NCBI RefSeq assembly: GCF_024505045.1
Contig: NZ_JANIBM010000027.1
Span: 1 to 64,000, forward strand
Source: Methylomonas aurea
Lineage (GTDB): Bacteria > Pseudomonadota > Gammaproteobacteria > Methylococcales > Methylomonadaceae
Length of the DNA: 64,000 nt
Reading direction: 5' to 3'
Shown here in pieces: positions 1 to 64,000 of the stretch. The position numbers were made by a program, and so were the translations under genes. The notes beneath the pieces were generated by a model that saw only the letters and a program-made list of their open reading frames with translations, did not search any database and was not told where the DNA came from. Position 1 is the stretch's first letter. The number at the start of each line of letters is the position of its first letter.

Positions 1-2022
1 TTCATCGTCATGAAATGGCAGGGCCTGAACGCCAACATCATGTCGCTGGGCGGTATTGCGCTGGCGATTGGTGACATGGTCGATGGAGGGGTGGTGATGG
101 TGGAAAACGCCCACAAGCATTTGGCCGCCGCCGTCGCCAAGAAAAAAGCCGAACTCACTGAAAAAGAACGCTGGCAAGTGATTGCCGCATCCTGCCGCGA
201 AGTGGGCAGCGGGCTGTTCTTCTCGCTGCTGGTGATCACCGTGTCCTTTCTACCGATTATCACCATGCAGGCGCAGGAAGGCCGCTTGTTCAGCCCCTTG
301 GCTTTTACCAAAACCTATGCCATGGCGGCAGCCGCCATTCTGACCGTGACACTAGTACCGGTATTGGTCGGTTATTTCGTGCGCGGCAAGATCGTGCCCG
401 AGCGCAAGAACCCGATCAACCGGGTTTTGCATGCCATTCACGGCCCGGCGTTGAAGCTGGCCATGCGCTTTCGGCTGTTGACCGTGCTGCTGGCGGCGCT
501 GCTGATGGCGTCGACGCTGTATCCCCTCTCTAAAATCGGCAGCGAGTTCATGCCGCCGCTGGATGAAGGGGATATTTTGTATATGCCGTCCACCTTTCCG
601 GGTATTTCCATCACCAAAGCCCGGGAAGTCCTGCAGCAGACGGACAAGATTCTGAAAACCTTTCCGGAAGTGCATCATGTGTTCGGCAAGATCGGCCGGG
701 CGGAAACCGCGACCGACGCCGCACCACTGATGATGGTGGAAACCACGATCCAGCTCAAGCCGCAGGCGCAATGGCCCAATCCTAATAAAACCACTCGCGA
801 ACTGATGGCGGAAATGGATAAGGCCATTCATTTTCCCGGCCTGGCCAATGCCTGGACCATGCCGATCAAGACCCGCATCGACATGCTGTCCACCGGCATC
901 AAGACCCCAGTCGGTATCAAGGTGTCAGGGCCGGATTTGACGGTCTTGCAACGCTTGTCGCTGGACATCGAGCAAGCCATGAAAAGCCTGCCGGACACCT
1001 TGTCGGCTTACGGCGATCGCACCGTAGGCGGCTACTTCCTGGATTTTGACATCAACCGCGAAGCCGCAGCCCGTTACGGGCTGACCACCGGCGATGTGCA
1101 GGACGTGATTCAAAGCGCGATTGGCGGCATGAACATCACCGAAACCGTGGAAGGGTTGGAGCGATATCCGGTCAATCTGCGCTATCCACGCGATATGCGC
1201 GACAACCTGGACGCCTTGCGGCGGGTGCTGATTCCGACCCCCACCGGCAGCCAGATTCCCTTGACTCTGGTGACGGACATTCGCTTCACTCGCGGTACAG
1301 ACGTCATCAAAAGCGAAGACGCCCGCCCCAACGCCTGGGTGTACGTGGACATCAAAACCGCCGACATCGGCGGCTTCGTCGCGCAGGCGCAAAAGACGCT
1401 GGCCGAACAGGTGCAACTGCCCGCCGGCTACACCGTCGCCTGGTCAGGGCAGTTCGAATACATGCAGAGGGCCGCCGAACGCTTGAAGATGGTAGTACCG
1501 ATTACCCTGCTGTTGATATTCATCCTGTTGTATTGCTCGTTCCGCAATATCACCGAGCCCACCATCGTCATGCTGACCATCCCGTTCAGCCTGATTGGCG
1601 GCATCTGGCTGGTCTACTGGCTCGATTTCAATTTATCGATCGGCGTCTACGTCGGTTTCATCGCCTTGGCGGGTACGGCGGCGGAAACCGGCGTGATGGT
1701 GCTGAGCTTCATCGATATCGAACTGGAAAAACTGCGGGAACAAAAGCAGGTGCCATTGAGCGCTGCCGACATCATCGCCACGGCGGAAACTGCCACAGCC
1801 TTGCGGGTGCGGCCGGTTGCCATTACCTCGCTGGCCAACATTATCGGCTTGATTCCCATCATGTGGGCCACCGGCACCGGCGCCGACGTCACCCAGCGTG
1901 TCGCCGCGCCGGCCATGGGCGGCATGCTGACAGTGTTGGTATTGAGTCTACTGGTATTTCCAGTGGTGTACAGCCTGGTGCTGCAAGTTCAGGAAAACCG
2001 CAGGCGGGGAGCCGCGGAATGA
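1..2022 (+). CDS. cusA: CusA-type RND metal efflux pump, C-terminal part
   Basis: The frame is open from the first base, so roughly the first third of this ~1040-residue inner-membrane pump lies outside the window. It is the proton-driven subunit of a tripartite Cu(I)/Ag(I) exporter. Visible features are the transmembrane motif GDMVDGGVVMVENAHKH of heavy-metal RND pumps and the three methionine sites of the E. coli CusA relay (in YMPST, MMVETT and DMLSTGIK). Clustered transmembrane helices follow near the C-terminus (VVPITLLLIFILLY and later). The HKH ending and intact methionines favour monovalent Cu/Ag over the Zn/Co/Cd type seen at 18471-21653. A lipoprotein gene follows 143 bp downstream. 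Family assignment is firm; metal specificity is inferred. Confidence 0.87.
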   Translation, partial: FIVMKWQGLNANIMSLGGIALAIGDMVDGGVVMVENAHKHLAAAVAKKKAELTEKERWQVIAASCREVGSGLFFSLLVITVSFLPIITMQAQEGRLFSPLAFTKTYAMAAAAILTVTLVPVLVGYFVRGKIVPERKNPINRVLHAIHGPALKLAMRFRLLTVLLAALLMASTLYPLSKIGSEFMPPLDEGDILYMPSTFPGISITKAREVLQQTDKILKTFPEVHHVFGKIGRAETATDAAPLMMVETTIQLKPQAQWPNPNKTTRELMAEMDKAIHFPGLANAWTMPIKTRIDMLSTGIKTPVGIKVSGPDLTVLQRLSLDIEQAMKSLPDTLSAYGDRTVGGYFLDFDINREAAARYGLTTGDVQDVIQSAIGGMNITETVEGLERYPVNLRYPRDMRDNLDALRRVLIPTPTGSQIPLTLVTDIRFTRGTDVIKSEDARPNAWVYVDIKTADIGGFVAQAQKTLAEQVQLPAGYTVAWSGQFEYMQRAAERLKMVVPITLLLIFILLYCSFRNITEPTIVMLTIPFSLIGGIWLVYWLDFNLSIGVYVGFIALAGTAAETGVMVLSFIDIELEKLREQKQVPLSAADIIATAETATALRVRPVAITSLANIIGLIPIMWATGTGADVTQRVAAPAMGGMLTVLVLSLLVFPVVYSLVLQVQENRRRGAAE

Positions 2023-2165
2023 TGTCTTATCCAGCTTCGCTGTCGTACGGATACCCCTTCACTCACTATTTTCGGTCCGATTGTTACCAAGGAGTCGCCT
2101 GCAAAAACATGCTCATAACCTAACGCTGTTGCCATTAATCGATTGAATTTATTTGGAGAAAAGTC

Positions 2166-2504
2166 ATGAACACTAAAATTTTAATACCCCTGTTTTTCAG
2201 CCTGGGCCTATTGTCCGGATGCGCCGAGACGAACCCGCACCCCATGGATATGAGCCAAGCCATACAAGACGCCAAAACCAAGGCCGATCACGAAGCGTTG
2301 GCGCAACACTATGAGGATGCGGCGAAAGAGATGCAGCTGAAGGTCGACGAACACGAGAAACTGCTGAGCAAATATGAGTCGCACGCCTATCTGTATGGCA
2401 AGCGAGCTGGAGATTTAAAAGCCCATTGCCGAAACCTGATCAACATTTATAAAAATGCGGTGGATGCCAATATGAGTATGGCAAAAATGCACCGTGCGAT
2501 GTAA
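2166..2504 (+). CDS. Small metal-cluster lipoprotein
   Basis: A 112-residue protein with a lipoprotein signal peptide (hydrophobic stretch then LLSGC, predicted lipidated Cys at about 19) and a mostly helical, Glu/Lys-rich mature part. GGAGAA precedes the ATG. It is clearly paralogous to the lipoprotein at 24019-24354, which sits at the end of the czc cluster in the other transposon (shared LSGC, ALxxHYEDxAxEMQxK, SxYLxGxxAxDLKAH pattern), and to the pseudogene just downstream. It therefore seems to be a regular companion of heavy-metal RND operons, probably periplasm-facing in the envelope. No function is known to me; metal binding is not obvious (one His-Pro-Met-Asp-Met patch after the signal). 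Confidence 0.75.
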   Translation: MNTKILIPLFFSLGLLSGCAETNPHPMDMSQAIQDAKTKADHEALAQHYEDAAKEMQLKVDEHEKLLSKYESHAYLYGKRAGDLKAHCRNLINIYKNAVDANMSMAKMHRAM

Positions 2505-2517
2505 TCAAACTTGGTTT

Positions 2518-2542
2518 GCGGGGGCGCGTAAAGCGCCCCCGC
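2518..2542 (+). terminator. Terminator-like hairpin after lipoprotein gene
   Basis: A perfect 10-bp stem (GCGGGGGCGC / GCGCCCCCGC) with a 5-nt loop lies 14 bp after the stop codon. No U-run follows, so it may act as an mRNA-stabilising 3' hairpin or a weak terminator. Confidence 0.55.
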
Positions 2543-2595
2543 TATTGAACATGACGTGGCAAACGTGAAATCCCGATTTTTGAGAATATGTTGCA

Positions 2596-2904
2596 TGACC
2601 AGCATGTTGCTTGCTAGCAACCCGGTACCCCCCGCATCCCATGGATATGAGCCAGGCGTTAAAAAACGCCGCAACCTGCGCTGACCACGAAACCTTGGCG
2701 GCACATTACCAAGCAACGGCGGGCAGACTGCAAGCAAAAGCAGAGGAACACAGGGTACTCGCCGCAGATTTCGGCTAAATGCCGGAGGATTTTCACGAAG
2801 ACTTTAGAGGGCATTGTCAATGGCTAATCGATGCCTATGAAAAGGCGGCCAAAATCAATTTGGAGCTGGCCAATCAACATCGCCATTGGTATCGCCATGA
2901 GTAA
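2596..2904 (+). pseudogene. Broken paralogue of the 2166-2504 lipoprotein
   Basis: From 2635 the frame reads HPMDMSQALKNAA, continuing through ETLAAHYQATAGRLQAKAEEH, then a TAA stop at 2776-2778, then a resumed homologous frame (EDFHEDFRGHCQWLIDAYEKAA) to TAA at 2902-2904. The signal-peptide part is in another frame (a shift near 2625). One frameshift and one internal stop in a sequence clearly homologous to the neighbouring gene make this a decaying tandem duplicate. Confidence 0.75.
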
Positions 2905-3241
2905 TCTGGGCATGATCCCATTCAAGAACGGCAATGGACACTAGCCAAACACGATGATCAATGCCATTCTGAACATATCAACTCCTTTTCAAAACAGGAT
3001 TCAGTTGTGGCAAAGTCTGAGATTACCTGCTTAAGCAGGTATTGGCATCAGCTGTTAAAAAGTCATTGCGAGGTTTTGCCGGGCCCTGTGACGGTCAAGT
3101 ATCAGGCTTATATCAGACCGTTAGGAGCTTAGATTTTCGATCTCTTGACAGGCGGGTATTGGCCGCTATGTTAAGCTCAACATAGTGAAATTATAGATTC
3201 CGAGTGGCCGATTCACATAATATTACTCACTTTTATACACT
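2905..3241. other. Intergenic, no gene seen; 16-bp palindrome
   Basis: I see no plausible coding frame. A perfect 16-bp palindrome ACCTGCTTAAGCAGGT lies at 3025-3040 and could be a regulator site or a small hairpin. The rest shows no recognisable structure before the TnA end begins. Confidence 0.4.
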
Positions 3242-3413
3242 GGATAGAATCAAATAAAGCGAGAAATCCAACTCGATAAAATCATTTAATGTGAGAAAGA
3301 AAACCGTCCTGTGCAATTAATGTGAGAAAAAGTGATTTTATAGAGTCAGTTAATTTGAGATGAAAATCCCGGATAAGTGCAAGAAAAGCCGGTTATGAAA
3401 TCAAGAAACTACA
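3242..3413. repeat. TnA end with multiple transposase-site repeats
   Basis: About 172 bp, almost identical (few mismatches by eye) to the reverse complement of 62348-62519. The outer terminus reads 5'-TGTAGTTTCTTG (on the minus strand, starting at 3413). Inside, several spaced variants of TCTCACATTAA/TCTCGCATTAA occur, the arrangement expected for multiple binding sites of a Tn7/Mu/Tn552-type transposase. Confidence 0.85.
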
Positions 3414-3419
3414 TCTAGT
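3414..3419. repeat. Target duplication of TnA (TCTAGT)
   Basis: TCTAGT directly abuts the ACA terminus and is identical to 62342-62347, which abuts the TGT terminus of the other end. A 6-bp duplication fits Tn552-like transposition. The stop codon of the KleE-like gene lies in it, so TnA landed just behind that gene. Confidence 0.8.
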
Positions 3420-3828
3420 ATCGGCGATGATGTGTTACCTCAACAACCATTCCGCCAAGCTTAAAAATCAACCAGTCGTACAGAAACATCGTAAAAAATG
3501 CCGCAGCAGTCAACAAGCCAAAGCCCCACGTCAGCCGTGTATCGGCTGGATGCGTGAACAGACAGACCACGAACGCGATTATCAATGCGGTGGTCAATGG
3601 CGTAATCAAGAAAAACACCAACGGACGCAGAAACATTAAAATCATCAGCAGTAACGTTCGAGCGGAATCCCACGCGAACAAGACGACACGGCACAACGCC
3701 ATAGCCAGCCACGGAAAAACCCGGTAGCGAACGGTCTCAGCGGCGTTGTTTTGCACGGCCCGCTTGGTAACGTCCAAGATTGCCGGCCGGCGGGCCGTTT
3801 TGGCTTTCGGAAAATTAACAACAGTCAT
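3415..3828 (-). CDS. KleE-like small inner-membrane protein
   Basis: A 137-residue protein. The N-terminal ~30 residues are basic (VNFPKAKTARRP), followed by at least two or three hydrophobic segments (about 40-60, 62-90 and 103-122). The N-terminal NFPKAK start and the two-helix layout recall KleE of IncP plasmids, a kil/kor stable-inheritance gene of unknown mechanism; this is a resemblance, not a proven match. A good AAGGAGG precedes the start. The stop codon lies in the TnA target duplication. Confidence 0.5.
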   Translation of the reverse strand: MTVVNFPKAKTARRPAILDVTKRAVQNNAAETVRYRVFPWLAMALCRVVLFAWDSARTLLLMILMFLRPLVFFLITPLTTALIIAFVVCLFTHPADTRLTWGFGLLTAAAFFTMFLYDWLIFKLGGMVVEVTHHRRY

Positions 3829-3900
3829 ACAACCTCCTTCGCATAATCACCATGCAATTGGAATACTAACAATTGTGACCCGAACCCTTAAAATACAACG

Positions 3901-3917
3901 GGTTCCTAATGTACACC
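3901..3917 (+). repeat. Solitary RepA iteron
   Basis: GGTTCCTAATGTACACC matches the iterons of the origin at 8818-8919. It lies alone between the KleE-like and resolvase genes, about 4.9 kb from the origin array. Solitary iterons can bind RepA and help couple plasmid copies. Confidence 0.6.
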
Positions 3918-3950
3918 GCGAAAAACTGACTCATGGCCTGTTACGATACG

Positions 3951-4583
3951 TTATGAATCGGCGGCCACCGCCTTTTTTTGGGCGGCCGCCCAAATCCGCT
4001 TCACCTGGCTAACGCTACATGGCGCAAGCCGAGCCGTTTCCTTGATCGAGTGCCCTGCCCTGCGAAACGCGACGACGCGCTCATTAACAGCGGCGTTTAC
4101 TACACGGCCTGTGTATTTGCCGGCCTGTTTGGCCAGTTCAACGCCCTGCCGTTGCCGCTCGCGCCGAGTTTCGTAATCATCGCGTGCCATCTGCAACGCC
4201 AGTTTTAACAATAGCTCTTGCACCGATTCCAAAACAATCCTGGATACACCATCGGCCTTTTCCGCAAGCTCGGAAAGATCAACGATTCCCGGAACTACTA
4301 GCTTTGCGCCTTTTGCACGGATCGACGCGACCAAGTTCTCCGCTTCGGCGAGCGGTAGCCGGCTTATCCTATCGATCCGCTCAGCGATCACCACGTCGCC
4401 CGGTTGTAATTCCCTAATCATGCGTAGCAGCTCCGGGCGATCCGCCCGTGCGCCAGACGCCTTTTCCTCATACCGGCCAGCGATATAGTACCCCTCCGCT
4501 TTAGCCTGGTTAATGATGTCCTCTTGGCGAGTCATATCCTGCTTGTCAGTGCTAACGCGCAAATAGATTCGAGCAACTTTCAT
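3951..4583 (-). CDS. Serine recombinase, plasmid resolvase
   Basis: A 210-residue small serine recombinase of the resolvase/invertase family. The catalytic serine is in YLRVSTDKQD (Ser11); the arginine-rich core ERIDRISRL follows at about 68-76, then the long E helix and a C-terminal helix-turn-helix (NERVVAFRRAGHSIKETARL to SVSQVKRIW, about 165-197). In IncP plasmids a similar ParA resolves multimers. Here it probably acts as the multimer resolvase of the plasmid, on a res site that I could not define; the non-coding stretch 4584-4718 upstream is a candidate. Confidence 0.85.
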   Translation of the reverse strand: MKVARIYLRVSTDKQDMTRQEDIINQAKAEGYYIAGRYEEKASGARADRPELLRMIRELQPGDVVIAERIDRISRLPLAEAENLVASIRAKGAKLVVPGIVDLSELAEKADGVSRIVLESVQELLLKLALQMARDDYETRRERQRQGVELAKQAGKYTGRVVNAAVNERVVAFRRAGHSIKETARLAPCSVSQVKRIWAAAQKKAVAADS

Positions 4584-4701
4584 ATAGTGGTCAACAAGGG
4601 TATAGGCAAAAAAGCCACTATAACCCGGATAGCCAAAAACTAAAACATGCGACCCTAAATAGCCACTGTGGCCGGGCCAACCCTAATTGGCCACAAGACC
4701 A

Positions 4702-4719
4702 TTTTCGCGCCCGCGAAAT
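4702..4719. promoter_or_regulatory. KorB-like box, copy 1
   Basis: TTTTCGCGCCCGCGAAAT, one base off the 18-bp consensus TTTTCGCG-CC-CGCGAAAA found 12 times in the window. It lies at the 3' end of the HTH regulator gene and upstream of the resolvase gene. Confidence 0.6.
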
Positions 4720-5012
4720 TAACTTGCGGCCGATGGCGATTTGTCGTCATGCCTCCATATTTGCCCAAGGCCCGCGAAGTCGCATAAAAGCGCCCAAACT
4801 GCATACGGAATTTCTACCTCATTACCAATCCATTTCCGCACAGTCCGCGCCCCGGATTTTTGTTTCAGCCCAAGCGCCTTTGCTGCGGTCGAGCCGGTGA
4901 AACCGGCAAGACGCATAGCCGCGGCCACTTCGGCCCCGGTTGGTGTCGGCCAGTCTTCGCTAAATGACATCAGACATTCAGGCCGTATTGTTAATTTATA
5001 TGGTTCCACCAT
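4719..5012 (-). CDS. Small HTH-type plasmid regulator
   Basis: A 97-residue protein. From about residue 16 it shows the pattern WPTPTGAEVAAAMRLAGFTG, then STAAKALGL and TVRKWIGNEVEIPYAVWALL, a helix-turn-helix of a type common in plasmid transfer/maintenance regulators. The start is set by AGAGGAAGGC directly before ATG; a second Met at residue 15 is possible. It is transcribed toward the resolvase and shares a KorB-like box at its end. Its operator is unknown. Confidence 0.6.
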   Translation of the reverse strand: MVEPYKLTIRPECLMSFSEDWPTPTGAEVAAAMRLAGFTGSTAAKALGLKQKSGARTVRKWIGNEVEIPYAVWALLCDFAGLGQIWRHDDKSPSAAS

Positions 5013-5175
5013 GCCTTCCTCTAAACGTGCCGAGTGACCGGATTATCATCTGGTCCTGCAATTACATTTTTCATTTTCCGAATATCCAATTTAGGTTAAT
5101 CATTCATTTGTTTAATCGCCCAACATGAAACGGATTTCACCGGGGAATGTTAATTGTTTAATACGTTTAATGAAA

Positions 5176-5385
5176 TGGTGACAATTCGCCGGCCAGGTCG
5201 AGCTGGCCATGTCACCAAACTGGATTGGTGACAGGCACCGGCCGGATCGAGACCAGCGCCGGGCGAACCGTGTCACCATACGATTACCCAATTGGTGTCA
5301 GATCCCCGCGTCCGGATTCGCTTGTTTGTCACCATGCGCGTATGGTGACGCCGGCGCGCGATCGAGGCCTTCATTCTGTCACCAT
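5176..5385. repeat. 210-bp perfect inverted repeat, copy 1 (GTGAC palindromes)
   Basis: Identical by eye over 210 bp to the reverse complement of 58246-58455. It begins GGTGACA and ends TGTCACC and contains alternating GTCACC/GGTGAC pairs that form inverted repeats (for example GTCACCA N6 TGGTGAC). Shorter relatives are at 6878-6928 and 25142-25242. It overlaps the last codons of the gene at 5379-5753. Confidence 0.85.
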
Positions 5386-5753
5386 CGATACTTACCTGAT
5401 AAATGGTTGACCGCATCGCGCAGTCGGGCCTTGCCTTGTAACAACAGGCTTTCAATCCTACGCGTTTCCGCCGACAACCGATCATACTCAATGGCCCGCT
5501 GTATGCCATCACGGGCGGCCTGTATGCGCTCAGGATCGCACCCGATATATTCACGTTTCCGTTTGCCGCCGTCCTCGGTAGGATAATTCAAGTACATATA
5601 TTTATCGTCCCGCCAATATTCGTTTGCATAAATCAGACCCGCGTCTTTCAATGCGGTCATTTGCTGTTCAATCACTTGAAGAGTCGATTTTTGAGCTGTA
5701 ATCAACGCCGGCAATTCGTTGGCTAACGCCTCTAATTCATTTATCAATAACAT
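5379..5753 (-). CDS. Unknown protein with coiled-coil ends
   Basis: 124 residues: a helical, likely coiled-coil N-terminus (about 1-37), a middle segment rich in Tyr and Trp (YWRDDKYMYLNYPTEDGGKRKREYIG) and another helical C-terminus. It starts 2 bp after the stop of the gene at 5756-6247, so the two are co-transcribed. Its final codons run into the 210-bp repeat, so the original C-terminus may have been altered. I do not recognise the family. Confidence 0.55.
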   Translation of the reverse strand: MLLINELEALANELPALITAQKSTLQVIEQQMTALKDAGLIYANEYWRDDKYMYLNYPTEDGGKRKREYIGCDPERIQAARDGIQRAIEYDRLSAETRRIESLLLQGKARLRDAVNHLSGKYRW

Positions 5754-5755
5754 CG

Positions 5756-6247
5756 CTAGTGCACTATGTAAGACTGTTTAATAGTGCTAACCGCTTGCGG
5801 GCTAAAGGTTAAGTCCAACTCGCACCCGTGCGAAATTAAATCCATGATTGAAATATTCCTAAATTGTAAGCGGCGTTTTCGATCAGTGGCCAATATAACG
5901 TAACCAAACGCCTGATCGATGCGGTCACCATCTACACGTTCGGTAATATACCAATGCCAGTTATTCAATTTATAGTGAAGGAAAACTGTCGCTTGATCGT
6001 TTAAGCCGGTTTGTTCAGGTGATATTGAAATCTTTTCAATCACCTCGGCTATCGAGACTATTTGTTTCATCATATTCGCTTTATTCTCCCCTCGTAACGT
6101 AACTGATATTTCCTTGGCCTGTTTGTTTGAAATATATGGAGAAATAAAAATTGCATCTTGTGCCGCCCGAACTGCTAACGGTGTTGGATGAAATTCGGTG
6201 GTGGATGGGCGACGAACACGATCAACGGTTTTATGAAATTTAAACAT
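5756..6247 (-). CDS. Unknown protein, first gene of a two-gene unit
   Basis: 163 residues, soluble, no signal peptide, no family recognised. It begins right after a copy of the repeated leader module (TCCG-ATG spacing), which fixes the start. The sequence includes TAERTEHYKLNNWHWYI-like aromatic stretches and a C-terminus rich in hydroxylated residues. It is followed at 2 bp by the coiled-coil gene. Since other genes behind this module include anti-restriction proteins, an early-entry role is possible but unproven. Confidence 0.5.
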   Translation of the reverse strand: MFKFHKTVDRVRRPSTTEFHPTPLAVRAAQDAIFISPYISNKQAKEISVTLRGENKANMMKQIVSIAEVIEKISISPEQTGLNDQATVFLHYKLNNWHWYITERVDGDRIDQAFGYVILATDRKRRLQFRNISIMDLISHGCELDLTFSPQAVSTIKQSYIVH

Positions 6248-6292
6248 CGGAAACCTCCGGTAAACTTGGCCAGAGCGGAATTGCCCGGCCTT
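6248..6292 (-). promoter_or_regulatory. Leader module copy 1 (no own promoter)
   Basis: Minus-strand GGCC...GCTCTGGCCAAG..ACCGGAGGTTTCCG immediately before the start codon. The Shine-Dalgarno lies in a CGGA-GGTT-TCCG mini-hairpin. No -35/-10 pair precedes this copy, so it is probably internal to a transcript from 6645. Confidence 0.65.
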
Positions 6293-6325
6293 TAGTAATC
6301 ACTAACGACTAACATGGAGAGTTAG

Positions 6326-6343
6326 GCGGAAATCCCTTTCCGC
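6326..6343 (-). terminator. Hairpin between minus-strand genes
   Basis: Seven-bp stem GCGGAAA / TTTCCGC with a 4-nt loop between the zinc-ribbon gene and the next gene. A moderate intercistronic hairpin or attenuator. Confidence 0.4.
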
Positions 6344-6352
6344 TCCCTCTAA

Positions 6353-6538
6353 TTAGTAAGCGTCCGCTTCCTCCCCGCATTGTTGACAGCCGTATTCCCA
6401 CGGATCGGCATCGCCAGCCCCGCAATTGTTACACCGCCAAGTGGAGTCTTCATCGCCTGTGGCGACCCGGCTAAACTTGCCTGTTTTCGAGTCTTCCAGC
6501 CATTCTTGATCGAATAAATCGACTTCTTGCGTTGCCAT
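6353..6538 (-). CDS. 61-residue zinc-ribbon-like protein
   Basis: The true start is the ATG at 6538, directly behind the leader module; a longer frame upstream would translate the module itself. The acidic protein ends in a CxxC...CxxC arrangement (CNNCGAGDADPWEYGCQQC), which should bind one zinc. Small zinc-ribbon proteins with acidic N-termini are seen among plasmid early genes, but I recognise no named family. A strong promoter (6617-6645) drives it. Confidence 0.6.
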   Translation of the reverse strand: MATQEVDLFDQEWLEDSKTGKFSRVATGDEDSTWRCNNCGAGDADPWEYGCQQCGEEADAY

Positions 6539-6645
6539 CGGATACCTCCGGTAAACTTGGCCAGAGCGAAGCGCCCGGCCTTCTGGTGGTCTGGCGGTTG
6601 CCTGAACCACGATTTTATTATCTAGTATATTGTCCTGATTGTCAA
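6539..6645 (-). promoter_or_regulatory. Promoter-leader module copy 2
   Basis: Minus-strand promoter TTGACA (6640-6645), 17-bp spacer, GATAAT (6617-6622). It is followed by a leader with a GTGGT..ACCAC hairpin, the GGCC...GGCC hairpin and the SD mini-hairpin ending at the start codon 6538. Directly upstream of -35 is the shared TATCAGGCAAAAACG element. Confidence 0.8.
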
Positions 6646-6863
6646 GCGTTTTTGCCTGATAGTATAACTAGGCAAACCCCTCGTGGCATAGTCTTTCCAA
6701 GCAGATATTCCCGCGCAGAATAGTAGTGCGCAAAATAATATGACTTAAGTCGCCGTTTATGCTTTGGAACTGTGCGATCAAAGCCGATAAACGTCCGTTT
6801 TATATGGCAACTCACAAACCGCCGCATTGCCCTACTGGTGTGATGAAAAGGTTTAGTAGTCAT
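6642..6863 (-). CDS. Possible small basic protein
   Basis: A 73-residue frame, rich in Lys/Arg/His (PFHHTSRAMRRF, TVPKHKRRLKSYYF), preceded by AAGGA about 8 bases before the ATG. Its last codons (LSGKNA, stop) run through the conserved element in front of the -35 box of the next gene. It may be a real basic DNA/RNA-binding peptide or a chance frame in a promoter region. No family is recognised. Confidence 0.3.
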   Translation of the reverse strand: MTTKPFHHTSRAMRRFVSCHIKRTFIGFDRTVPKHKRRLKSYYFAHYYSAREYLLGKTMPRGVCLVILSGKNA

Positions 6864-6877
6864 ATATCAATCCTTTT

Positions 6878-6928
6878 GGTGACAGAGGTTGCCCGGCGCC
6901 GGTGCCGATCCCGGTGGTGTTTGTCACC
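6878..6928. repeat. Short relative of the GTGAC repeat
   Basis: Starts GGTGACAG, ends GTCACC and shares the GCCCGGCGC-GGT-CGATCC core with the 210-bp repeat. It lies just downstream of the methylase-DUF4942 gene. Confidence 0.55.
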
Positions 6929-6948
6929 AGCGCCAGGCGAGTGAACAT

Positions 6949-8607
6949 TTAGGCGGCCTCAGAAAAATCAACTGCCCCGTTTAATTGAAACATCCCGGAC
7001 AAATCATAACCGGCAGCGGTACACGCTTCGGTGTGTGCATTATTGACCTGTTCATCCGAAGGCGAACCCCAGCGAACGTGTGGCACTATCATTGCGTCGG
7101 TAATCTTCTCGGCCATTTCGTAATGCTTCCAGAAATCCGTTGTGGCCGCATTATCATCTTGCGGTAACCATTGGCGTTCTTGACCAACCAAACGATTTAA
7201 ACGCGCTATCAAATCCTTCCTACGCGGGTAAATATGAACAGTACCAACCCCCGCATAAAACCGAATGTCAAAATATTCCGTGGTATGCCTTTTTGATGGT
7301 GTTGGGCCGTAATATCCAGTATCAAACAATGAATAAAGACCGTTGAAACATGAACAAGTCTTAGATTCGTGATTCTCGCCATTGTCGCAATATAATTTGC
7401 CGTCGAGCATAGCAAACACTTTATCAAAATCCTGCATTAGCTTTTTAAAGTCCCACGGTATCCCGTGATAATTCCGAACTGGCAATATAAACCGCGTCAT
7501 TTTGACACGATAGGCTAACTGCCTATGCTTTTCGTTAGATTTCCAGCCTTTGTAATAAGCGCGGTTCTCTGGTCGATACTTGGTTATCTCATCGAAACAA
7601 TCAAGTAACATCTGGATATTCATATCGCCTTGATTATTAACCAAACCAATTAAAAAGCCTCTTATATTCGACTCAGTAAAAGACAGTTTGGCAATTTCTT
7701 CAAATTCAGTCGTAAGGCGTTGATAGGCTTTTGATGAAAGATATTTGTCAAACTCGGTTGAGTGCAAGACGTTTGTCCATGCCCGTTTTTTAAGGTCGTC
7801 GTATCCTTTATTAAAACGCTCCTGGATCGCAACGGAATCACCATCCTGTGAGGTTTTGTGTAGCTCATTCAGCGGCCGGCCTAGTAATCTGGCGTAGTAG
7901 TCGGCCTCTTCGCGTGCAACTTCTGCGGTTTTTAGTGACTGAACGGCGGCATTAAACACCGCGACTGCGTTACTGATCGTGTTTTGTCGTAAAGCGATGC
8001 TGTTCTTGTCTTGATGATCGAGTCCGGCAACGTGCTCGAATTCAAGGCCATTGGTGAAATTAGCTTTAACATCGAGCGTCTTTTTTAACCAAACTAAGGC
8101 AATCTCGACCGATGTCTTACGCTGGGTGTCTGGATCAAGAAAAGCCTCAGAAAGAAACTCGACCGAACCATGTTCCTCAATCCATTTGCAAATCAATTTC
8201 CGCTTAGCCGAATGGGGATTGCGGATAGTCTCGGCATTCAGTATTGCGACCAGTTCACCGTCTACTAACAAATTGAAAGCCTTAATAAGATGTTCATCGC
8301 CAGAAGAAAAAGGCGGGTTCATGATGATATGCGAAAACATTGCCGCACCGTCATAGGCCAAAAAGTCGCTATCGATTACGTTCAGGCCTTTACCGCGTAG
8401 GATCGCCTGATTGTCTAAATCGATTTCGATGCAATCGATATTAGCGGGGTGGCGTGATGAATAGTGATGGCTCCACTTTTCAAGCAGTGGCGCAAGTAGA
8501 TCGCCGCGTCCGGCTTGTGGCTCTAGGATGCGCCGATAATTGTGAGATTGGAACTTAGCAATAGCTTTTTCAGCCAATGCGCGAGGCGTTGGATAGAATT
8601 GAAACAT
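6949..8607 (-). CDS. DNA methyltransferase fused to DUF4942
   Basis: 552 residues. The N-terminal Rossmann methylase fold has motif I ILEPQAGRGDL (27-37) and catalytic NPPF (97-100), indicating an N6-adenine or N4-cytosine enzyme. The C-terminal ~250 residues match the DUF4942 layout (AMIVPHVRWGSPSD near 500). Such fusions occur on conjugative plasmids without a cognate nuclease and are thought to shield incoming DNA from host restriction; that role is inference. The start follows the leader module copy 3 with its own strong promoter. No restriction enzyme neighbours it. Confidence 0.75.
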   Translation of the reverse strand: MFQFYPTPRALAEKAIAKFQSHNYRRILEPQAGRGDLLAPLLEKWSHHYSSRHPANIDCIEIDLDNQAILRGKGLNVIDSDFLAYDGAAMFSHIIMNPPFSSGDEHLIKAFNLLVDGELVAILNAETIRNPHSAKRKLICKWIEEHGSVEFLSEAFLDPDTQRKTSVEIALVWLKKTLDVKANFTNGLEFEHVAGLDHQDKNSIALRQNTISNAVAVFNAAVQSLKTAEVAREEADYYARLLGRPLNELHKTSQDGDSVAIQERFNKGYDDLKKRAWTNVLHSTEFDKYLSSKAYQRLTTEFEEIAKLSFTESNIRGFLIGLVNNQGDMNIQMLLDCFDEITKYRPENRAYYKGWKSNEKHRQLAYRVKMTRFILPVRNYHGIPWDFKKLMQDFDKVFAMLDGKLYCDNGENHESKTCSCFNGLYSLFDTGYYGPTPSKRHTTEYFDIRFYAGVGTVHIYPRRKDLIARLNRLVGQERQWLPQDDNAATTDFWKHYEMAEKITDAMIVPHVRWGSPSDEQVNNAHTEACTAAGYDLSGMFQLNGAVDFSEAA

Positions 8608-8710
8608 CGGAAATCTCCGGTAAACCTGGCCAGAGCGGAATTGCTCGGCCTATCCGTGGTTAGGATGTAAACCACGGCGCTATTATCGTGCCCTATTGTC
8701 AGACTGTCAA
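8608..8710 (-). promoter_or_regulatory. Promoter-leader module copy 3
   Basis: TTGACA (8705-8710), 17 bp, GATAAT (8682-8687) on the minus strand. The first leader hairpin is kept with different bases: CCGTGGTT / AACCACGG. It is followed by a shortened GGCC block and CCGGAGATTTCCG before ATG. Confidence 0.8.
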
Positions 8711-8736
8711 GCCTTTTCGCCTGATAGCGAAAAGTT

Positions 8737-8990
8737 TTAAGGTTTTAAAGGTTTTATTAGATTTAGACGCTAAAACACTATTTTTATTTATATAAAACAT
8801 AGGCTTATAAATATAAGCGGTTCCTAAAGTACCCCGTTCGGTTCTTAATGTACACCTTTCGGTTCCTTAAATACGGGTTCAGGTTCCTAATGTACACAAA
8901 TCGGTTCTTAATGTACGGAATATCCACAGGTTGCACTCGCCGAAATCGTTTTGACACTGTTGGAACGGTGGCGTGTGTACATTAGGAACC
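8737..8990. other. Origin of replication (oriV) with iterons
   Basis: Five direct iterons of consensus CGGTTC(C/T)TAATGTACACC start at 8818, 8839, 8860, 8881 and 8902, a strict 21-bp period (two helical turns). A sixth, inverted copy (8975-8990) overlaps the repA stop codon. On the left lies an A+T-rich stretch (8737-8817), a likely unwinding region. ATATCCACA at 8921-8929 is one base from a DnaA box. The adjacent repA encodes the presumed iteron-binding initiator. Confidence 0.85.
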
Positions 8991-10037
8991 ACTACTATCG
9001 ATGACCTCAATTGAGTCGCGGTGAATCATGACTAATTGCGGGCCTTTGAGTCCTTTTTCCTCGCTTAAAATGTACTCGGGCAGGTCGTTCGTTTCGATGA
9101 GTTTACGCAGCATAAAGCAGAATTTCTTAAATGTGCCGGTGCTTCCGCTACGCTCATATATCGTTTGATATGACCACTTTGCGGAGTTCTTACCGGCAGC
9201 ACGCCGTGCAAGCCGGTAAATGAATCTACCAAGGCCCGGCTCAATAAGAAAATAATCCTGGTGAACCGTGAGAACGTCTGGGCGCTTTCCGTCGATAATT
9301 TCCCGGTATAGCCATTTAGGTATTTCAATTTCCAATTCCGCAACGCGGCCCGAATCGGTATAGGACACTACACGATAACCGCCGATCAACCCTTCTGCCT
9401 CGACCACGCGTGATTTTTTACCGTTAGTGGTGACACCTTCCCGAACGCTTTTAATCGTTGTGCCTCGAAGCCGATCTAATGCGCGTTCGACTTCTTCGGC
9501 TTGTTTGCCGCCATGTCCCTTCCGGCAAAATCGTAGAATGTCGCTGACATGCGGCTTAAACGTTCGGCCTGGTTTCTCGCCTTTGTTAGCACGATAAGCG
9601 TTCATGGCTTCAGTTAATTGCGATACCAACATCAATACAATGTCGTAGTCCCAAATCGAGGCCATCCCGTCCGGGCCACTCTTCACCTCGACATAACCAT
9701 CAGGCAGATCGTACCGGATCACGTCACCGGCGCGGCGTTCCTTTTTGGACAGCCTGAACACTGCGACATCCATAATACTGCGGCTATCGCGTGTGCCTAC
9801 GTCATAAAGAGCGGGCGCAAAAAAATCCATTTGAGCGTCGCCATTAGGCGGTTTCCGCATATTCGACTTGGCGGCCGGCGGCTGTTTATCGGCGGCAACC
9901 TGTAAACGGTGGGCAGTTTGGGCGTAGGTCTCACCTGGGCGAGCCTCTTTCTCAATCCGCTGTTTTTGGGCTTCGCGGATTTTGTCCAGTTTATCCGTCA
10001 TTGCGGATATTTCTTTTGATACGCCGTGGCCAGTCAT
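8982..10037 (-). CDS. repA: Plasmid replication initiator RepA
   Basis: 351 residues, resembling the RPA family of plasmid initiators (PromA/IncW-like RepA). After a charged linker (1-70) comes a conserved core: MDFFAPALYDVGTRDSRSIMD, YDIVLMLVSQL, ILRFCRKG and GLGRFIYRLARRAAG, two winged-helix-like units. It should bind the iterons just beyond its 3' end to start replication. The stop codon lies inside an inverted iteron, so RepA may also sense its own gene end. GAGG lies upstream of the chosen start; Met13 is an alternative. It is the last gene of parA-korB-korA-repA. Confidence 0.85.
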   Translation of the reverse strand: MTGHGVSKEISAMTDKLDKIREAQKQRIEKEARPGETYAQTAHRLQVAADKQPPAAKSNMRKPPNGDAQMDFFAPALYDVGTRDSRSIMDVAVFRLSKKERRAGDVIRYDLPDGYVEVKSGPDGMASIWDYDIVLMLVSQLTEAMNAYRANKGEKPGRTFKPHVSDILRFCRKGHGGKQAEEVERALDRLRGTTIKSVREGVTTNGKKSRVVEAEGLIGGYRVVSYTDSGRVAELEIEIPKWLYREIIDGKRPDVLTVHQDYFLIEPGLGRFIYRLARRAAGKNSAKWSYQTIYERSGSTGTFKKFCFMLRKLIETNDLPEYILSEEKGLKGPQLVMIHRDSIEVIDSSGS

Positions 10038-10073
10038 TGTAATAAATCCTCGTTTAACCCATTGCCAACTAGA

Positions 10074-10427
10074 CTAATCGCCGTGTTTTTCGCTTTCGTT
10101 CCGAAAGGCACTGATGACATTACGGAAGGCCGAAATAATCTCGGACGGCGCAACCAGTGTCACCCGCTCCCAGCCTGGCGGAATCGTTGCGTCGTCCTCT
10201 TCTGCCGCTTGGCTGGCCAACACTCTTTGATAGGTATCCCAAACACTATTTACGGCGTCACCGATAGATTGGCGAGAACAACCATATTCGGCGGCAACGG
10301 TTGTATAGGATTTATTAGCAACAAGAATCGCATAAGCGGCATCCTGCCGCTCTGGTGAAATTCTTAAAAGCGGCCGAACCGACGCGAATTCGCGTTCGGT
10401 CAGGCGTCGTTTAGCCGGCATAGGCAA
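10074..10427 (-). CDS. KorA/TrfB-like transcriptional repressor
   Basis: 117 residues with a central helix-turn-helix: RLTEREFASVRPLL, SYTTVAAEYGCSRQSIGDAVN and, after a linker, GWERVTLVAPSEII. This matches the KorA/TrfB layout of IncP plasmids (N-terminal HTH, then the G-x-x-RVT-x-V-P dimerisation strand). KorA represses replication and partition operons. The position between korB and repA fits a central control operon. The C-terminus has a tandem SAFRN repeat. The operator was not located. Confidence 0.75.
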   Translation of the reverse strand: MPMPAKRRLTEREFASVRPLLRISPERQDAAYAILVANKSYTTVAAEYGCSRQSIGDAVNSVWDTYQRVLASQAAEEDDATIPPGWERVTLVAPSEIISAFRNVISAFRNESEKHGD

Positions 10428-10464
10428 TTAACTCCGAATAACAAAAACATAATGTAACCATGGG

Positions 10465-11562
10465 TTACGCTTTAACACTGCCAAAAATATTCAACAAACT
10501 GAATTTTGAATCACGATCCAGACCGTATGCAAACGCCGCCAATGCAAACGCTCCAACACCGTCAGCAGCAAATAGATCGCCACGCAAACATACCAACATA
10601 TCGCGGCCGGCATCTTTGCTTTGAACCCCCTTGTCATAAAACACGCGAAGCCAGACATCGATCATTTCCCGGTCGTCCTGGCTCATGTCGTCAAGCACCG
10701 ACTTAGGCGACTTGTTTTGTAAAAAGATCGCGCTGTAAGCCAGACTCAACACTAAACTAACTGACTCGCGGGATGGCGGAATGGCCGTCGATTGCTCTCC
10801 ATCGTCGCTTGGTTGATTTTTCGCGCCCGCGAAAACATCAACTTGTTTAGCGGGTTTTCTGTCTTCTTTTTTCTTAGGCGGCTTAACTTCATCCTTAGCG
10901 GCTTTTACCATATCCCGCACATTCGTTTTAGCGCCGCCGCGTTTGATTTCATCAACTAACGTCTTTGCTTTCGCCGGGTCGATCTTTTCGATCACCTTTA
11001 CCGCATTGATGGACTCAACATCGGCGCTCAAATCCTCCGTTACCAAACGTCTTGCCTGCTCGGGTAAATCCAGCAAGCCCATCATTTTTGATAAGCGCGT
11101 CCGGCTTATGTTGTACTTCGCCATCACCTCGTCCATGCTCATGGTCTCAAGGTCATGCTCAATCTTCTTCGCTTCTTCAATTTGCGTGAGATTTTTCCGA
11201 TGGATGTTTTCGACCACTTGGGCTTTTTCAGCCTGTTCATCGGTTAACTCCTTCACTCTCGCCCAAAGCTGCGTTAAGCCCTCGATCCGGGCCGCGCGGC
11301 AACGTCGTTCACCAGCCACCAACAGATAAGGCCTTTCACTTCCTGGGCGATTCGCGCGGAGGATAATCGGCTGTAACTGGTTTTCACGAAGACTACGGCC
11401 AAGATCGGCTAATTTGTTGTTCTCGTCCTCGAACTCTTCACGAACCTGGCTACCAATCTCAATATCATCCAGGTTAGCCATAATGTCGTATTCGTTGGGG
11501 TTACCGCTGGCCCCGAACAAACTATCGACACCACCACCGAATAATGTATTTGTGTTGTTCAT
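10465..11562 (-). CDS. KorB-type ParB partition/repressor protein
   Basis: 365 residues of the ParB/KorB family. The N-terminal CTP-binding core has GERRCRAARI (about 86-95) and ENIHRKNLTQIEEA (about 117-130). The central helix-turn-helix is MDEVMAKYNISRTRLSKMM. A Lys/Pro-rich linker and a C-terminal domain follow. It should bind dispersed operators for both partition and gene silencing. The twelve 18-bp palindromes in this window are the best candidates, one of which (10818-10835) lies in this gene's own linker region. It is co-transcribed with parA 9 bp upstream. Confidence 0.85.
   Translation of the reverse strand: MNNTNTLFGGGVDSLFGASGNPNEYDIMANLDDIEIGSQVREEFEDENNKLADLGRSLRENQLQPIILRANRPGSERPYLLVAGERRCRAARIEGLTQLWARVKELTDEQAEKAQVVENIHRKNLTQIEEAKKIEHDLETMSMDEVMAKYNISRTRLSKMMGLLDLPEQARRLVTEDLSADVESINAVKVIEKIDPAKAKTLVDEIKRGGAKTNVRDMVKAAKDEVKPPKKKEDRKPAKQVDVFAGAKNQPSDDGEQSTAIPPSRESVSLVLSLAYSAIFLQNKSPKSVLDDMSQDDREMIDVWLRVFYDKGVQSKDAGRDMLVCLRGDLFAADGVGAFALAAFAYGLDRDSKFSLLNIFGSVKA
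10818..10835. promoter_or_regulatory. KorB-like box, copy 2 (inside korB)
   Basis: Perfect TTTTCGCGCCCGCGAAAA within the korB coding sequence, encoding the FAGAK residues of the linker. Confidence 0.65.
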
Positions 11563-11571
11563 ATCGCCCCC

Positions 11572-12333
11572 TTAATTCAAGCGATCCAGAATAGCGGTGC
11601 ATGCCGCCCGCCATTCATGCGCGGCCTTTAAATGGCCCTCGCCGCTCGTATGTGTCCACACCGGACGGCGATTTGCGATAGCTTTTTTAACTGGCGCACG
11701 TTCCGCCAAGGCCTCTTTTAAAATAATCGGCCCGTATTGTTTTTGGAGCAACGCAAGCGCCTGGCGGGCATCCGTGCTGCGGCTATTAACCTTCATCGGC
11801 AGAATACCGATGTGTTTCAACCGGGGGTTGAAACCCTGCGTGCGAATAACATGGATCGTCGCCATTAGATCGGCGACACCAGCCAACTCGTACAGGCCGA
11901 TAGATACCGGCGTCACCACGTAATCGGCGGCCGCCAAGGACGCCATAAGGCGAATGCCGAGCAAAGGCGGCGTGTCGATCACGCACAAATCGTAATCTGC
12001 CGCAAATTGCCGTAATGCCTGGCCCGGCTGCCTGATCACTTCGTTTTCGGCCTTGTCAATTGACAGCAAGGCGTTATCCGCCCGGATAATGCCTAAATGA
12101 TCGTTAAGCACTTGCGGACGGGTCTCCATCGCGCCGGGCACATAGAGTCTTGACGCGAATAAACCTAGCTCTGCGTCAGCGGGAGCCGGGAACGAAAGCG
12201 ACAAACTACCCTGCTTGTCCATATCGACCAGCAACACCCGCAAACCGGCCTCTATGGCCGCGTATGCAATATGCACGGATAACGTGCTTTTACCGACACC
12301 GCCCTTTTGATTGGCTATTGATAATATTTTCAT
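11572..12333 (-). CDS. parA: ParA/IncC-type partition ATPase
   Basis: 253 residues. The deviant Walker A motif is KGGVGKST at 10-17; LLVDMDKQGSLS (A') and CVIDTPPLLG (B) follow. There is no long N-terminal DNA-binding domain, so it is a type Ib-like/IncC-short ParA, and KorB would supply operator binding. Together they position plasmid copies before division. It is first in the parA-korB-korA-repA operon; GGAATAG lies before the ATG. The promoter is probably within 12334-12375 or further upstream from the 12713 module. Confidence 0.88.
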   Translation of the reverse strand: MKILSIANQKGGVGKSTLSVHIAYAAIEAGLRVLLVDMDKQGSLSLSFPAPADAELGLFASRLYVPGAMETRPQVLNDHLGIIRADNALLSIDKAENEVIRQPGQALRQFAADYDLCVIDTPPLLGIRLMASLAAADYVVTPVSIGLYELAGVADLMATIHVIRTQGFNPRLKHIGILPMKVNSRSTDARQALALLQKQYGPIILKEALAERAPVKKAIANRRPVWTHTSGEGHLKAAHEWRAACTAILDRLN

Positions 12334-12375
12334 GACGTAACTATTCCTAAAATCGTGGCACCAATGGAAGTATTT

Positions 12376-12600
12376 TTATGCTCGTTCGACGCGTTCCAAT
12401 TCCCAACTCGACAAACTAGGCCGATCCGGGAAACTGGTTCGCGAAAGAGTTTGAACCGCTTTTTCAAACACCTCGTGGTCAGTCGCCGTATCCGGTGCGT
12501 ACACCTCAACGGAACCAGAATAGCGTTCCCACATGCCGGGTGCGCTACGCAAGTGACACAGATATTGAACATAAACCGGCAATTGTGATTCATCGAGCAT
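12376..12600 (-). CDS. Unknown 74-residue protein behind module 4
   Basis: The start is set at 12600 because the longer frame translates the leader module. The product is 74 residues, soluble, without recognised motifs (LPVYVQYLCHLRSAPGMWER, then SGSVEVYAP). It lies between the gene split by TnB and parA. A strong promoter at 12685-12713 drives it. Confidence 0.55.
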   Translation of the reverse strand: MLDESQLPVYVQYLCHLRSAPGMWERYSGSVEVYAPDTATDHEVFEKAVQTLSRTSFPDRPSLSSWELERVERA

Positions 12601-12713
12601 CTTGTCTACCCCTCTGGTAACCTGGCCAGAGCGAAATTGCCCGGCCTTCTGATGGTGGGGCGATAACCCCGAAACCATGGGTCTATTATCAATAGATAAA
12701 GCCGGCGTGTCAA
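12601..12713 (-). promoter_or_regulatory. Promoter-leader module copy 4
   Basis: TTGACA (12708-12713), 17 bp, GATAAT (12685-12690). The leader has ATGGTTTCGGGG / CCCCACCAT pairing and the GGCC...GGCC hairpin; the SD mini-hairpin is degenerate here. Confidence 0.75.
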
Positions 12714-12744
12714 GCGTTTTTGCCTGACACGCGCATAAATATTA

Positions 12745-12790
12745 TTACGCGTCTTCGTGACTCTCATTGGCCGGGGATAATGCCAGCATA
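12745..12790 (-). pseudogene. 3' fragment of the gene split by TnB
   Basis: Joined to 24613-25060 after removing TnB and one GCATA copy, the frame continues as DMLALSPANESHEDA and stop. The fragment holds the last codons and TAA (12745-12747) of a 162-residue protein. Confidence 0.8.
12786..12790. repeat. Target duplication of TnB (GCATA), left
   Basis: GCATA directly before the TGTCGG terminus, identical to 24613-24617 directly after the CCGACA terminus. Confidence 0.85.
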
Positions 12791-12857
12791 TGTCGGATGA
12801 CACTATTAATGAAAAAAATGACAAGTTAGTGAAAAAATAGTGACATAGATAGTGAAA
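12791..12857. repeat. TnB left end with three 17-bp repeats
   Basis: Repeats of TGACAnnnnTAGTGAAA at 12798-12814, 12819-12835 and 12841-12857 (spacing 21 and 22 bp), all in the same direction, following the terminal TGTCGGA. Confidence 0.85.
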
Positions 12858-13068
12858 AAATCCGAGAGGATTTGGTTCTTAGAACCTAAAGGAGAGGCAT
12901 GTTTGCAACTGTGCTGGCGTCATCGACTAGCCAGTTGCGCATTACCTCATAGGCAGACATCTGAGAATTTAGTCGCCATTCAAAATAATATTCATAGTAA
13001 TTTGTTAATAGCTGATAAGTGGAAAAACTGAGGGACAATAAAAACCCTTTAACATTTGGTTCAAAGAA

Positions 13069-13497
13069 ATGTCGCCTTTAACCATCGGCAAACTTGCCAA
13101 ACAAACCGAAGTCACCATTGAAACCATCCGTCACTATCAACGCATTGGTTTACTGTCAGAGCCAGCGAAACCCGATGGCGGTTATCGAGTTTATTCAGCT
13201 GATGCGATTGCCCGAATACGTTTTATCAAACGCGCTCAACAGGCTGGATTTACCTTGAAAGAAATTGCCACCTTGCTATCGCTTGATGGGGCACACTGTG
13301 CTGATGTTCGACAAGTCGCCGAGCAAAAATGCCAGCAGATCGATCAACAAATCAGGGATTTAACCGCTCTCCGTCAGGTATTGGAAAGCCTAGTCAACGA
13401 CTGTCAGCAGACAGCTCCAACCGCTCATTGCGCTATTCTCGATGCATTTAGCGATGATGCATCTGATCCCAACCTTGATTCTATATCACGCACTTGA
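13069..13497 (+). CDS. merR: MerR-family metal-responsive regulator
   Basis: 142 residues. N-terminal winged HTH (TIGKLAKQTEVTIETIRHY, YRVYS), long dimerisation helix, then the metal loop. The three cysteines of Hg(II)-MerR are kept: GAHC (~82), VNDC (~117) and TAHC (~126). It should both repress and, on metal binding, activate the downstream promoter by untwisting its 20-bp spacer. Unlike classical mer it is transcribed in the same direction as merT. The gene starts about 210 bp inside TnB. Confidence 0.85.
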   Translation: MSPLTIGKLAKQTEVTIETIRHYQRIGLLSEPAKPDGGYRVYSADAIARIRFIKRAQQAGFTLKEIATLLSLDGAHCADVRQVAEQKCQQIDQQIRDLTALRQVLESLVNDCQQTAPTAHCAILDAFSDDASDPNLDSISRT

Positions 13498-13525
13498 CTC
13501 TGTTCTAAGCAACAGGGTTTAGACT
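13494..13525 (+). promoter_or_regulatory. MerR-type promoter/operator
   Basis: TTGACT (13494-13499) and TAGACT (13520-13525) separated by 20 bp, the over-long spacer typical of MerR-regulated promoters. The dyad CTGTT-N6-AACAG (13500-13515) lies in the spacer. It overlaps the merR stop codon. Confidence 0.75.
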
Positions 13526-13565
13526 CCTTGCCAACATTGACCATGGTTTGGCTTAGGAGATTGCT

Positions 13566-13934
13566 ATGAATACAGACTCAGAACCCCCCACTAACACCCC
13601 GTCATGGCTGGGTATCGGTGCCATATTGGCCGCTGTGGGGGCTTCGGCCTGTTGTGTCGGGCCATTTTTGCTGTTGTCGTTGGGTATTGGCGGTGCGTGG
13701 ATCAGCACGTTGACGGCGCTGGAACCGGCCCGGCCATTTTTCATTGTCCTGACCCTGATACTTGTAGGGCTCGGCTATCGAAAACTCTATCTAACGCCTG
13801 ATCGCTGCGCGGTAGGTGAAATCTGCTCCACAACCGACAACCAACGCCAACAGCGCCTACTGTTTTGGCTGGGTTCCGCATTCATTTTGATGCTGCTGGC
13901 TTTTCCCTGGGTAGCGCCTTTTTTCATGGCTTGA
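13566..13934 (+). CDS. merT: MerT-like inner-membrane mercuric ion transporter
   Basis: 122 residues, three hydrophobic segments (about 14-38, 46-72 and 95-117). The vicinal cysteine pair is in the first helix (SACCVGP), and a second pair, CAVGEIC, lies in the loop. MerT takes Hg(II) from MerP and passes it inward. It is directly behind the MerR-type promoter with merP 12 bp downstream. No mercuric reductase is present in the window, so the role here may be another soft metal. Confidence 0.82.
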   Translation: MNTDSEPPTNTPSWLGIGAILAAVGASACCVGPFLLLSLGIGGAWISTLTALEPARPFFIVLTLILVGLGYRKLYLTPDRCAVGEICSTTDNQRQQRLLFWLGSAFILMLLAFPWVAPFFMA

Positions 13935-13946
13935 GAGAATTCCGAT

Positions 13947-14276
13947 ATGACCATTAAATCCGGATTATTACTGATAAGTTTGTTGTTACCAGCCACTTTG
14001 TTGATGCCCGTGGCTTTTGCTGAAACCACAGAGGCACAGCCAAACCAACAACAATCGGTGACACTGAAGTTAGAGAATATGACCTGCGCCATGTGTACCG
14101 TCACCATCAAAAAAGCCTTACAGAAAATCGACGGCGTGCAAAAAGTGGCTGTCGATTACGATGCAAAAACGGCCATGGTTACTTTCGACAGTCACAAAAC
14201 CAATAGCGCAGCCTTGATCAAAGCCACGACGGACGCCGGTTATCCGGGCTCTCTGGTCACACCTATTAGCCAATAA
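13947..14276 (+). CDS. merP: MerP-like periplasmic metal-binding protein
   Basis: 109 residues: signal peptide to about residue 25 (PVAFA/ET), then an HMA domain with the binding motif MTCAMCTVTIKKAL (about 48-61). It scavenges soft metal in the periplasm and hands it to MerT. Promoter and merT lie just upstream; the CopZ-like gene follows by 17 bp. Confidence 0.85.
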   Translation: MTIKSGLLLISLLLPATLLMPVAFAETTEAQPNQQQSVTLKLENMTCAMCTVTIKKALQKIDGVQKVAVDYDAKTAMVTFDSHKTNSAALIKATTDAGYPGSLVTPISQ

Positions 14277-14293
14277 GACCGAGGATAGCGTCT

Positions 14294-14728
14294 ATGTCTG
14301 ATTGTTGCTGCCCCACCAAGTCATCCGCCAAAACCCAACAGATTTGTCCTGAATGCGGTTCCGCGTGCAAAAGCGTCGGCATGCCTACGTTGTACCATCA
14401 GGTACGGTTTCCCGAGAATCAGTCAATCGTCATTGACAGCTATTATTTTTGTCCGGCAAAAACATGTTCGATTGCTTACTTTGCCAACGCCGGCAGCACC
14501 ATTCCCAAACAGCATTTACGAAGCTATCAAGCGATTCAGAACGACGCGCTTTGTTACTGCTTTGACATAGACTCCGAGCAGTATTTATCGGCGTTAAAAG
14601 ATCGACGGGCAGAACCGATCAAAGGTTTCGTCATGCAACGTACCAAAGCCGGCGAATGCGCCTGCGAAATCAGGAATCCGTCAGGCCAGTGCTGTTTGGC
14701 CAACTTCAAGCGTTTTGAAAATGAGTGA
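14294..14728 (+). CDS. CopZ-like cysteine-rich metallochaperone
   Basis: 144 residues with many cysteines: SDCCCPT at the start, CPECGSACKS (about 18-28), YFCPAKTC, ALCYCFD, ECACEI and QCC near the end. This matches the N-terminal zinc/2Fe-2S module of Archaeoglobus-type CopZ, often annotated as a putative iron-sulfur metallochaperone and common in mer-like operons. There is no clear HMA domain after it. It probably buffers or routes metal imported by MerT in the cytosol; the redox role is uncertain. Confidence 0.7.
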   Translation: MSDCCCPTKSSAKTQQICPECGSACKSVGMPTLYHQVRFPENQSIVIDSYYFCPAKTCSIAYFANAGSTIPKQHLRSYQAIQNDALCYCFDIDSEQYLSALKDRRAEPIKGFVMQRTKAGECACEIRNPSGQCCLANFKRFENE

Positions 14729-14808
14729 CGTATGGTTGTCGAATTATTACTGGAAACCTTCCGTTTGAACTCTGGGTATTTTTTTCCGGCTTTCGCAGCC
14801 GCGAAATA

Positions 14809-14890
14809 TTTCACTATCAGTGGCAAAAAAGTCGGAAGATTTCACTATTTGTGTCAAACCTCCAACTAGCATGTGACATGAATAATGAAA
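14809..14890. repeat. Truncated internal copy of a TnB-type right end
   Basis: Three 17-bp units at 14809, 14840 and 14874 (TTTCACTATCAGTGGCA, TTTCACTATTTGTGTCA, TGACATGAATAATGAAA) have exactly the order, orientation and spacing (31 and 34 bp) of the first three units of the true right end (24481, 24512, 24546). The fourth, terminal unit is missing. It separates the mer-like from the czc cargo. Confidence 0.75.
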
Positions 14891-15003
14891 TAATCCGACA
14901 GAGCTGCCAGGCTAAAGCAATCAGGGAGCCTTCAGGGTCACGCTCGCTGGTGTTTGTTCCTAAATGCTTGAATTATTTTGGATAGCGAGTATTCTTTTGA
15001 GGG

Positions 15004-15459
15004 ATGGTTTCCTTACTCCGCTTTAAAACATGGCTCTCTATCGTGCTGATATTCGCTGTGCTCGGTCATTTTGGCCTGGGCCATCGAGATGTGTCGGCCT
15101 TTGTGCTATGTTTTGGTGCTGATGGTCATGTCGCTGTAGAGAAGATTGGAAAAGACCCATTCGCTCGTGTCAATGCTGCCACTCGTTTCAACGATGGGTC
15201 GAATGCTCTTACGAGCGATGACAGCGATCCCTGCTCGTCGCCTTGTACTGACATTCCTATCGATGGTGATGATCACATTCCCCTGCAACTGACGGATTTA
15301 TTAAAATTAGCGATTGATATTGGGCTTTTGCCGGTATTTTTTCTGATTTCACTCTTGGTTCTTTATGCCAGAGTCATCATTCGGCAATCAGCTTTTTTAG
15401 ATCCACCATTTACCGATTCCCGACTGCTTGCGCTGCGCAGCACCGTTTTACTGATTTAG
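15004..15459 (+). CDS. Unknown membrane-anchored czc-cluster protein
   Basis: 151 residues: N-terminal hydrophobic segment (about 10-25), an extracytoplasmic region with VLCFGADGHVAVE and CSSPCTDIPID, and a C-terminal transmembrane helix (about 103-123). The paired-cysteine, acidic loop could bind metal. Proteins of this type precede czcCBA genes in several proteobacteria, but I know no assigned role. It lies 90 bp upstream of czcC and is probably in its operon. Confidence 0.55.
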   Translation: MVSLLRFKTWLSIVLIFAVLGHFGLGHRDVSAFVLCFGADGHVAVEKIGKDPFARVNAATRFNDGSNALTSDDSDPCSSPCTDIPIDGDDHIPLQLTDLLKLAIDIGLLPVFFLISLLVLYARVIIRQSAFLDPPFTDSRLLALRSTVLLI

Positions 15460-15549
15460 CCACCACTCCTAGCTGCAACTCACCAGCCGAAGGCGCAGGT
15501 TCATCTGTGTCCGTGTTGACGTTTCCTCTATGCTACGGAGAAATTTTCC

Positions 15550-16911
15550 ATGTTCTCAAATTATGTGCGGCCACTTGGCGTTGCACTGTGTTTAATGATT
15601 ACTACCGGCCCGATCAATGCGGGCCCGACAAACAGCACTCAATCAACAGGTCAGCTAAGTGATCAGGCCTCAAACGATCCTAATCATCCAAACGCTGAGG
15701 AAACGACCGGCTCCCTGGTTTTGTATCAAGCGCTTGCCCTAGCACTAACCAAGAACCCCGAACTCTCCGCTTTTTCCTGGGAGAGCCGAGCACAGGAAGC
15801 CGCCACCCTCCAAGCGGGTTTGTTTCCCAATCCCACCTTCAATGCCAATGCGGCAAACTTTGGAAATCAGGTCATCAAGGGTTTCGACGGCGATGTCGTC
15901 ACCTTGGAGCTGAGTCAATTGATCGAATTGGGCGGTAAGCGCGCCGCTCGCATGGAAGCCGCCTCGCTAACCAAGCAATTAGCCGATTGGGATTACGAAA
16001 CCAAACGAGCCGATGTACTCACTCAAGTTACGCAGGCATTTATTGACGTGTTGGCCGCCCAGCAACGGTTGGCGCTAACACAGCAAATTCATGAATTGGC
16101 CAATCAGACAACGGTCACGACCGTTGCGCGCGTGCAGGCAGGCAAGGTATCGCCCGTTGAGGAAACCAAGGCTAAAGTTGCTCGCGCTTCGGTGCAAATT
16201 GAGCTGATGCGTGCCCAAAAAGAACTGGAAGCCGCCCGCAAGCGTTTAGCCGCTGGCTGGGGCAGCACGACGCCGCGCTTTGAGACGGTGAGCGGTCATT
16301 TGGAAAGCATACAAGCGCCGGCTTCCCTGGACTCATTGGCGCAACGACTCTCCAAAAATCCCGATTTAGCCCGTTGGGCCACCGAAATCACCCAACGTCA
16401 GGCGCTCATCACGATGGAAAAGTCCAAAGCCATACCGGATGTCACCGCGACCGTCGGTGCCAGTAAATATCTGATGCCCAATGATTACGCCTTAGTCGTT
16501 GGTTTTTCGGTGCCATTGCCGGTTTTCGACCGCAATCAAGGCCGTATTCAAGAAGCCGAGCATCGGCTGACCAAAGCGGAAGAGGAATTTCGGAGTGCCG
16601 AGATACGCATCGCCACTGCATTGAACACGGCCTATCAGGCCTTGGATGCCGCGCATTCCGAAATCATCACCTTGCAGCAAGACATTTTGCCCGGTGCCCA
16701 AAGTGCTTATGACGCTGCTTATGAAGGTTATCGTTTGGGGAAGTTCGGATTTCTGGACGTGCTCGATGCGCAACGCACGCTGTTTAGCGCTAAAAATCAG
16801 TATTTACTGGCCTTGGCCGAATATCACAAGTCCGTAGCCAACGTGGAACGTTTAGTCGGCAGCAATATGAACGAGACAGTGGCGGACAGCCAACCCGAGG
16901 TATCACCATGA
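15550..16911 (+). CDS. czcC: CzcC-type outer-membrane efflux channel
   Basis: 453 residues of the TolC-like outer-membrane factor family. Signal peptide to about 25 (ending NAGP), two OEP repeats, characteristic YQALALALTKNPELS and GYRLGKFGFLDVLDAQRTLF near the end. It forms the outer channel of the CzcCBA exporter. The last codons overlap czcB by 4 bp (ATGA), showing coupling. GGAG lies upstream of the start at the usual distance. Confidence 0.88.
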   Translation: MFSNYVRPLGVALCLMITTGPINAGPTNSTQSTGQLSDQASNDPNHPNAEETTGSLVLYQALALALTKNPELSAFSWESRAQEAATLQAGLFPNPTFNANAANFGNQVIKGFDGDVVTLELSQLIELGGKRAARMEAASLTKQLADWDYETKRADVLTQVTQAFIDVLAAQQRLALTQQIHELANQTTVTTVARVQAGKVSPVEETKAKVARASVQIELMRAQKELEAARKRLAAGWGSTTPRFETVSGHLESIQAPASLDSLAQRLSKNPDLARWATEITQRQALITMEKSKAIPDVTATVGASKYLMPNDYALVVGFSVPLPVFDRNQGRIQEAEHRLTKAEEEFRSAEIRIATALNTAYQALDAAHSEIITLQQDILPGAQSAYDAAYEGYRLGKFGFLDVLDAQRTLFSAKNQYLLALAEYHKSVANVERLVGSNMNETVADSQPEVSP

Positions 16912-18452
16912 ACACAATTAACAAAAAACAATGGACCGCTATCGCCGTAATTATCGTGGTCGGCCTATTGCTCAGCCTATTTATTCTGAGCATCGACAAG
17001 TCGATGCCGGAAGGTGAGGAACACGGCGAAGAAAGCCATGCAGGGACTAAAGTCGATAGCACCGAAGGCGGCGATGATGACCATGCCGATGAAGCCAAGC
17101 AGACCCAAGGCCCGCACGGCGGTGATGTTTACAGCGACGGTGACTTTAAGCTGGAAATCCTGCTCAGCGAGGAAGGTGGTGAGCCGCACTTTCGAATTTA
17201 TCCGTTCAATCAGGATAAACCGCTTCAGCCAGTTGCCGACCAACTCTCCGTGCAACTGAAGCGCCCGAGCGGTGAGCAACAGCGCATCGAGTTCGAGCCT
17301 GAAAAAGCGTATTGGCAGAGCACCCAGGCTATCGACGAACCCCATGTCTTTGAAGCCAACGTGATGGCAAGGCATGATGGTCAGACGTTTCAGTTTGCCT
17401 TCAATAAAGAAGAAGGCAAAGTGATATTGACCGATCAGCAAATCGCCGAAACCGGTATCACGATTCAGAACGCAGGCGTAGCGCACATCATAAGCTCTGT
17501 CACCTTGCCGGGTGAAATTCGCTTCAATGAAGATAAGACCTCTCATGTGGTACCGCGTTTGGCCGGTGTGGTGGAGAGTATTTCTGCCAACCTGGGCCAG
17601 CAAGTCAAAAAAGGCCAGGTCATCGCCGTGATTGCCAGTACGGCGTTGTCCGAACAGCGTAGTGAGTTGCTGTCGGCACAAAAGCGTCTGGAATTAGCCC
17701 GCAACACCTTTGCTCGGGAAAAACATTTATGGGAGGCAAAAATCTCTGCGGAGCAGGATTACCTGCAAGCCCGGCAGGCGATGCGGGAAATGGAAATCGC
17801 TGTTCAAAATGCCCACCAGAAATTGATAGCACTTGGCGCAAGTCCGACGGTATCATCCAGTGACGGTGCACTCAACCGCTATGAAATTCGTGCGCCGTTC
17901 GACGGCATGGTGGTCGAGAAACACATCGCCATGGGCGAAGCGGTCAAGGAAGATGCCAGCATCTTTACCATTTCTGACTTATCGACCGTTTGGGCCGAAA
18001 TTATCGTATCGGCGAAGCATCTCAATGTCGTGCAAGTCGGCAAACAGGTCAACATCAAGGCCACGGCTTTTGATTCTTCGGCAAGCGGTACGTTGTCCTA
18101 TGTGGGCGCATTGATGGGCGAACAAACCCGCACCGCTAAGGCTCGCGTGACACTGGACAATCCGCAGATGGCCTGGCGACCTGGATTGTTTATCACGGTC
18201 GAACTGCCTACCCAGGAAAGTGAAGTGCCGGTCGCGGTCGCAGCCGATGCCATCCAACTGATCAAAAACAAGCCGACGATTTTTATTCGCGTACCCGGCG
18301 GCTTTATTGCTCAACCGGTCACCACTGGCCTATCGGATGGCAAAGTCACCGAGATCGTGACAGGACTCATGTCCGGTACCGAATACGCTGTCAATGGCAG
18401 CTTCGTCATTAAATCCGAGCAAGGCAAAAGCAGTGCCGAGCACTCGCATTGA
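16908..18452 (+). CDS. czcB: CzcB-type periplasmic adaptor of RND pump
   Basis: 514 residues. N-terminal membrane anchor (about 9-27), then a metal-binding-like acidic/His segment (HGEESHAG, DDDHADEA, GPHGGD, about 37-75). The membrane-fusion core follows (VVPRLAGVVESISANLGQ, coiled-coil 250-300, RAPFDGMVVEK), and the protein ends in AEHSH. It links CzcA with CzcC and may deliver metal to the pump. The start overlaps czcC; czcA begins 18 bp after the stop. Confidence 0.88.
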   Translation: MNTINKKQWTAIAVIIVVGLLLSLFILSIDKSMPEGEEHGEESHAGTKVDSTEGGDDDHADEAKQTQGPHGGDVYSDGDFKLEILLSEEGGEPHFRIYPFNQDKPLQPVADQLSVQLKRPSGEQQRIEFEPEKAYWQSTQAIDEPHVFEANVMARHDGQTFQFAFNKEEGKVILTDQQIAETGITIQNAGVAHIISSVTLPGEIRFNEDKTSHVVPRLAGVVESISANLGQQVKKGQVIAVIASTALSEQRSELLSAQKRLELARNTFAREKHLWEAKISAEQDYLQARQAMREMEIAVQNAHQKLIALGASPTVSSSDGALNRYEIRAPFDGMVVEKHIAMGEAVKEDASIFTISDLSTVWAEIIVSAKHLNVVQVGKQVNIKATAFDSSASGTLSYVGALMGEQTRTAKARVTLDNPQMAWRPGLFITVELPTQESEVPVAVAADAIQLIKNKPTIFIRVPGGFIAQPVTTGLSDGKVTEIVTGLMSGTEYAVNGSFVIKSEQGKSSAEHSH

Positions 18453-18470
18453 TCTCCAGGAGTTCGCATC

Positions 18471-21400
18471 ATGTTTGAACGACTTATTCGTTTAGCGATC
18501 GAGCATCGCTGGCTGGTTATCCTGGCTGTACTCGGTATGGCAGGACTCGGCATCTTCAATTACTCGATTCTGCCCATCGACGCCGTGCCGGACATCACCA
18601 ATGTCCAGGTACAAATTAATACGACGGCACCGGGTTATTCGCCTTTGGAAACCGAACAGCGGATCACTTACCCCATCGAAACCGTCATGGCGGGTTTGCC
18701 GCATCTGGAACAAACCCGGTCGCTTTCGCGTTACGGCTTATCGCAGGTCACGGTGATTTTCCAGGACGGCACCGATGTCTATTTCGCCCGGCAATTGGTG
18801 AACCAACGTATTCAGGAAGCCAAGGATAAACTGCCCGCCGGTATCACGCCGGCGATGGGTCCCATTTCCACCGGTCTTGGCGAAATCTATTTATGGATAG
18901 TCGAAGCCCAAGAAGGGGCCAAAAAACCTGACGGTTCGCCTTACACCGCGACCGATCTGCGTGAAATTCAGGACTGGATTATCAAACCGCAGTTGCGCAA
19001 CGTGCCGGGGGTCACCGAAATCAATTCCATTGGCGGCTACGCCAAACAATATCAGGTGGCACCGATTCCGGAAAAACTGGCGTCCTATGGTCTGACCTTG
19101 CAAGACATCGTTACCGCGCTGGATCGTAACAATAATAATGTCGGTGCCGGTTACATCGAAAAGCGCGGCGAACAATATCTGATTCGTGCGCCGGGCCAAG
19201 TGCATTCGATGGAAGATATTCGCAACATTATTCTTGGCAATGTCCAGGGCGTGCCCATTCGCATTCGCGATGTCGGCGAGGTCGAAATCGGTCGGGAACT
19301 GCGCACCGGCGCGGCGACCGAAAATGGCCGAGAGATGGTATTGGGCACGGTCTTCATGCTGATCGGTCAGAATAGCCGTGCCGTCTCGCAAGCGGTCGAC
19401 AAAAAAATGGCGGAAATCAACCGCACGCTGCCCGAAGGGGTGCAGGCAATCACTGTCTATGACCGGACGGTATTGGTCGATAAAGCCATCGATACGGTCA
19501 AGAAGAACTTAACCGAAGGGGCAATTCTGGTCATTGTGATTCTGTTTCTGTTCCTCGGCAATATGCGTGCGGCCATCATTACCGCAATGGTCATACCGTT
19601 ATCGATGCTGTTCACCTTCACCGGTATGGTGACATACCAGGTCAGTGCCAACTTGATGAGCCTTGGGGCACTCGACTTTGGTGTGATCATCGACGGTGCG
19701 GTGGTGATTGTGGAGAACTGTGTGCGAAGGCTGGCCCATGCCCAGGAACAGCAGGGACGTTCGCTAACACGTCATGAACGTTTTCATGAAGTGTTTACGG
19801 CGTCGAAAGAAGCGCGGCGAGCGCTGTTATTTGGCCAGTTGATCATCATGGTCGTGTACTTGCCCATCTTTGCGCTGACCGGGGTGGAAGGCAAAATGTT
19901 TCATCCGATGGCATTCACTGTGGTCATTGCCTTGGTGGGAGCCATGATACTGTCGGTGACCTTTATTCCGGCGGCTGTGGCGCTGTTTATCGGCGATAAA
20001 GTCGCCGAAAAGGAAAATGTGGTGATGCTGAGTGCCAAGCGTATCTATGCGCCGGTACTGGATAGCGTCATGAGCAACAAGCCGGTGATACTCACGCTGG
20101 CGGTGGTCGCGGTGATTCTGTCGGGCTTGTTGGCGACGCGGATGGGCAGCGAGTTTGTGCCGAGCTTGAATGAAGGCGATTTCGCCATTCAGGCCATGCG
20201 TATTCCGGGTACCAGTTTGTCGCAATCGGTCACCATGCAGCAGCAGATTGAACAGGCTCTGAAGCAGCAGTTTCCCGAAATCGAGCGAATATTTGCACGA
20301 ACCGGCACCGCCGAAATCGCATCCGATCCCATGCCACCCAATATCTCGGATGGTTACATCATGCTCAAACCACGCGAGCAATGGCCTGATCCCGATAAAT
20401 CACGCGACGATCTGCTGGCGGCGATACAAGCGGCGGCTAGCAAATTGCCCGGCAACCTCTACGAGTTTTCCCAGCCTATCCAGTTACGCTTCAATGAACT
20501 GATTTCAGGGGTGCGTAGCGACGTAGCCGTTAAAGTGTTTGGCGATGATATGGATGTATTGAATGACACGGCGACTGAAATTTCAGAGGTCATGGAGGCG
20601 ATTCCCGGTGCATCCGAAGTGAAAGTCGAGCAAACCACCGGCTTGCCGATGCTGACAGTCAATATAGACCGGGATAAAACCTCGCGCTACGGCTTAAATG
20701 TGGGCGATGTACAGGATGCGGTAGCAACTGCGATTGGTGGCACCGAAGCCGGCACCTTGTTCGAGGGCGACCGCCGTTTCGACATCGTCGTGCGTTTGCC
20801 GGAGAACCTGCGCAGTAATCTGGATGCCATCAACCGCTTGCCGATCTCATTGCCGGGCGGGCAAAACCGAGACGGACGAACCAGTTATATCCCACTGGCC
20901 GAAGTAACCAGCTTGGAAATGGCTCCCGGCCCTAATCAAATCAGCCGCGAGAACGGCAAACGCCGAATTGTCATCAGTGCCAACGTGCGAGGCCGTGACA
21001 TCGGCTCTTTTGTTGCCGAGGCCGAACAAAAGCTGCAACAGAAAGTCAAAATTCCATCCGGTTATTGGACAAGTTGGGGCGGACAGTTCGAACAGTTGCA
21101 ATCGGCGGCCCATCGCTTGCAAATTGTGGTGCCTGTGGCGTTAATCCTGGTTTTCACACTCCTGTTCATGATGTTTGGCAACGCCAAGGACGGTTTGCTG
21201 GTGTTCAGCGGCATCCCCTTTGCGTTGACCGGCGGCTTGGTCGCACTTTGGTTGCGCGATATTCCGATGTCGATTTCGGCGGCAGTCGGATTCATCGCCT
21301 TGTCGGGTGTGGCGGTACTGAACGGGCTGGTGATGATTGCCTTTATCCGTGGTTTGCGCGACGAAGGCATGTCGCTGGATAAGGCGATTGTAGAGGGTGC

Positions 21401-21653
21401 TCTGACACGTCTTAGGCCGGTGCTGATGACCGCATTGGTGGCCTCGTTCGGTTTCGTGCCAATGGCCATTGCGACGGGTACCGGTGCAGAAGTACAGCGC
21501 CCGCTGGCGACTGTAGTGATTGGCGGTATTCTGTCGTCAACGATGCTGACATTGTTGGTATTACCGATTCTTTACTGGTTCGCGCATCGCCAAGACCAAC
21601 CAGTAAGTCCCATGATACCGGGAATACCGCAGATTGATTCTAACGAGGGTTGA
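18471..21653 (+). CDS. czcA: CzcA-type RND divalent-metal efflux pump
   Basis: 1060 residues, full length for the heavy-metal RND family. The signature LDFGVIIDGAVVIVENCVRR (about 401-420) with D, D and E in the fourth transmembrane helix marks the CzcA/CnrA branch (Zn, Co, Cd, Ni) as opposed to CusA. Twelve transmembrane helices and two large periplasmic domains are evident. It exports metal using the proton gradient, with CzcB and CzcC encoded just upstream. CAGGAG lies before the ATG. The gene stops 3 bp before the ATPase start. Confidence 0.9.
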   Translation: MFERLIRLAIEHRWLVILAVLGMAGLGIFNYSILPIDAVPDITNVQVQINTTAPGYSPLETEQRITYPIETVMAGLPHLEQTRSLSRYGLSQVTVIFQDGTDVYFARQLVNQRIQEAKDKLPAGITPAMGPISTGLGEIYLWIVEAQEGAKKPDGSPYTATDLREIQDWIIKPQLRNVPGVTEINSIGGYAKQYQVAPIPEKLASYGLTLQDIVTALDRNNNNVGAGYIEKRGEQYLIRAPGQVHSMEDIRNIILGNVQGVPIRIRDVGEVEIGRELRTGAATENGREMVLGTVFMLIGQNSRAVSQAVDKKMAEINRTLPEGVQAITVYDRTVLVDKAIDTVKKNLTEGAILVIVILFLFLGNMRAAIITAMVIPLSMLFTFTGMVTYQVSANLMSLGALDFGVIIDGAVVIVENCVRRLAHAQEQQGRSLTRHERFHEVFTASKEARRALLFGQLIIMVVYLPIFALTGVEGKMFHPMAFTVVIALVGAMILSVTFIPAAVALFIGDKVAEKENVVMLSAKRIYAPVLDSVMSNKPVILTLAVVAVILSGLLATRMGSEFVPSLNEGDFAIQAMRIPGTSLSQSVTMQQQIEQALKQQFPEIERIFARTGTAEIASDPMPPNISDGYIMLKPREQWPDPDKSRDDLLAAIQAAASKLPGNLYEFSQPIQLRFNELISGVRSDVAVKVFGDDMDVLNDTATEISEVMEAIPGASEVKVEQTTGLPMLTVNIDRDKTSRYGLNVGDVQDAVATAIGGTEAGTLFEGDRRFDIVVRLPENLRSNLDAINRLPISLPGGQNRDGRTSYIPLAEVTSLEMAPGPNQISRENGKRRIVISANVRGRDIGSFVAEAEQKLQQKVKIPSGYWTSWGGQFEQLQSAAHRLQIVVPVALILVFTLLFMMFGNAKDGLLVFSGIPFALTGGLVALWLRDIPMSISAAVGFIALSGVAVLNGLVMIAFIRGLRDEGMSLDKAIVEGALTRLRPVLMTALVASFGFVPMAIATGTGAEVQRPLATVVIGGILSSTMLTLLVLPILYWFAHRQDQPVSPMIPGIPQIDSNEG

Positions 21654-21656
21654 ACG

Positions 21657-23981
21657 ATGAGTACCTGCAAGCCATCAGAAAAAACCTGTTGTTGTCCTGG
21701 CGAGAAACCGGATAACCACCAGCCAACGCCATCAAACTCGTCGAGTGGCATCACGTTCAAAATCGAGGGACTGGATTGCGCCGAAGAGGTCTCTACCTTG
21801 AAAAGTGCGATAGGCCCGCTCGTGGGCGGCAGTGACAAACTGGCCTTTGATGTTTTAAACGGGCGCATGACACTGTTGCCTGATGCCAAACCTGTGGCTG
21901 AAAAAGCCATCATCAAAGCGGTAGCAGCAACGGGTATGCAGGCGGCTCGTTGGCAGTCCGGTCAGACCGATGTCGATGCCAAACAACTGCACCGTTCGAA
22001 GACCGTTTATACCGTGCTTAGCGGTGTATTTATCGTGGCCGGCATGCTGATTCATATCGCCATAGCCGGCGGCCTTTTGGATATTCAAACGGTTTTCAGC
22101 TCGGCAAAAAACGGAACCCTACAATGGGATGTGGTCACTCGCTATCTTTACAGCTTACTAAATGCCCATGCTCAGCAGGCGATGCCTTTGCCTGAAAAAA
22201 TAGCCTTTGGTTTGGCGGTAGCTTGCGGTGCTCGGCATGTGATCGTTAAGGCATTTTATGCCTTGAAACGTTTACGGGCGGATATGAATTTGCTGATGAC
22301 GATTGCGGTTATCGGTGCGATGTTCATTGATGAATGGTTTGAAGCAGCAACGGTCAGTTTTCTGTTTGCCCTGTCCCTCGCGATTGAAAGCTGGAGTATT
22401 GGTCGTGCCCGTCACGCGGTAGAAGCCTTATTGGATTTAGCCCCATCGACGGTGACGGTCAAGGATGAATCCGGCCAGGAATGCGTGGTATCTGCCGGCG
22501 AAGTCAGCATCGGTACCCATTTCATATTAGCGCCTGGCGCTAAAATCCCTCTGGATGGCAACGTAATTGCCGGTTTCAGTTCAGTCAATCAGGCACCGAT
22601 TACCGGTGAAAGCATGCCTGTTACCAAGCAAGTGGGTGATGAGGTGTTTGCCGGAAGCATTAATGTTGAAGGAACATTGGAAATCCAATCCACCAAGCTG
22701 GTTTCGGATACTACCTTGGCGCAGATCACCCGGTTGGTGGGCGAAGCCCACGGTAAGCGAGCCGAGGTCGAGCAATGGGTGGAGAAATTTGCGCGTATTT
22801 ATACCCCGGCAGTGATGTTGGTAGCGTTGGGAATGTGCGTCATTCCACCGTTATTTTTCGAAGGGGCCTGGAACGAATGGTTTTACCACGCCTTGGTGTT
22901 GCTGGTCATCGCCTGCCCCTGTGCCTTGGTCATTTCGACACCGGTAAGCATTGTCGCGGCGCTGGCATGCGCAGCCCGACAAGGCATTCTGATCAAAGGT
23001 GGCATTTATATCGAAACACCTGCCCATCTCAATGCGATTGCCTTTGATAAAACCGGCACGCTGACCTCTGGTGAGCCCATCGTAACCGGTGTTTATCCAT
23101 TCAATAGTCATAACGAAGAAGAACTGTTAAGCCGTGCCGCCGCACTGGAAGTACGAAGCAATCATCCGTTGGCAAAAGCCATTTTACGCTATACGGAACA
23201 ACGCGGTATCAACGTGGCCAGCGCAGAGAATGTGAAGGTGCTGCCGGGTAAAGGTGTCACCGGACTATTTAATGGCACGGATTTCTGGCTGGGATCGCGT
23301 CGCTATTTATTGGAACGTAGTCAGGAAGTACCGGAAATCAGTGAAAAAGCGATTGCCCTTGAACAAACGGGGCAAACCGTGATCGCCATTGGCAATGATC
23401 GGCATATTTGCGGTCTGATTGCCGTTGCTGATCAGCCTCGCGCCGACATCAGATCGATTTTGCAAGCGCTGAGACAGACTGGCATCAAACATCTGGTCAT
23501 GTTGACCGGTGACAATCGGGTGACGGCCAATAACATCGCGGCCCAAATTGGCATCGATGAGGTACACGCCGAATTGTTGCCCGCCGATAAAGTGGAGATC
23601 GTCAGTCAAATGGTCGAAAAATACGGACAGGTGGCGATGGTCGGCGATGGTGTCAACGATGCGCCGGCGCTGGGCCGGGCCAACCTGGGGATTGCCATGG
23701 GGGTATTAGGGTCGGATGCGGCCATCGAAATAGCCGATATTGCGCTGATGGGTGATGATCTTTCCAAACTGCCTTGGCTGATTGGGCATTCCAAAAGAAC
23801 CTTGGCGATTATTCGACAGAATATTGCTTTTGCGCTGACGATCAAGGCCGCGTTCGCCGTCTTGGCCTTTGCCGGTGTGGCAACCTTATGGGAAGCCATT
23901 GCCGCCGACATGGGGGCTTCTTTGTTGGTCGTTGCAAACGGATTGAGATTACTACACCCCAAAAACGTTTCTACTAAATAG
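21657..23981 (+). CDS. CadA/ZntA-type P1B metal ATPase
   Basis: 774 residues. N-terminal CCCPGEK and an HMA-like domain with GLDCAEEV (about 45), transmembrane helices, TGES-type actuator (PITGESMPV), transport motif ACPCALVISTPV (~418), phosphorylation site DKTGTLT (~464), HP signature NHPLAKAI and hinge GDGVNDAPAL (~662). The CPC with GSDAAIEIADIALMGDDLSKLP favours Zn/Cd/Pb export. It probably moves cytoplasmic metal to the periplasm, where CzcCBA removes it. It starts 3 bp after czcA, in the same operon. Confidence 0.88.
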   Translation: MSTCKPSEKTCCCPGEKPDNHQPTPSNSSSGITFKIEGLDCAEEVSTLKSAIGPLVGGSDKLAFDVLNGRMTLLPDAKPVAEKAIIKAVAATGMQAARWQSGQTDVDAKQLHRSKTVYTVLSGVFIVAGMLIHIAIAGGLLDIQTVFSSAKNGTLQWDVVTRYLYSLLNAHAQQAMPLPEKIAFGLAVACGARHVIVKAFYALKRLRADMNLLMTIAVIGAMFIDEWFEAATVSFLFALSLAIESWSIGRARHAVEALLDLAPSTVTVKDESGQECVVSAGEVSIGTHFILAPGAKIPLDGNVIAGFSSVNQAPITGESMPVTKQVGDEVFAGSINVEGTLEIQSTKLVSDTTLAQITRLVGEAHGKRAEVEQWVEKFARIYTPAVMLVALGMCVIPPLFFEGAWNEWFYHALVLLVIACPCALVISTPVSIVAALACAARQGILIKGGIYIETPAHLNAIAFDKTGTLTSGEPIVTGVYPFNSHNEEELLSRAAALEVRSNHPLAKAILRYTEQRGINVASAENVKVLPGKGVTGLFNGTDFWLGSRRYLLERSQEVPEISEKAIALEQTGQTVIAIGNDRHICGLIAVADQPRADIRSILQALRQTGIKHLVMLTGDNRVTANNIAAQIGIDEVHAELLPADKVEIVSQMVEKYGQVAMVGDGVNDAPALGRANLGIAMGVLGSDAAIEIADIALMGDDLSKLPWLIGHSKRTLAIIRQNIAFALTIKAAFAVLAFAGVATLWEAIAADMGASLLVVANGLRLLHPKNVSTK

Positions 23982-24018
23982 CCTGAACAACGCTATAGAA
24001 ACAACTTATAAACTCCTC

Positions 24019-24354
24019 TTGGAACAAACCATGAAATCAAAATTACTGATTACCCTTTTTTTGGCGCAATATTTACTATCAGGGTGCAGCCTCTTTGACC
24101 GGCATGAGATGGCTCCTGATCTTGCCATACAGCATGTAGCACTAACCAAACACTTCGAAGATGAAGCGAACGAATTGCAGACCAAGATAGAGGAACACAA
24201 AAAATTTCTCAGCCAATTTGAGTCAAAAAGCTATTTATTCGGTAGACATGCGAACGATCTTAAAGCGCACAGCCAAGAAGTGATTGATCTTTACCAGCAG
24301 GCTGTTACTGCAAACCAGGACATGGCAGAAATGTTGCGGGAAGCGGATCATTAG
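24019..24354 (+). CDS. Small metal-cluster lipoprotein, paralogue of 2166-2504
   Basis: The track frame begins at the first in-frame start of the ORF; the more likely start is the ATG at 24031 (MKSKLLITLFLAQ). Lipobox LLSGC gives a lipidated Cys at about 19 of the shorter form. The mature part is helical and charged (HFEDEANELQTKIEEHKKFL, SKSYLFGRHANDLKAH). It is homologous throughout to the lipoprotein beside cusA in TnA, supporting a shared role with metal RND pumps. It is the last gene before the TnB right end. Confidence 0.7.
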   Translation: MEQTMKSKLLITLFLAQYLLSGCSLFDRHEMAPDLAIQHVALTKHFEDEANELQTKIEEHKKFLSQFESKSYLFGRHANDLKAHSQEVIDLYQQAVTANQDMAEMLREADH

Positions 24355-24480
24355 TTGTAGCGCTTCGCGTTCCACTGTATCCGTTCTTGAACTGACAAAC
24401 CAATAGTTTTCGGATAAATACTTGGAAACCGGTCGTCCGAAATCTAACCACTGTTTCCAGATTCTTATAGACGGGAAATT

Positions 24481-24612
24481 TTTCAATATTAGTGGCACAA
24501 AATCCGGAATATTTCATTTTTGGTGTCGCAAGTGGGTGTGATGTGTGACATAAATAATGAAAAATCACTTCAAAATCAATCGACCGTTTTTCACTTTTTG
24601 TGTCACCCGACA
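24481..24612. repeat. TnB right end with four 17-bp repeats
   Basis: Units at 24481-24497, 24512-24528, 24546-24562 (inverted) and 24589-24605, followed by CCGACA at 24607-24612. The terminal unit plus CCGACA mirrors the left terminus. Confidence 0.85.
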
Positions 24613-24617
24613 GCATA
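24613..24617. repeat. Target duplication of TnB (GCATA), right
   Basis: Partner of 12786-12790. Confidence 0.85.
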
Positions 24618-25060
24618 TCCAAAAACACGGTTAGACTTTTGCAAGCCGGTAACTCTGAATCGCCGCGATCCCGCCGAAATGCATTCATCCGCTGTTCGGC
24701 CGCAAGGCGGCTGGCTTTCATCTGCGGCCAATTGTGAATCAAATCCAGCAACATGACAGGGTTTGCGGTCAAGCTATACGTTTGCCAATACCACAGAATG
24801 CCATCCTTTTCGGCGTGCTCTCGTAACAAGCGCCGCGCTTTGCGCCAGTCCGCCGCATGCCGGCGGCGGTCGTGAACATCGTCGTCCGCATGCTTGCGCC
24901 GCCTAGCCGCCATTTCCTTATCTTCGTCTACTGGTGCAATCTCTCCGATGAATGCGAGCAACGGGTATTTATTGACTTCGCGTTTATGCCGGCGACGGAT
25001 AGCCGCCCTTTTTTGGTGGGTGTCGGTAAACTCAAAACGTGGATGTTTATTGAATCTCAT
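24613..25060 (-). pseudogene. Plasmid gene truncated by TnB (5' part)
   Basis: Encodes the first ~150 residues of a 162-residue basic protein (MRFNKHPRFEFTDTHQKRAA, AARRRKHADDDVHDRRRHAA, NWPQMKASRLAAEQRMNAFR). It now reads through into the TnB end for about 100 foreign residues before a stop at 24305. The original last codons are at 12745-12790. The start follows leader module copy 5. No family is recognised; it is rich in Arg/His and helical. Confidence 0.78.
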
Positions 25061-25135
25061 CGGAAACCTCCGGTTAACTGACCTGAGCGAAGCGCCCGGT
25101 CTCTATATGTGTGGCCAGAGCAGAATCGCCCGGCC
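25061..25135 (-). promoter_or_regulatory. Leader module copy 5, core duplicated
   Basis: CCGGAGGTTTCCG directly before the start at 25060, then two successive versions of the GGCC/GCGCTTCGCTC core (25084-25101 and 25113-25135). No -35/-10 of the usual type follows; the GTGAC repeat lies directly upstream. Confidence 0.6.
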
Positions 25136-25141
25136 TCCTAT

Positions 25142-25242
25142 GGTGACAGGGATTACCCGGCGCTGGTCTCGATCCGGGCCGGGTCTGTCGCCAATCCGAT
25201 TTGGTGACGCGGCCAGCTCGACCTGGCCGGCGAATTGTCACC
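25142..25242. repeat. Partial relative of the 210-bp GTGAC repeat
   Basis: Starts GGTGACAGG and ends AATTGTCACC. Its second half (GGCCAGCTCGACCTGGCCGG and following) is identical to one half of the 210-bp repeat; the first half is shortened. Confidence 0.75.
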
Positions 25243-25258
25243 AAGTAACGGCATTCGT

Positions 25259-25276
25259 TTTTCGCGCCCGCGAAAA
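25259..25276. promoter_or_regulatory. KorB-like box, copy 3
   Basis: Perfect TTTTCGCGCCCGCGAAAA between the small membrane-protein gene and the truncated gene. Confidence 0.65.
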
Positions 25277-25309
25277 TATCTTATGCCGGCGCATGGCGGA
25301 AAAAGCGCC

Positions 25310-25453
25310 TTACTTTGTCTTCACTGGGTAAGGCCCAACAATCAAAATACCAACTGCCGCTATTGCTGCGGTGATCTTGACTGTAAGATTTTCTGCCGAG
25401 ATATGCGCTATTACCTTGTTGCCACGAAGAACATCAAATCTATGTTTTGCCAT
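25310..25453 (-). CDS. 47-residue single-helix membrane protein
   Basis: The ATG at 25453 lies behind leader module copy 6; a longer frame upstream is only the overlapping gene region. The peptide is MAKHRFDVLRGNKV... with one hydrophobic helix (TAAIAAVGILIVG) near the C-terminus and ends PYPVKTK. It could be a small inner-membrane regulator or exclusion peptide; no family is recognised. Confidence 0.5.
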   Translation of the reverse strand: MAKHRFDVLRGNKVIAHISAENLTVKITAAIAAVGILIVGPYPVKTK

Positions 25454-25495
25454 CGGTTTAACTCCGGTTAGCGGCCAGAGCGAAGCGCCCGGCCT
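25454..25495 (-). promoter_or_regulatory. Leader module copy 6 (no own promoter)
   Basis: GGCCGGGCGCTTCGCTCTGGCC hairpin core (written 25475-25495 region) and CCGGAGTTAAACCG before ATG. It lies directly after the stop of the 225-residue gene, so it is an intercistronic copy. Confidence 0.65.
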
Positions 25496-25505
25496 GTTGT
25501 GTAAC

Positions 25506-26183
25506 TCAAGCCGCCAAAGGCAGGTAGCGGCAAAGGCCAATCTGTTGCGGCATTGCATCGGCATCGATGATTTCGATTTTAAAATCATCGGTGTTATCAA
25601 AGCGGTGCCGATAACGGCGCTCGTTGTCCCACTGATACCAGCGCCAATAGATCGCCTCTTCAACGTCGGCGCTCGCGTCTGCGCTTCTACCTGCTTGGGC
25701 TGCTCTAAAAATCCCATCCTGGCGGCCTGGTAGATATTTTTCCACCGTATCCCGATACAGTTGTTCATAGTCCAGTTCCCGCAACGCCGCTTGTGCGTAC
25801 ACGCGGGCCGCGTCGATTTCATACGCCATGCCACGGCTAAGGCGTTTGCCGTTCAAGTAGCGGCCAAAGGTCACACCCTCGCCATACTTGCTGTGATCGC
25901 GGAGCCAATGACTCATATACACGTTAAATGCAATATCGTGTACCTCTTGAGCGGATAAATGGAATGGCTCTTGATCCAACAACACAGCTTCGGATTGATT
26001 GCCGATAATTTCCATCGCATCGGACAAAATGCGACCTCGAACGATATTGTCTAAGCTGTGGTGCCGAACGTCGCCGCTCGGTAAGGTTTGCATTAGTGAA
26101 CTACTAGGCACGCGGTTAGCGTAGGCCTGCCATTGTGCATCGGAAACGATAACGCGGATTCTCGCGTTTTGAACGGTTTTCAT
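25506..26183 (-). CDS. Unknown 225-residue protein
   Basis: Soluble; begins MKTVQNARIRVIVSDAQWQA. Middle part HLSAQEVHDIAFNVYMSHWL and a C-terminal Tyr/Arg-rich stretch (IYWRWYQWDNERRYRHRFD). It is preceded by GGGGATAACAGCC and a terminator-like hairpin at 26229-26252. It belongs to the minus-strand accessory array. I do not recognise the family and see no catalytic motif. Confidence 0.55.
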   Translation of the reverse strand: MKTVQNARIRVIVSDAQWQAYANRVPSSSLMQTLPSGDVRHHSLDNIVRGRILSDAMEIIGNQSEAVLLDQEPFHLSAQEVHDIAFNVYMSHWLRDHSKYGEGVTFGRYLNGKRLSRGMAYEIDAARVYAQAALRELDYEQLYRDTVEKYLPGRQDGIFRAAQAGRSADASADVEEAIYWRWYQWDNERRYRHRFDNTDDFKIEIIDADAMPQQIGLCRYLPLAA

Positions 26184-26228
26184 GGCTGTTATCCCCTATC
26201 AAATAAAGATGGATTTAGTGGCGATAAA

Positions 26229-26252
26229 GTCCCGCGCCCGAAGCGCGGGGAC
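26229..26252 (-). terminator. GC-rich hairpin with TTCG-like loop
   Basis: GTCCC-GCGC arms around a CGAA/TTCG loop between the 45-residue gene and the next gene; likely attenuator or processing hairpin. Confidence 0.5.
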
Positions 26253-26257
26253 GCGGT

Positions 26258-26395
26258 TTATTTGTTGCCTAACCAGGCGCAACCGTTGTCTTCCCAAGCG
26301 TTTTCAGCTTGGCGCATCGCACGGCAACTATCATCCCAAGCCATGGCATCAAGCCACTCGTAATAAAAAACCACATGCGCGTCGTGTAATTCCAT
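26258..26395 (-). CDS. 45-residue acidic, Trp-rich protein
   Basis: ATG at 26395 directly behind module copy 7, which has its own promoter; stop TAA at 26258-26260. The sequence is MELHDAHVVFYYEWLDAMAW... ending NAWEDNGCAWLGNK: acidic, five Trp/aromatic clusters, helical. It resembles no family I know. The strong promoter, leader and length argue that it is a real small protein; acidic small proteins in such arrays are sometimes anti-defence DNA mimics, but that is speculation. Confidence 0.5.
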   Translation of the reverse strand: MELHDAHVVFYYEWLDAMAWDDSCRAMRQAENAWEDNGCAWLGNK

Positions 26396-26504
26396 AATGG
26401 AAACCTCCGGTAATCTGGCCAGAGCGAAGCGCTCGGCCTTCTGATGGTCGGGCGACTGCCCGAAACCATGGGTCTATTGTCCTGCGTTTTTGTTTGCCTG
26501 TCAA
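26396..26504 (-). promoter_or_regulatory. Promoter-leader module copy 7
   Basis: TTGACA (26499-26504), 17 bp, GACAAT (26476-26481). The leader hairpin is ATGGTTTCGGGC / GCCCGACCAT and the second hairpin GGCCGAGCGCTTCGCTCTGGCC has a compensatory pair relative to other copies. Confidence 0.8.
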
Positions 26505-26541
26505 GTGTTTTTGCCTGATAACGTAACATAATTACCTGGCT

Positions 26542-26805
26542 TTACCGGCACCACGTTTTTACAATCGGCCAACGTTCTAAAACCGGCGATCCCGCGCGAT
26601 CATCGTTAACATCGACGGCGATATAGGCCACCGTCTGCAAAAGTCGCGCAAACCGCACCGATCCGTCGGACATTGCGATTTCCCACTCAAGCCCGTGCTG
26701 AGCCGCCCAAGTGTCGGCGGTTGGGCGGAACTCAAAGCGGGCCTTAGTCTCGCGGTGATAGAACTCGCCCGCCGGTCTATCCTTCTGATCGTTAAAATAA
26801 CCCAT
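26542..26805 (-). CDS. Unknown 87-residue protein
   Basis: I place the start at 26805 (MGYFNDQKDRPAGEFYHRET); the longer frame from 26889 overlaps the upstream gene and its hairpin. The sequence suggests a small beta-rich fold (ARFEFRPTADTWAAQH, WEIAMSDGSVRFARLLQTVAYI). It is the second gene of a pair with 26864-27154. No family is recognised. Confidence 0.5.
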   Translation of the reverse strand: MGYFNDQKDRPAGEFYHRETKARFEFRPTADTWAAQHGLEWEIAMSDGSVRFARLLQTVAYIAVDVNDDRAGSPVLERWPIVKTWCR

Positions 26806-26822
26806 TACAAGCCCCAATAGAG

Positions 26823-26841
26823 GCCCGGCACCTGGCCGGGC
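26823..26841 (-). terminator. Intercistronic hairpin
   Basis: GCCCGGC-ACCTG-GCCGGGC, a perfect 7-bp stem just upstream of the 26805 start. A similar but weaker hairpin lies at 27219-27239 before the next gene pair. Confidence 0.45.
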
Positions 26842-26863
26842 GTTACGGTTTAACCAAAGACAT

Positions 26864-27154
26864 CTAACCGCGAAGAATGCCAACGACATCGGCGATTTTG
26901 TCTAACACCTGCTGAGGGTTGAGCCATGCGCAATCGCGGAAGGTGAAGCAACGGGAATCATCCAGCTTCACAAAATAACTGGTCACGTTGCCCGCGTAAT
27001 ACTCGCAAAGCTGGAAATATTCACCTGGAAAGCCGCCTAACCGCTTCCAGTTCTCGGGCGGCAACACATTAAGCATTTCATCGTAACGATCAATCGTCAC
27101 GGCCTCCGGGGCTGTAACGTATTGCGCAAGGACATTCGTTTTTAACTGAGACAT
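26864..27154 (-). CDS. Unknown 96-residue protein behind module 8
   Basis: Start fixed by the leader module. The sequence contains YDEMLNVLPPENWKRLGGFP, then YYAGNVTSYFVKLDDSRCFT and ends IADVVGILRG. The pattern YDExLxVLPPxxW is shared with small plasmid proteins (DUF1419-like), but I cannot confirm this. It follows KlcA in the same direction, so an early or anti-restriction context is plausible. Confidence 0.55.
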   Translation of the reverse strand: MSQLKTNVLAQYVTAPEAVTIDRYDEMLNVLPPENWKRLGGFPGEYFQLCEYYAGNVTSYFVKLDDSRCFTFRDCAWLNPQQVLDKIADVVGILRG

Positions 27155-27195
27155 CGGAAACCTCCGGTAACCTGGCCAGAGCGAAGCGCCCGGCC
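27155..27195 (-). promoter_or_regulatory. Leader module copy 8 (no own promoter)
   Basis: GGCCGGGCGCTTCGCTCTGGCC core and CCGGAGGTTTCCGATG. Placed after the KlcA gene; read from the promoter at 27751-27779. Confidence 0.65.
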
Positions 27196-27247
27196 TTCTC
27201 TTTAAATTAGGTAAAGATGCCCCGGCACATGGCCGAGGCGTTAAGCC

Positions 27248-27670
27248 TTAATCGATAGCGGCGAAGATCAAGGCGGCTTCGGCATGTTCGGAAGCAAAGG
27301 CCCGCAAAAAATGATAGCGGTCAATCAGTGCATCGACATCGTGTTGCCAGCACATGGCGCTAATGAGTTTATTGATTGCAAACAAGCTAATCACGACACC
27401 GGCCGCATCGGGCGACATTACATCGTCGAAATAATTACCGGCGACCGAAATCCGTACCGGCGCATCGAAAGCGGGAGCCATATAAAAGCCACCGTTGCTA
27501 AGCTCATGAAACAACCAGTAACCGCCTTTGTAATCGGGGCACAATTCATCGGCGGTTTGATAAACCAGCATTTCACCGATTAACATCAACTCGCCACCGA
27601 AATAAGTAGGAAGGAAGTTAAGACGATTGCTATCTGCAACCAAGGAAGAAGAAACAGGATTTTCTAACAT
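27248..27670 (-). CDS. KlcA/ArdB antirestriction protein
   Basis: 140 residues from the ATG at 27670, directly behind module copy 9; the longer frame translates the leader. The signature LCPDYKGGYWLFHELSNGGF followed by YMAP is diagnostic of the KlcA/ArdB antirestriction family, and the C-terminal FLRAFASEHAEAALIFAAID helix is typical. ArdB-type proteins block type I restriction of incoming plasmids without mimicking DNA. Its strong promoter suggests expression on entry. Confidence 0.85.
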   Translation of the reverse strand: MLENPVSSSLVADSNRLNFLPTYFGGELMLIGEMLVYQTADELCPDYKGGYWLFHELSNGGFYMAPAFDAPVRISVAGNYFDDVMSPDAAGVVISLFAINKLISAMCWQHDVDALIDRYHFLRAFASEHAEAALIFAAID

Positions 27671-27779
27671 CGGATACCTCCGGTAAACCTGGCCAGAGCG
27701 AAACTGCCCGGCCTTCTGATGGTAGGGCGGTTGCCCCAAACCATGGTGCTATTATCCGGGTTTACTGCTTAATTGTCAA
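27671..27779 (-). promoter_or_regulatory. Promoter-leader module copy 9
   Basis: TTGACA (27774-27779), 17 bp, GATAAT (27751-27756); hairpins as in other copies; CCGGAGGTATCCG keeps the CGGA/TCCG pairing. It is divergent from a sigma-54 promoter 62 bp away. Confidence 0.8.
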
Positions 27780-27840
27780 GTAAAAACACCTGATAACGCA
27801 ACAAAAAAAGCTTTACACTGTCCGGCAATATAACGCGTTC

Positions 27841-27856
27841 TGGCACGCCCCTTGCA
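27841..27856 (+). promoter_or_regulatory. Sigma-54 promoter of RNA copy A
   Basis: TGGCACGCCCCTTGCA has the -24 GG and -12 GC with correct spacing and every conserved base of the RpoN consensus. The expected start is near 27867. The same 16 bases occur before RNA copy B. Confidence 0.75.
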
Positions 27857-28241
27857 ATCGGGATTAAGGGTTCAGGGGAGCGGAGAAATCTAAATAGCGC
27901 GGCGATAGCCGCACCGCTTGTTAGCCGGGGCAATACCCGGCCTGGGTTGAATCGGTCTTAATGGGACGAGGGTGTGCGGTGCGTACAGGCAGGCGGAGCG
28001 TTCGGCGCGGTCAAGGGCGATCATAAAAAAATCGACGCAAAGCCTTAATCAAAAAGGCGTCTATTTTTTTATGATTGGGCGTAGCCTTTACCCTTGACCG
28101 AAGAAGCCGGGCGCTCTGGCAATCTGTCCGCACATTCCGCACACCCCCCCATTAAGACGAACACTGGGATGGCCACGGCTAAACCTGCCTGTCAGAATCA
28201 GCCGGCGATAGCCGCACCTTTCAAGGATCGAACACACCAAA

Positions 28242-28259
28242 TTTTCGCGCCCGCGAAAA
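28242..28259. promoter_or_regulatory. KorB-like box, copy 4 (inside RNA A)
   Basis: Perfect TTTTCGCGCCCGCGAAAA; the equivalent place in RNA copy B has box 32383-32400 with GG instead of CC at the centre. Confidence 0.6.
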
Positions 28260-28301
28260 TCACCAAATTACAGGTGGCGATAGCCACCATCAAAGCCAAA
28301 C

Positions 28302-28373
28302 GATTTATGCACATTTGCCCGCGCGGGGGTCTTCCAATCTACCCCCGAAAAAGTGGGCGGTTGTGTATAAATC
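28302..28373 (+). ncRNA. 72-nt RNA motif, copy in RNA A
   Basis: Outer stem GATTTAT / ATAAATC, middle stem GCCCGC / GTGGGC, inner stem GGGGGT / ACCCCC with CTTCCAATCT loop, then an unpaired GAAAAA. Exactly 72 nt, as are the copies at 32424-32495 and 29356-29427. Confidence 0.65.
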
Positions 28374-28662
28374 CACCGTCCCCCTTTAGGGTGTTGCTGT
28401 TCGAGCAGGGCGATAGCCTTGCGCGCCGTTAGGGATAAGCCCAAGCGGCTAAGGGAGGCGTGGCGGTGCGGAGCTTGCGGAGTGCCGACACACGTCCCTT
28501 ATTGAGCGTCGGCAAGGTGGCCTGGCAGGTTGGCCGCGTGCGGCCAAGTCGGAACGACCGAGCGAATAGCGAGCCTAGAAGGGCATCCGGTTTTTGTGTA
28601 GCGATAGCGGAACAAAAATGCCCCAACCTATCCAAAACAGTCACACCACAACCCTCCATAAC

Positions 28663-28947
28663 TCAACCGTCAATCGTAACCAAACCATCCCAACCCGCCG
28701 CCCGGATCGCCGCAAGCGCCGGATCAAGCGAATTAAACTCGATAATATGTCCATCCTCATTGGACAAAGCAAAATCGACAAACAACGCCTCCGCATCGGC
28801 TACCAAATTAGGCCAAACCTCCCAATGCCCCGGCACACCATCAACCAAACCACGAGCCAACATAAACCCGTGAACATTATCAGCGGCCACCATATCGGCC
28901 AAAGCCGCCAACGTCATAAACCTAGTTTTCAATTCCACTTCATTCAT
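28663..28947 (-). CDS. Unknown 94-residue protein
   Basis: Acidic, soluble; KTRFMTLAALADMVAADNVH, GHWEVWPNLVADAEALFVDF. The C-terminus SLDPALAAIRAAGWDGLVTI is helical. It is convergent with RNA copy A and 15 bp downstream of the next gene. No family is recognised. It is the last gene of the minus-strand run 30652-28663, which appears to be one transcription unit of small unknown proteins. Confidence 0.5.
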   Translation of the reverse strand: MNEVELKTRFMTLAALADMVAADNVHGFMLARGLVDGVPGHWEVWPNLVADAEALFVDFALSNEDGHIIEFNSLDPALAAIRAAGWDGLVTIDG

Positions 28948-28962
28948 TGCCTTACACCCTAT

Positions 28963-29325
28963 TTAAACAACCGCGTCCAGCTCGGACGCAAACACCTCGC
29001 CGCGTTCCACCTCACCCGGCCAAACCCGCAAATACCCGGCCGCAAACTCACCATCTTTACGTTGCGGCCGCACTAAAAAAACCGGGCACCAATCCCCTAC
29101 CCTTTCCAAATATTCCGGCCGCACATACACCACCAAACCGGCCCGCAAAACGCGCTGGCCGTGTCGGTCTAAGTCCAGCCAACGGATTACGTCGCCAACC
29201 TGATAAGGTTGCGTGTCCCGCGCAGCCTTGAGGCTTGAATTGTCGAACGCATCCCACGACAAAAAGCCCGGATCGCGGATCATTGTCACGGCCAACAGTG
29301 GCGAGTAAGGTTTAAATGGTTTCAT
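28963..29325 (-). CDS. Unknown protein with an RNA-motif leader
   Basis: 120 residues from the ATG at 29325 (TTGGAGC is its Shine-Dalgarno; the longer frame would use TTG in that site). MKPFKPYSPLLAVTMIRDPG, then YQVGDVIRWLDLDRHGQRVL and VVYVRPEYLERVGDWCPVFL: a beta-rich small protein with an SH3-like look (VGDVIRW). A related VGDRVNW pattern is in the gene at 29986-30231. The 72-nt RNA motif ends 31 nt before its start codon. Confidence 0.55.
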   Translation of the reverse strand: MKPFKPYSPLLAVTMIRDPGFLSWDAFDNSSLKAARDTQPYQVGDVIRWLDLDRHGQRVLRAGLVVYVRPEYLERVGDWCPVFLVRPQRKDGEFAAGYLRVWPGEVERGEVFASELDAVV

Positions 29326-29355
29326 AACCAAAAGCTCCAAAATACCTGAGAGGCC

Positions 29356-29427
29356 GATTTGCCCACAGAAACACGCTTTTTCGGGGGCAGCTTGGAAAGC
29401 CCCCCCGCGTGTTTATATGGACAAATC
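29356..29427 (-). ncRNA. 72-nt RNA motif as leader of the 29325 gene
   Basis: On the minus strand: GATTTG / CAAATC outer stem, AAACACGC / GCGTGTTT middle stem, then GGGGGGGCTTTCCAAGCTGC and CCCCGAAAAA. The loop and GAAAAA match the two copies in the large RNAs, while the stems have different bases that still pair. Cis-regulation of the following gene is possible. Confidence 0.65.
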
Positions 29428-29671
29428 TCTTTAGCCGAACTCAAAAACACCTGTCTGAGTTGCATCTGTTTTAGTTTTGCGTGAACGAACAACCTCAGCA
29501 GAAACGCGAGCGATCAAAACCCCGCCAACCCTATGCTCCCAAAACGTGTTGTCAGCAGTTTTTTTCGCAAAGTCAAAATTTTATATCGCTGCGAAAATAG
29601 CTTTTCAGTAACCCGCTGTTGCGGGAAATGTTCATATTTCCATTTGATTGCAAAAGACATAAAAGCCCGCG
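29428..29671. other. Intergenic; one A/T-rich hairpin, no gene
   Basis: No supported gene. TTTTCGCA (29570 region) pairs with TGCGAAAA (29597 region), a hairpin with an A+T-rich loop. This stretch probably holds the promoter of the 29325 gene or the end of the 29672 transcript. Confidence 0.35.
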
Positions 29672-29986
29672 TTAAGCGTCCGCCCAATCGAGCGCCGATA
29701 ACGCCTCGTCCCAAACCCAATGCGTTTCGTCATCCATTGCGCCGGCTGGCAAATCAAGTGCGATATTAGCCGCCTCTGCAAGATGCGTGGCATCGTCGTA
29801 ATCTGCGGCGTTACGCCGCATCCAGCTTCTCACCTGGCCCCTGGTCGCACTCGGCTTCGGCGGTGCAACCGCCGGCCGTGGTAATCGCTCCATAAAAGCC
29901 GCTTCCAGTTCTCGTTTAATGTCGGGTAATGCCCTACCCTGCGCGATCACCAGTTTACGGTAACGGTTTTCTTGCCGAACGCTCAT
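29672..29986 (-). CDS. Unknown 104-residue protein
   Basis: Starts at ATG 29986 overlapping the upstream stop (TGATG), so translation is coupled; a GTG three bases earlier is also possible. The N-terminus is basic (SVRQENRYRKLVIAQGRAL), the C-terminus acidic (DYDDATHLAEAANIALD, DDETHWVWDEALSALDW). No family is recognised. Confidence 0.5.
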   Translation of the reverse strand: MSVRQENRYRKLVIAQGRALPDIKRELEAAFMERLPRPAVAPPKPSATRGQVRSWMRRNAADYDDATHLAEAANIALDLPAGAMDDETHWVWDEALSALDWADA

Positions 29987-30231
29987 CACTCGCCCTCATC
30001 CAAATTAACAACATCATCAACAACCGGCACATGAACGGAGCGAACAGACAACCGGGCCGGATCAACCCAACGGATCACAGACACCCACTGACCGGCCACG
30101 AACCGCGCGGCACGAACCCTCACGCGGCTAGGGCCGACGCGAACCACGACGGCGGCCACCGGAACGGAGAAACCGTAACCGCCGCGCGGTTCGTACCGCC
30201 AATTAACCCTATCGCCCACGTTAAAAGCCAT
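29986..30231 (-). CDS. Small beta-rich protein, SH3/KOW-like
   Basis: 81 residues from the ATG at 30231 (MAFNVGDRVNWRYEPRGGYG); the longer frame overlaps the membrane-protein gene. Repeated V-x-V strands (VAAVVVRVGPSRVRVRAARF, WVSVIRWVDPARLSV) suggest a small barrel resembling hypervariable plasmid HVA1/SH3-like proteins. It ends VNLDEGE with the stop overlapping the next gene. Confidence 0.5.
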   Translation of the reverse strand: MAFNVGDRVNWRYEPRGGYGFSVPVAAVVVRVGPSRVRVRAARFVAGQWVSVIRWVDPARLSVRSVHVPVVDDVVNLDEGE

Positions 30232-30233
30232 GG

Positions 30234-30467
30234 CTAAAAAAACCAGTTCCGAAGACCTAAAACACTGGTCACGGTAAAACCGATCTGCATCACAACCAGC
30301 GGCCACGTCCGGGTTTTGGTGCCGTGATAAATCCAAGCGAAGTTGGACACCAAAAAGGCCACGAAACCATAGCCGGAATATGCGGTATTCAGCGCAAGCA
30401 GCAAGCTACCGGCAAGCGCCGTAAAAGAGCCAAACCACCCGACCGCCGCCAAACGTCTAGTAACCAT
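30234..30467 (-). CDS. Small three-helix membrane protein
   Basis: 77 residues from the ATG at 30467, whose A overlaps the stop of the upstream gene (TAATG). Hydrophobic segments GWFGSFTALAGSLLLALN, FVAFLVSNFAWIY and PLVVMQIGFTVTSVLGL; it ends RNWFF. The layout resembles PnuC-type or small plasmid exclusion proteins only in general terms. Inner-membrane location is likely. Confidence 0.5.
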   Translation of the reverse strand: MVTRRLAAVGWFGSFTALAGSLLLALNTAYSGYGFVAFLVSNFAWIYHGTKTRTWPLVVMQIGFTVTSVLGLRNWFF

Positions 30468-30652
30468 TATCGCCACCCTTTCGCCTTGCAATACGCTGTT
30501 AATAAAGCCTCGAACTCGCCCGCCTGCATCAATGCCAGATCGCCGCCTCGACCTGGCAAGCCAAGCTCACTAGCAACCTGGTGGATCGTGCCACCCGCCC
30601 AACCGAACACCCGACAAGCCCGGCTTAAATTCGTTGCTTCTGATACCTTCAT
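30467..30652 (-). CDS. 61-residue putative HTH-like protein
   Basis: MKVSEATNLSRACRVFGWAG, then GTIHQVASELGLP and AGEFEALLTAYCKAKGWR. The central stretch could form a helix-turn-helix (W-A-G-G-T-I-H-Q-V-A-S-E-L-G). It is the first gene of a coupled run down to 29672. A strong GC-rich hairpin (30707-30733) lies just upstream. Confidence 0.5.
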   Translation of the reverse strand: MKVSEATNLSRACRVFGWAGGTIHQVASELGLPGRGGDLALMQAGEFEALLTAYCKAKGWR

Positions 30653-30706
30653 TGTGCACCCGTGAAAATGAAAAGAGGGGAAACCGACAACACCAGCAAG
30701 CGGGAA

Positions 30707-30733
30707 GCGCGGCCGGTGGTGAACCGGCCGCGC
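30707..30733 (-). terminator. 10-bp GC-rich hairpin
   Basis: GCGCGGCCGG / CCGGCCGCGC around a 7-nt loop, between the genes at 30740 and 30652. No U-run is evident; strong attenuator or 3' end. Confidence 0.5.
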
Positions 30734-30739
30734 CGCGTC

Positions 30740-30931
30740 CTAAACGGGTGTCTCTCCGTCTATTGGTGTGGCGGAAATCATCACCCACATAACCGATTCG
30801 GCCAGCGATGTAATAACGGTTTGCGTTGCTTCGTTGTTCTGGCCAAGCGTGCCGCTTTGCCGTTTGATCTCTTCAAGCAAGTGCAAGGCTTTTTTGTGTT
30901 CACCTGCGGGGATTTGAAAATAGTTGCTCAT
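30740..30931 (-). CDS. Unknown 63-residue protein
   Basis: MSNYFQIPAGEHKKALHLLE, helical, then TVITSLAESVMWVMISATPI. Preceded by AGAGAACCTAACC. It lies downstream of the DUF932 gene, separated by a hairpin. No family is recognised. Confidence 0.45.
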   Translation of the reverse strand: MSNYFQIPAGEHKKALHLLEEIKRQSGTLGQNNEATQTVITSLAESVMWVMISATPIDGETPV

Positions 30932-30963
30932 GGTTAGGTTCTCTTATAGAAGTGAGGGAAGGG

Positions 30964-30981
30964 GGCCGCATCCTTGCGGCC
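30964..30981 (-). terminator. Hairpin after DUF932 gene
   Basis: GGCCGCA-TCCT-TGCGGCC, 10 bp beyond the DUF932 stop codon. Confidence 0.5.
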
Positions 30982-30990
30982 TGTGCATCA

Positions 30991-31809
30991 CTAGGCGGCT
31001 TTCAGCTTGCGCATTTCCTCCGCAAGCGTCCAAAGTGCCTTATTCAGCTTGACGTTTTCACTAACGCCTTTCACCTCACGCGCGCGGTGTGAGCGGCGAG
31101 TCTCCTTATTCATCACATTAACCCCGCCGCGAATGACTTTTTCTTGCAACACGTTAAACGTGGTGAACAAATCGCCGGCACGGTCGCCGGTGCGGCGTGG
31201 GAGTAACAGCGCGTCATTATCAACCGCTACCTCGTCAGCATCCCAGCGCAGTTCTTTAGCCGCCTCGGCAAAAATGCGGCGCTCTGCGGGGCTTAGGTCA
31301 ATGCCTTGCATCAGTTCCATTTGTTCAAGCGCTTTAGGCGTTTGCGAAACCACGTGATAAGTGCCCTCGATGACGTTATTAACTACGTCGCCAGAATGGC
31401 GAACTCTAACGGCTTCAATCTGGCCATCACTAACAATCATGCCGTTTGAGCACACAAGGCGGTAAAGGCCAGCGCTCAACTGATAAGAGCTAGTGCCATC
31501 GTGCGAATTAACCAGCACGATTTCCGGCTTGACTTCGCCAACGGTTGAAAATCCATCATGCTGACGGAATCTTAAAAGATGTTTCGCGTAACCTTTTTTT
31601 GTCACATCGCGAACGCGGCTTTCGGTTGCGAACACGGGCAAAAAGCCTTCGTTGCGCAAGGCTTCGACGATGTTAATGGTAGGGATGAATTTGTAAGAGT
31701 CTTTGCGGCTCTCGTGCTTATCGGCGGCGAACACCGATGGAGCCAAGCGGCGCAATTGATCGTTGTCCAGTGGGTTTTGGGTTTTGGTGCCGTAAAAAGA
31801 ACGTAACAT
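30991..31809 (-). CDS. DUF932 family plasmid protein
   Basis: 272 residues. RRLAPSVFAADKHESRKDSY, then YKFIPTINIVEALRNEGFLP and LVNSHDGTSSYQLSAGLYRL, VCSNGMIV: the conserved blocks of DUF932, frequent on conjugative plasmids and phages near anti-restriction genes. Its molecular role is not settled. It is driven by promoter-leader module copy 10 and lies on the minus strand, as the other early-type genes do. Confidence 0.82.
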   Translation of the reverse strand: MLRSFYGTKTQNPLDNDQLRRLAPSVFAADKHESRKDSYKFIPTINIVEALRNEGFLPVFATESRVRDVTKKGYAKHLLRFRQHDGFSTVGEVKPEIVLVNSHDGTSSYQLSAGLYRLVCSNGMIVSDGQIEAVRVRHSGDVVNNVIEGTYHVVSQTPKALEQMELMQGIDLSPAERRIFAEAAKELRWDADEVAVDNDALLLPRRTGDRAGDLFTTFNVLQEKVIRGGVNVMNKETRRSHRAREVKGVSENVKLNKALWTLAEEMRKLKAA

Positions 31810-31918
31810 GGTAAATCTCCGTTAAACCTGGCCAGAGCAAAGTGCCCGGCCTTCTGATGGTGGGGCGGTTGCCCCGAAACCATGGTGCTATTATCCGGGT
31901 TTATCGTTTGCCTGTCAA
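31810..31918 (-). promoter_or_regulatory. Promoter-leader module copy 10
   Basis: TTGACA (31913-31918), 17 bp, GATAAT (31890-31895). Leader hairpins ATGGTTTCGGGGC / GCCCCACCAT and GGCC...GGCC; the SD hairpin is weakened (CGGAGATTTACC). Divergent from the second sigma-54 promoter. Confidence 0.8.
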
Positions 31919-31979
31919 GCTTTTTTGCATGATAGAAGAAAAAAAACACCGCCTTTTTTACAAGCAAATCAACCAGTTA

Positions 31980-31995
31980 TGGCACGCCCCTTGCA
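31980..31995 (+). promoter_or_regulatory. Sigma-54 promoter of RNA copy B
   Basis: TGGCACGCCCCTTGCA, identical to 27841-27856. Expected start near 32006. Confidence 0.75.
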
Positions 31996-32382
31996 TCTGG
32001 ATTAAGGGTTCAGGGGAGCGGGAATCTAAACAGCGCGGCGATAGCCGCACCTTTTGTTCACCATGACAAAACCCCGGCTCGGGAGGCATCCGTCTTAATG
32101 GGACGAGGGTGTGCGGTGCGTACAGTCGGCCGGAGGGTTCGGCGCGGTCAAGGGCGGACATAAAAAAATCGACACAAAGCCATAATCAAAATGGTGTCTA
32201 TTTTTTTATGTTCGGGCGCAGCCTTTACCCTTGATCGATGAAGCCGGACGCTCTGGCAATCTGTTCGCACATTACGCACATCCTTCCCATTAAGGCACCA
32301 CGCTAGGACAGGTGGGCACGGTTAAACCCCCAACATCTAAACTCAGCGCGGCGATAGTCGCACCTTATTCATTGCAACAACA

Positions 32383-32400
32383 TTTTCGCGGGCGCGAAAA
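32383..32400. promoter_or_regulatory. KorB-like box, copy 5 (GG centre)
   Basis: TTTTCGCGGGCGCGAAAA within RNA copy B: the complement of the usual box, that is, the same site in the other orientation. Confidence 0.6.
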
Positions 32401-32423
32401 TCACCTCATCGATCATACAAGCT

Positions 32424-32495
32424 GATTTATGCACACTCGCCCGCGTGGGGGTCTTTCAACCTACCCCCGAAAAAGCGGGGCGTTGTGTATAAATC
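32424..32495 (+). ncRNA. 72-nt RNA motif, copy in RNA B
   Basis: GATTTAT / ATAAATC outer, CGCCCGC / GCGGGGCG middle, GGGGGT / ACCCCC inner with CTTTCAACCT loop and trailing GAAAAA. Confidence 0.65.
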
Positions 32496-32714
32496 CACCG
32501 ATTACCTTTAGGGTGTTGCTGTTCGAGCAGGGCGATAGCCTTGCGTGCCGTTAGGGATAAGCCACAGCGGCTAAGGGAGGTGGGGCGGTGCGTAGCTTGC
32601 GGAGCGCCGACGCACGTCCCTTATTGAGCGTCGGCAAGGCGGCCTGGAAGGTGCCGGCGATAGCCGGCAGTCGGTACGACCGAAGCGAAAGCGGAGTCTG
32701 TAAGGGCGTCCGGT

Positions 32715-32732
32715 TTTTCGCGGGCGCGAAAA
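32715..32732. promoter_or_regulatory. KorB-like box, copy 6 (in terminal hairpin of RNA B)
   Basis: TTTTCGCGGGCGCGAAAA. It replaces the TTTTTGT...ACAAAAA stem found at the same place in RNA copy A. Confidence 0.6.
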
Positions 32733-32767
32733 ATGCCCCTGAAATAAAAAACAGCATATGATCCCAA

Positions 32768-33436
32768 TCAGACCCTAATGTGGCCAAACATTCCGGTGTA
32801 GATCAGCGCGTTCCAAATTTTCTTTATCGTTTGACCTGTTTCTTGGTTCACAAACAAAGATGATCGACTGCCATAAGGAGCACCCAAGAAATATGGGCGC
32901 ATTGATTCCCACGTTTCAGCTACCTCTGACCACCTCCAGCACGGGATCTCTTTCTCTAAAATGAGAGGCATAGCGAGTGACAAAGGAATCATTCTATCCA
33001 TTGGAAGGGGCTTATCCCAATCGCACTTGACCAAAATAGGATTGGCATTGGGTTGGTATAGCTGTACATCTAGCCTTTCCGCAGTAATGGTGGCAACAGG
33101 ATGCGGTGGAAGCTCTGCGACGGAATCAATTACTTTTTGACCATCATGGTACGGACACGTGATAAACGCGTTTGCAAGATATATTGTGTGATCGAGACCT
33201 CTGTATCCACATTCACGACCAGGATGAGTTACCGGATCGCGGCTGTCATGATTCGTGACTAACGGATGCCATGATGGATAGCTGTCAATCACTGGCCCAT
33301 ACTTATCAACAATATCATCGAACGCTTCTTTGCTGCGCGCCCTCTGAGATTCGTCCGCATCCCTAAGTCGAGAAATAAGATAATTTACCGCACGTTCATA
33401 TCCCATTCGTGCAGCTTCGTCTGCTCTGAAAGCCAT
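32768..33436 (-). CDS. Unknown 222-residue protein
   Basis: GAGGTGCTAG precedes the ATG. The N-terminus is helical (RADEAARMGYERAVNYLISR); the middle has HPGRECGYRGLDHTIYLANA, then FITCPYHDG with conserved-looking Cys/His. The C-terminus FVNQETGQTIKKIWNALIYT may be a small domain. No family is recognised. It lies next to the restriction-modification genes, divergent from the HTH gene. Confidence 0.5.
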   Translation of the reverse strand: MAFRADEAARMGYERAVNYLISRLRDADESQRARSKEAFDDIVDKYGPVIDSYPSWHPLVTNHDSRDPVTHPGRECGYRGLDHTIYLANAFITCPYHDGQKVIDSVAELPPHPVATITAERLDVQLYQPNANPILVKCDWDKPLPMDRMIPLSLAMPLILEKEIPCWRWSEVAETWESMRPYFLGAPYGSRSSLFVNQETGQTIKKIWNALIYTGMFGHIRV

Positions 33437-33482
33437 CTAGCACCTCGTAACACTAACTTAAAATACACATTATACACTTATC

Positions 33483-33609
33483 GCGCATAAGTTTATAGTT
33501 TTATGCGCAATCGCGTCGATTGGTGCGAGCTTTGCAGAGCAACGATAATATGCTAATGTTTGATAATGTTTTTTAGATATTGACAACGTTTGACAAGGTT
33601 TGATAAGGT
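33483..33609. promoter_or_regulatory. Control region of the R-M system
   Basis: GCGCATAA / TTATGCGC inverted repeat with a 10-nt spacer (33483-33508), then direct repeats of GTTTGA(T/C)AA(T/G)G at about 33556, 33589 and 33599 immediately before the HTH gene. These are plausible operators for the small HTH protein. Confidence 0.5.
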
Positions 33610-33816
33610 ATGAACAACAATGCCGGCCCCTTAAATCTGAGCGATTACTTAACCATCGGGGAAGCGTCGGAAACTCTTGGTGTAACACGCGCGACGTTGC
33701 GAAATTGGGATAAAGCCGGAAAACTGAAACCTTACCGCCACCCCGTTAACGGCTACCGACTTTACAACCGCAACGAATTGGAAACCTTGTTAAAAGTGGT
33801 GCAAACAACCCAATGA
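33610..33816 (+). CDS. MerR/excisionase-type HTH regulator of R-M genes
   Basis: 68 residues; YLTIGEASETLGVTRATLRN and WDKAGKLKPYRHPVNGYRLY form a winged HTH of the MerR/HTH_17 class without effector domain. It overlaps the methyltransferase gene by 4 bp (ATGA), so it probably controls its timing, as C proteins do in other restriction-modification systems, although the fold differs from classical C proteins. Confidence 0.75.
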   Translation: MNNNAGPLNLSDYLTIGEASETLGVTRATLRNWDKAGKLKPYRHPVNGYRLYNRNELETLLKVVQTTQ

Positions 33817-34820
33817 AACAACACACACACGACACAAAGCCGCTTGCCCTAGATTACACAACAGAAGCCTTTAAGCATGGCCGCATTATTCATGCGGATT
33901 GCTTCGAGTGGCTTTCTAGGCTCCCGGAAAACTCGCTTCATGCCGTCGTCACTGATCCGCCCTATGGTGTGCGGGAATATGACGACCACGAACTAGAAAA
34001 ACGCGCGAACGGAAAGGGCGGAATCTGGCGATTGCCGCCGTCCTTCGATGGATCGACCCGCGCCCCGCTGCCACGTTTCACCGCCTTGGATGCCAAAGAC
34101 CGGAAACGCCTTAAGCTGTTTTTTGCTGAATGGTCACGGTTGATTGTCCATGCCTTAAGACCAGGCGGGCATGCCCTAATCGCCACGAATGCCTTTATTG
34201 CATCGCTACTTTATGAAGCAATCACGGAAGGCGGTTTAGAATTTCGCGGACAGCTCATCCGCCAAGTTAGAACATTGCGCGGCGGTGATCGGCCTAAAAA
34301 CGCAGAAGATGAGTTTCCGGACGTCGTCTCTCTGCCGCGTGGTTGTTATGAGCCGTGGGGCTTATTCAGAAAGCCGTTACCTGCAAAAATGACGGTTGGC
34401 GAGTGTTTGAGACAATTTGAAACTGGCGGGCTTCGTCGTCTACCTGACGGCAACCCGTTTGAAGATGTTATAGCAAGCGAAAGAACGCCGAGTGTTGAGC
34501 GTGATATAGCAAACCATCCAAGCCTAAAGCCTCAATCATTTATGCGGCAAATGGTTTATGCCGCTCTACCACTAGGCAAAGGGGTTATAGCCGACCCTTT
34601 CATGGGTTCAGGTTCAACGATAGCCGCCGCCGAAGCAATGGGGCTGCAAGCTATCGGCGCGGAAAGATACCTTGATTATTACAAGATGGCGGCTGACGCG
34701 ATACCTGAGCTGGCCTTGATCGGCAAAGGACAAGCCCGCCGCGCAAAGACCACGCCCAAAACGGTTGAACAGCGCAAAGACCGTAAAGGGCTAGACGTCG
34801 TCGCGGTAAATCCAATTTGA
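33813..34820 (+). CDS. Type II DNA methyltransferase (beta class)
   Basis: 335 residues. The catalytic motif DPPYGVREY (~48) precedes the AdoMet motif DPFMGSGSTIAAAEAMGL (~261), the beta-class order of N6-adenine/N4-cytosine methylases. Its 3' end overlaps the convergent nuclease gene by 30 bp, and it is coupled to the HTH gene. It protects the plasmid and host against the adjacent endonuclease. Sequence specificity cannot be read here. Confidence 0.85.
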   Translation: MKQHTHDTKPLALDYTTEAFKHGRIIHADCFEWLSRLPENSLHAVVTDPPYGVREYDDHELEKRANGKGGIWRLPPSFDGSTRAPLPRFTALDAKDRKRLKLFFAEWSRLIVHALRPGGHALIATNAFIASLLYEAITEGGLEFRGQLIRQVRTLRGGDRPKNAEDEFPDVVSLPRGCYEPWGLFRKPLPAKMTVGECLRQFETGGLRRLPDGNPFEDVIASERTPSVERDIANHPSLKPQSFMRQMVYAALPLGKGVIADPFMGSGSTIAAAEAMGLQAIGAERYLDYYKMAADAIPELALIGKGQARRAKTTPKTVEQRKDRKGLDVVAVNPI

Positions 34821-35432
34821 ATTCATTTTGTTGAAGCCGCTACGGGTAACGCTGGCCGTTATGGTTCGGCGGCTTGTTTCAGAACGACCGGAAAAATTCC
34901 AATCTTCTTTCTCAAGCTGCGCTCCATATACACCAACAAAGCGAAATGGACGCGGCGGGATATTGGTTAAGGCATCGCGCGACGTGTTGGAATCAAAGAC
35001 AAAGACCATAAGCCAGCAAGCTTCGGCATTATGGCCTTGCCAGCCGCTCTTATGCCTTGAGCCTTTAACCTCAATACCAACCGTGTCGTGTTGAACGGCA
35101 TCACCCGCAAACATACCGGCGGGGATTAAATCGGGGTGCCCGTTGTGATAGTTGTTCTTTACTATCGTAGGGCAATATTTAGGAATCGCCGCATTCATAA
35201 ATTCGCCTACCATGCTGCTAAAATTCGCGGGCATAAGGAACGATTCTAAACGCGGAATTTGTTTGGAAAGCAAGGACGTATTTACAAAGCCCAAAAAGTC
35301 TAAAAACTCTTGCATTGCCGATTGAATATGATCGACTTGCAAACCAAATGGGATTTGTGTGTGTGGATTAAAGCCGTTGACATTCAAAGGTAGAGGCTGG
35401 CAAGCCTGTACCTCTAGTTGGGTTAGTTCCAT
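34791..35432 (-). CDS. Probable type II restriction endonuclease
   Basis: 213 residues from the ATG at 35432; a TTG-start extension to 35498 is less likely. The segment HPDLIPAGMFAGDAVQHDTV followed by GIEVKGSRHKSGWQGHN holds a PD...(E)xK active site (D of HPD, E-V-K). Beyond it lies a hydrophobic strand (ACWLMVFVF). Convergent with the methyltransferase. Endonuclease is inferred from the motif plus neighbour; the family is unknown to me. Confidence 0.7.
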   Translation of the reverse strand: MELTQLEVQACQPLPLNVNGFNPHTQIPFGLQVDHIQSAMQEFLDFLGFVNTSLLSKQIPRLESFLMPANFSSMVGEFMNAAIPKYCPTIVKNNYHNGHPDLIPAGMFAGDAVQHDTVGIEVKGSRHKSGWQGHNAEACWLMVFVFDSNTSRDALTNIPPRPFRFVGVYGAQLEKEDWNFSGRSETSRRTITASVTRSGFNKMNSNWIYRDDV

Positions 35433-35579
35433 TATATGCCGATTCGATATGATTCTATTGAATCGCGGAACTATAACTGTTAAGACAAGAATAGACAAAA
35501 CATCTTAACGGATCGCGGCAACCACACCCGTACAAATCACTTGCGCACTCCCCGCGTGTCACCGCTCGATGACACAAAT

Positions 35580-35597
35580 TTTTCGCGCCCGCGAAAA
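35580..35597. promoter_or_regulatory. KorB-like box, copy 7
   Basis: Perfect TTTTCGCGCCCGCGAAAA in the 35499-35712 gap, upstream of kfrA. Confidence 0.65.
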
Positions 35598-35712
35598 TAC
35601 CCCAATCAATCCACTGATTAACAAGCCACTCTCAAATTCCGATCTAAACCCGGCCAGCAATTCCAGCCAAAACCCGCCACCCATATCATAAAAACCGCTT
35701 GCCTTTCCCTGT

Positions 35713-35749
35713 ATCATAACATAACATTACATATCTGTTACGTTATGAT
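35713..35749. promoter_or_regulatory. Probable KfrA operator
   Basis: ATCATAACATAACA pairs 13/14 with TGTTACGTTATGAT, a large dyad directly in front of kfrA. KfrA proteins repress their own promoters by binding such repeats. Confidence 0.6.
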
Positions 35750-35783
35750 ATGTTACGCAATACACCAACGGGAGAAACTAACT

Positions 35784-36701
35784 ATGGCACGAATAGGTAT
35801 TTCATACGAACAAGTGGCACAAGTCGCCGATGCGATCCTTGGCTCAGGCCAACAACCAAGCATCCGAGCTATCCGGGATCGGTTAACGACCGGCAGCCCC
35901 AACACCATCCAGCGACACCTAGCAACCTGGCGAGACGCCCGGCCACAAGCGGCCGCCACCGCCCCGGAATTGCCCAGCACTTTGACCGCGGCCATAGCGG
36001 CGGAAATCGAAAAAGCGGCCGCCATGGCACGGTCGGAAATCGAGGGCAGGCTTGTACAAGCCCAAGGCGACGCCGCCGAACTTGCCGCCACTGGTGAACA
36101 GCTTGAAGACGAACGCGACGAACTGCTCAACCAGCTAACCATCGTCACCACCGAACGCGACCAAGCCACCGCGACGGCTGCCGAACGAGCGACCGAAATT
36201 GAACGGATGACGGCTGAACTAGCCCGCGAGCGTCATGCAGCGGAACAAGCCCGGATCGAAGTCGCGCAAGGACGGAATAAACAAGAAGCGAGCGACGAAA
36301 AGCTCAAAGAACAGAAAACGGAAATCGAGCGACTCCGGCAACAGATTGATCAACTACAAACGGGCAAACAAGCGGCCGAGCAAGCGGCGGCTGTGGCAAA
36401 CGCCAAACTGGAAGCCATGACGGATCGGACAACCCGTGCGGAAGCGCGGATTGATCAATTAGAGAAACAACAGGATGCCAACACCAAGGAACTCAACAGC
36501 GCCCGCAACCAAATCACCAGCCAGCAAATAGCGCTTGATGCGGCGAGCCGCGAAGCGGACACGCTAAAGGCCCAACTCAAAGAAACGAAAGCCGACGCCA
36601 AAAAGGCCGAGGGCGAAGCCTCCGAGCTGCGCGGCCAGGTCACGGCACTATCCACGCAACTCAAAAATAAACCGAAGCCCGGCAAAAGCGACCCCAGTTA
36701 A
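35784..36701 (+). CDS. kfrA: KfrA-like coiled-coil DNA-binding protein
   Basis: 305 residues from ATG 35784 (GGGAGAAACTAACT before it). The N-terminal KfrA DNA-binding domain is ISYEQVAQVADAILGSG, IRAIRDRLTTGSPNTIQRHL; from about residue 75 to 290 an almost unbroken Ala/Glu/Gln-rich coiled coil follows. KfrA autorepresses and forms filaments or scaffolds that help plasmid maintenance. It lies between two KorB-like boxes, suggesting double control. Confidence 0.85.
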   Translation: MARIGISYEQVAQVADAILGSGQQPSIRAIRDRLTTGSPNTIQRHLATWRDARPQAAATAPELPSTLTAAIAAEIEKAAAMARSEIEGRLVQAQGDAAELAATGEQLEDERDELLNQLTIVTTERDQATATAAERATEIERMTAELARERHAAEQARIEVAQGRNKQEASDEKLKEQKTEIERLRQQIDQLQTGKQAAEQAAAVANAKLEAMTDRTTRAEARIDQLEKQQDANTKELNSARNQITSQQIALDAASREADTLKAQLKETKADAKKAEGEASELRGQVTALSTQLKNKPKPGKSDPS

Positions 36702-36759
36702 CCCGTCCCGGCGAATTACTCAACCCACGCCTCGCGTGCCATCGTTCGATGGCACCGCT

Positions 36760-36777
36760 TTTTCGCGCCCGCGAAAA
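36760..36777. promoter_or_regulatory. KorB-like box, copy 8
   Basis: Perfect TTTTCGCGCCCGCGAAAA in the 270-bp gap after kfrA and before the first T4SS regulator gene. Confidence 0.65.
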
Positions 36778-36971
36778 ATGTCTCAAATTTAAATAAATTT
36801 TAGTTACGCGATAAAATCCCAGAAGCAAGCCAAAGCTGTCAATTGTACAAACATGCACAAAGAAGGGTAGGGCAAAAGAACCAACTTGATTAAACTACAA
36901 CTGGCCCACAATAAAGTAGGGCAAAACCAAAACGATGATAACGACGGCACCGACCGGATATTAACGCGCGT

Positions 36972-37226
36972 ATGAGAACAGAAGAGCAAGAAGAAGAACG
37001 AGAAAAAAAGAGGGAATTTCGAGCGGTTTTAGACCAATATGGAATCACGCAAGCCCAGGCAGCGGAGTTGATCGCCAACGAGACGGGGCAACCGGTTGCC
37101 GCGCGAAAGGTGCGGTCGTGGCTGGCAGACCCAGAAACGCCATCATCGCGGAATCTCCCAAATTGGGCGCTAACCGCATTGAAACGCGCAACGCAAAACA
37201 TCCCTCCAGCAGTCCCACAAGATTAA
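36972..37226 (+). CDS. HTH repressor of T4SS block 1
   Basis: 84 residues: charged N-terminus, then REFRAVLDQYGITQAQAAEL and IANETGQPVAARKVRSWLAD, a Cro-like HTH. It is a paralogue of the protein at 43572-43817. It sits immediately upstream of a palindromic promoter at 37238-37261 that is nearly identical to the one downstream of its paralogue, so both likely bind ATAGGCTCARTGAGCCTAT. Confidence 0.65.
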   Translation: MRTEEQEEEREKKREFRAVLDQYGITQAQAAELIANETGQPVAARKVRSWLADPETPSSRNLPNWALTALKRATQNIPPAVPQD

Positions 37227-37237
37227 GTAAAATAGTC

Positions 37238-37266
37238 TTGACATAGGCTCAGTGAGCCTATAACAT
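37238..37266 (+). promoter_or_regulatory. Palindromic promoter/operator of T4SS block 1
   Basis: TTGACA (37238-37243) overlaps the 19-bp palindrome ATAGGCTCAGTGAGCCTAT (37243-37261); TATAAC/TAACAT forms the -10. A repressor bound here would block the promoter. Confidence 0.75.
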
Positions 37267-37330
37267 CGGAACCAATTCAAACATTCGTCGCACTCTGTGC
37301 GGCGAACACAACATGCAATTGGACGGTGTT

Positions 37331-37759
37331 ATGCAAAAAATCATCATATTCGTTGTAATGACCATAGGCGTAGTTACGCCGACGCTGGCACAAACGCCGC
37401 CGGCACAGGTGAATGTTGCGGAGCAACAGAACAGGGACGTCGAAAAAATCAAGATTCTGAACGCCGAGCTAACCGAGCAAAAACAGCTTTTAGCGGACGC
37501 TCAAAAAACCCGCGCGGTGCAAATGTCGGCCAACGAAACCGACGCCTTGGCGAAAACCGAACACCGGCTCGAAGAGCTAAACGCGAACATCAAACAACTG
37601 CAACAGGAAATTGCGCTTGCCGACGGCAGCGCCAATAAGACTGTCGTGGTCACGCCAGTGACTCCACCTGTTGCCAATGCAGCGACAACCCCGCAAAAAA
37701 CCGCGACAACTGGCCCCTGGTGGGATTTGTATAACAAACCGCCACAGGCCGCACAATGA
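37331..37759 (+). CDS. Periplasmic coiled-coil protein, T4SS-associated
   Basis: 142 residues from MQKIIIFVVM; signal peptide to about 20 (TLAQ). The mature part is a coiled coil (EKIKILNAELTEQKQLLADA, LEELNANIKQLQQEIALADG) followed by a Pro/Thr linker and WWDLYNKP. It is the first gene after the block 1 promoter. Small coiled-coil periplasmic proteins often accompany VirB operons (TraL/TrbJ region), but no exact family is recognised. Confidence 0.55.
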   Translation: MQKIIIFVVMTIGVVTPTLAQTPPAQVNVAEQQNRDVEKIKILNAELTEQKQLLADAQKTRAVQMSANETDALAKTEHRLEELNANIKQLQQEIALADGSANKTVVVTPVTPPVANAATTPQKTATTGPWWDLYNKPPQAAQ

Positions 37760-37940
37760 CGACGGTATCGGCCGCGAACGGCGGCCAACCCCCTACCAGC
37801 AACAAAAAACACAGGCGTTTTTTGCCTGCCTTGTCTGCGGCCGGCACGATAAGGCCAACAAGGCAGCCAAAAATATCCTGGTTATGGGTATTTTAAAGTA
37901 CGGACGCGAGGAAGCTATCAACATGGACGAATACCAACGA

Positions 37941-37958
37941 TTTTCGCGCCCGCGAAAA
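37941..37958. promoter_or_regulatory. KorB-like box, copy 9
   Basis: Perfect TTTTCGCGCCCGCGAAAA 60 bp upstream of virB2. It lies inside a small frame (37923-38021) that overlaps the virB2 start; I doubt that frame is a gene. Confidence 0.65.
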
Positions 37959-38017
37959 TTCACACCATTAAACAATCCGCTTTACCTACCTCTTTTACAA
38001 CTTAGGAGAAATCCAGC

Positions 38018-38308
38018 ATGAGAAACAGCCGTAAATTGATTCAACAACTATTGATCGCCATCTTCTGCTTAGGCATTCAGCGCCTCGCCTACGCCGCAGG
38101 CCCGTTTACAACCGGATCGGGCGCACTCTCGACCGACATTCTGGCGATCCTGACGCCAGTCGCAGTAATCGGCGTCATGGCGCTAGGCGCATTTGCCTGG
38201 TTCGGCCGTATATCCTGGGGAACGGCCGCCATGAGTATGATGGGCATCGTATTGGTATTCGGCGCACAACAGGTTGTCACCTGGGTACGCGGCCTTTTCG
38301 GGGTATAA
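38018..38308 (+). CDS. virB2: VirB2-like pilin
   Basis: 96 residues. Signal-like N-terminus (LLIAIFCLGIQRLAYAAG, cleavage about 27), then two hydrophobic helices (DILAILTPVAVIGVMALGAF and AAMSMMGIVLVFGAQQVVTW), the VirB2/TrbC major-pilin layout. TTAGGAG lies upstream. The pilin polymerises into the conjugative pilus. virB3 begins 3 bp after the stop. Confidence 0.85.
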   Translation: MRNSRKLIQQLLIAIFCLGIQRLAYAAGPFTTGSGALSTDILAILTPVAVIGVMALGAFAWFGRISWGTAAMSMMGIVLVFGAQQVVTWVRGLFGV

Positions 38309-38311
38309 AGT

Positions 38312-38677
38312 ATGAGCCGCCGGAATGATGGCTTACAAGCCGACCCGTTGTTTGTCGCCGCAACGCGTCCCCCGATGCGGGCGGGGGTGACAACATCCGG
38401 CATCGTATTAGCCGCGATGTTAGTCATTGAAATGTTTTTAATGACTCGAAACATGCTGTGGCTGTTGTCCTATATCCCGATCCATGGACTGCTGGCCCTG
38501 ATCCTAATGCCTGAGCCTCGTTATTTTGATTTGGCAACCCTTTGGGCCAGAACCAAAGGGCAGAATTGGATTAAGGGCAACTATAAAGCTTGGCGAGTGA
38601 GCAGCTACACCGCGCACCGCTACAACCTACCCAACAAAAAGGGGCGGCGACAACTGCCGCCAACTTGTTCCGCTTAA
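38312..38677 (+). CDS. virB3: VirB3-like T4SS protein
   Basis: 121 residues. The N-terminal NDGLQADPLFVAATRPPMRA is the VirB3 hallmark (x-x-D-P-L-F-x-A-x-T-R-P); two short hydrophobic segments follow (VLAAMLVIEMF, MLWLLSYIPIHGLLALIL). Inner-membrane core component working with VirB4. Length and order (virB2-virB3-virB4) are canonical. Confidence 0.87.
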   Translation: MSRRNDGLQADPLFVAATRPPMRAGVTTSGIVLAAMLVIEMFLMTRNMLWLLSYIPIHGLLALILMPEPRYFDLATLWARTKGQNWIKGNYKAWRVSSYTAHRYNLPNKKGRRQLPPTCSA

Positions 38678-38694
38678 CAGACAAGGAAATCGAT

Positions 38695-41157
38695 ATGTCA
38701 CCGATAGCTCTAAAAAACCACACGGCGCTGTTAAGGGAAGAGGCCGCCGCAATTCATATTCCCTACACGATCCACGCGAATGAACACGTTGTAAAAACCA
38801 AAAATGGTTACGTGATGGTGTTCAAGTTGTCCGGCATCGGCTACGAAAACGCCGACGACGAACAGCTCAACATCTGGCACGAACGTTTGAACGTGTTTTA
38901 CCGCAATATCGCCCGCCCGAATATCTCGATCTGGCAAACCATCATCCGTCACCGCGAAGACGCCTACCCGGCCGGCGAGTTTGAGCCGGGCTTTGCCCAT
39001 GACCTTAACGAGAAATACCGCCGCCGGATTGCACAAGAAACACTCATGTGCAACGACCTTTACGTGGCGATAGTGTACCGGCCTCAACCCGGCACAGTTG
39101 GCAAAACCGCGATGAGTTTCCTCAGCCGAGTCAACAAAGAGTCGGCCAAGCAAGAGCAAGCGGAAGCGCTGGAGGAAATGGCAAAACTGCAACAACACGT
39201 CACGGCCGCCCTGGGCCGCTACGATCCCGAGCCGCTCGGCATCTACAAACGTGGCGATCATTATTACTCGACCATCCTGGAATATTTCGGATTGCTCATT
39301 AACGGCGAATGGCAACGAATCGCCTTGCCGCGATCCCCATTGAACGAAGTGCTGGCCACGTCGCGTTTATCATTCGGCACCGAGGCCATGGAATATCGCA
39401 CCTCCACGAATACCCGCGTCGGCGCTGTGTTGGGCATCAAAGAATACCCGACGCCAACGGTCGTCGGCATGTTTAACCAATTGCTCAAGGCACCGTACAG
39501 CTTCGTTATGACGCAAAGCTTTACCTTCATGATGAAGGCAAGCGCCCAAACGCTCTTGGTAAACCAGCACGCCAGAATGTCAAACATTGGCGATCTAGCG
39601 AAGACGCAAACCGAAGACCTCGAACTTGCTATCGATCAAATATCCGGGAATGAAATTGCCATGGGCGATCATCATTTTTCGTTGCTGGTTCACGGCGAAC
39701 CGTTTGAAGGCGTGAAGGAGGCGGAAAATTCGTCCCGACTGCGCGAACTCAATAACAATATCGCCCACGCGCGAACCGTGTTAGGCGACACCGGCATGAC
39801 CGTTGCGCGGGAAGACATGGCCATGGAAGCGGCGTTTTGGGCGCAACTGCCCGGCAATTTTGCCTATCGGCCCCGTCTATCGCCGATCACTAGCCGTAAC
39901 TTCTCAGCGATGGCCCCGTACCATAATTTCCCGGTAGGCCGGGCAACGGGTAACCATTGGGGCGACGCCATGGCCGTTCTGATTACCAACGCCAGAAGCA
40001 ACTATTATTTTTCGTTGCATGCCAGCGATCCCAAAGACCCGACCGGCGGCTCCAAAAAAGACGTGGCCCACACCTACCTATGCGGCCCGACGGGTTCCGG
40101 TAAAACTGTTGTGTTCGGCTTCATGGTATCGATGCTGCGCAAGCAAAACGTCACGCAAGTAATTTTTGATAACGACTACGGCCTCGAAATCTTGATCCGT
40201 GCTTTGGGCGGCCGCTACCTGCCAATCCGCAACAAACACAATACCGGCTTTAACCCGCTCCAGCTCGAACCGACCCCAAACAATGTCGAATTCATGCGGC
40301 AATTTGTGCAACGCCTGGCGTATCGCGCCGACAAACCGTTAACTGAACGCGAATTGAAAAATCTCAATTCAGCGCTCGACGGCACGTTACTACTCGACCG
40401 CCAATACCGCCGTTTATCGCGCCTGGTGGAATTCCTGGACGTGCGCGACCCGGAAGGCCTTTACGCCCGCCTCAGTAAATGGGCGGAAAGCACGGCCGGC
40501 GAATATGCCTGGGTGTTCGACAATGAGACCGACACGATTAGCGGCCTCATGAATGAAGCCGCAACCATCGGCTTCGACTCCACCGATTTTCTGAAAAACC
40601 CGGTGACCTGCGGGCCGATCACCATGTACCTGTTCCACCTCGTGCAAACATTGATGGACGGCCGTCGTTTACTGTGTTGGATGGACGAGTTTTCGCGTTC
40701 TATCAACGATCCGGCCTTCCAAGAGTTTGCCAAGGATGGACTGGAAAGGGCACGTAAAAAGAACGCCGGTTTTATTTTTGTCACGCAAAGCCCAAGCTCG
40801 GTGCTGGAAAGCCCGATTGCTCGAACTCTGGTCGAGCAAACCCCGACCCAAATCTTCATGCCCAACGAAAAAGCGCGGGAAGAGGACTACATCGACGGTT
40901 TCGGCCTGAGTGAGCGCGAATTTCTGTTAATCAAACAGGAAATCCAGCCGGGCAGCCGGCAATTCCTGATTAAACAAGGACATGCCAGCGTCGTGTGCGA
41001 ACTCAATTTAAAAGGGTTTAGCTACGAACTGGATGTAATTTCGGGCCGTTCGCACAACGTCGAATACGTCCGAAAACTGATAGAGGACGTGGGCGACAAC
41101 CCGCAGACTTGGTTACCGCTATACAAGCAATACTTGGACGAACAACGCCATTCCTAA
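38695..41157 (+). CDS. virB4: VirB4 ATPase
   Basis: 820 residues from ATG 38695 (AAGGAAATCGAT upstream; the longer frame overlaps virB3). N-terminal CagE/VirB4 domain, Walker A GPTGSGKT (~465), Walker B LLCWMDEFSRS (~660), RTLVEQTPTQIFMPN near 715. It powers pilus assembly and substrate translocation at the inner membrane. Confidence 0.92.
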   Translation: MSPIALKNHTALLREEAAAIHIPYTIHANEHVVKTKNGYVMVFKLSGIGYENADDEQLNIWHERLNVFYRNIARPNISIWQTIIRHREDAYPAGEFEPGFAHDLNEKYRRRIAQETLMCNDLYVAIVYRPQPGTVGKTAMSFLSRVNKESAKQEQAEALEEMAKLQQHVTAALGRYDPEPLGIYKRGDHYYSTILEYFGLLINGEWQRIALPRSPLNEVLATSRLSFGTEAMEYRTSTNTRVGAVLGIKEYPTPTVVGMFNQLLKAPYSFVMTQSFTFMMKASAQTLLVNQHARMSNIGDLAKTQTEDLELAIDQISGNEIAMGDHHFSLLVHGEPFEGVKEAENSSRLRELNNNIAHARTVLGDTGMTVAREDMAMEAAFWAQLPGNFAYRPRLSPITSRNFSAMAPYHNFPVGRATGNHWGDAMAVLITNARSNYYFSLHASDPKDPTGGSKKDVAHTYLCGPTGSGKTVVFGFMVSMLRKQNVTQVIFDNDYGLEILIRALGGRYLPIRNKHNTGFNPLQLEPTPNNVEFMRQFVQRLAYRADKPLTERELKNLNSALDGTLLLDRQYRRLSRLVEFLDVRDPEGLYARLSKWAESTAGEYAWVFDNETDTISGLMNEAATIGFDSTDFLKNPVTCGPITMYLFHLVQTLMDGRRLLCWMDEFSRSINDPAFQEFAKDGLERARKKNAGFIFVTQSPSSVLESPIARTLVEQTPTQIFMPNEKAREEDYIDGFGLSEREFLLIKQEIQPGSRQFLIKQGHASVVCELNLKGFSYELDVISGRSHNVEYVRKLIEDVGDNPQTWLPLYKQYLDEQRHS

Positions 41158-41174
41158 CCGCCGGAGTACACCAC

Positions 41175-41948
41175 ATGAAAATGATTCAGAAAAAACCCAT
41201 CGCGTTAGCCATCATCCTGATGTTATCAGCGACTAACGCGAACGCAATTGACATTGTGAACGACCCGGCACACATGGCGGAGACCATCGCCGGTTGGGCC
41301 GCTAATCACCAGGACGAAATCCAACAGTTTAATACCATGGTGGAGCAATTACAGCAATTGCAACAGACCTATCAAATGGTCACCTCCACCTACAACAGCC
41401 TCACGGGCAGCCGGGGACTTGGGGCTTTGCAAACCTTAACCAATGCCTCACGTAACTACCTGCCGGAAAGCACGGGCGATCTACTCGATACCATCAACGG
41501 CGCAAGCCAGACTTATAACCAGATGAGCGGCATGGTTCAGGGATTCACGAACCAAAACGCGATACTGAATGGCAACGCCCTAAATAGCCTCAACATGACC
41601 GGCCAACAGCTTAACCTTTTCACTCAGCGCCGGAAAAATGCGGCCGCGATACAGGCCACGGCACAGCAAAGTATGAATGCGGCCGGCCAGCGTTACGGGT
41701 ATATCCAAGGAATGATAGATAACATCAATAACACCAACGATCCGAAGGCCATTGCCGAGCTTCAAGCCCGGATCGCAGGCGAACAGGTGATGCTACAAAA
41801 CGATCAGAGCAAAATGGAGCAGATGTATGCCTATATGCAAAATCAGGAGCGGATCAATCAGCAACAAATGAGCGAACTATCGGTACAGCAAATCGGCCGG
41901 ACGCGTAATTTGGTGCAACCGAATTACACGGTTTACAACAATCCATAA
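41175..41948 (+). CDS. virB5: VirB5-like minor pilin
   Basis: 257 residues from MKMIQKKPIALAIILML; signal peptide ending NANA (about 24). The mature part is helical and Gln/Asn-rich (QQLQQTYQMVTSTYNSL, NALNSLNMTGQQLNLF), typical of the VirB5/TrbJ/TraC family located at the pilus tip. CCGGAG precedes the start. Order virB4-virB5 is canonical. Confidence 0.8.
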   Translation: MKMIQKKPIALAIILMLSATNANAIDIVNDPAHMAETIAGWAANHQDEIQQFNTMVEQLQQLQQTYQMVTSTYNSLTGSRGLGALQTLTNASRNYLPESTGDLLDTINGASQTYNQMSGMVQGFTNQNAILNGNALNSLNMTGQQLNLFTQRRKNAAAIQATAQQSMNAAGQRYGYIQGMIDNINNTNDPKAIAELQARIAGEQVMLQNDQSKMEQMYAYMQNQERINQQQMSELSVQQIGRTRNLVQPNYTVYNNP

Positions 41949-41960
41949 CCGGAGACGAAA

Positions 41961-42260
41961 ATGACCAAGAATCTCACAATTTTAACAACCATCGTGTTAA
42001 CCGCAGCCACGACGGCCGGCGGCACATACTACCTGACCACAAATGGCCAGACGAGCAACAGCGCTGAAAATACGCCGGTAGCCATGGCACCTCAGACGGA
42101 CAACGGGCAATCCGTGGTTCAAGTGGCAGCACAGGATGCGGATAAACCGATCACCATTGTTGTTAAAACACAAATCGAAGAAGCGAAACACACTCGAAGA
42201 CCAACAGGGCACATTCGAGATTTAAAGCAACCGGAATACGGGGTATTCCAGGGCAATTAA
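41961..42260 (+). CDS. Small periplasmic T4SS-operon protein
   Basis: 99 residues: an uncleaved or signal-type N-terminal helix (LTILTTIVLTAATTAGGTYY), then a polar region ending KQPEYGVFQGN. No lipobox Cys, so it is not a classical lipoprotein/VirB7. Lies between virB5 and virB6, where entry-exclusion proteins sit in related systems; that assignment is a guess. Confidence 0.5.
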   Translation: MTKNLTILTTIVLTAATTAGGTYYLTTNGQTSNSAENTPVAMAPQTDNGQSVVQVAAQDADKPITIVVKTQIEEAKHTRRPTGHIRDLKQPEYGVFQGN

Positions 42261-42284
42261 CGCCACTCTTATGAGGATAATGAC

Positions 42285-43307
42285 ATGGGGTTTTTTCTAC
42301 AATTCTGGACGTATTTACAGGGAAACGTATTGAATACGGTTGGAGCGGTGACAGCCAATATAGCGGGCAGTATCGCGCCGGCAGCCGTCACGTTTGCAAC
42401 CATGTATGTGATGTTATGGGGATATTTACATTTACGAGGTGCAATCGAAGAGCCGATCATGGACGGGGCCAAGCGGATCATCCAGTTGGCAGTGATTTTC
42501 GCCGTGGCAATCGATTTATGGGAATACAACGCGGTTTTCATAGATTTTTTTGTGACAACCCCTGACTCATTATCCAATGCAATATTGGGTGGAAATGCGG
42601 CAGTGACGGCCGTCGATAACATCTGGAAAGATGGCGGCGACGTGGCGGAATCCCTAATGGCGCAAGGCGGCATCATGAACGGTAATGTGGATTTCTATAT
42701 TGCCGGGTTTGCGGTCTATTTGTTTGTCGGCGCAATCTGCATCTGGATGGCGTATTTATACTGTTTATCGCTGGTGGCCGTGGGATTGTTGTTAGCCATT
42801 GGCCCCTTACCTGTATTGGGGTTAATGTTTGAAACCACGAAGCGATTTTTCGAGGCATGGGTCGCTCAACTCGCCAATTACGGCCTAATTATTGTTATTG
42901 CGTCAGTGGCGGCAAAACTTCTTCTTGGAATGCTAAATTCGTATGCCACAGCGGCGGCAGCGATGGGTGCCGCGATAACAGTGGCCGAGGCCATTCAATT
43001 GTGTTTGGCATCCGGTTTTATCCTCATCCTCATGAAGCAAGTGCCGACCATTGCGGCGACATTGGGCGGTGGCGTGGCGTTGAGTACATTCAACACCCTA
43101 AGCCGGCTTATGTCTGGTACAGCGAGAAGTACTGGCGGCACCGCGTACCAATTCGCGCGTGGTGTGGCAGATGGGCGAGCAGGGCATCAACCAAGCCGCT
43201 ATCAATCGATAACCCGTAACCTGGGCACCCGCTTAGGCGCAAGGCGTGCGCCGCAACAGGCACAACAGCAAACAGGAGGAAAAATAGCTCGGAGTGCTGT
43301 GTTCTAG
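42285..43307 (+). CDS. virB6: VirB6-like polytopic membrane protein
   Basis: 340 residues, TrbL/VirB6 family. At least five hydrophobic helices (AAVTFATMYVMLWGYL, YIAGFAVYLFVGAICIWMAY, LVAVGLLLAIGPLPVLGLMF, LIIVIASVAAKLLLGML). The conserved LxLxxGPLPVLxLxFexTxxFFExW stretch (about 165-190) is typical. C-terminal tail is basic and Gln-rich. Forms part of the inner-membrane translocation platform. Confidence 0.85.
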   Translation: MGFFLQFWTYLQGNVLNTVGAVTANIAGSIAPAAVTFATMYVMLWGYLHLRGAIEEPIMDGAKRIIQLAVIFAVAIDLWEYNAVFIDFFVTTPDSLSNAILGGNAAVTAVDNIWKDGGDVAESLMAQGGIMNGNVDFYIAGFAVYLFVGAICIWMAYLYCLSLVAVGLLLAIGPLPVLGLMFETTKRFFEAWVAQLANYGLIIVIASVAAKLLLGMLNSYATAAAAMGAAITVAEAIQLCLASGFILILMKQVPTIAATLGGGVALSTFNTLSRLMSGTARSTGGTAYQFARGVADGRAGHQPSRYQSITRNLGTRLGARRAPQQAQQQTGGKIARSAVF

Positions 43308-43313
43308 CGGTTT

Positions 43314-43331
43314 TTTTCGCGCCCGCGAAAC
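43314..43331. promoter_or_regulatory. KorB-like box, copy 10
   Basis: TTTTCGCGCCCGCGAAAC, one base off consensus, 6 bp after the virB6 stop and 15 bp before the small gene at 43347. Confidence 0.6.
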
Positions 43332-43346
43332 TGGAGTTCAATACCG

Positions 43347-43514
43347 ATGAACGATTCAATACAAACAATCCTCGACGATCCAGCGGCATCGGATTGGCTA
43401 AAAACGGCATTGCGGGCCGCGTTGGCCCGCGATCCTGTTGATGCGGTCAACGACGCCGAAATTCTTTGTGAATCACTCAAACAACGACTGGACGATATTT
43501 TTCAATCAATCTAG
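43347..43514 (+). CDS. 55-residue acidic protein
   Basis: MNDSIQTILDDPAASDWLKT, continuing LRAALARDPVDAVNDAEILC and ending LDDIFQSI; stop TAG. CTGGAG lies upstream. Acidic and helical, with no signal sequence. Placed between virB6 and the second regulator gene. No family is recognised; frame, codon use and Shine-Dalgarno support a real gene. Confidence 0.55.
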   Translation: MNDSIQTILDDPAASDWLKTALRAALARDPVDAVNDAEILCESLKQRLDDIFQSI

Positions 43515-43571
43515 GAGCATGCGGCGATATGGTCGCCGCACGTTATCTGTTAGCGAACAGGAACCGTTTAA

Positions 43572-43817
43572 ATGGAGCAACCGCGCATACAAGAACACGA
43601 CGAGAATCAAAAAGAATTTCGCGACATTCTGTCCAAATACGGCCTTACGCAAGCCGAGGCCGCCGCGCTAATAACGAACGAAACCGGGCAATCAGTCGGA
43701 ACACGCAAAATCCGTAGCTGGTTGGCAGGGGTGTCGATTCCATCCAGCAGGAAATGCCCCAAATGGGCGTTAACCGCACTCAAACGAACCACCGAAAATC
43801 TATCGGAAGAAAAGTAA
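43572..43817 (+). CDS. HTH repressor of T4SS block 2
   Basis: 81 residues, paralogue of 36972-37226: KEFRDILSKYGLTQAEAAAL, ITNETGQSVGTRKIRSWLAG, then KWALTALKRTTENL. It precedes the second palindromic promoter. The matching pairs suggest that each T4SS half has its own repressor, perhaps with cross-regulation. Confidence 0.65.
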   Translation: MEQPRIQEHDENQKEFRDILSKYGLTQAEAAALITNETGQSVGTRKIRSWLAGVSIPSSRKCPKWALTALKRTTENLSEEK

Positions 43818-43825
43818 CATTATTC

Positions 43826-43854
43826 TTGACATAGGCTCAATGAGCCTATAACAT
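43826..43854 (+). promoter_or_regulatory. Palindromic promoter/operator of T4SS block 2
   Basis: TTGACA (43826-43831) overlapping ATAGGCTCAATGAGCCTAT (43831-43849), differing from the block 1 operator only at the centre. Confidence 0.75.
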
Positions 43855-43889
43855 TCAAGGCACCCTAACTACCAAAACCTCCTGCGACT

Positions 43890-44033
43890 ATGAAACTCAG
43901 CAATTCTACCTGGCTTGTTATGGCCATTTTATCAACCGTAATCATGACAGGCTGCGCAACTACGCCGCCGGCCCGCTGCACCGAGGATTTCACGCCCATC
44001 AACGCAAATGCAACGGAAACGGTGCAACCATGA
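43890..44033 (+). CDS. virB7: VirB7-like small lipoprotein
   Basis: 47 residues: MKLSNSTWLVMAILSTVIMT followed by the lipobox Cys (VIMTGC, Cys22), then a short Thr/Pro tail with a second Cys. The stop overlaps the virB8 start (ATGA). Size, lipobox and position before virB8 fit VirB7, which stabilises VirB9 in the outer-membrane core. Confidence 0.75.
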   Translation: MKLSNSTWLVMAILSTVIMTGCATTPPARCTEDFTPINANATETVQP

Positions 44034-44746
44034 AACGCGACCCGGAACTGGAAAACTATCTGGCCGAGGCGAGTTCCTGGGAAGCCGACAAACTCAGGGA
44101 CGCGCTCAAACAAATCAAATTTCAAAAAGTGGTCATTGTGGGCCTGGTCATCGCGACCGGAAGCCTGGCATGGGCCATCAAGGGATTGACCCCTTTGAAA
44201 ACCACGCAACCCTATGTCGTTCGCGTGGATAACTCCACGGGAATTGTCGATGTTGTGCCGATCTACAACGGCCAAGCCGAGCTAAACGAGCTTGTCACGC
44301 GCAACCTTCTAACCCACTACCAAACCGCACGGGAACGTTATTTTTACGCGATTGCGGAAACCGATTACGAGTACGTCGGCGCATTTAATAACTCCAAACT
44401 CAACGACGAATGGGCACGGGAATGGATGGAAGGCAACCCGGAATCGCCGCTTGTGAAATACAAGGACGGCACGACCGTAACCGTCCACGTCAAGGGCATC
44501 ACTTTCCTGGAACCCGACAGCGGCGCACGCGATACCGCACAAATCCGTTTCACCACGGAAACACGCAAAGGCGGCAATGGCGCACCCGTCGTCACGCATT
44601 GGCTATCGACCGTCAAATACGCTTACGGCGAACCCTCCACCAACGACAAAGAACGCAGCCTGAATCAATTAGGCCTGCGGATCACCAGCTACCACAAAGA
44701 GCCGGAAGTTATCGCCGAGCAACGCGCAATAGGAGGTCAGCCATGA
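44030..44746 (+). CDS. virB8: VirB8-like inner-membrane protein
   Basis: 238 residues: short cytoplasmic N-terminus, one transmembrane helix (VVIVGLVIATGSLAWAIKGL, about 36-55) and a periplasmic NTF2-like domain (PYVVRVDNSTGIVDVVPIYN, YEYVGAFNN, THWLSTVKYAYGEP). It nucleates T4SS assembly. Overlaps virB7 and virB9 by 4 bp each, showing tight coupling. Confidence 0.9.
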   Translation: MKRDPELENYLAEASSWEADKLRDALKQIKFQKVVIVGLVIATGSLAWAIKGLTPLKTTQPYVVRVDNSTGIVDVVPIYNGQAELNELVTRNLLTHYQTARERYFYAIAETDYEYVGAFNNSKLNDEWAREWMEGNPESPLVKYKDGTTVTVHVKGITFLEPDSGARDTAQIRFTTETRKGGNGAPVVTHWLSTVKYAYGEPSTNDKERSLNQLGLRITSYHKEPEVIAEQRAIGGQP

Positions 44747-45573
44747 AAACATTAGGACGTTTAAGTGCTATTGGCCTGATGGTGTGGGCCACCGCTTCGG
44801 TCGCGGAAATCAACCCCATGCCGGGCATGACAGACCCGCGTGTACGTGAGGTGGTTTATGACCGGGACGATGTAATCCGTTTGATTGGCTATGTGGGTTA
44901 TCAAACGCATTTACGCATGGCTCCGGGCGAGAAGTTTGTCGGCGTCGGCGCTGGTGATACCGGCGGCTTGGATATAACGGCCGACGGTAGCGATACATGG
45001 CTCAAACCCAAAGCCGAATTGGTGCGAACCAATTTCGACGTGAAAACCAACCGCCGGGTCTATCACTTCGATTACGAAGTACGGAAAGAGCCACCGCACA
45101 ACAAAAAAGCCATGATCTATTCGATTACCTTCCGCTACCCCGCCGATGAGGAAGAAAAGCGGCTGGACGACTTCGCTAAAGCGAAGTTGCACGACAAGTT
45201 GCATGCGCCGGCCTACAAGGTGAACAAAGACTATTGGTATTGCGGCGCTCCATCGATGAAGCCGGTTGAAGCCTACGACGATGGCATTCAAACACATATC
45301 AAGTTTGGATCGCATGCCGAGTATCCGGCCATCTTCGCCGAAAACGCGGATCAATCAGAATCGTTGATCAATTTTCACGTTGAACCAGACACCGACGAGG
45401 TGGTGGTACACCAAATCGCACACCGTTTTATTTTGCGCCGTGGTGAATTAGTAGGCTGCATCGAAAACCGGCAATTTTCCGGCGGTGGATCGCGCTTGAC
45501 GTCGGGCACAGTAAAGGACGACGTAGTTATAAAAACACACAAAACCGAAAACGAGGCAGCCGGCAATGAGTGA
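44743..45573 (+). CDS. virB9: VirB9-like outer-membrane core protein
   Basis: 276 residues from ATG 44743 (AGGAGGTCAGCC upstream). Signal peptide ending SVAE (about 20). VVYDRDDVIRLIGYVGYQTH is the VirB9 N-terminal signature, and DEVVVHQIAHRFILRRGELV marks the C-terminal domain that binds VirB7. The longer upstream frame is only a shadow of virB8. It ends 8 bp into virB10. Confidence 0.9.
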   Translation: MKTLGRLSAIGLMVWATASVAEINPMPGMTDPRVREVVYDRDDVIRLIGYVGYQTHLRMAPGEKFVGVGAGDTGGLDITADGSDTWLKPKAELVRTNFDVKTNRRVYHFDYEVRKEPPHNKKAMIYSITFRYPADEEEKRLDDFAKAKLHDKLHAPAYKVNKDYWYCGAPSMKPVEAYDDGIQTHIKFGSHAEYPAIFAENADQSESLINFHVEPDTDEVVVHQIAHRFILRRGELVGCIENRQFSGGGSRLTSGTVKDDVVIKTHKTENEAAGNE

Positions 45574-46804
45574 AAACAATCATGAAATAGATATGCACTA
45601 TGACGACCATGTAGACAACCACGACCACGTACCGGGCGAACGCCAAATACCGAGCGTGACGCGCGGCCAGTCGTTACAGTCGAAAATGAATAATGTGTTT
45701 GCGGTCGCTTTAATACTGCTATTGGGAGGCGGCTTTTTGACCTGGTATTACACCAATATGTATGCCAAGAAAAACGCCGAGGACGAAAAACGCAAACAGG
45801 AACAAGAGCAACTGACGCAATCCACCGGCAGCCTGCCAAAACTCGGTGCAGTGCCGTTTCCACAAGTAAAAACGCCACCGCCACCGCCCCCCGTTGAATC
45901 AGTAGACGCTGGCAACCTGTTTGGGCCAGCTCCAGGATCGCAAGCCAACGTCAATAACGGGCCAAAAGAACCGACGCCGGAAGAAGTCGCGCAAATGCGC
46001 CGACTGACAACCCCTGTTTATGTGAAACCAAATAACAACATGGCAGGGGCCGAGCAACCAAGCGCCGATCCTAACCAACGTCATGCCAGTTTGGACTCCA
46101 TCGCCGGGCAGAATACCGATCTTGCAAAAGCGCTACAGCCGACAACTACCGCCATGGCACGGGCCGAAATGTTGCCGTCATTAACGTTCGTTATCCCAAA
46201 AGGCCGCAAAGGCGACTGCACGCTAGAAACCGCCATTGATTCCCAACTGCCCGGCATGGTGACCTGCGTATTGTCACACGATATTTTCGGTGCTGACGGC
46301 AAAGTGCCTCTGTTAAAACGCGGCACGTCGATTACCGGCGAGACGCGCACCAACGTACAACAAGGGCAAAGTCGCGTGTTTGTGTTGTGGACGGACGCAA
46401 GAACCGAAGCCGGCGTAGTGGCACAACTGGCGTCACCGGCAACGGACTCGCTCGGACGTAGCGGGATTACGGGCGAGGTTGACAACCATTTTTGGGATCG
46501 CTTCGGTGCGGCAATCCTAATATCAGTCATCAATGGCGTGATTCAGGCAGGCACGAACTACGCGAGCGGCGCTGGCAACAGCGGCGGAACGACACTTAAT
46601 TACAACACACAACAACCCAACCAAGTCATGACGGAAGTATTGAGAAACACCGTCAACATTCCGCCCACTATTCGCGTACCGCAAGGGGAGCGCGTGCAAA
46701 TTCTGTTCGCGCGTGATGTGGACTTTCGTTCGGTTTATGCACTGGCTGATAAATACCAGTACATCTATGACGAAGCGGAAGCCAAATATCGCCAGTATCA
46801 GTAA
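45566..46804 (+). CDS. virB10: VirB10-like core complex protein
   Basis: 412 residues: cytoplasmic N-terminus, one transmembrane helix (about 36-56), a Pro-rich periplasmic spacer (PPPPPPVESVDAG), and the C-terminal TrbI/VirB10 domain (LTFVIPKGRKGDCTLETAID, VPQGERVQILFARDVDF). It spans both membranes and senses ATP energy from VirB11/VirD4. Confidence 0.92.
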   Translation: MSENNHEIDMHYDDHVDNHDHVPGERQIPSVTRGQSLQSKMNNVFAVALILLLGGGFLTWYYTNMYAKKNAEDEKRKQEQEQLTQSTGSLPKLGAVPFPQVKTPPPPPPVESVDAGNLFGPAPGSQANVNNGPKEPTPEEVAQMRRLTTPVYVKPNNNMAGAEQPSADPNQRHASLDSIAGQNTDLAKALQPTTTAMARAEMLPSLTFVIPKGRKGDCTLETAIDSQLPGMVTCVLSHDIFGADGKVPLLKRGTSITGETRTNVQQGQSRVFVLWTDARTEAGVVAQLASPATDSLGRSGITGEVDNHFWDRFGAAILISVINGVIQAGTNYASGAGNSGGTTLNYNTQQPNQVMTEVLRNTVNIPPTIRVPQGERVQILFARDVDFRSVYALADKYQYIYDEAEAKYRQYQ

Positions 46805-46808
46805 TCAA

Positions 46809-46826
46809 TTTTCGCGCCCGCGAAAA
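46809..46826. promoter_or_regulatory. KorB-like box, copy 11
   Basis: Perfect TTTTCGCGCCCGCGAAAA in the short virB10-virB11 gap, 22 bp before the virB11 start. Confidence 0.65.
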
Positions 46827-46847
46827 TCCAACACCGAGAGGAAACAC

Positions 46848-47876
46848 ATGGAATCAGCACAACACCGCCGCGACAATGTGGAATACCTGAGCGCATTGCA
46901 TCATTACCTAACCCCTTTACGTTGCATCTTGGATGATGACGCCGTGACTGAGGTCTGCATCAATAAACCGCATGAAGCCTGGGTGCAACGATACAGCGGC
47001 AAAACCTGTGAAAAACTGGCGTTTGCGTCGCATGGTTGGTGCCGAAACATGGCCAATCTGGTTGCGAACAAAACCTCACAAGGAGCCGACGAAACGACGC
47101 CCCTGTTATCGGCTGATTTACCGACTGGTGAGCGGATTCAATTCGTACTGCCACCGGCCAGTGATCACGTATCCATTACGATCCGCCGGCCGTCTAAAAC
47201 CGTGTGGACACTCGACGAGTTGGCCGACAAAGGACTCTTTGCGCAATGCAAAGAGTCGGGCGACGAACTGGACGACGTGGAAAAGGAATTGCTCGAACTT
47301 AAGGAACAGCGCCGTTATGGTGAATTCATCAAGCTAGGCATAAAGGCCAAAAAGAATTTTCTATTATCCGGGGTAACAGGTAGCGGGAAAACCACGGCAA
47401 ACAAGGCCTTAATCCTCGAAATCCCAGCCGACGAGCGCATCATCACGATTGAGGACGCCAAAGAGTTGATATTAGTGAACCAACCGGATCATGTTCGCCT
47501 GTTTTATTCCAAAGGCGGGCAGGGCATTTCAAACGTTAACGCCAAAATGCTACTTGAGGCCTGTTTGCGGATGAAGCCGGATCGCTTGTTCCTGGCGGAG
47601 TTGCGAAGCGACGAAGCCTTTGAATACCTGCGGGCCGTTGCTTCTCACCCTGGCTCGATTACCAGTATTCACGGCCACACCGCACAATTGGCTCTCGCGC
47701 AAATGGTGTTATTGCTCAGACAAAGCCCGGCAGGGCAAGCCTTGCAGTCGGAAGAAATCAAATCGTTGCTGTATCAAACCATTGACATCGTTCTACAGTT
47801 CGCGGCCGATGGCCAAATTCGATATATCAAAGAGGTCTGGTACAGACCCGATCTGAAACGCAAACACGGCCTATGA
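46848..47876 (+). CDS. virB11: VirB11 ATPase
   Basis: 342 residues from ATG 46848 (GAGAGGAAACAC upstream). GspE/VirB11 hexameric ATPase: SGVTGSGKTT (~175), ERIITIEDAKEL (Asp box), Walker B-like MKPDRLFLAELRSDEAFEYL, His box SIHGHTAQ. It switches between pilus assembly and DNA export. Overlaps virD4 by 4 bp. Confidence 0.92.
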   Translation: MESAQHRRDNVEYLSALHHYLTPLRCILDDDAVTEVCINKPHEAWVQRYSGKTCEKLAFASHGWCRNMANLVANKTSQGADETTPLLSADLPTGERIQFVLPPASDHVSITIRRPSKTVWTLDELADKGLFAQCKESGDELDDVEKELLELKEQRRYGEFIKLGIKAKKNFLLSGVTGSGKTTANKALILEIPADERIITIEDAKELILVNQPDHVRLFYSKGGQGISNVNAKMLLEACLRMKPDRLFLAELRSDEAFEYLRAVASHPGSITSIHGHTAQLALAQMVLLLRQSPAGQALQSEEIKSLLYQTIDIVLQFAADGQIRYIKEVWYRPDLKRKHGL

Positions 47877-49735
47877 AGAAAATAGCAAAAATCCTCGCTG
47901 GGTTGTTATTGGCGCTCGCAGCCGGACTTTATGTGTCCGGCTATTTTTTTCTGGTAGTCAGCCACTTAAACCCGTATCAAGCGACGCCGATAACCATCCT
48001 TCAATATCACCAACATTACGGCCAAAAACCGACTGTACACCGCAACCTGATTGGTAGCACGATAGCCGGGTTTCTGTTGGTCGGCGGTGGTATCGCCCTA
48101 CCACTCCTGCCACGGCGGCGGGCATTGCATGGCGACGCACGCTTTGCCAGCCGCCGGGAAATCCGGGAGCGTGGCTTGTTAGACGGCGACGGCATAATTA
48201 TTGGCAAACTCGGTGAGAAATACTTGTCGATACCTGGCCAGCAAGGGGCAATTCTGGCCGCCCCGCCTCGCGCGGGTAAAGGGGTGGGTGTAGTAGTACC
48301 GAATCTGTTGAATTTTCCCGGATCGGTGATCGTCGTTGACATCAAAAAAGAGAACTGGGAAGTCACAGCCGGTTTTCGGCATCAACACGGCCAAGAGGTG
48401 TATCTATTCGATCCACTATCCGAAGAGGGACAGACAGCCCGCTGGAACCCGTTTTTTTATGTGTCAGCCGATCCACACACCCGCATTAACGATATTCAAC
48501 GGATAGCGGAAATGCTCTACACCGTAGACGGCAATAAGGACTCATTTTGGGTGTTAAGCGCCAGAACGTTGTTCTTAGGATTGGCTCTTTACCTATTTGA
48601 GACGGCATATACCAAGCGCACGATTGGCGAAGTGTTACGGCTAGGCATGTCCGGCGGCACAACCGGCGAGGGCTTTGTCGAACATTGGAAAGGCGTTCTC
48701 GCCCGCCGAAGAGAGGGCAACAACCCGCTTTCCTGGCAATGCGTGTCGTCGATCTATGAGGTTATCGATCTACCGCCGCAAACAGCGGGCGGCATCCGTA
48801 AAGAGCTGACATCGAAACTCTCGCTATGGCTGAATCCATTACTGGACGCGGCCACGTCCGAGAATGACATGGATTTACGCAATTTGCGTAAGCGGCCTAT
48901 GTCGATTTATGTTGGCGTCAAACCGGACGACCTGGACAGGATTCGCCCGGTATTGAGTCTGTTTTTTCAGCAAGCGATTGGCTTGCAGACCCGCGAACTG
49001 CCCGAACACAACCCGCAATTGAAACATCAACTGCTGTTGTTACTGGACGAGTTTACCGCCCTGGGCCGTATCCCCATTATCGAAACCGCCAGTGGCTTTT
49101 TGCCTGGTTACAACGTTCGCGTGCTATTGGTCATTCAAACCCCGTCGCAACTGCGAGCCGTGTACGGCCGCGACGGTGCCGACACGATTATGAAAACCCT
49201 GGCCGGTCGAATCGTTTTCGCCCCGAAAGACTTTCCCGACGCGCAAGAAATCTCGAACGATTTAGGTTCCACAACAATGAAAGGCGAAAGCCGGTCGCGG
49301 CCTATGTGGGGCACAAAAGGCCAGACCACGACGGAGAGCGACCAGCGCCGGATGTTGTTATTGCCGCAGGAGGTTAAAGAAATCGGCCCGGATCGAGAAA
49401 TCATCATCTACGAAGGCATCCGCCCAATCCTGGCGGAAAAAATCATTTACTACACCGACCGCCATTTCAAAAAACGCTTGCTGCCGGCACCGAAGGTACG
49501 ACGGATCGCGCCCGTCATGCAGACCTACGAGAACATTTACACCCAAATGGATGTAGACGACGAACCAACATACCGGCCGGTGACGATAGAGGAACTGGAA
49601 AATTTCGATGAACTGTCACTAAACGACTTTGCAATCGATACCGATTACATCCTGCAACCCACAGACCAACCCATGAGCGCCGACGAAATCAAGGCAGCCG
49701 CTCAGCGTTACCTAAACCTTGTGATTGAAGACTAA
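47873..49735 (+). CDS. virD4: VirD4-type coupling protein
   Basis: 620 residues. Two N-terminal transmembrane helices (about 6-26 and 62-80), Walker A PPRAGKGVGVVVPNL (~130), Walker B HQLLLLLDEFTALGRIPIIE (~385), EYxLP-type RVLLVIQTPSQLRAVYG. It couples the relaxosome to the T4SS channel and pumps the T-strand. Follows virB11 directly. Confidence 0.92.
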   Translation: MKKIAKILAGLLLALAAGLYVSGYFFLVVSHLNPYQATPITILQYHQHYGQKPTVHRNLIGSTIAGFLLVGGGIALPLLPRRRALHGDARFASRREIRERGLLDGDGIIIGKLGEKYLSIPGQQGAILAAPPRAGKGVGVVVPNLLNFPGSVIVVDIKKENWEVTAGFRHQHGQEVYLFDPLSEEGQTARWNPFFYVSADPHTRINDIQRIAEMLYTVDGNKDSFWVLSARTLFLGLALYLFETAYTKRTIGEVLRLGMSGGTTGEGFVEHWKGVLARRREGNNPLSWQCVSSIYEVIDLPPQTAGGIRKELTSKLSLWLNPLLDAATSENDMDLRNLRKRPMSIYVGVKPDDLDRIRPVLSLFFQQAIGLQTRELPEHNPQLKHQLLLLLDEFTALGRIPIIETASGFLPGYNVRVLLVIQTPSQLRAVYGRDGADTIMKTLAGRIVFAPKDFPDAQEISNDLGSTTMKGESRSRPMWGTKGQTTTESDQRRMLLLPQEVKEIGPDREIIIYEGIRPILAEKIIYYTDRHFKKRLLPAPKVRRIAPVMQTYENIYTQMDVDDEPTYRPVTIEELENFDELSLNDFAIDTDYILQPTDQPMSADEIKAAAQRYLNLVIED

Positions 49736-49747
49736 AAGGAGAACACG

Positions 49748-51997
49748 ATGGCAACAGAAAGACAACCGGGCGATGAATTGGAAACCCGCGTTAAAGCAGA
49801 CCTGGCCGAAACTCAATATCGCTATGGCGTAATCGATCCGAACAGTCATGCGCAATATCGCGTCTACACCTCAGCGGAAATGATCGCCAAGGCCGACGAG
49901 TTCGGAATTAGCGAAGTCAAAGGCTATAGCGCCGATGGCCGGGAATCCCGGATTACAAAAACCGGCGATAACTGGGTACGCGCCGACGGCCAAAAGATCG
50001 AGGACATGCAGGCCGAAATTGACAAACAAAGCGTGGCCGATATTTTGAGCCGCGCACAAGCAAGGGCAAAAGTAGGCCAGACAGGCGACCACGATATAGA
50101 CCGGAAACTGGCGCTGGTAGACGCCTCGGCATTCCTCCGCATTCAAGACGTGGAACAACAAAAGATCGCGGCGGCCGCCATTGTAAAAAATACCCAAGAA
50201 CACCCGGATTATAAAGCCGGCCTTGAGGCTGCTTTCACGGGGTACATTAGGAACCCGCCCAAAATTTCAGAAGTCGCGGATCGCATCTATCACCTGGAAC
50301 GCGGCACACCGCGCGAACAATCGGCAAACGAACAGGCGGGCGAACAGGCTAAGGCACAAGAGGCGGCGCATGTGTTTACCCTACGCACTGGTAACCGTGA
50401 GCGCGAGTTTACCGACGCCCAAAAAGCCGGGGCCGCTTATTACACCGCAGACCCGGAAAAATCGCCACGCCCGAGCGTGGTACACGCGGAAGGAAATCGC
50501 GGCCGAATCATCGCCTCAACCGAGATTCACGGCCAATATGAGGATGGCCAGACCCGCTTTTTCAAAACCCTGCCGGATGTAATGCCTATCGATAAAGAAT
50601 TTCAGGCCGGTTACTACGAGGCACTGGAAAAAGCGGTTCGCAAACATCTTCGCACCCTCAAAACCGAAGCGACCCAAGGACAAGAACCGCCGAAGCAATT
50701 GGAAAACCGGATTGCCGACGATCTGGAACGTTTCGCGGTCTACGATTCAGCCAAAGCCATAAAACTATGGCAAAAGAACGCCCCGGACGGCATGAAGACG
50801 CCGGTTTTTCTAACCGAACAGGCCGTGAGCCAAGAAAACAAGCCGGCCACTAAAGACCCCAAGCAAGTAGAAAATATCATTGAGTTTTACGATAAGGCTC
50901 AAGAGAAAACCGCACCCAAGACCGAACAAGCGGCTCAGGTAACCGCCGCAGAAAACGAACAGGCACAAGTGGGCACCGACGGTAACCACGCAATACCGGA
51001 AAGGCTGGCAAGTCGTTATTTGCGCGTGAAAAATCAATACTATTTTCAGGATAAATCTCTGGCGTTCGAGGACGGCGGCAAGCATTTGAAAGTCGAGACC
51101 GAAAACGCCACCGTGATTAAGGATGCAATCGCTATCGCCGAAGATCGGAACTGGCAAACCATCAAAATATCCGGCAGCGATAATTTCAAGCAACAGGCTT
51201 GGCGGGAAGCATCGCTCAAAGGCCTGGAAGTGGTCGGGTATCAACCGACTCCATTGGAAGTGGCCGAACTGGAAAAAGCCAAGGCCGCGCTCGAAGCAAA
51301 ACAGCAAGTCGCCGCGCCGGCATCAAGAGACCGCGACGGCATGATTGTCGGAACATTGTTGGATCACGGCGCGGATCACTATAAACACGATCCGAATCAA
51401 GGCAAATCCTATTTCGTCAAATTAGAGGTGGATGGGAAGGAAGTCACTAAATGGGGCGCTGACTTCAAACGGGCCTTTAAAGAATCTCAGTCAAAGCCGG
51501 AAGTCGGCGACAAAATCATCATGGAGTCGGTCGGCCAGCAAGAGGTGAACATCGGTACAAAGGAACGCGACGCTGACGGTAACGAGGTGGAAGGCAAAAA
51601 GCCGGTTAAAAAGAACACCTGGCGGGTCGAACGCGAAGATTATCAAACGGCGCTCGAAGAGCAGGCCCAAGCGCTTCGCACGGGCCGGGAAATCGAAGGC
51701 AATGTCATTCGGCAAATGCCGCAAGTCGCCGAAGCGATTACCGCCGCCAAACTCGGCGAGAAGATCGCCGAACAAGCTCATCAATCCGGCGTTATCAAGT
51801 CGGAAGATGAAAAAGAGGCTCTGGTGTACCTAATCCGCGAAGGCCTTGCCTCCGCATTGGAAAAGGGTAAAAAAATCACTGCGCCGGAAGTACGAGAACA
51901 GGGGCGGCAAGCCACCATTGACGCGAACAACGTACTGAATGATCAAAAACCGCCAGTGGTCACAAAAGAACCTGTGCAACAGGAAATGGTTAGATGA
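49748..51997 (+). CDS. Large LPD7-domain plasmid protein
   Basis: 749 residues, soluble, highly charged. Around 410-510 (RYLRVKNQYYFQDKSLAFED, NWQTIKISGSDNFKQQAWRE) it matches the LPD7 domain of polyvalent plasmid proteins and TraI-like C-termini. The later GMIVGTLLDHGADHYKHDPN looks like a further KfrB-type module. Such proteins travel with or assist relaxases and primases. It follows virD4, so a transfer role is likely. A solitary iteron-like GTACATTAGGAACC occurs in its coding sequence (50232-50245). Confidence 0.65.
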   Translation: MATERQPGDELETRVKADLAETQYRYGVIDPNSHAQYRVYTSAEMIAKADEFGISEVKGYSADGRESRITKTGDNWVRADGQKIEDMQAEIDKQSVADILSRAQARAKVGQTGDHDIDRKLALVDASAFLRIQDVEQQKIAAAAIVKNTQEHPDYKAGLEAAFTGYIRNPPKISEVADRIYHLERGTPREQSANEQAGEQAKAQEAAHVFTLRTGNREREFTDAQKAGAAYYTADPEKSPRPSVVHAEGNRGRIIASTEIHGQYEDGQTRFFKTLPDVMPIDKEFQAGYYEALEKAVRKHLRTLKTEATQGQEPPKQLENRIADDLERFAVYDSAKAIKLWQKNAPDGMKTPVFLTEQAVSQENKPATKDPKQVENIIEFYDKAQEKTAPKTEQAAQVTAAENEQAQVGTDGNHAIPERLASRYLRVKNQYYFQDKSLAFEDGGKHLKVETENATVIKDAIAIAEDRNWQTIKISGSDNFKQQAWREASLKGLEVVGYQPTPLEVAELEKAKAALEAKQQVAAPASRDRDGMIVGTLLDHGADHYKHDPNQGKSYFVKLEVDGKEVTKWGADFKRAFKESQSKPEVGDKIIMESVGQQEVNIGTKERDADGNEVEGKKPVKKNTWRVEREDYQTALEEQAQALRTGREIEGNVIRQMPQVAEAITAAKLGEKIAEQAHQSGVIKSEDEKEALVYLIREGLASALEKGKKITAPEVREQGRQATIDANNVLNDQKPPVVTKEPVQQEMVR

Positions 51998-52536
51998 AAA
52001 CCTGGGCCAAAATGGCATGCGTGGGGGTGTTGCTCTGGTGGCACGCCCCCAATGCGGCAACCCTAGATCAACAAACGGTCGAGGATGCGCGAATCTTCCT
52101 GGCGGGTTACCTGGAACTCAACAACACCAAAAACATTAACCTGCTGCCGCTGTATGCCGATGAGGCAGAAATTAACGTCACCGTAGTTACTCTGGATCGG
52201 GAAGTTCGAACGTTAGAGTTGAACGGGCGCAAATGGAAGCAATTGCTCCGCGAAACTTGGTACAACGGCCAACCGTCGGCAGAACCGATGCAGCTACACG
52301 ACATCAAGATTAAACCGATAAGCGGCGAAGCCTTAGAAATCAACGCTCATCGGTACGCGCTCGGACGTTGTTACTGGGACAACCGCTATCGCCTTGTAAT
52401 TGCGAAGGACGCCAAACGGTATCGCATCATTAGCGAAACATTGCTTATCCATCATCACAACCAGTGTGAACAGCCAGAAACAACAATCGTCAATCAGGAA
52501 ATAACCATTACCCCAGCCATGGAACCACGCCAATGA
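51994..52536 (+). CDS. Exported unknown protein of the transfer operon
   Basis: 180 residues; signal peptide MKTWAKMACVGVLLWWHAPN-A (cleavage about 21). The mature part resembles a small NTF2-like fold (VEDARIFLAGYLELNNTKNI, LPLYADEAEINVTV, RKWKQLLRETWYN). It overlaps its neighbours by 4 bp on each side, so it belongs to the operon with the VirB1-like gene. Periplasmic accessory; no family is confirmed. Confidence 0.55.
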   Translation: MKTWAKMACVGVLLWWHAPNAATLDQQTVEDARIFLAGYLELNNTKNINLLPLYADEAEINVTVVTLDREVRTLELNGRKWKQLLRETWYNGQPSAEPMQLHDIKIKPISGEALEINAHRYALGRCYWDNRYRLVIAKDAKRYRIISETLLIHHHNQCEQPETTIVNQEITITPAMEPRQ

Positions 52537-53120
52537 AAATGCTTTATGGCGCTATCGCCTTAGTTTTAGCCCATTCGGTGCAAGCGGCACCGAATTCAGA
52601 AGCGGTAATACGTTTACAAGTCGCCTCGATAGATTCGACAAAAGCCGACACCGTACAACATGACAGAACAATCAACGATGACGAACAGCATTGGGTTGAT
52701 CAAACCGAGCAAGCACTCATAAAGGAAATGGCAAAAAATAAGCCCTTAGCGCAACGTATGAGCAATGAGCGCTTACGCCGGGAGCTGTTGCACACCATTT
52801 ATTACGAGGCAAAACGGGCAGGCCTGGAACCGTCGTTAGTCATTTCGGTGATTCGCGGGGAAAGCAATTTCCGCAAATACGCGATTTCATCGACCGGTGC
52901 GCGGGGCTTCATGCAAGTGATGCCGTTTTGGGCCGATATAGTCGGTACAGAGTCCGCCGATCTGTTCAATGTGAGAACAAACCTCCGGCTCGGGTGCGCA
53001 ATCTTGCGCAGCTATTTGGACAAGGAAAACGGCAATATCACTCGGGCATTAGCACGGTACAACGGCAGTCGTAGCAGCGACGCTTATCCCAATTACATCT
53101 ATGCCGCCTGGGTGAACTAA
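52533..53120 (+). CDS. virB1: VirB1-like lytic transglycosylase
   Basis: 195 residues; signal peptide to about 18 (SVQA). The SLT/goose-lysozyme-like domain has VIRGESNFRKYAISSTGARG (catalytic Glu at about 110) and FMQVMPFWADI, RLGCAILRSYLDKENGN, ALARYNGS. It opens peptidoglycan for T4SS assembly. Placement at the end of the operon rather than before virB2 is a rearrangement compared with Agrobacterium. Confidence 0.85.
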   Translation: MKMLYGAIALVLAHSVQAAPNSEAVIRLQVASIDSTKADTVQHDRTINDDEQHWVDQTEQALIKEMAKNKPLAQRMSNERLRRELLHTIYYEAKRAGLEPSLVISVIRGESNFRKYAISSTGARGFMQVMPFWADIVGTESADLFNVRTNLRLGCAILRSYLDKENGNITRALARYNGSRSSDAYPNYIYAAWVN

Positions 53121-54052
53121 TGTCAATTAACAACATAACGAAATGGCTTAAAACCGGCGTGAATTTGATACAGGAAGACCTCGGCTATAGTCCGGTCAAA
53201 CTACTTAGCGCGATAGATAGTTACCCCGATTTCCTTCCCAAGCTTGAAGAGCGACCTAAAACGATCAATGAGGGCGATATTGTAAGGTGGCATGAATGGG
53301 GCGAAATGCGGTATAGCTTCACGAAGTATGCAAAACATAACGTGATGCTCGGTTGGCGATATAGCCAAGGGACATACTCCAGTTTTGAACAGGTTATGCC
53401 TGAATTCGACCACTTCGGCCAATATGAGGCGACACCAAACTGGGAATGCGAAATACAGGACATAGCCGGGCTATCGAGTTCAAAATCCAACCTAAATCAA
53501 TTCACCAATCTTGATCAATTCATACAAACAAGATACCCAAGCTTGATCGAAGAAATCACCGAGCGAAATCTTTTAAGTACCTTGGCGCATAACGAAATAC
53601 GAATCGGTCATGAACTGCACACCGATACAACGGCTGATTGCTTTAGCCGCTATTCATGGGATAACCGCATCTTCCTACGCAATCACGGCGGTTCCCATCA
53701 CTTCGCAGCCGCGCGTTATATCGCCGGCAAATTAGGCCGTAAAGTACGCCTGAATGGCAAGCTCAAATCCTATTCAATCAATCCGCGTAGCGTAGAGGCG
53801 CTAAGGGAGCGTTTCGAGATTGTAGTGATAGACGACCGCGCCAAAGAACAAAATGAATTTCTTCATGCCATGAAGGCATTTAGTGCCACCTACCTATGGC
53901 GACAATTACCGCAGCCATACGATAACTGCCGCGCCATCTTCTTACCGAAAGACGAAACCCGCTCAAGAACTGTCGCCGGCTACTTAAGGGCAGCCGGTGC
54001 ATTCGACCTGGGGGCATTCTTACAGACATTGATTGTCCCGCGCGAACATTGA
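53120..54052 (+). CDS. Unknown 310-residue protein (DUF6685-like)
   Basis: Its start overlaps the VirB1 stop. Soluble; conserved-looking HELHTDTTADCFSRYSWDNR, FLRNHGGSHHFAAARYIAGK and VRLNGKLKSYSINPRSVEAL. The NHGGSHHFAAARY stretch appears in plasmid and chromosomal proteins of the DUF6685 type, as I recall, without a known role. The His-rich motif could be catalytic or metal-binding. It is the last gene before the KorB box at 54061. Confidence 0.55.
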   Translation: MSINNITKWLKTGVNLIQEDLGYSPVKLLSAIDSYPDFLPKLEERPKTINEGDIVRWHEWGEMRYSFTKYAKHNVMLGWRYSQGTYSSFEQVMPEFDHFGQYEATPNWECEIQDIAGLSSSKSNLNQFTNLDQFIQTRYPSLIEEITERNLLSTLAHNEIRIGHELHTDTTADCFSRYSWDNRIFLRNHGGSHHFAAARYIAGKLGRKVRLNGKLKSYSINPRSVEALRERFEIVVIDDRAKEQNEFLHAMKAFSATYLWRQLPQPYDNCRAIFLPKDETRSRTVAGYLRAAGAFDLGAFLQTLIVPREH

Positions 54053-54060
54053 TCGCGGCA

Positions 54061-54078
54061 TTTTCGCGCCCGCGAAAA
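54061..54078. promoter_or_regulatory. KorB-like box, copy 12
   Basis: Perfect TTTTCGCGCCCGCGAAAA 31 bp before the glycine-zipper lipoprotein start. Confidence 0.65.
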
Positions 54079-54109
54079 ACAGAACCCATAAACAACAAGG
54101 AAACAAGAA

Positions 54110-54502
54110 ATGAGAAATGACAAAGCCAAACGCCTTTTAATCGTAACCGCTCTTTTAACCATGGAAGCCTGTAGCGTTTATAAGCCAACCATTGACGTTC
54201 GTAATGACATGAACGCCTACAGACTCGATCAAGACTTTGAAGACTGCAAACACCTTGCGTATCAAGCCTCGGGTAACACTGTACAAGAGACCGCAATTGG
54301 GGCTGGAGTTGGGGGAGTAGTGGGGGCAGGTGGTGGTGCCGCTCTTGGCGCTGCCATGGGAAACGCAGGAAAAGGTGCGGCTATTGGTGCGGCTGTGGGT
54401 GGTCTTGGCGGCGCTACAAAACAAGCCCTGGAAACCGGGCAAAATTTTAAATATGCATATCAAAACTGCATGCGGAATCGCGGGCATAACGTCATTAACT
54501 AA
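54110..54502 (+). CDS. Glycine-zipper lipoprotein
   Basis: 130 residues. Lipobox TMEAC (Cys about 21), then a polar stretch, then a glycine-zipper region (AIGAGVGGVVGAGGGAALGA, GNAGKGAAIGAAVGGLGGAT) and a Cys near the end. Outer-membrane glycine-zipper lipoproteins of plasmids can act in surface or entry exclusion; not proven here. AACAAGGAAACAAGAA precedes the start. Confidence 0.6.
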   Translation: MRNDKAKRLLIVTALLTMEACSVYKPTIDVRNDMNAYRLDQDFEDCKHLAYQASGNTVQETAIGAGVGGVVGAGGGAALGAAMGNAGKGAAIGAAVGGLGGATKQALETGQNFKYAYQNCMRNRGHNVIN

Positions 54503-54590
54503 TGCCGGGGAACAAGCTTTAGCTACAGAATACGGAAAAAATAGTACGCTAAGCCTTTTTTAGTGATCAGAACGACAAAGGATTTAATGC

Positions 54591-55037
54591 ATGAAGGTAA
54601 AAAAGATTCGCCGATCCATTCGGGAGCAATTAACGGGGGCCGGAGCGGGAAGCTTTGCGGAATTGTCAGCAAGCCTTCCACCTCTACAAGAGTATGCAAA
54701 AGAAGCAATAAGCGCCGGTCGGCAAACCGACGCTGACGCAATTTTAATAGCCATCATTCACGCAGATACGGTGTTAGTGGCGTTAGTAGCCGGTCGTTCA
54801 ATTTTATTAGGGGATGGCATTCGCGACTATTTGTCAGAATATCATGACGGCATCGAGGAACACACGCGTCATTGCATTGATTGGATGGTAGATAACGCGA
54901 CTGACGGACTAAAAGACGAAAATCAATGCCTAGTCGTGTTACGAGACACCGACGATGATAGATGGCGAGGGTTTAGAGGCGACCAACCAATGACTATCGA
55001 AGAAATCAAGGCGAGCGGCCGGGCACGACTCAATTAA
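54591..55037 (+). CDS. Unknown 148-residue protein
   Basis: MKVKKIRRSIREQLTGAGAG, helical, with ADAILIAIIHADTVLVALVA and GDGIRDYLSEYHDGIEEHTR. Two internal hydrophobic-looking helices are probably soluble core. Follows the lipoprotein gene by about 90 bp with AAAGGATTTA upstream. No family is recognised. Confidence 0.5.
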   Translation: MKVKKIRRSIREQLTGAGAGSFAELSASLPPLQEYAKEAISAGRQTDADAILIAIIHADTVLVALVAGRSILLGDGIRDYLSEYHDGIEEHTRHCIDWMVDNATDGLKDENQCLVVLRDTDDDRWRGFRGDQPMTIEEIKASGRARLN

Positions 55038-55065
55038 CGACTACTGCCGATACAGTCGCCCCGAC

Positions 55066-55932
55066 ATGCAAAACGACGACCTAGAAACGCTTAGAGCCAC
55101 CGCGATTGCCGCCGACAAAATTTACTCAAAAAGTCGGCTTCTTGATGAATTACGGCTTAAACCAAAACCGGACGCCGCACCCGTCAAAATCGTTAAAAAC
55201 GGCTACGGCGGACGAAGCCCACTTTATCGGGTGGCGGACTGTGTACCAATCAGGGAAACCGCTCAAAAAGAACCAACCCCTAAGCAACTAAAGGCAAGGG
55301 CGATTCAAGCGATCAAATCAAAGAAACGAGGCCGCCTTGCGCGAGCAGGGGCCGAAGCAATGGCCTGGCTCGGTACAGACCTGTGCTTCATCGACCTTGA
55401 AACAACGGGGCTAGGCCCAACCGCTCAAATCGTTGAAGTGGCAGCGGCCGACCAGTTCCGCAATGTGTTATTTCATACGACCGTCAAACCAACCGTTCCG
55501 ATTGATCCGGGCGCTATCAATATCCACGGCTACACCGAAGCGATGCTTGCCGATTCACCAACCTGGCCGGATGTCATCGATCAGTTCAAACAGGTCGTCA
55601 CGGGCCGAATGGTGGTGATATTCAATGCCGACTATGACAGTCGGATCATTCAGCAAACCTGTGACGCATTCAATTTGTCCACGGAGTGGTGGGACGAAAT
55701 AGACACACGTTGCGCAATGTACCTGGCGACCGATGCGTTTGGAGCCACTAATAGATACGGTACAATTTCCCTGGATAATGCCACACTGGAGGCGGGCGTC
55801 GAATGGACTGGGAACGCACACACCGCCATTGCCGATACATTGGCCACTGTCGATTTGGTTAACGCAATTGGAAATAGTTATAGCGAACTATGCCGGCAGC
55901 TCGAAGAGCTAGAGGCTACGACACAGGCGTAA
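55066..55932 (+). CDS. DnaQ-like 3'-5' exonuclease (DEDD)
   Basis: 288 residues. Exo I FIDLETTGLG (~109-118), Exo II VVIFNADYDSRIIQQTC (~190), Exo III NAHTAIADTLATVDLV (~252), so all DEDDh residues are present. The N-terminal ~100 residues are a basic extension. It may process transferred or foreign single strands. It is 28 bp downstream of the unknown gene and followed by another unknown and a thermonuclease. Confidence 0.8.
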   Translation: MQNDDLETLRATAIAADKIYSKSRLLDELRLKPKPDAAPVKIVKNGYGGRSPLYRVADCVPIRETAQKEPTPKQLKARAIQAIKSKKRGRLARAGAEAMAWLGTDLCFIDLETTGLGPTAQIVEVAAADQFRNVLFHTTVKPTVPIDPGAINIHGYTEAMLADSPTWPDVIDQFKQVVTGRMVVIFNADYDSRIIQQTCDAFNLSTEWWDEIDTRCAMYLATDAFGATNRYGTISLDNATLEAGVEWTGNAHTAIADTLATVDLVNAIGNSYSELCRQLEELEATTQA

Positions 55933-55946
55933 AAAACAAATAAGAC

Positions 55947-57677
55947 ATGACAACAAAAACAACGCAAATACCATTCGATAACTTTATTGCATCACTTATA
56001 AAAAATGGTTACTCCGATGAGGTAAGAGCATTTACTAAAAGCATCGAAACGAAACCGCGAATGGTTCAAGACTTTGCGGATTCTTTTAATCGCCTTATAG
56101 GCGCTTGGGTGGATGTACTGGAAAATAACGAGGTACAACCAGATAAATTGGAAGAAGCCGAAACATCGAATACCTGGGACAATGAACATACGGTAATGAT
56201 AGTGTCCGAGGCGATATTCGACTCATATCTGGAGTTAAAGGAATTCTGCAATGCAAATGCACGGATGCTGGGTTATTTTTTGGAGTTTATCAATCATCAC
56301 TCCGAAGTAACGGCACGTATTGGATGGATCGACGAGCGCCCACAAATCGGTCGCGTATTGTGGGATTCCGTAACCATCGATGTGTCCGATCCCGTAATGG
56401 AGTACGTTCGAATAGCAGAATTCTTTGATGAAGTCGGCGATGAGGTTAAATATGTTTGCGAACCAAAACCAAAAGAACAGCCAGACCCGCCACTCTACAT
56501 TTTACATCCAGAGAGATTTAAGGCGTTCCACGCATGCGCAGAACCGATAGGCAAAATCTATCGCCAGCAAGTCGATCCTAATACCGGCTTTTTAACCGTT
56601 CCACTATTAAACAAATTGATGCAGCACGCTTGTGAAGAAACGAATAACAAGGTACTGAATTATCCACGTCGCCTAACCTTAGATTCACCCAGTCCGACGC
56701 ACGTCATAGAGTCATTAGAGGTGTTATCGACTGCATACGGTCGGTTTGTCCAAGCGGGCCGCCAGATTATGAAGTTTCCACCATCATTGATCGAAATGCT
56801 GGCAAAAACGGATGTTGACGAAATCCCGCTTAACTTGTTGAAAACACCATTCTCAGCCCAATACCTATACTTTGGCATGCAAAAGCACTTGGAGTTAGAG
56901 GAGGGCTGGTTTGTCGATGGGGCATACGTTGAAACAAGAGGAACCGCCGGGGATATACGTTTTACAATCACAGCCATTCCGTCAGATAGGCAAAAATCAC
57001 GCCTTTGGTTTGTGATCCCGGAGCCACACTACACACAGGATTTTGTCGGCGAATTCCGCGAAAAAACCTTAGCGACCGCCATTGATCAAGTGTTTAACGA
57101 TAACAAAACAACGCTTGCTCAGAAAGCCACCGGCGACGGTGGCGATATTACACAAAAGGTGTCGGACGAATTCGGCAAGATGGGCGAGTCAATGCCGGAC
57201 TCGCTAAACATTGTGGACGTTTCGCCGGCAATGGCCAAGCAACGGATAGAACAACTTACAAAACGCCATCCGATTTACCACGAAACGCTTAAATTAGTGG
57301 TAAATGCGCTTTGCTATGTGACCGCGTACCCAGACGATATTGAAACCGTCTGGCCCGATGAAACACCTGTCAAATTAAAGGCGAAGGCAGAAGCCGGAAA
57401 TGGTAAAGAGTCAGCGAGAGCGAAGTCGAAATTAACATCAATGGGATATGTGCAAGTACATATCTGCGGAAAAAAGATCGATGAACAACGCAAGTTAATA
57501 GGGGCGTCAACAGGAAGTCATCCAGCAAGCCATTGGCGGCGTGGTCATTGGCGAAACCAACCGTATGGTGAAGGTCGCGCCCTTCGCAAGTTGATTTGGT
57601 TAATGCCCGTGCTAGTTGCACCTAATAACGCCAATGATGACCTGGAAAACGGACATATATATTTAGTATCCAAGTAA
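55947..57677 (+). CDS. Large unknown protein with phage/plasmid-type C-terminus
   Basis: 576 residues, soluble. The C-terminal segment SHWRRGHWRNQPYGEGRALR followed by KLIWLMPVLV is a pattern seen in hypothetical proteins of phages and conjugative elements. The N-terminus is acidic-helical. It lies between two nuclease genes and stops immediately at the thermonuclease start, so they are co-expressed. No catalytic motif is identified. Confidence 0.6.
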   Translation: MTTKTTQIPFDNFIASLIKNGYSDEVRAFTKSIETKPRMVQDFADSFNRLIGAWVDVLENNEVQPDKLEEAETSNTWDNEHTVMIVSEAIFDSYLELKEFCNANARMLGYFLEFINHHSEVTARIGWIDERPQIGRVLWDSVTIDVSDPVMEYVRIAEFFDEVGDEVKYVCEPKPKEQPDPPLYILHPERFKAFHACAEPIGKIYRQQVDPNTGFLTVPLLNKLMQHACEETNNKVLNYPRRLTLDSPSPTHVIESLEVLSTAYGRFVQAGRQIMKFPPSLIEMLAKTDVDEIPLNLLKTPFSAQYLYFGMQKHLELEEGWFVDGAYVETRGTAGDIRFTITAIPSDRQKSRLWFVIPEPHYTQDFVGEFREKTLATAIDQVFNDNKTTLAQKATGDGGDITQKVSDEFGKMGESMPDSLNIVDVSPAMAKQRIEQLTKRHPIYHETLKLVVNALCYVTAYPDDIETVWPDETPVKLKAKAEAGNGKESARAKSKLTSMGYVQVHICGKKIDEQRKLIGASTGSHPASHWRRGHWRNQPYGEGRALRKLIWLMPVLVAPNNANDDLENGHIYLVSK

Positions 57678-58187
57678 ATGGTTAGTGGAAAAATATTAAA
57701 AGAAGCCTTTGTCAAGAAAATATGGTTCGTCGCTCTATGTCTGCTTATCTTATGGACAAATGCCGTTTTGGCCGAGAACCTTTCGGGGAAGGTCGTAAAA
57801 ATCATTGATGGCGATACTGTGATCTTGTTGGTTAGCGGTAACCGACAGGTCAAAATCAGGCTTGCCGAAATCGATACGCCGGAATCCCACCAACCGTATG
57901 GACAGAAAGCTAAACAAGCGTTAGCCGGATTGGTGTTTTCCAAAACGATTACAGCGGACGTGCAAACCACCGACCGTTATGGCCGGTCGGTTGCCCGTGT
58001 ATATGCCGGCTCGCTGGACGTGAACGCCGAGCTTGTCCGAAGCGGGTCTGCGTGGGTGTACCGCAAATATGCTAAAGACAGTAGCCTTTACGAACTAGAG
58101 GCGCAAGCAAGAGAGGACAAAAAAGGGCTTTGGGCGCTACCTGAAAGCGAGCGAACGCCTCCATGGGAGTGGCGCAAGCGGAAATAA
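57678..58187 (+). CDS. Exported thermonuclease (SNase-like)
   Basis: 169 residues; signal peptide (WFVALCLLILWTNAVLAEN, cleavage about 31). SNase fold: KIIDGDTVILLVSG, KIRLAEIDTPESHQPYG, RYGRSVARVYAGSLDVNAEL. Similar proteins (ParB of RK2, Nuc) are frequent on conjugative plasmids. Probably periplasmic nonspecific nuclease; the start directly follows the upstream stop. Confidence 0.85.
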   Translation: MVSGKILKEAFVKKIWFVALCLLILWTNAVLAENLSGKVVKIIDGDTVILLVSGNRQVKIRLAEIDTPESHQPYGQKAKQALAGLVFSKTITADVQTTDRYGRSVARVYAGSLDVNAELVRSGSAWVYRKYAKDSSLYELEAQAREDKKGLWALPESERTPPWEWRKRK

Positions 58188-58245
58188 GGAGGAAATAACC
58201 AGTGAGCGTTTGATACACCATAAAGCGCAGCGGTCTAGCAAATGA

Positions 58246-58455
58246 ATGGTGACAGAATGAAGGCCTCGATCGCGCGCCGGCGTCACCATACGCGCATGGT
58301 GACAAACAAGCGAATCCGGACGCGGGGATCTGACACCAATTGGGTAATCGTATGGTGACACGGTTCGCCCGGCGCTGGTCTCGATCCGGCCGGTGCCTGT
58401 CACCAATCCAGTTTGGTGACATGGCCAGCTCGACCTGGCCGGCGAATTGTCACCA
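58246..58455. repeat. 210-bp perfect inverted repeat, copy 2
   Basis: Exact inverse of 5176-5385. Lies between the thermonuclease gene and the 3' end of the relaxase gene. GTCACC/GGTGAC half-sites alternate in it. Confidence 0.85.
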
Positions 58456-58484
58456 ATCAAACTGATCTTATCGTATCCGTTCAA

Positions 58485-59666
58485 TTAGCGACTAGGCGCT
58501 AAATGATCGACATCTTGCGACTGCTTATCAACAGCCGGCATTTGCTCTACGCCGGTCGCTTTCGGTGTTTGGCCTATAGCCACTTGCAAACGATTCTTGT
58601 CTTTCGCTACGCGGTCTCTAAGCACCTCGTAATCGGTTTTAACCTTCGGCAACTTCTCAATGAAAGCCTCAACCGCTATGGCGTCGTTGTCCATACCGGC
58701 GGCACGAAGAGCGTGCGCCGTCGCGTACCAATCGGCAACCACATTAGTTCGTGTGCTTTCGAGCGTTTTTTTACCAGACATATCCGGCGCAACACCGTTT
58801 ACAACCTCATTTAGTGCAGTCTCGACCTGGCTTTGTAGATAGGATGATTCAATCGGTTTTTTGTTAGCCTCTGGATCACGTTGCCATTTCTCGATCCGCT
58901 CTTGATGTTGGTGCATAGCGCCTTTAGTGCTACTGCGGCCCTTGCCTCGGATAGCGGCCGGCGTCGCATTCGCCTCAACGCCTCGGTCGCGTAGCGCCTG
59001 GGCGAACTGTTCTCGCCATTCTTGCAGCGTATTTTTTCGGATATAAAGACGTTCGCCGGTTTCGCTTACCGCCTTAACGACTAAATGAACATGCGGGTTT
59101 TTACCGGATTCGGTCTTTTCGTGCTTTGGATCGGTCGCCGGATCATGTAACACCATCGCGTAACGATGGCTAAAGGCGAAGTTTTCGCGGGCGAAGAACT
59201 GGGCCGCGTCTAAAACCTTTTGTGGTGGTGCGCCGTGCGGCATTGATAATACGATGTTATGTACCAGTTTCGCGCGTTTGTCTTTCTCGCCGGCTTCCGG
59301 TGCCTCCCTGTGACGTTGATTGATCACGGTATCCAACTTCCAATCCTTGACCAAAAAGCCCGAAACATCCCGACCTTTTAGAGTGTCGCCATCATCGGTT
59401 AGTACATCCAGTTCGCCGTGACGATCAATGTAATCGATGTGAGCCTCTGCCGTGCCGCTATCTCGACCGCCGCCAGTGACCTTTACCATAACCTCCGGCA
59501 CGCGATCCAACGTCCGCCTTAAGGCGTCCATGGATGCACGTGACGACGGATCAAATAATGGACGGCCGGCACGCGGCGCTTGCGGCCCTTTACGGCCACG
59601 ACTGCCAATATTTAAACCTTGAGCGTCTTTATCTCGTGCAATACGAACCGTTCTTTTTTTAGCCAT
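58485..59666 (-). CDS. MOB-P relaxase
   Basis: 393 residues. Nuclease N-terminal half: IDYIDRHGEL (candidate catalytic Tyr), VHNIVLSMP, GKNPHVHLVVKAV (HxHxxxK, ~192-199), the MOB-P three-motif layout, followed by QEWREQFAQALRDRGVEANA. It should nick at 60297/60298 in concert with the upstream TraJ/MobC-like protein. The C-terminus is short compared with RP4 TraI (732 residues). It overlaps the upstream gene by 8 bp. Confidence 0.85.
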   Translation of the reverse strand: MAKKRTVRIARDKDAQGLNIGSRGRKGPQAPRAGRPLFDPSSRASMDALRRTLDRVPEVMVKVTGGGRDSGTAEAHIDYIDRHGELDVLTDDGDTLKGRDVSGFLVKDWKLDTVINQRHREAPEAGEKDKRAKLVHNIVLSMPHGAPPQKVLDAAQFFARENFAFSHRYAMVLHDPATDPKHEKTESGKNPHVHLVVKAVSETGERLYIRKNTLQEWREQFAQALRDRGVEANATPAAIRGKGRSSTKGAMHQHQERIEKWQRDPEANKKPIESSYLQSQVETALNEVVNGVAPDMSGKKTLESTRTNVVADWYATAHALRAAGMDNDAIAVEAFIEKLPKVKTDYEVLRDRVAKDKNRLQVAIGQTPKATGVEQMPAVDKQSQDVDHLAPSR

Positions 59667-60222
59667 CTTCGTTCTCCCAACTCAAAAGGTTAGCGCGAAC
59701 AACCGCATCGATCTCTTCACTAGCCCGATTGGTTAGTTGAGCGGTCTCTTCGAGTAAATCAATCAATTCGTGTGAGTCAGGCCAGCGGCCAGAATGCGCC
59801 AGTTTCGCAAACTGGTTTAGGTTGCGGCCAATCGCGGCCAAATGGTTTGACGTGACACCAAGGGCCAACAGTTCATCACGCGGCATAGGTGCGTTTTTGT
59901 TTATCCAGCCACGCAAGACTAATTTCAAGATTATACCAGGCGTTAGTTGACGACCCTCGCCATATTGTTTAACGTAAAGCTCATCGCCCGGAAGCGGCCG
60001 GAAACATAATTGCCCGGTCAGTTCATGGACAGTCTCAGATTGTGCATGTAACGGCGAGCTAGGCGGCGCTGGCGCTCCGTCTTCATCTTCCCTAAGCAAT
60101 CGGGTTATCTCACCGATGATCAGCTTAGAGACATCGATACGGCGTTTCTCAGCAAGCGCAAACAAGGCCGCCTTTAGGTCTTCATGAATCCGAAAACGGA
60201 TGACCTCTGTTTTACCTGTCAT
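59659..60222 (-). CDS. TraJ/MobC-like relaxosome accessory protein
   Basis: 187 residues. RFRIHEDLKAALFALAEKRR is a ribbon-helix-helix-like N-terminus; LAAIGRNLNQFAKLAHSGRW is the relaxosome MobC/TraJ signature. It binds oriT next to nic and recruits the relaxase. The gene starts 70 bp from the nic site and is divergent from traKLM-like genes, as in RP4. Confidence 0.8.
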   Translation of the reverse strand: MTGKTEVIRFRIHEDLKAALFALAEKRRIDVSKLIIGEITRLLREDEDGAPAPPSSPLHAQSETVHELTGQLCFRPLPGDELYVKQYGEGRQLTPGIILKLVLRGWINKNAPMPRDELLALGVTSNHLAAIGRNLNQFAKLAHSGRWPDSHELIDLLEETAQLTNRASEEIDAVVRANLLSWENEDG

Positions 60223-60477
60223 TCCGACACCTCACCAATAAAAAAACTGTTCAACATGGGAATATGTTACCACAAATGCCGACGCTAGTCTATCCTGCCC
60301 TCTTTTTGTTTTGTTTTTTACGTGCCTTTGCCGTTGCACGGGCTGGTTTTGCTGAAAGTTTGCTGAAAGTTGCGAGAAACAGCATGCGGTTATAGTGAAA
60401 TTATGGCGATAGTATTGAAAACCTGTGGATAATTAGTGTAGAGTGTAGAAAAATGACTGAAATATCGGTATGGCAAG
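60223..60477. other. Origin of transfer (oriT) with IncP-type nic
   Basis: TATCCTG|CCC at 60291-60300 matches the IncP nic core ATCCTG|C. It lies between the divergent TraJ/MobC-like and TraK-like genes, the RP4 arrangement. By analogy the transferred strand is the plus strand with its 5' end at 60298, so DNA to the right enters first and minus-strand genes use the T-strand as template. Confidence 0.7.
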
Positions 60478-60491
60478 GTGGAACCGAATCG

Positions 60492-60519
60492 TTTTATTCG
60501 CCGCTTTATGCGAATAAAA
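60492..60519 (+). promoter_or_regulatory. 9-bp inverted repeat before TraK-like gene
   Basis: TTTTATTCG / CGAATAAAA with a 10-nt spacer. It could be a TraK-like binding site or an mRNA hairpin. It argues that the TraK-like start is the ATG at 60616. Confidence 0.45.
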
Positions 60520-60615
60520 GAAAAAAGTCGCACTAGCAGTGCGTCGTCGGTTTTATCGGTTTTGCGTTTCCATCCGACTGAACTAAGCACCAGCGGTGCG
60601 TTTATTGGGGACTTG

Positions 60616-61083
60616 ATGGAACTGGACGAATTCGTGAAGCTGCATAAACCGGCGTCTACGTCACGGTCGCGCCTGGCTCCGTATTTGGCGGACATCTATC
60701 GCCTTCGTCGGTTGGGCTATTCCTGGGTGCAAGTGCAAGAGTACCTGGCCACGAAGGGTGTCACGGTGGCATTCCAAACTGTTGCCGCCTACGTGAAACG
60801 TCACCCGGAACAACCCGGCGAGTCCTCGAAGCTAAGCAAACCACGCCAGACAGTGACAACGCCGGCACCAACACCAGTGCGACCGGAAAAGGATCGGACA
60901 GAGGCGAATCCGTCCGTCAATGAAGAGCAACACGAGGATGGTCAAACAAGTGATTCATCCTTTTTTAAACCCAGCGACTTACGGGACATCATGCAGTCAT
61001 CAGTTGACCTAGAGAAGCTGGCCAAAATCGGCAAAAGCCAAAAACCAAAGAGGAAAAAACCACATGAAACTGGTAGTGATTAA
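60616..61083 (+). CDS. TraK-like oriT-binding protein
   Basis: I prefer ATG 60616 (GGGGACTTG upstream; 155 residues); an upstream GTG/ATG extension (60478 or 60508) is possible. MELDEFVKLHKPASTSRSRL and IYRLRRLGYSWVQVQEYLAT give an HTH-like domain; the rest is polar and basic, ending KPKRKKPHETGSD. First gene to enter the recipient, next to oriT, with a StbA/TraK type position. Overlaps the next gene by 20 bp. Confidence 0.6.
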   Translation: MELDEFVKLHKPASTSRSRLAPYLADIYRLRRLGYSWVQVQEYLATKGVTVAFQTVAAYVKRHPEQPGESSKLSKPRQTVTTPAPTPVRPEKDRTEANPSVNEEQHEDGQTSDSSFFKPSDLRDIMQSSVDLEKLAKIGKSQKPKRKKPHETGSD

Positions 61084-61777
61084 CTTCTCCGGCAACGTCG
61101 GAAAATCAACCGTGGCGGCGCATCTGCTTAAGCCACACATGCCCGGCGCTGGATTGTTCAGCGTGGAGACTTTGAACGACGACGCGGCGACCGATGGCGT
61201 GGACGTGGAAACGTACAAAGGCAAAAAGTACCGCGAACTCCAAGAGGAAATATTTTTACTCGATGATGCAATTATTGATGTCGGTGCGTCCAACGTAGAG
61301 GACTTTACCAACATGATGTCGCAGTATCACGATTCACATAAACAATTCGACTTCTACGTGGTGCCGACCGTCAAAGAGAAAAAACAGACCATCGACACGA
61401 TCCGCACCATTAAAGCGTTGTCTGCAATGGGTATCCCAAAACAAAAAATCCGGGTGGTCATGAACAAGGTCGAGGTAGACGACGATATTCACGATGAATT
61501 TGGATCGTTGTTCGGTCTCGCCACCGTCGATAAATCGTTTGTCATTAACGATAAATGCGTGATCTACAACAACGAGGCCTTTGATCAGTGCAAAGACCTG
61601 GGCGTACCATTAGTGGATATGGTGAATGACAAGAACGATTACCGGGAACTGGCGAAGGCCGCAAAGGCCGAGGGCAAAACAGAGGAAGCGGAACGCTTGG
61701 TTAAAATGGCCCTGCTGAAAATGATTGCAGTCACGGCACAAAAAAACCTCGATCAAGTGTTCAAGGCGTTGTTTTAA
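61064..61777 (+). CDS. TraL/StbB-like ParA-family ATPase
   Basis: 237 residues. Deviant Walker A SGNVGKSTVAAHLL (~10-23), A' motif replaced by LLDDAIIDVGASNVEDFTNM, RVVMNKVE near 140. Matches the ParA-like proteins beside oriT (RP4 TraL, R388 StbB) that affect transfer and plasmid positioning. It follows the TraK-like gene with overlap and precedes the TraM-like gene by 3 bp. Confidence 0.75.
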   Translation: MKLVVINFSGNVGKSTVAAHLLKPHMPGAGLFSVETLNDDAATDGVDVETYKGKKYRELQEEIFLLDDAIIDVGASNVEDFTNMMSQYHDSHKQFDFYVVPTVKEKKQTIDTIRTIKALSAMGIPKQKIRVVMNKVEVDDDIHDEFGSLFGLATVDKSFVINDKCVIYNNEAFDQCKDLGVPLVDMVNDKNDYRELAKAAKAEGKTEEAERLVKMALLKMIAVTAQKNLDQVFKALF

Positions 61778-61780
61778 GCC

Positions 61781-62263
61781 ATGGCCGCCACGAAAAAAAC
61801 ACCCGAGAAAACCCCAAGAACCATGCGCGACGCCCTGGCCGCGCAGGTATTAGGGGACATTGACGTTTTACTTGATAAATCCGATTCTGCGGCCGCCACG
61901 ATTACAGCGGCCGTGGAGCGGTTAGAATTAACGATCCGCCGGCTCGAAGAGGCCGGCGAAAGCTACAATCAAGCCGTGATGGCGGCAAACATGCGCTCGA
62001 AAAAAGAGTTGATGGCGTACCTAAAAACAGTGACGACGGCCACGGTATCGGCAACGGTTGATGAACAGCGGGAGATTGTACGCGGGTTAGTACGCGAGGC
62101 CGTGAGTGATGAAATAGCCGCGTTTAAAAAGGCGATATCGGAGATAAACGCCGTGAAACGACCAACAGGGATTGGGAGATATACAGGAACGGCAGCGATT
62201 AGCCTGGGCACTGCAATAATGACCAGTGTAATAACGTTAGTACTTCTTAAATTGGTGAGTTAA
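61781..62263 (+). CDS. TraM-like membrane-anchored coiled-coil protein
   Basis: 160 residues: basic N-terminus, coiled coil (SAAATITAAVERLELTIRRL), and one C-terminal transmembrane helix (AISLGTAIMTSVITLVLLKL). By position it corresponds to RP4 TraM (after TraK-TraL). Could tether the oriT complex to the membrane. No sequence motif confirms this. Confidence 0.55.
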   Translation: MAATKKTPEKTPRTMRDALAAQVLGDIDVLLDKSDSAAATITAAVERLELTIRRLEEAGESYNQAVMAANMRSKKELMAYLKTVTTATVSATVDEQREIVRGLVREAVSDEIAAFKKAISEINAVKRPTGIGRYTGTAAISLGTAIMTSVITLVLLKLVS

Positions 62264-62341
62264 CCAGCTCGCCCCGTCGCGCCATTGCGATGCAGCACCA
62301 TTCGGTGTCATCTACGGCAGACAACGGCGGAGCGATCACCC

Positions 62342-62347
62342 TCTAGT
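62342..62347. repeat. Target duplication of TnA (TCTAGT), right
   Basis: Identical to 3414-3419; the bases between 62264 and 62341 are non-coding backbone with no visible feature. Confidence 0.8.
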
Positions 62348-62519
62348 TGTAGTTTCTTGATTTCATAACCGGTTTTTCTTGCACTTATCCGGGATTTTCA
62401 TCTCAAATTAACTGACTCTATAAAATCATTTTTTCTCACATTAATTGCACAGGGCGGTTTTCTTTCTCGCATTAAATGATTTTATCGAGTTGGATTTCTC
62501 GCTTTATTTGATTCTATCC
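62348..62519. repeat. TnA end with multiple transposase-site repeats
   Basis: Starts TGTAGTTTCTTGATTTC and is nearly identical to the inverse of 3242-3413. TCTCA/G-CATTAA units are spaced along it. Confidence 0.85.
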
Positions 62520-62553
62520 TACGCCCATAAACCATAAATTGAAGGCGCGAGCT

Positions 62554-63522
62554 TTATAAAATCCCCAGCTTATGGATTTCCTTATTAAAATCCTCAGCCC
62601 GTGCCGCTGGCAATTGTCCGTTGAAATACGCCTTGATTTCGCCCCGCCTGGCATTCAGATGTTCGCACAAAGCCGTGGTGTTATACCCATGCCGGGCCAG
62701 CTTGGGTTCCAACGTGTTTAAGTCGGGCGATAATATGGTTTCGACAATCTCCACATCGACCGGTTTTGTGCCTGTGGTAGCTCCCTTGATAAAAGCGAGC
62801 GTCAGGTAATGGCAAATTTGCAACGGCGTGATCAGCCGTTCCGCCAGAAGATTGATGGCATCGGGAGTCACGATGTCATGGATGGCTGTTTTAGGTTTGC
62901 TGCAATGTGTCAACACCCATTCAATATAGCGTTCTTTTTGTTGTCCCCAACTATCCAAGCTAAACAATTTCGCCCGTGCGCCGATTTCTTCCATAGTCGG
63001 CTTGTTGAGGTCGTTGCCCAGCTTTGGATGGCCCACCATGATAACGGTCAAAGTGCCTTTGGTGTCCTCAACAGTTTCAATCAACTGCTTTATGCTAATT
63101 AACGTGCGCCAATGGAGGTCATGGGCTCCATCGATGAAGAAGGCGATCGGCTTATTGATTTTACGGATCAGTTCTTGGAGTTTCCGCTCCCTGGTTTCGG
63201 TTTGGGTAATGATCTTAAAATCTTTTGGGGTGGGTAGATCAGCAAATAGTGCGGTATAGAGGGTGTTGATATTGACGCGTCGTTTATCGGTCGCCAACGA
63301 TTTGGCGACAACCACCTGGTTGTTTTTCTTTAAGCCATCCTGAAAATGCCGGATAACCCGAGTCTTGCCAACGCCGACGATGCCGGTCAAGGTAATGATG
63401 CCGCCTGACATGACGGCGGCTTCAAGGCTATGCAGAACACTTTTAAAGGCTTCGGTCTCAAAGTAATCGGCTTTATCCAAATCCTTAACCAGGCCATAGT
63501 ATTGCATCATTTCACCGTACAT
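62554..63522 (-). CDS. AAA ATPase of the transposition system (ExeA/TniB-like)
   Basis: 322 residues. Walker A GIVGVGKT (47-54), Walker B IAFFIDGAH (126-134), sensor-like VIMVGHPKL. The N-terminus MMQYYGLVKDLDKADYFETE has the Y-x-G-L-x-x-x-x-F look of ExeA/GspA-type and TniB/TnsC-type ATPases. The C-terminal half (~230-322) is helical. Selects targets or activates the transposase. Its start overlaps the transposase stop by one base (TGATG). Confidence 0.8.
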   Translation of the reverse strand: MYGEMMQYYGLVKDLDKADYFETEAFKSVLHSLEAAVMSGGIITLTGIVGVGKTRVIRHFQDGLKKNNQVVVAKSLATDKRRVNINTLYTALFADLPTPKDFKIITQTETRERKLQELIRKINKPIAFFIDGAHDLHWRTLISIKQLIETVEDTKGTLTVIMVGHPKLGNDLNKPTMEEIGARAKLFSLDSWGQQKERYIEWVLTHCSKPKTAIHDIVTPDAINLLAERLITPLQICHYLTLAFIKGATTGTKPVDVEIVETILSPDLNTLEPKLARHGYNTTALCEHLNARRGEIKAYFNGQLPAARAEDFNKEIHKLGIL

Positions 63523-63998
63523 CAGTCACCTCCCGAATGCCCGGCCGAGCTTAAAGTAAAATACGCGCGAATTTTGTCCATCACTGTCTTCTTGTCCAAT
63601 GTCTCATCGAGGATCATATTGATGGCGACTATTTGCAGGTCGGTCAACCGGGACAAGGGTTTGCCGAGATAATCGGCAATGGCAGTCTTGGCATCCAGTT
63701 TGTTTTTGAACGTGGTAGATTGCAGGAATGGGCTGTCATCGAACGGCATCGATTTGGGTTTTTCCATCTGAACGATATTGGCTTGGGCCAACAGAGCTTG
63801 GTCGCTGCCGTTAATGCCGGACAATGCTGAACGTGGCAGGCTGATTGTTTTTGCCAATTCCCCGATCCGATCCGCTTTAAGCTCAACGCTGCTCTTTTTG
63901 TGTTTCCGAAACTTTCCGAACGGGATCGGCCCCTCTGCAGGATAGAAAGGCCCTTGTTTCTCGTCATTGAACTCAACATAGAGTTCATTATGGACTAG
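63522..63998 (-). CDS. DDE transposase, C-terminal part
   Basis: Open from the window edge: LVHNELYVEFNDEKQGPFYP, then PIPFGKFRKHKKSSVELKAD, and a helical tail ending AYFTLSSAGHSGGD. The beta-barrel-like segment plus ATPase partner is what follows the catalytic core in TniA/TnsB/IS481-like transposases. The DDE residues lie outside. The stop overlaps the ATPase start. Confidence 0.7.
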   Translation of the reverse strand, partial: LVHNELYVEFNDEKQGPFYPAEGPIPFGKFRKHKKSSVELKADRIGELAKTISLPRSALSGINGSDQALLAQANIVQMEKPKSMPFDDSPFLQSTTFKNKLDAKTAIADYLGKPLSRLTDLQIVAINMILDETLDKKTVMDKIRAYFTLSSAGHSGGD

Positions 63999-64000
63999 CG

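Follow-up and report, generated by a model that had tools for sequence, protein, structure and literature searches.

Two related plus-strand elements, copies A and B, in the 64,000-nucleotide stretch of DNA analyzed in this study (the window) were each interpreted, with a probability of roughly 0.5, as a compound island for single-strand initiation within the establishment region, with a sigma-54 transcription unit at its head. Conservation of the promoter, covarying folds, a strand bias, modularity, and a resemblance to ColE1 were observed, and from these we infer transcription, the loading of PriA and DnaA, and a role in establishment. The features of the two elements and their surroundings are summarized in Table 1.

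Table 1. Positions of the two elements, neighboring genes, and repeats in the window
Feature	Position	Strand	Remark
Sigma-54 core promoter, copy A, TGGCACGCCCCTTGCA	27841..27856	+	Predicted transcription start ~27867
Sigma-54 core promoter, copy B	31980..31995	+	16 bases identical to copy A; predicted start ~32006
5' module, copy A	27857..28160	+	Small stem-loops, then long bulged hairpin (about 27955-28158)
5' module, copy B	31996..32298	+	
DnaA-box hairpin, copy A	28302..28373	+	Exact DnaA boxes TTATGCACA / TTATACACA in stem; A-site-like
DnaA-box hairpin, copy B	32424..32495	+	Box exact
Third hairpin of the same family	29356..29427	-	Box with two mismatches
Conserved block, GTTAGGGATAAGCCCAAGCGGCTAAGGG ... 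CCCTTATTGAGCG	28428..28510	+	
Primosome-assembly-site-like (PAS-like) module, copy A	28516..28624	+	R1 104 bits, own sequence in model
Motif GACCGAGCGAATAGCG, copy A	28556-28571	+	
Terminal hairpin of PAS-like module, copy A	28581-28624	+	
PAS-like module, copy B	32638..32739	+	Motif at 32678; R1 86.9 bits, own sequence in model
Convergent ORF	28663-28947	-	3' of the terminal stem of copy A
Antirestriction protein gene (PF03230)	27248..27670	-	Divergent from copy A
Sigma-70-like promoter of PF03230 gene	27751-27779	-	
DUF932 gene	30991..31809	-	Divergent from copy B
Sigma-70-like promoter of DUF932 gene	31890-31918	-	
MobA/VirD2-type relaxase gene (PF03432)	58485..59666	-	
RP4-type nick-like string TATCCTG/C	60291..60298	+	In gap after mobC-like gene
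TTTTCGCGSSCGCGAAAA, exact copies	10818, 25259, 28242, 32383, 32715, 35580, 36760, 37941, 46809, 54061		
TTTTCGCGSSCGCGAAAA, one mismatch	4702, 43314		

Plasmid context and general properties of the elements

The window covers most of a 65,309-base, non-circularized contig (G000:C27), which carries genes for an RPA-type initiator and a MobA/VirD2-type relaxase, and a MobC-like gene. DNA-level relatives of the element were found in two Methylomonas plasmids, together with short matches in Thauera and Hydrogenophaga plasmids; four relatives are plasmid records, and a relaxase gene was present on five more contigs, in agreement with the original prediction that the element is part of plasmid biology. 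No phage homologue was detected by blastn. Matches of the 3' part to plasmids of Streptomyces, Saprospira, and Rathayibacter (E values of 0.05-0.6) were weak and were taken as chance. With stricter filters, R1, a covariance model of the PAS-like module at the 3' end, matched 7 of 151 genomes of the family, the host's own included (the match in G366, of 27 bits, looks spurious, and that in G379, of 38 bits, is partial), and none of the 273 other genomes drawn from the class. The copies in G036 were left uncounted, being near-certainly from the same plasmid (806/806 bases identical), and in G011:C48, a piece at the edge of the contig was too short for promoter scoring, as were the shorter fragments from G008, G019, and G031. 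The alignment A1 contained 14 of the 15 sequences; the G018 copy, cut by the end of its contig, was left out.

Counted from the end of the promoter core, copies A and B were 768 and 744 bases long, respectively, and were identical at 637 of 721 aligned bases. Among the 31 gaps in their alignment, 28 were not multiples of three, and at least five stops were present in each plus-strand frame of either copy; a 115-codon open run in frame 1 of copy A was absent from copy B. A coding region was ruled out by these frame-breaking gaps and stops, as expected from the earlier description of approximately 760 bp with no conserved reading frame. The GGGCAT/ATGCCC stem that had been described ahead of the convergent gene is also real and corresponds to the terminal hairpin of copy A; no T run follows it on the plus strand, indicating that it is not an intrinsic terminator of this strand. 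The Rfam search that had been proposed yielded no family at the gathering score across the window, and the four matches obtained between 26000 and 37000 at E values up to 5 were all far below the gathering scores. In the available parts of the literature found, no comparable element with sigma-54 at its head was described.

Probable sigma-54 core promoter

We regard the sigma-54 promoter as probably genuine. In the whole window, TGGCACG-N4-TTGC occurred with no mismatch at the heads of the two copies only (27841 and 31980, both on the plus strand), confirming the perfect RpoN consensus reported earlier at the first position; at two mismatches or fewer, there were 27 matches against a shuffle mean of 28. 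Ten elements with the 5' module, representing about four lineages, were compared after anchoring on AAGGGTTCAGG. Two each came from the window, G024, and G338 (the last from another genus), three from G009, and one from G011. A looser core, TGGYAYR-N5-TGCA, was found at the same place in eight of these ten, 8 or 9 bases before AAGGG, with ten bases between GG (-24) and GC (-12) and with free spacer letters. This looser core, which was composed only after the elements had been inspected, occurred five times when both strands of eight plasmid contigs totaling 466,656 bases were scanned (the window's contig, NZ_CP070495, G024:C2, G011:C48, G009:C150, G018:C42, and the Hydrogenophaga and Thauera plasmids), and headed this element in all five cases. 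The two exceptions, G009:C49 and the G024 element at 31.9 kb, had the -12 half only and no adjoining 3' module by R1.

Upstream of the core, TGTCAA was present in nine of the ten elements, and no other conserved block was seen; in the copies of the window, this hexamer forms the -35 box of the divergent sigma-70-like promoter. Both RpoN and activators are available in the host, whose genome contains a single RpoN gene (PF04552 match) and 19 PF00158 matches, none of which is on contig C27. The nitrogen- or stress-type control suggested previously would be an extrapolation from the sigma factor. On the minus strand, a repeated gene leader (GGCCGGGC...GCTCTGGCCAGG...GGAGG) was observed at 26399-26506, 27156-27199, 27665-27781, and 31804-31920, and TTGACA-N17-GAYAAT preceded three of the four; the window contained six such promoter strings, all on the minus strand, against 0.5 expected.

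Covarying folds in the 5' module

Six 5' modules folded as RNA with z values of -6.0 to -9.9 relative to shuffles, including copy A (27860-28165; -9.9) and copy B (31998-32300; -9.0). Since the module of copy A also folded as DNA (z of -9.3), folding alone is no proof of RNA. In an alignment of eight sequences, the 80 consensus pairs (19 with double changes) were paired in 94.1% of cells, and the covariation score was reached by none of 500 shuffles. G-T cells outnumbered A-C cells in this alignment (44 versus 9), as well as in those of the PAS-like module (14 versus 6) and the DnaA-box hairpin (17 versus 3), indicating that the promoter sense is the folded sense. Of the 15 stretches taken from the elements, all but 28165-28300 also had their lower fold energy on the promoter-sense strand; in two control stretches, the opposite sense had the lower energy. 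Scores of the 5' module against phiX174, ColE1, G4, and R6K were inside the shuffle range. This module, which travels with the promoter, may be a new structured transcript.

The string GCGATAGC formed tips at 27902, 28205, 28277, 28410, 28601, 32038, 32532, and 32657, so that the two elements hold eight of the nine plus-strand copies of the contig; six minus-strand copies are located elsewhere.

Resemblance of the 3' module to primosome sites

In the alignment of the PAS-like module, 93.6% of cells were paired, and the covariation score was above all 500 shuffles, while two of the five covariation measures (pairs with double changes and further pair types) were not above shuffles. The 3' block of the window folded little better than shuffles (28424-28624, z of -1.5; copy B, -1.9); the z values in four relatives were between -2.6 and -5.4.

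Part of the PAS-like module aligned with ColE1 at about 1320-1343 (AGTCGGAACGACCGAGCGAATAGCGAG versus AGTC-GAACGACCGAGCG--TAGCGAG), and the score of 36 was matched by none of 400 dinucleotide shuffles (Gumbel p of ~2e-4); the E value of nhmmer on ColE1 was 0.22. The common string, AGTC..GAACGACCGAGCG..AGCGAG, which we take to be the primosome site (PriA) of ColE1, lies on the same strand as TTTTGCTCACATG, with its first base 88 bases beyond that of TTTTGCTCACATG, which is presumably the ori-side, RNA II-sense sequence. The F-G gap of phiX174, presumably the home of the primosome site of this phage, contains TTGACCAAGCGAAGCG; the alignment alone was not significant (p of 0.26). Both this gap and the PAS-like module contain GACC[AG]AGCG..AGCG. 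The short motif pattern, which was composed after phiX174 had been seen, was rare: 14 other loci totaling 317,978 bases gave three matches, of which two were R1 modules. On the assumption that the sites of ColE1 and phiX174 are located on the strand serving as the single-stranded template, the PAS-like module is in the same sense as that strand. Unlike these two systems, the island has an additional covarying hairpin ahead of the module and ends in a TTTTCGC/GCGAAAA hairpin, and R1 recognized neither system: no match was obtained on ColE1, phiX174, G4, alpha3, or R6K at E values up to 10. Scores of the conserved block (28425-28508) against phiX174, ColE1, G4, and R6K were inside the shuffle range.

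DnaA-box hairpin

Among 14 aligned hairpins, the DnaA box was exact in seven, had one mismatch in six, and had two in one, the third hairpin of the window. Double changes were found in 12 of the 24 pairs, with a covariation score that none of 500 shuffles reached. In six plasmids, seven hairpins were on the nick strand (see below) and five on the opposite strand. A hairpin of R6K near position 25948 of locus L055, which we take to be the A-site (ABC primosome), similarly has a DnaA box in its stem. However, no sequence similarity was found beyond the box (score of 22 versus a shuffle mean of 23.8; 10 shuffles), and the box of the island family was inexact in seven of the 14 hairpins.

Modularity of the element

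The 3' module was detected by R1 without the 5' module in G009:C150 (41.6 kb), G009:C118 (1.0 kb), G024 (42.2 kb), and G011 (10.6 kb), and also in G361, CP157007 (two), NZ_CP070495 (two), G018, and the Thauera (one) and Hydrogenophaga (two) plasmids. What is left of the long hairpin still preceded one 3' copy in NZ_CP070495 and in G018, and in Thauera, the module had iteron-like repeats on one side and the replication initiator gene on the other. The second copy in G338 had the promoter and 5' module with no 3' module. These 3'-only and promoter-plus-5'-only elements indicate that the promoter belongs to the 5' module and that the 3' module is independent. The original prediction of a single structured RNA of ~750 nt was, therefore, retained in part: the promoter stood and the 5' module covaries in its sense, but the single unit was not supported, as the 3' module also occurs promoterless, is similar to the primosome DNA of ColE1, and stays on the nick strand.

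An R1 match at 25162 of the window (21 bits) was dropped because it lacked the GACC motif, and a match to the motif at 59071 of G024:C2, on the opposite strand and with no R1 match, was not counted. In G024:C2, the 5' and 3' modules are approximately 10 kb apart (31.9-42.3 kb; locus L038) and flank the relaxase gene and nick; G011:C48 looks similarly arranged, and G009 C49 plus C118 may be.

The main alternative is a sigma-54-dependent long structured non-coding RNA, in which all 760 nt would function as RNA and the ColE1-like string would reflect coincidence or a shared fold. The fixed spacing between the promoter and 5' module, the second copy in G338, the covariation of the 5' module, the tolerance of G-T pairs as in RNA, and the weak folding of the 3' block in the window are consistent with such an RNA, whereas the repeated occurrence of the 3' module without a promoter or 5' module, the link between its strand and the nick, and the absence of both a terminator after 28624 and an Rfam match argue against it; we consider this alternative possible, but doubtful. 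Large structured RNAs in bacteria include GOLLD, ROOL, and OLE, which the 5' module resembles in size and in the degree of folding; the differences are the lack of an Rfam match and the occurrence of the 3' part without a promoter.

A ColE1-like gated start appears improbable. Transcription from the sigma-54 promoter would open the duplex (R-loop) and displace the non-template strand, on which the primosome site would then be exposed, leading to a conditional start of replication. The same sense of the promoter and PAS-like module in the seven full-length elements found fits this model, as does the position of the similar ColE1 string after what we take to be the ori-side sequence on the same strand; however, the plasmid has its own RPA-type initiator, and 5'-only and 3'-only elements both exist.

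Strand bias relative to the nick

Under the RP4 polarity rule, the nick-like string at 60291 makes plus the predicted transferred strand. Nick strings in the mob gap were on the plus strand in the window, NZ_CP070495, G009:C150, G018, G024, and G011, and on the minus strand in G338 and Hydrogenophaga pDSM1084, and a PF03432 relaxase gene was located within about 1.2 kb of the nick in all eight plasmids or contigs. Other matches to TATCCTG[CT] exist on either contig strand, and the one in the mob gap was taken. Nick-like matches in G361:C2 and G379:C2 were inside ORFs and were not counted; the nick pattern had no match in CP157007, and no nick was assigned to the Thauera plasmid, the annotation of which shows no relaxase. 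All 14 R1 modules of at least 45 bits were on the nick strand in the eight plasmids with a nick and relaxase, although backbone genes are common to these plasmids and NZ_CP070495 is closely related to G018, so that the independent trials number fewer than 14.

The antirestriction and DUF932 genes of the window have the nick strand as their template. The same orientation has been reported for anti-defence genes of leading regions (PMC11541004), and single-strand initiation (ssi) sites have been reported on R6K, R100, ColE1, ColE2, and others (PMC7690428). Like Frpo/ssi elements, the island is multi-copy structured intergenic DNA that lies on the predicted transferred strand and has an anti-restriction gene beside it; it differs in that the sigma-54 core heads the opposite sense and that a full -35/-10 hairpin was not recognized by eye.

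An Frpo-type single-stranded promoter, with the folded plus strand itself acting as the promoter for the anti-restriction genes on the minus strand, seems slightly less probable still than a gated start. The island is beside the PF03230 and DUF932 genes, for which the predicted transferred strand is the template, published Frpo/ssi promoters are arranged likewise (PMC11541004), and a -10-like string is contained in TGTGTATAAATC, with which the 3' arm of the DnaA-box hairpin terminates. However, both genes are already provided with TTGACA-N17-GATAAT promoters that lie outside the fold, no TTGACA-like -35 was seen by eye before the TATAAA at the hairpin base, and hairpins of both orientations exist.

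Palindromes in the window

The palindrome TTTTCGCGSSCGCGAAAA was present in 12 copies at one mismatch or fewer in the window, versus none in 100 shuffles. Its CC center was on the plus strand in 8 of the 10 exact copies of the window, and in 9/9, 6/6, and 8/8 of those in NZ_CP070495, G009:C150, and G018, respectively; no exact copy was found in G024, G011, or the Hydrogenophaga and Thauera plasmids. This palindrome is possibly a KorB/ParB-type operator, although it is strand-polar. A repeat or operator cluster, in which the folds serve double-stranded DNA binding with neither an RNA nor a single-strand function, would suit a window rich in palindromes of another kind, but is very improbable because the compensatory changes and the excess of G-T over A-C keep pairing, which duplex binding does not explain.

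Proposed function and significance

If each copy is a compound single-strand-initiation island, its 3' part would be a DNA signal that folds when the transferred (plus) strand is single-stranded in the recipient or is exposed as the lagging-strand template. The PAS-like module (28516-28624) would load a PriA-type primosome, and the DnaA-box hairpin would provide a second, DnaA-dependent route, so that priming of the complementary strand would take place close to the anti-restriction genes. Transcription of the 5' part from the sigma-54 promoter would give a structured RNA of ~300-760 nt that shares its sense with the transferred strand. Because of this shared sense, the RNA cannot act as a primer for the complement of that strand; by analogy with ColE1, its synthesis could open the duplex and thereby make the primosome site accessible. 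In this boldest reading, which we regard as unlikely, the combination of a sigma-54-controlled structured RNA with a primosome site on the same strand would allow RpoN signals (nutrient or stress), through transcription and strand exposure, to time an extra, ColE1-like start of DNA synthesis on a conjugative plasmid, and the 5' module would found a new RNA family.

An alignment and a covariance model are now available for what would be a kind of DNA element, a reminder that covarying folds need not mean RNA. If the island interpretation is correct, the transferred strand of conjugative plasmids in methanotrophs bears several compound islands for priming. In the window, such an island, with a sigma-54 promoter attached, adjoins an anti-restriction gene, an arrangement that would tie the physiology of the host to the establishment of the plasmid.
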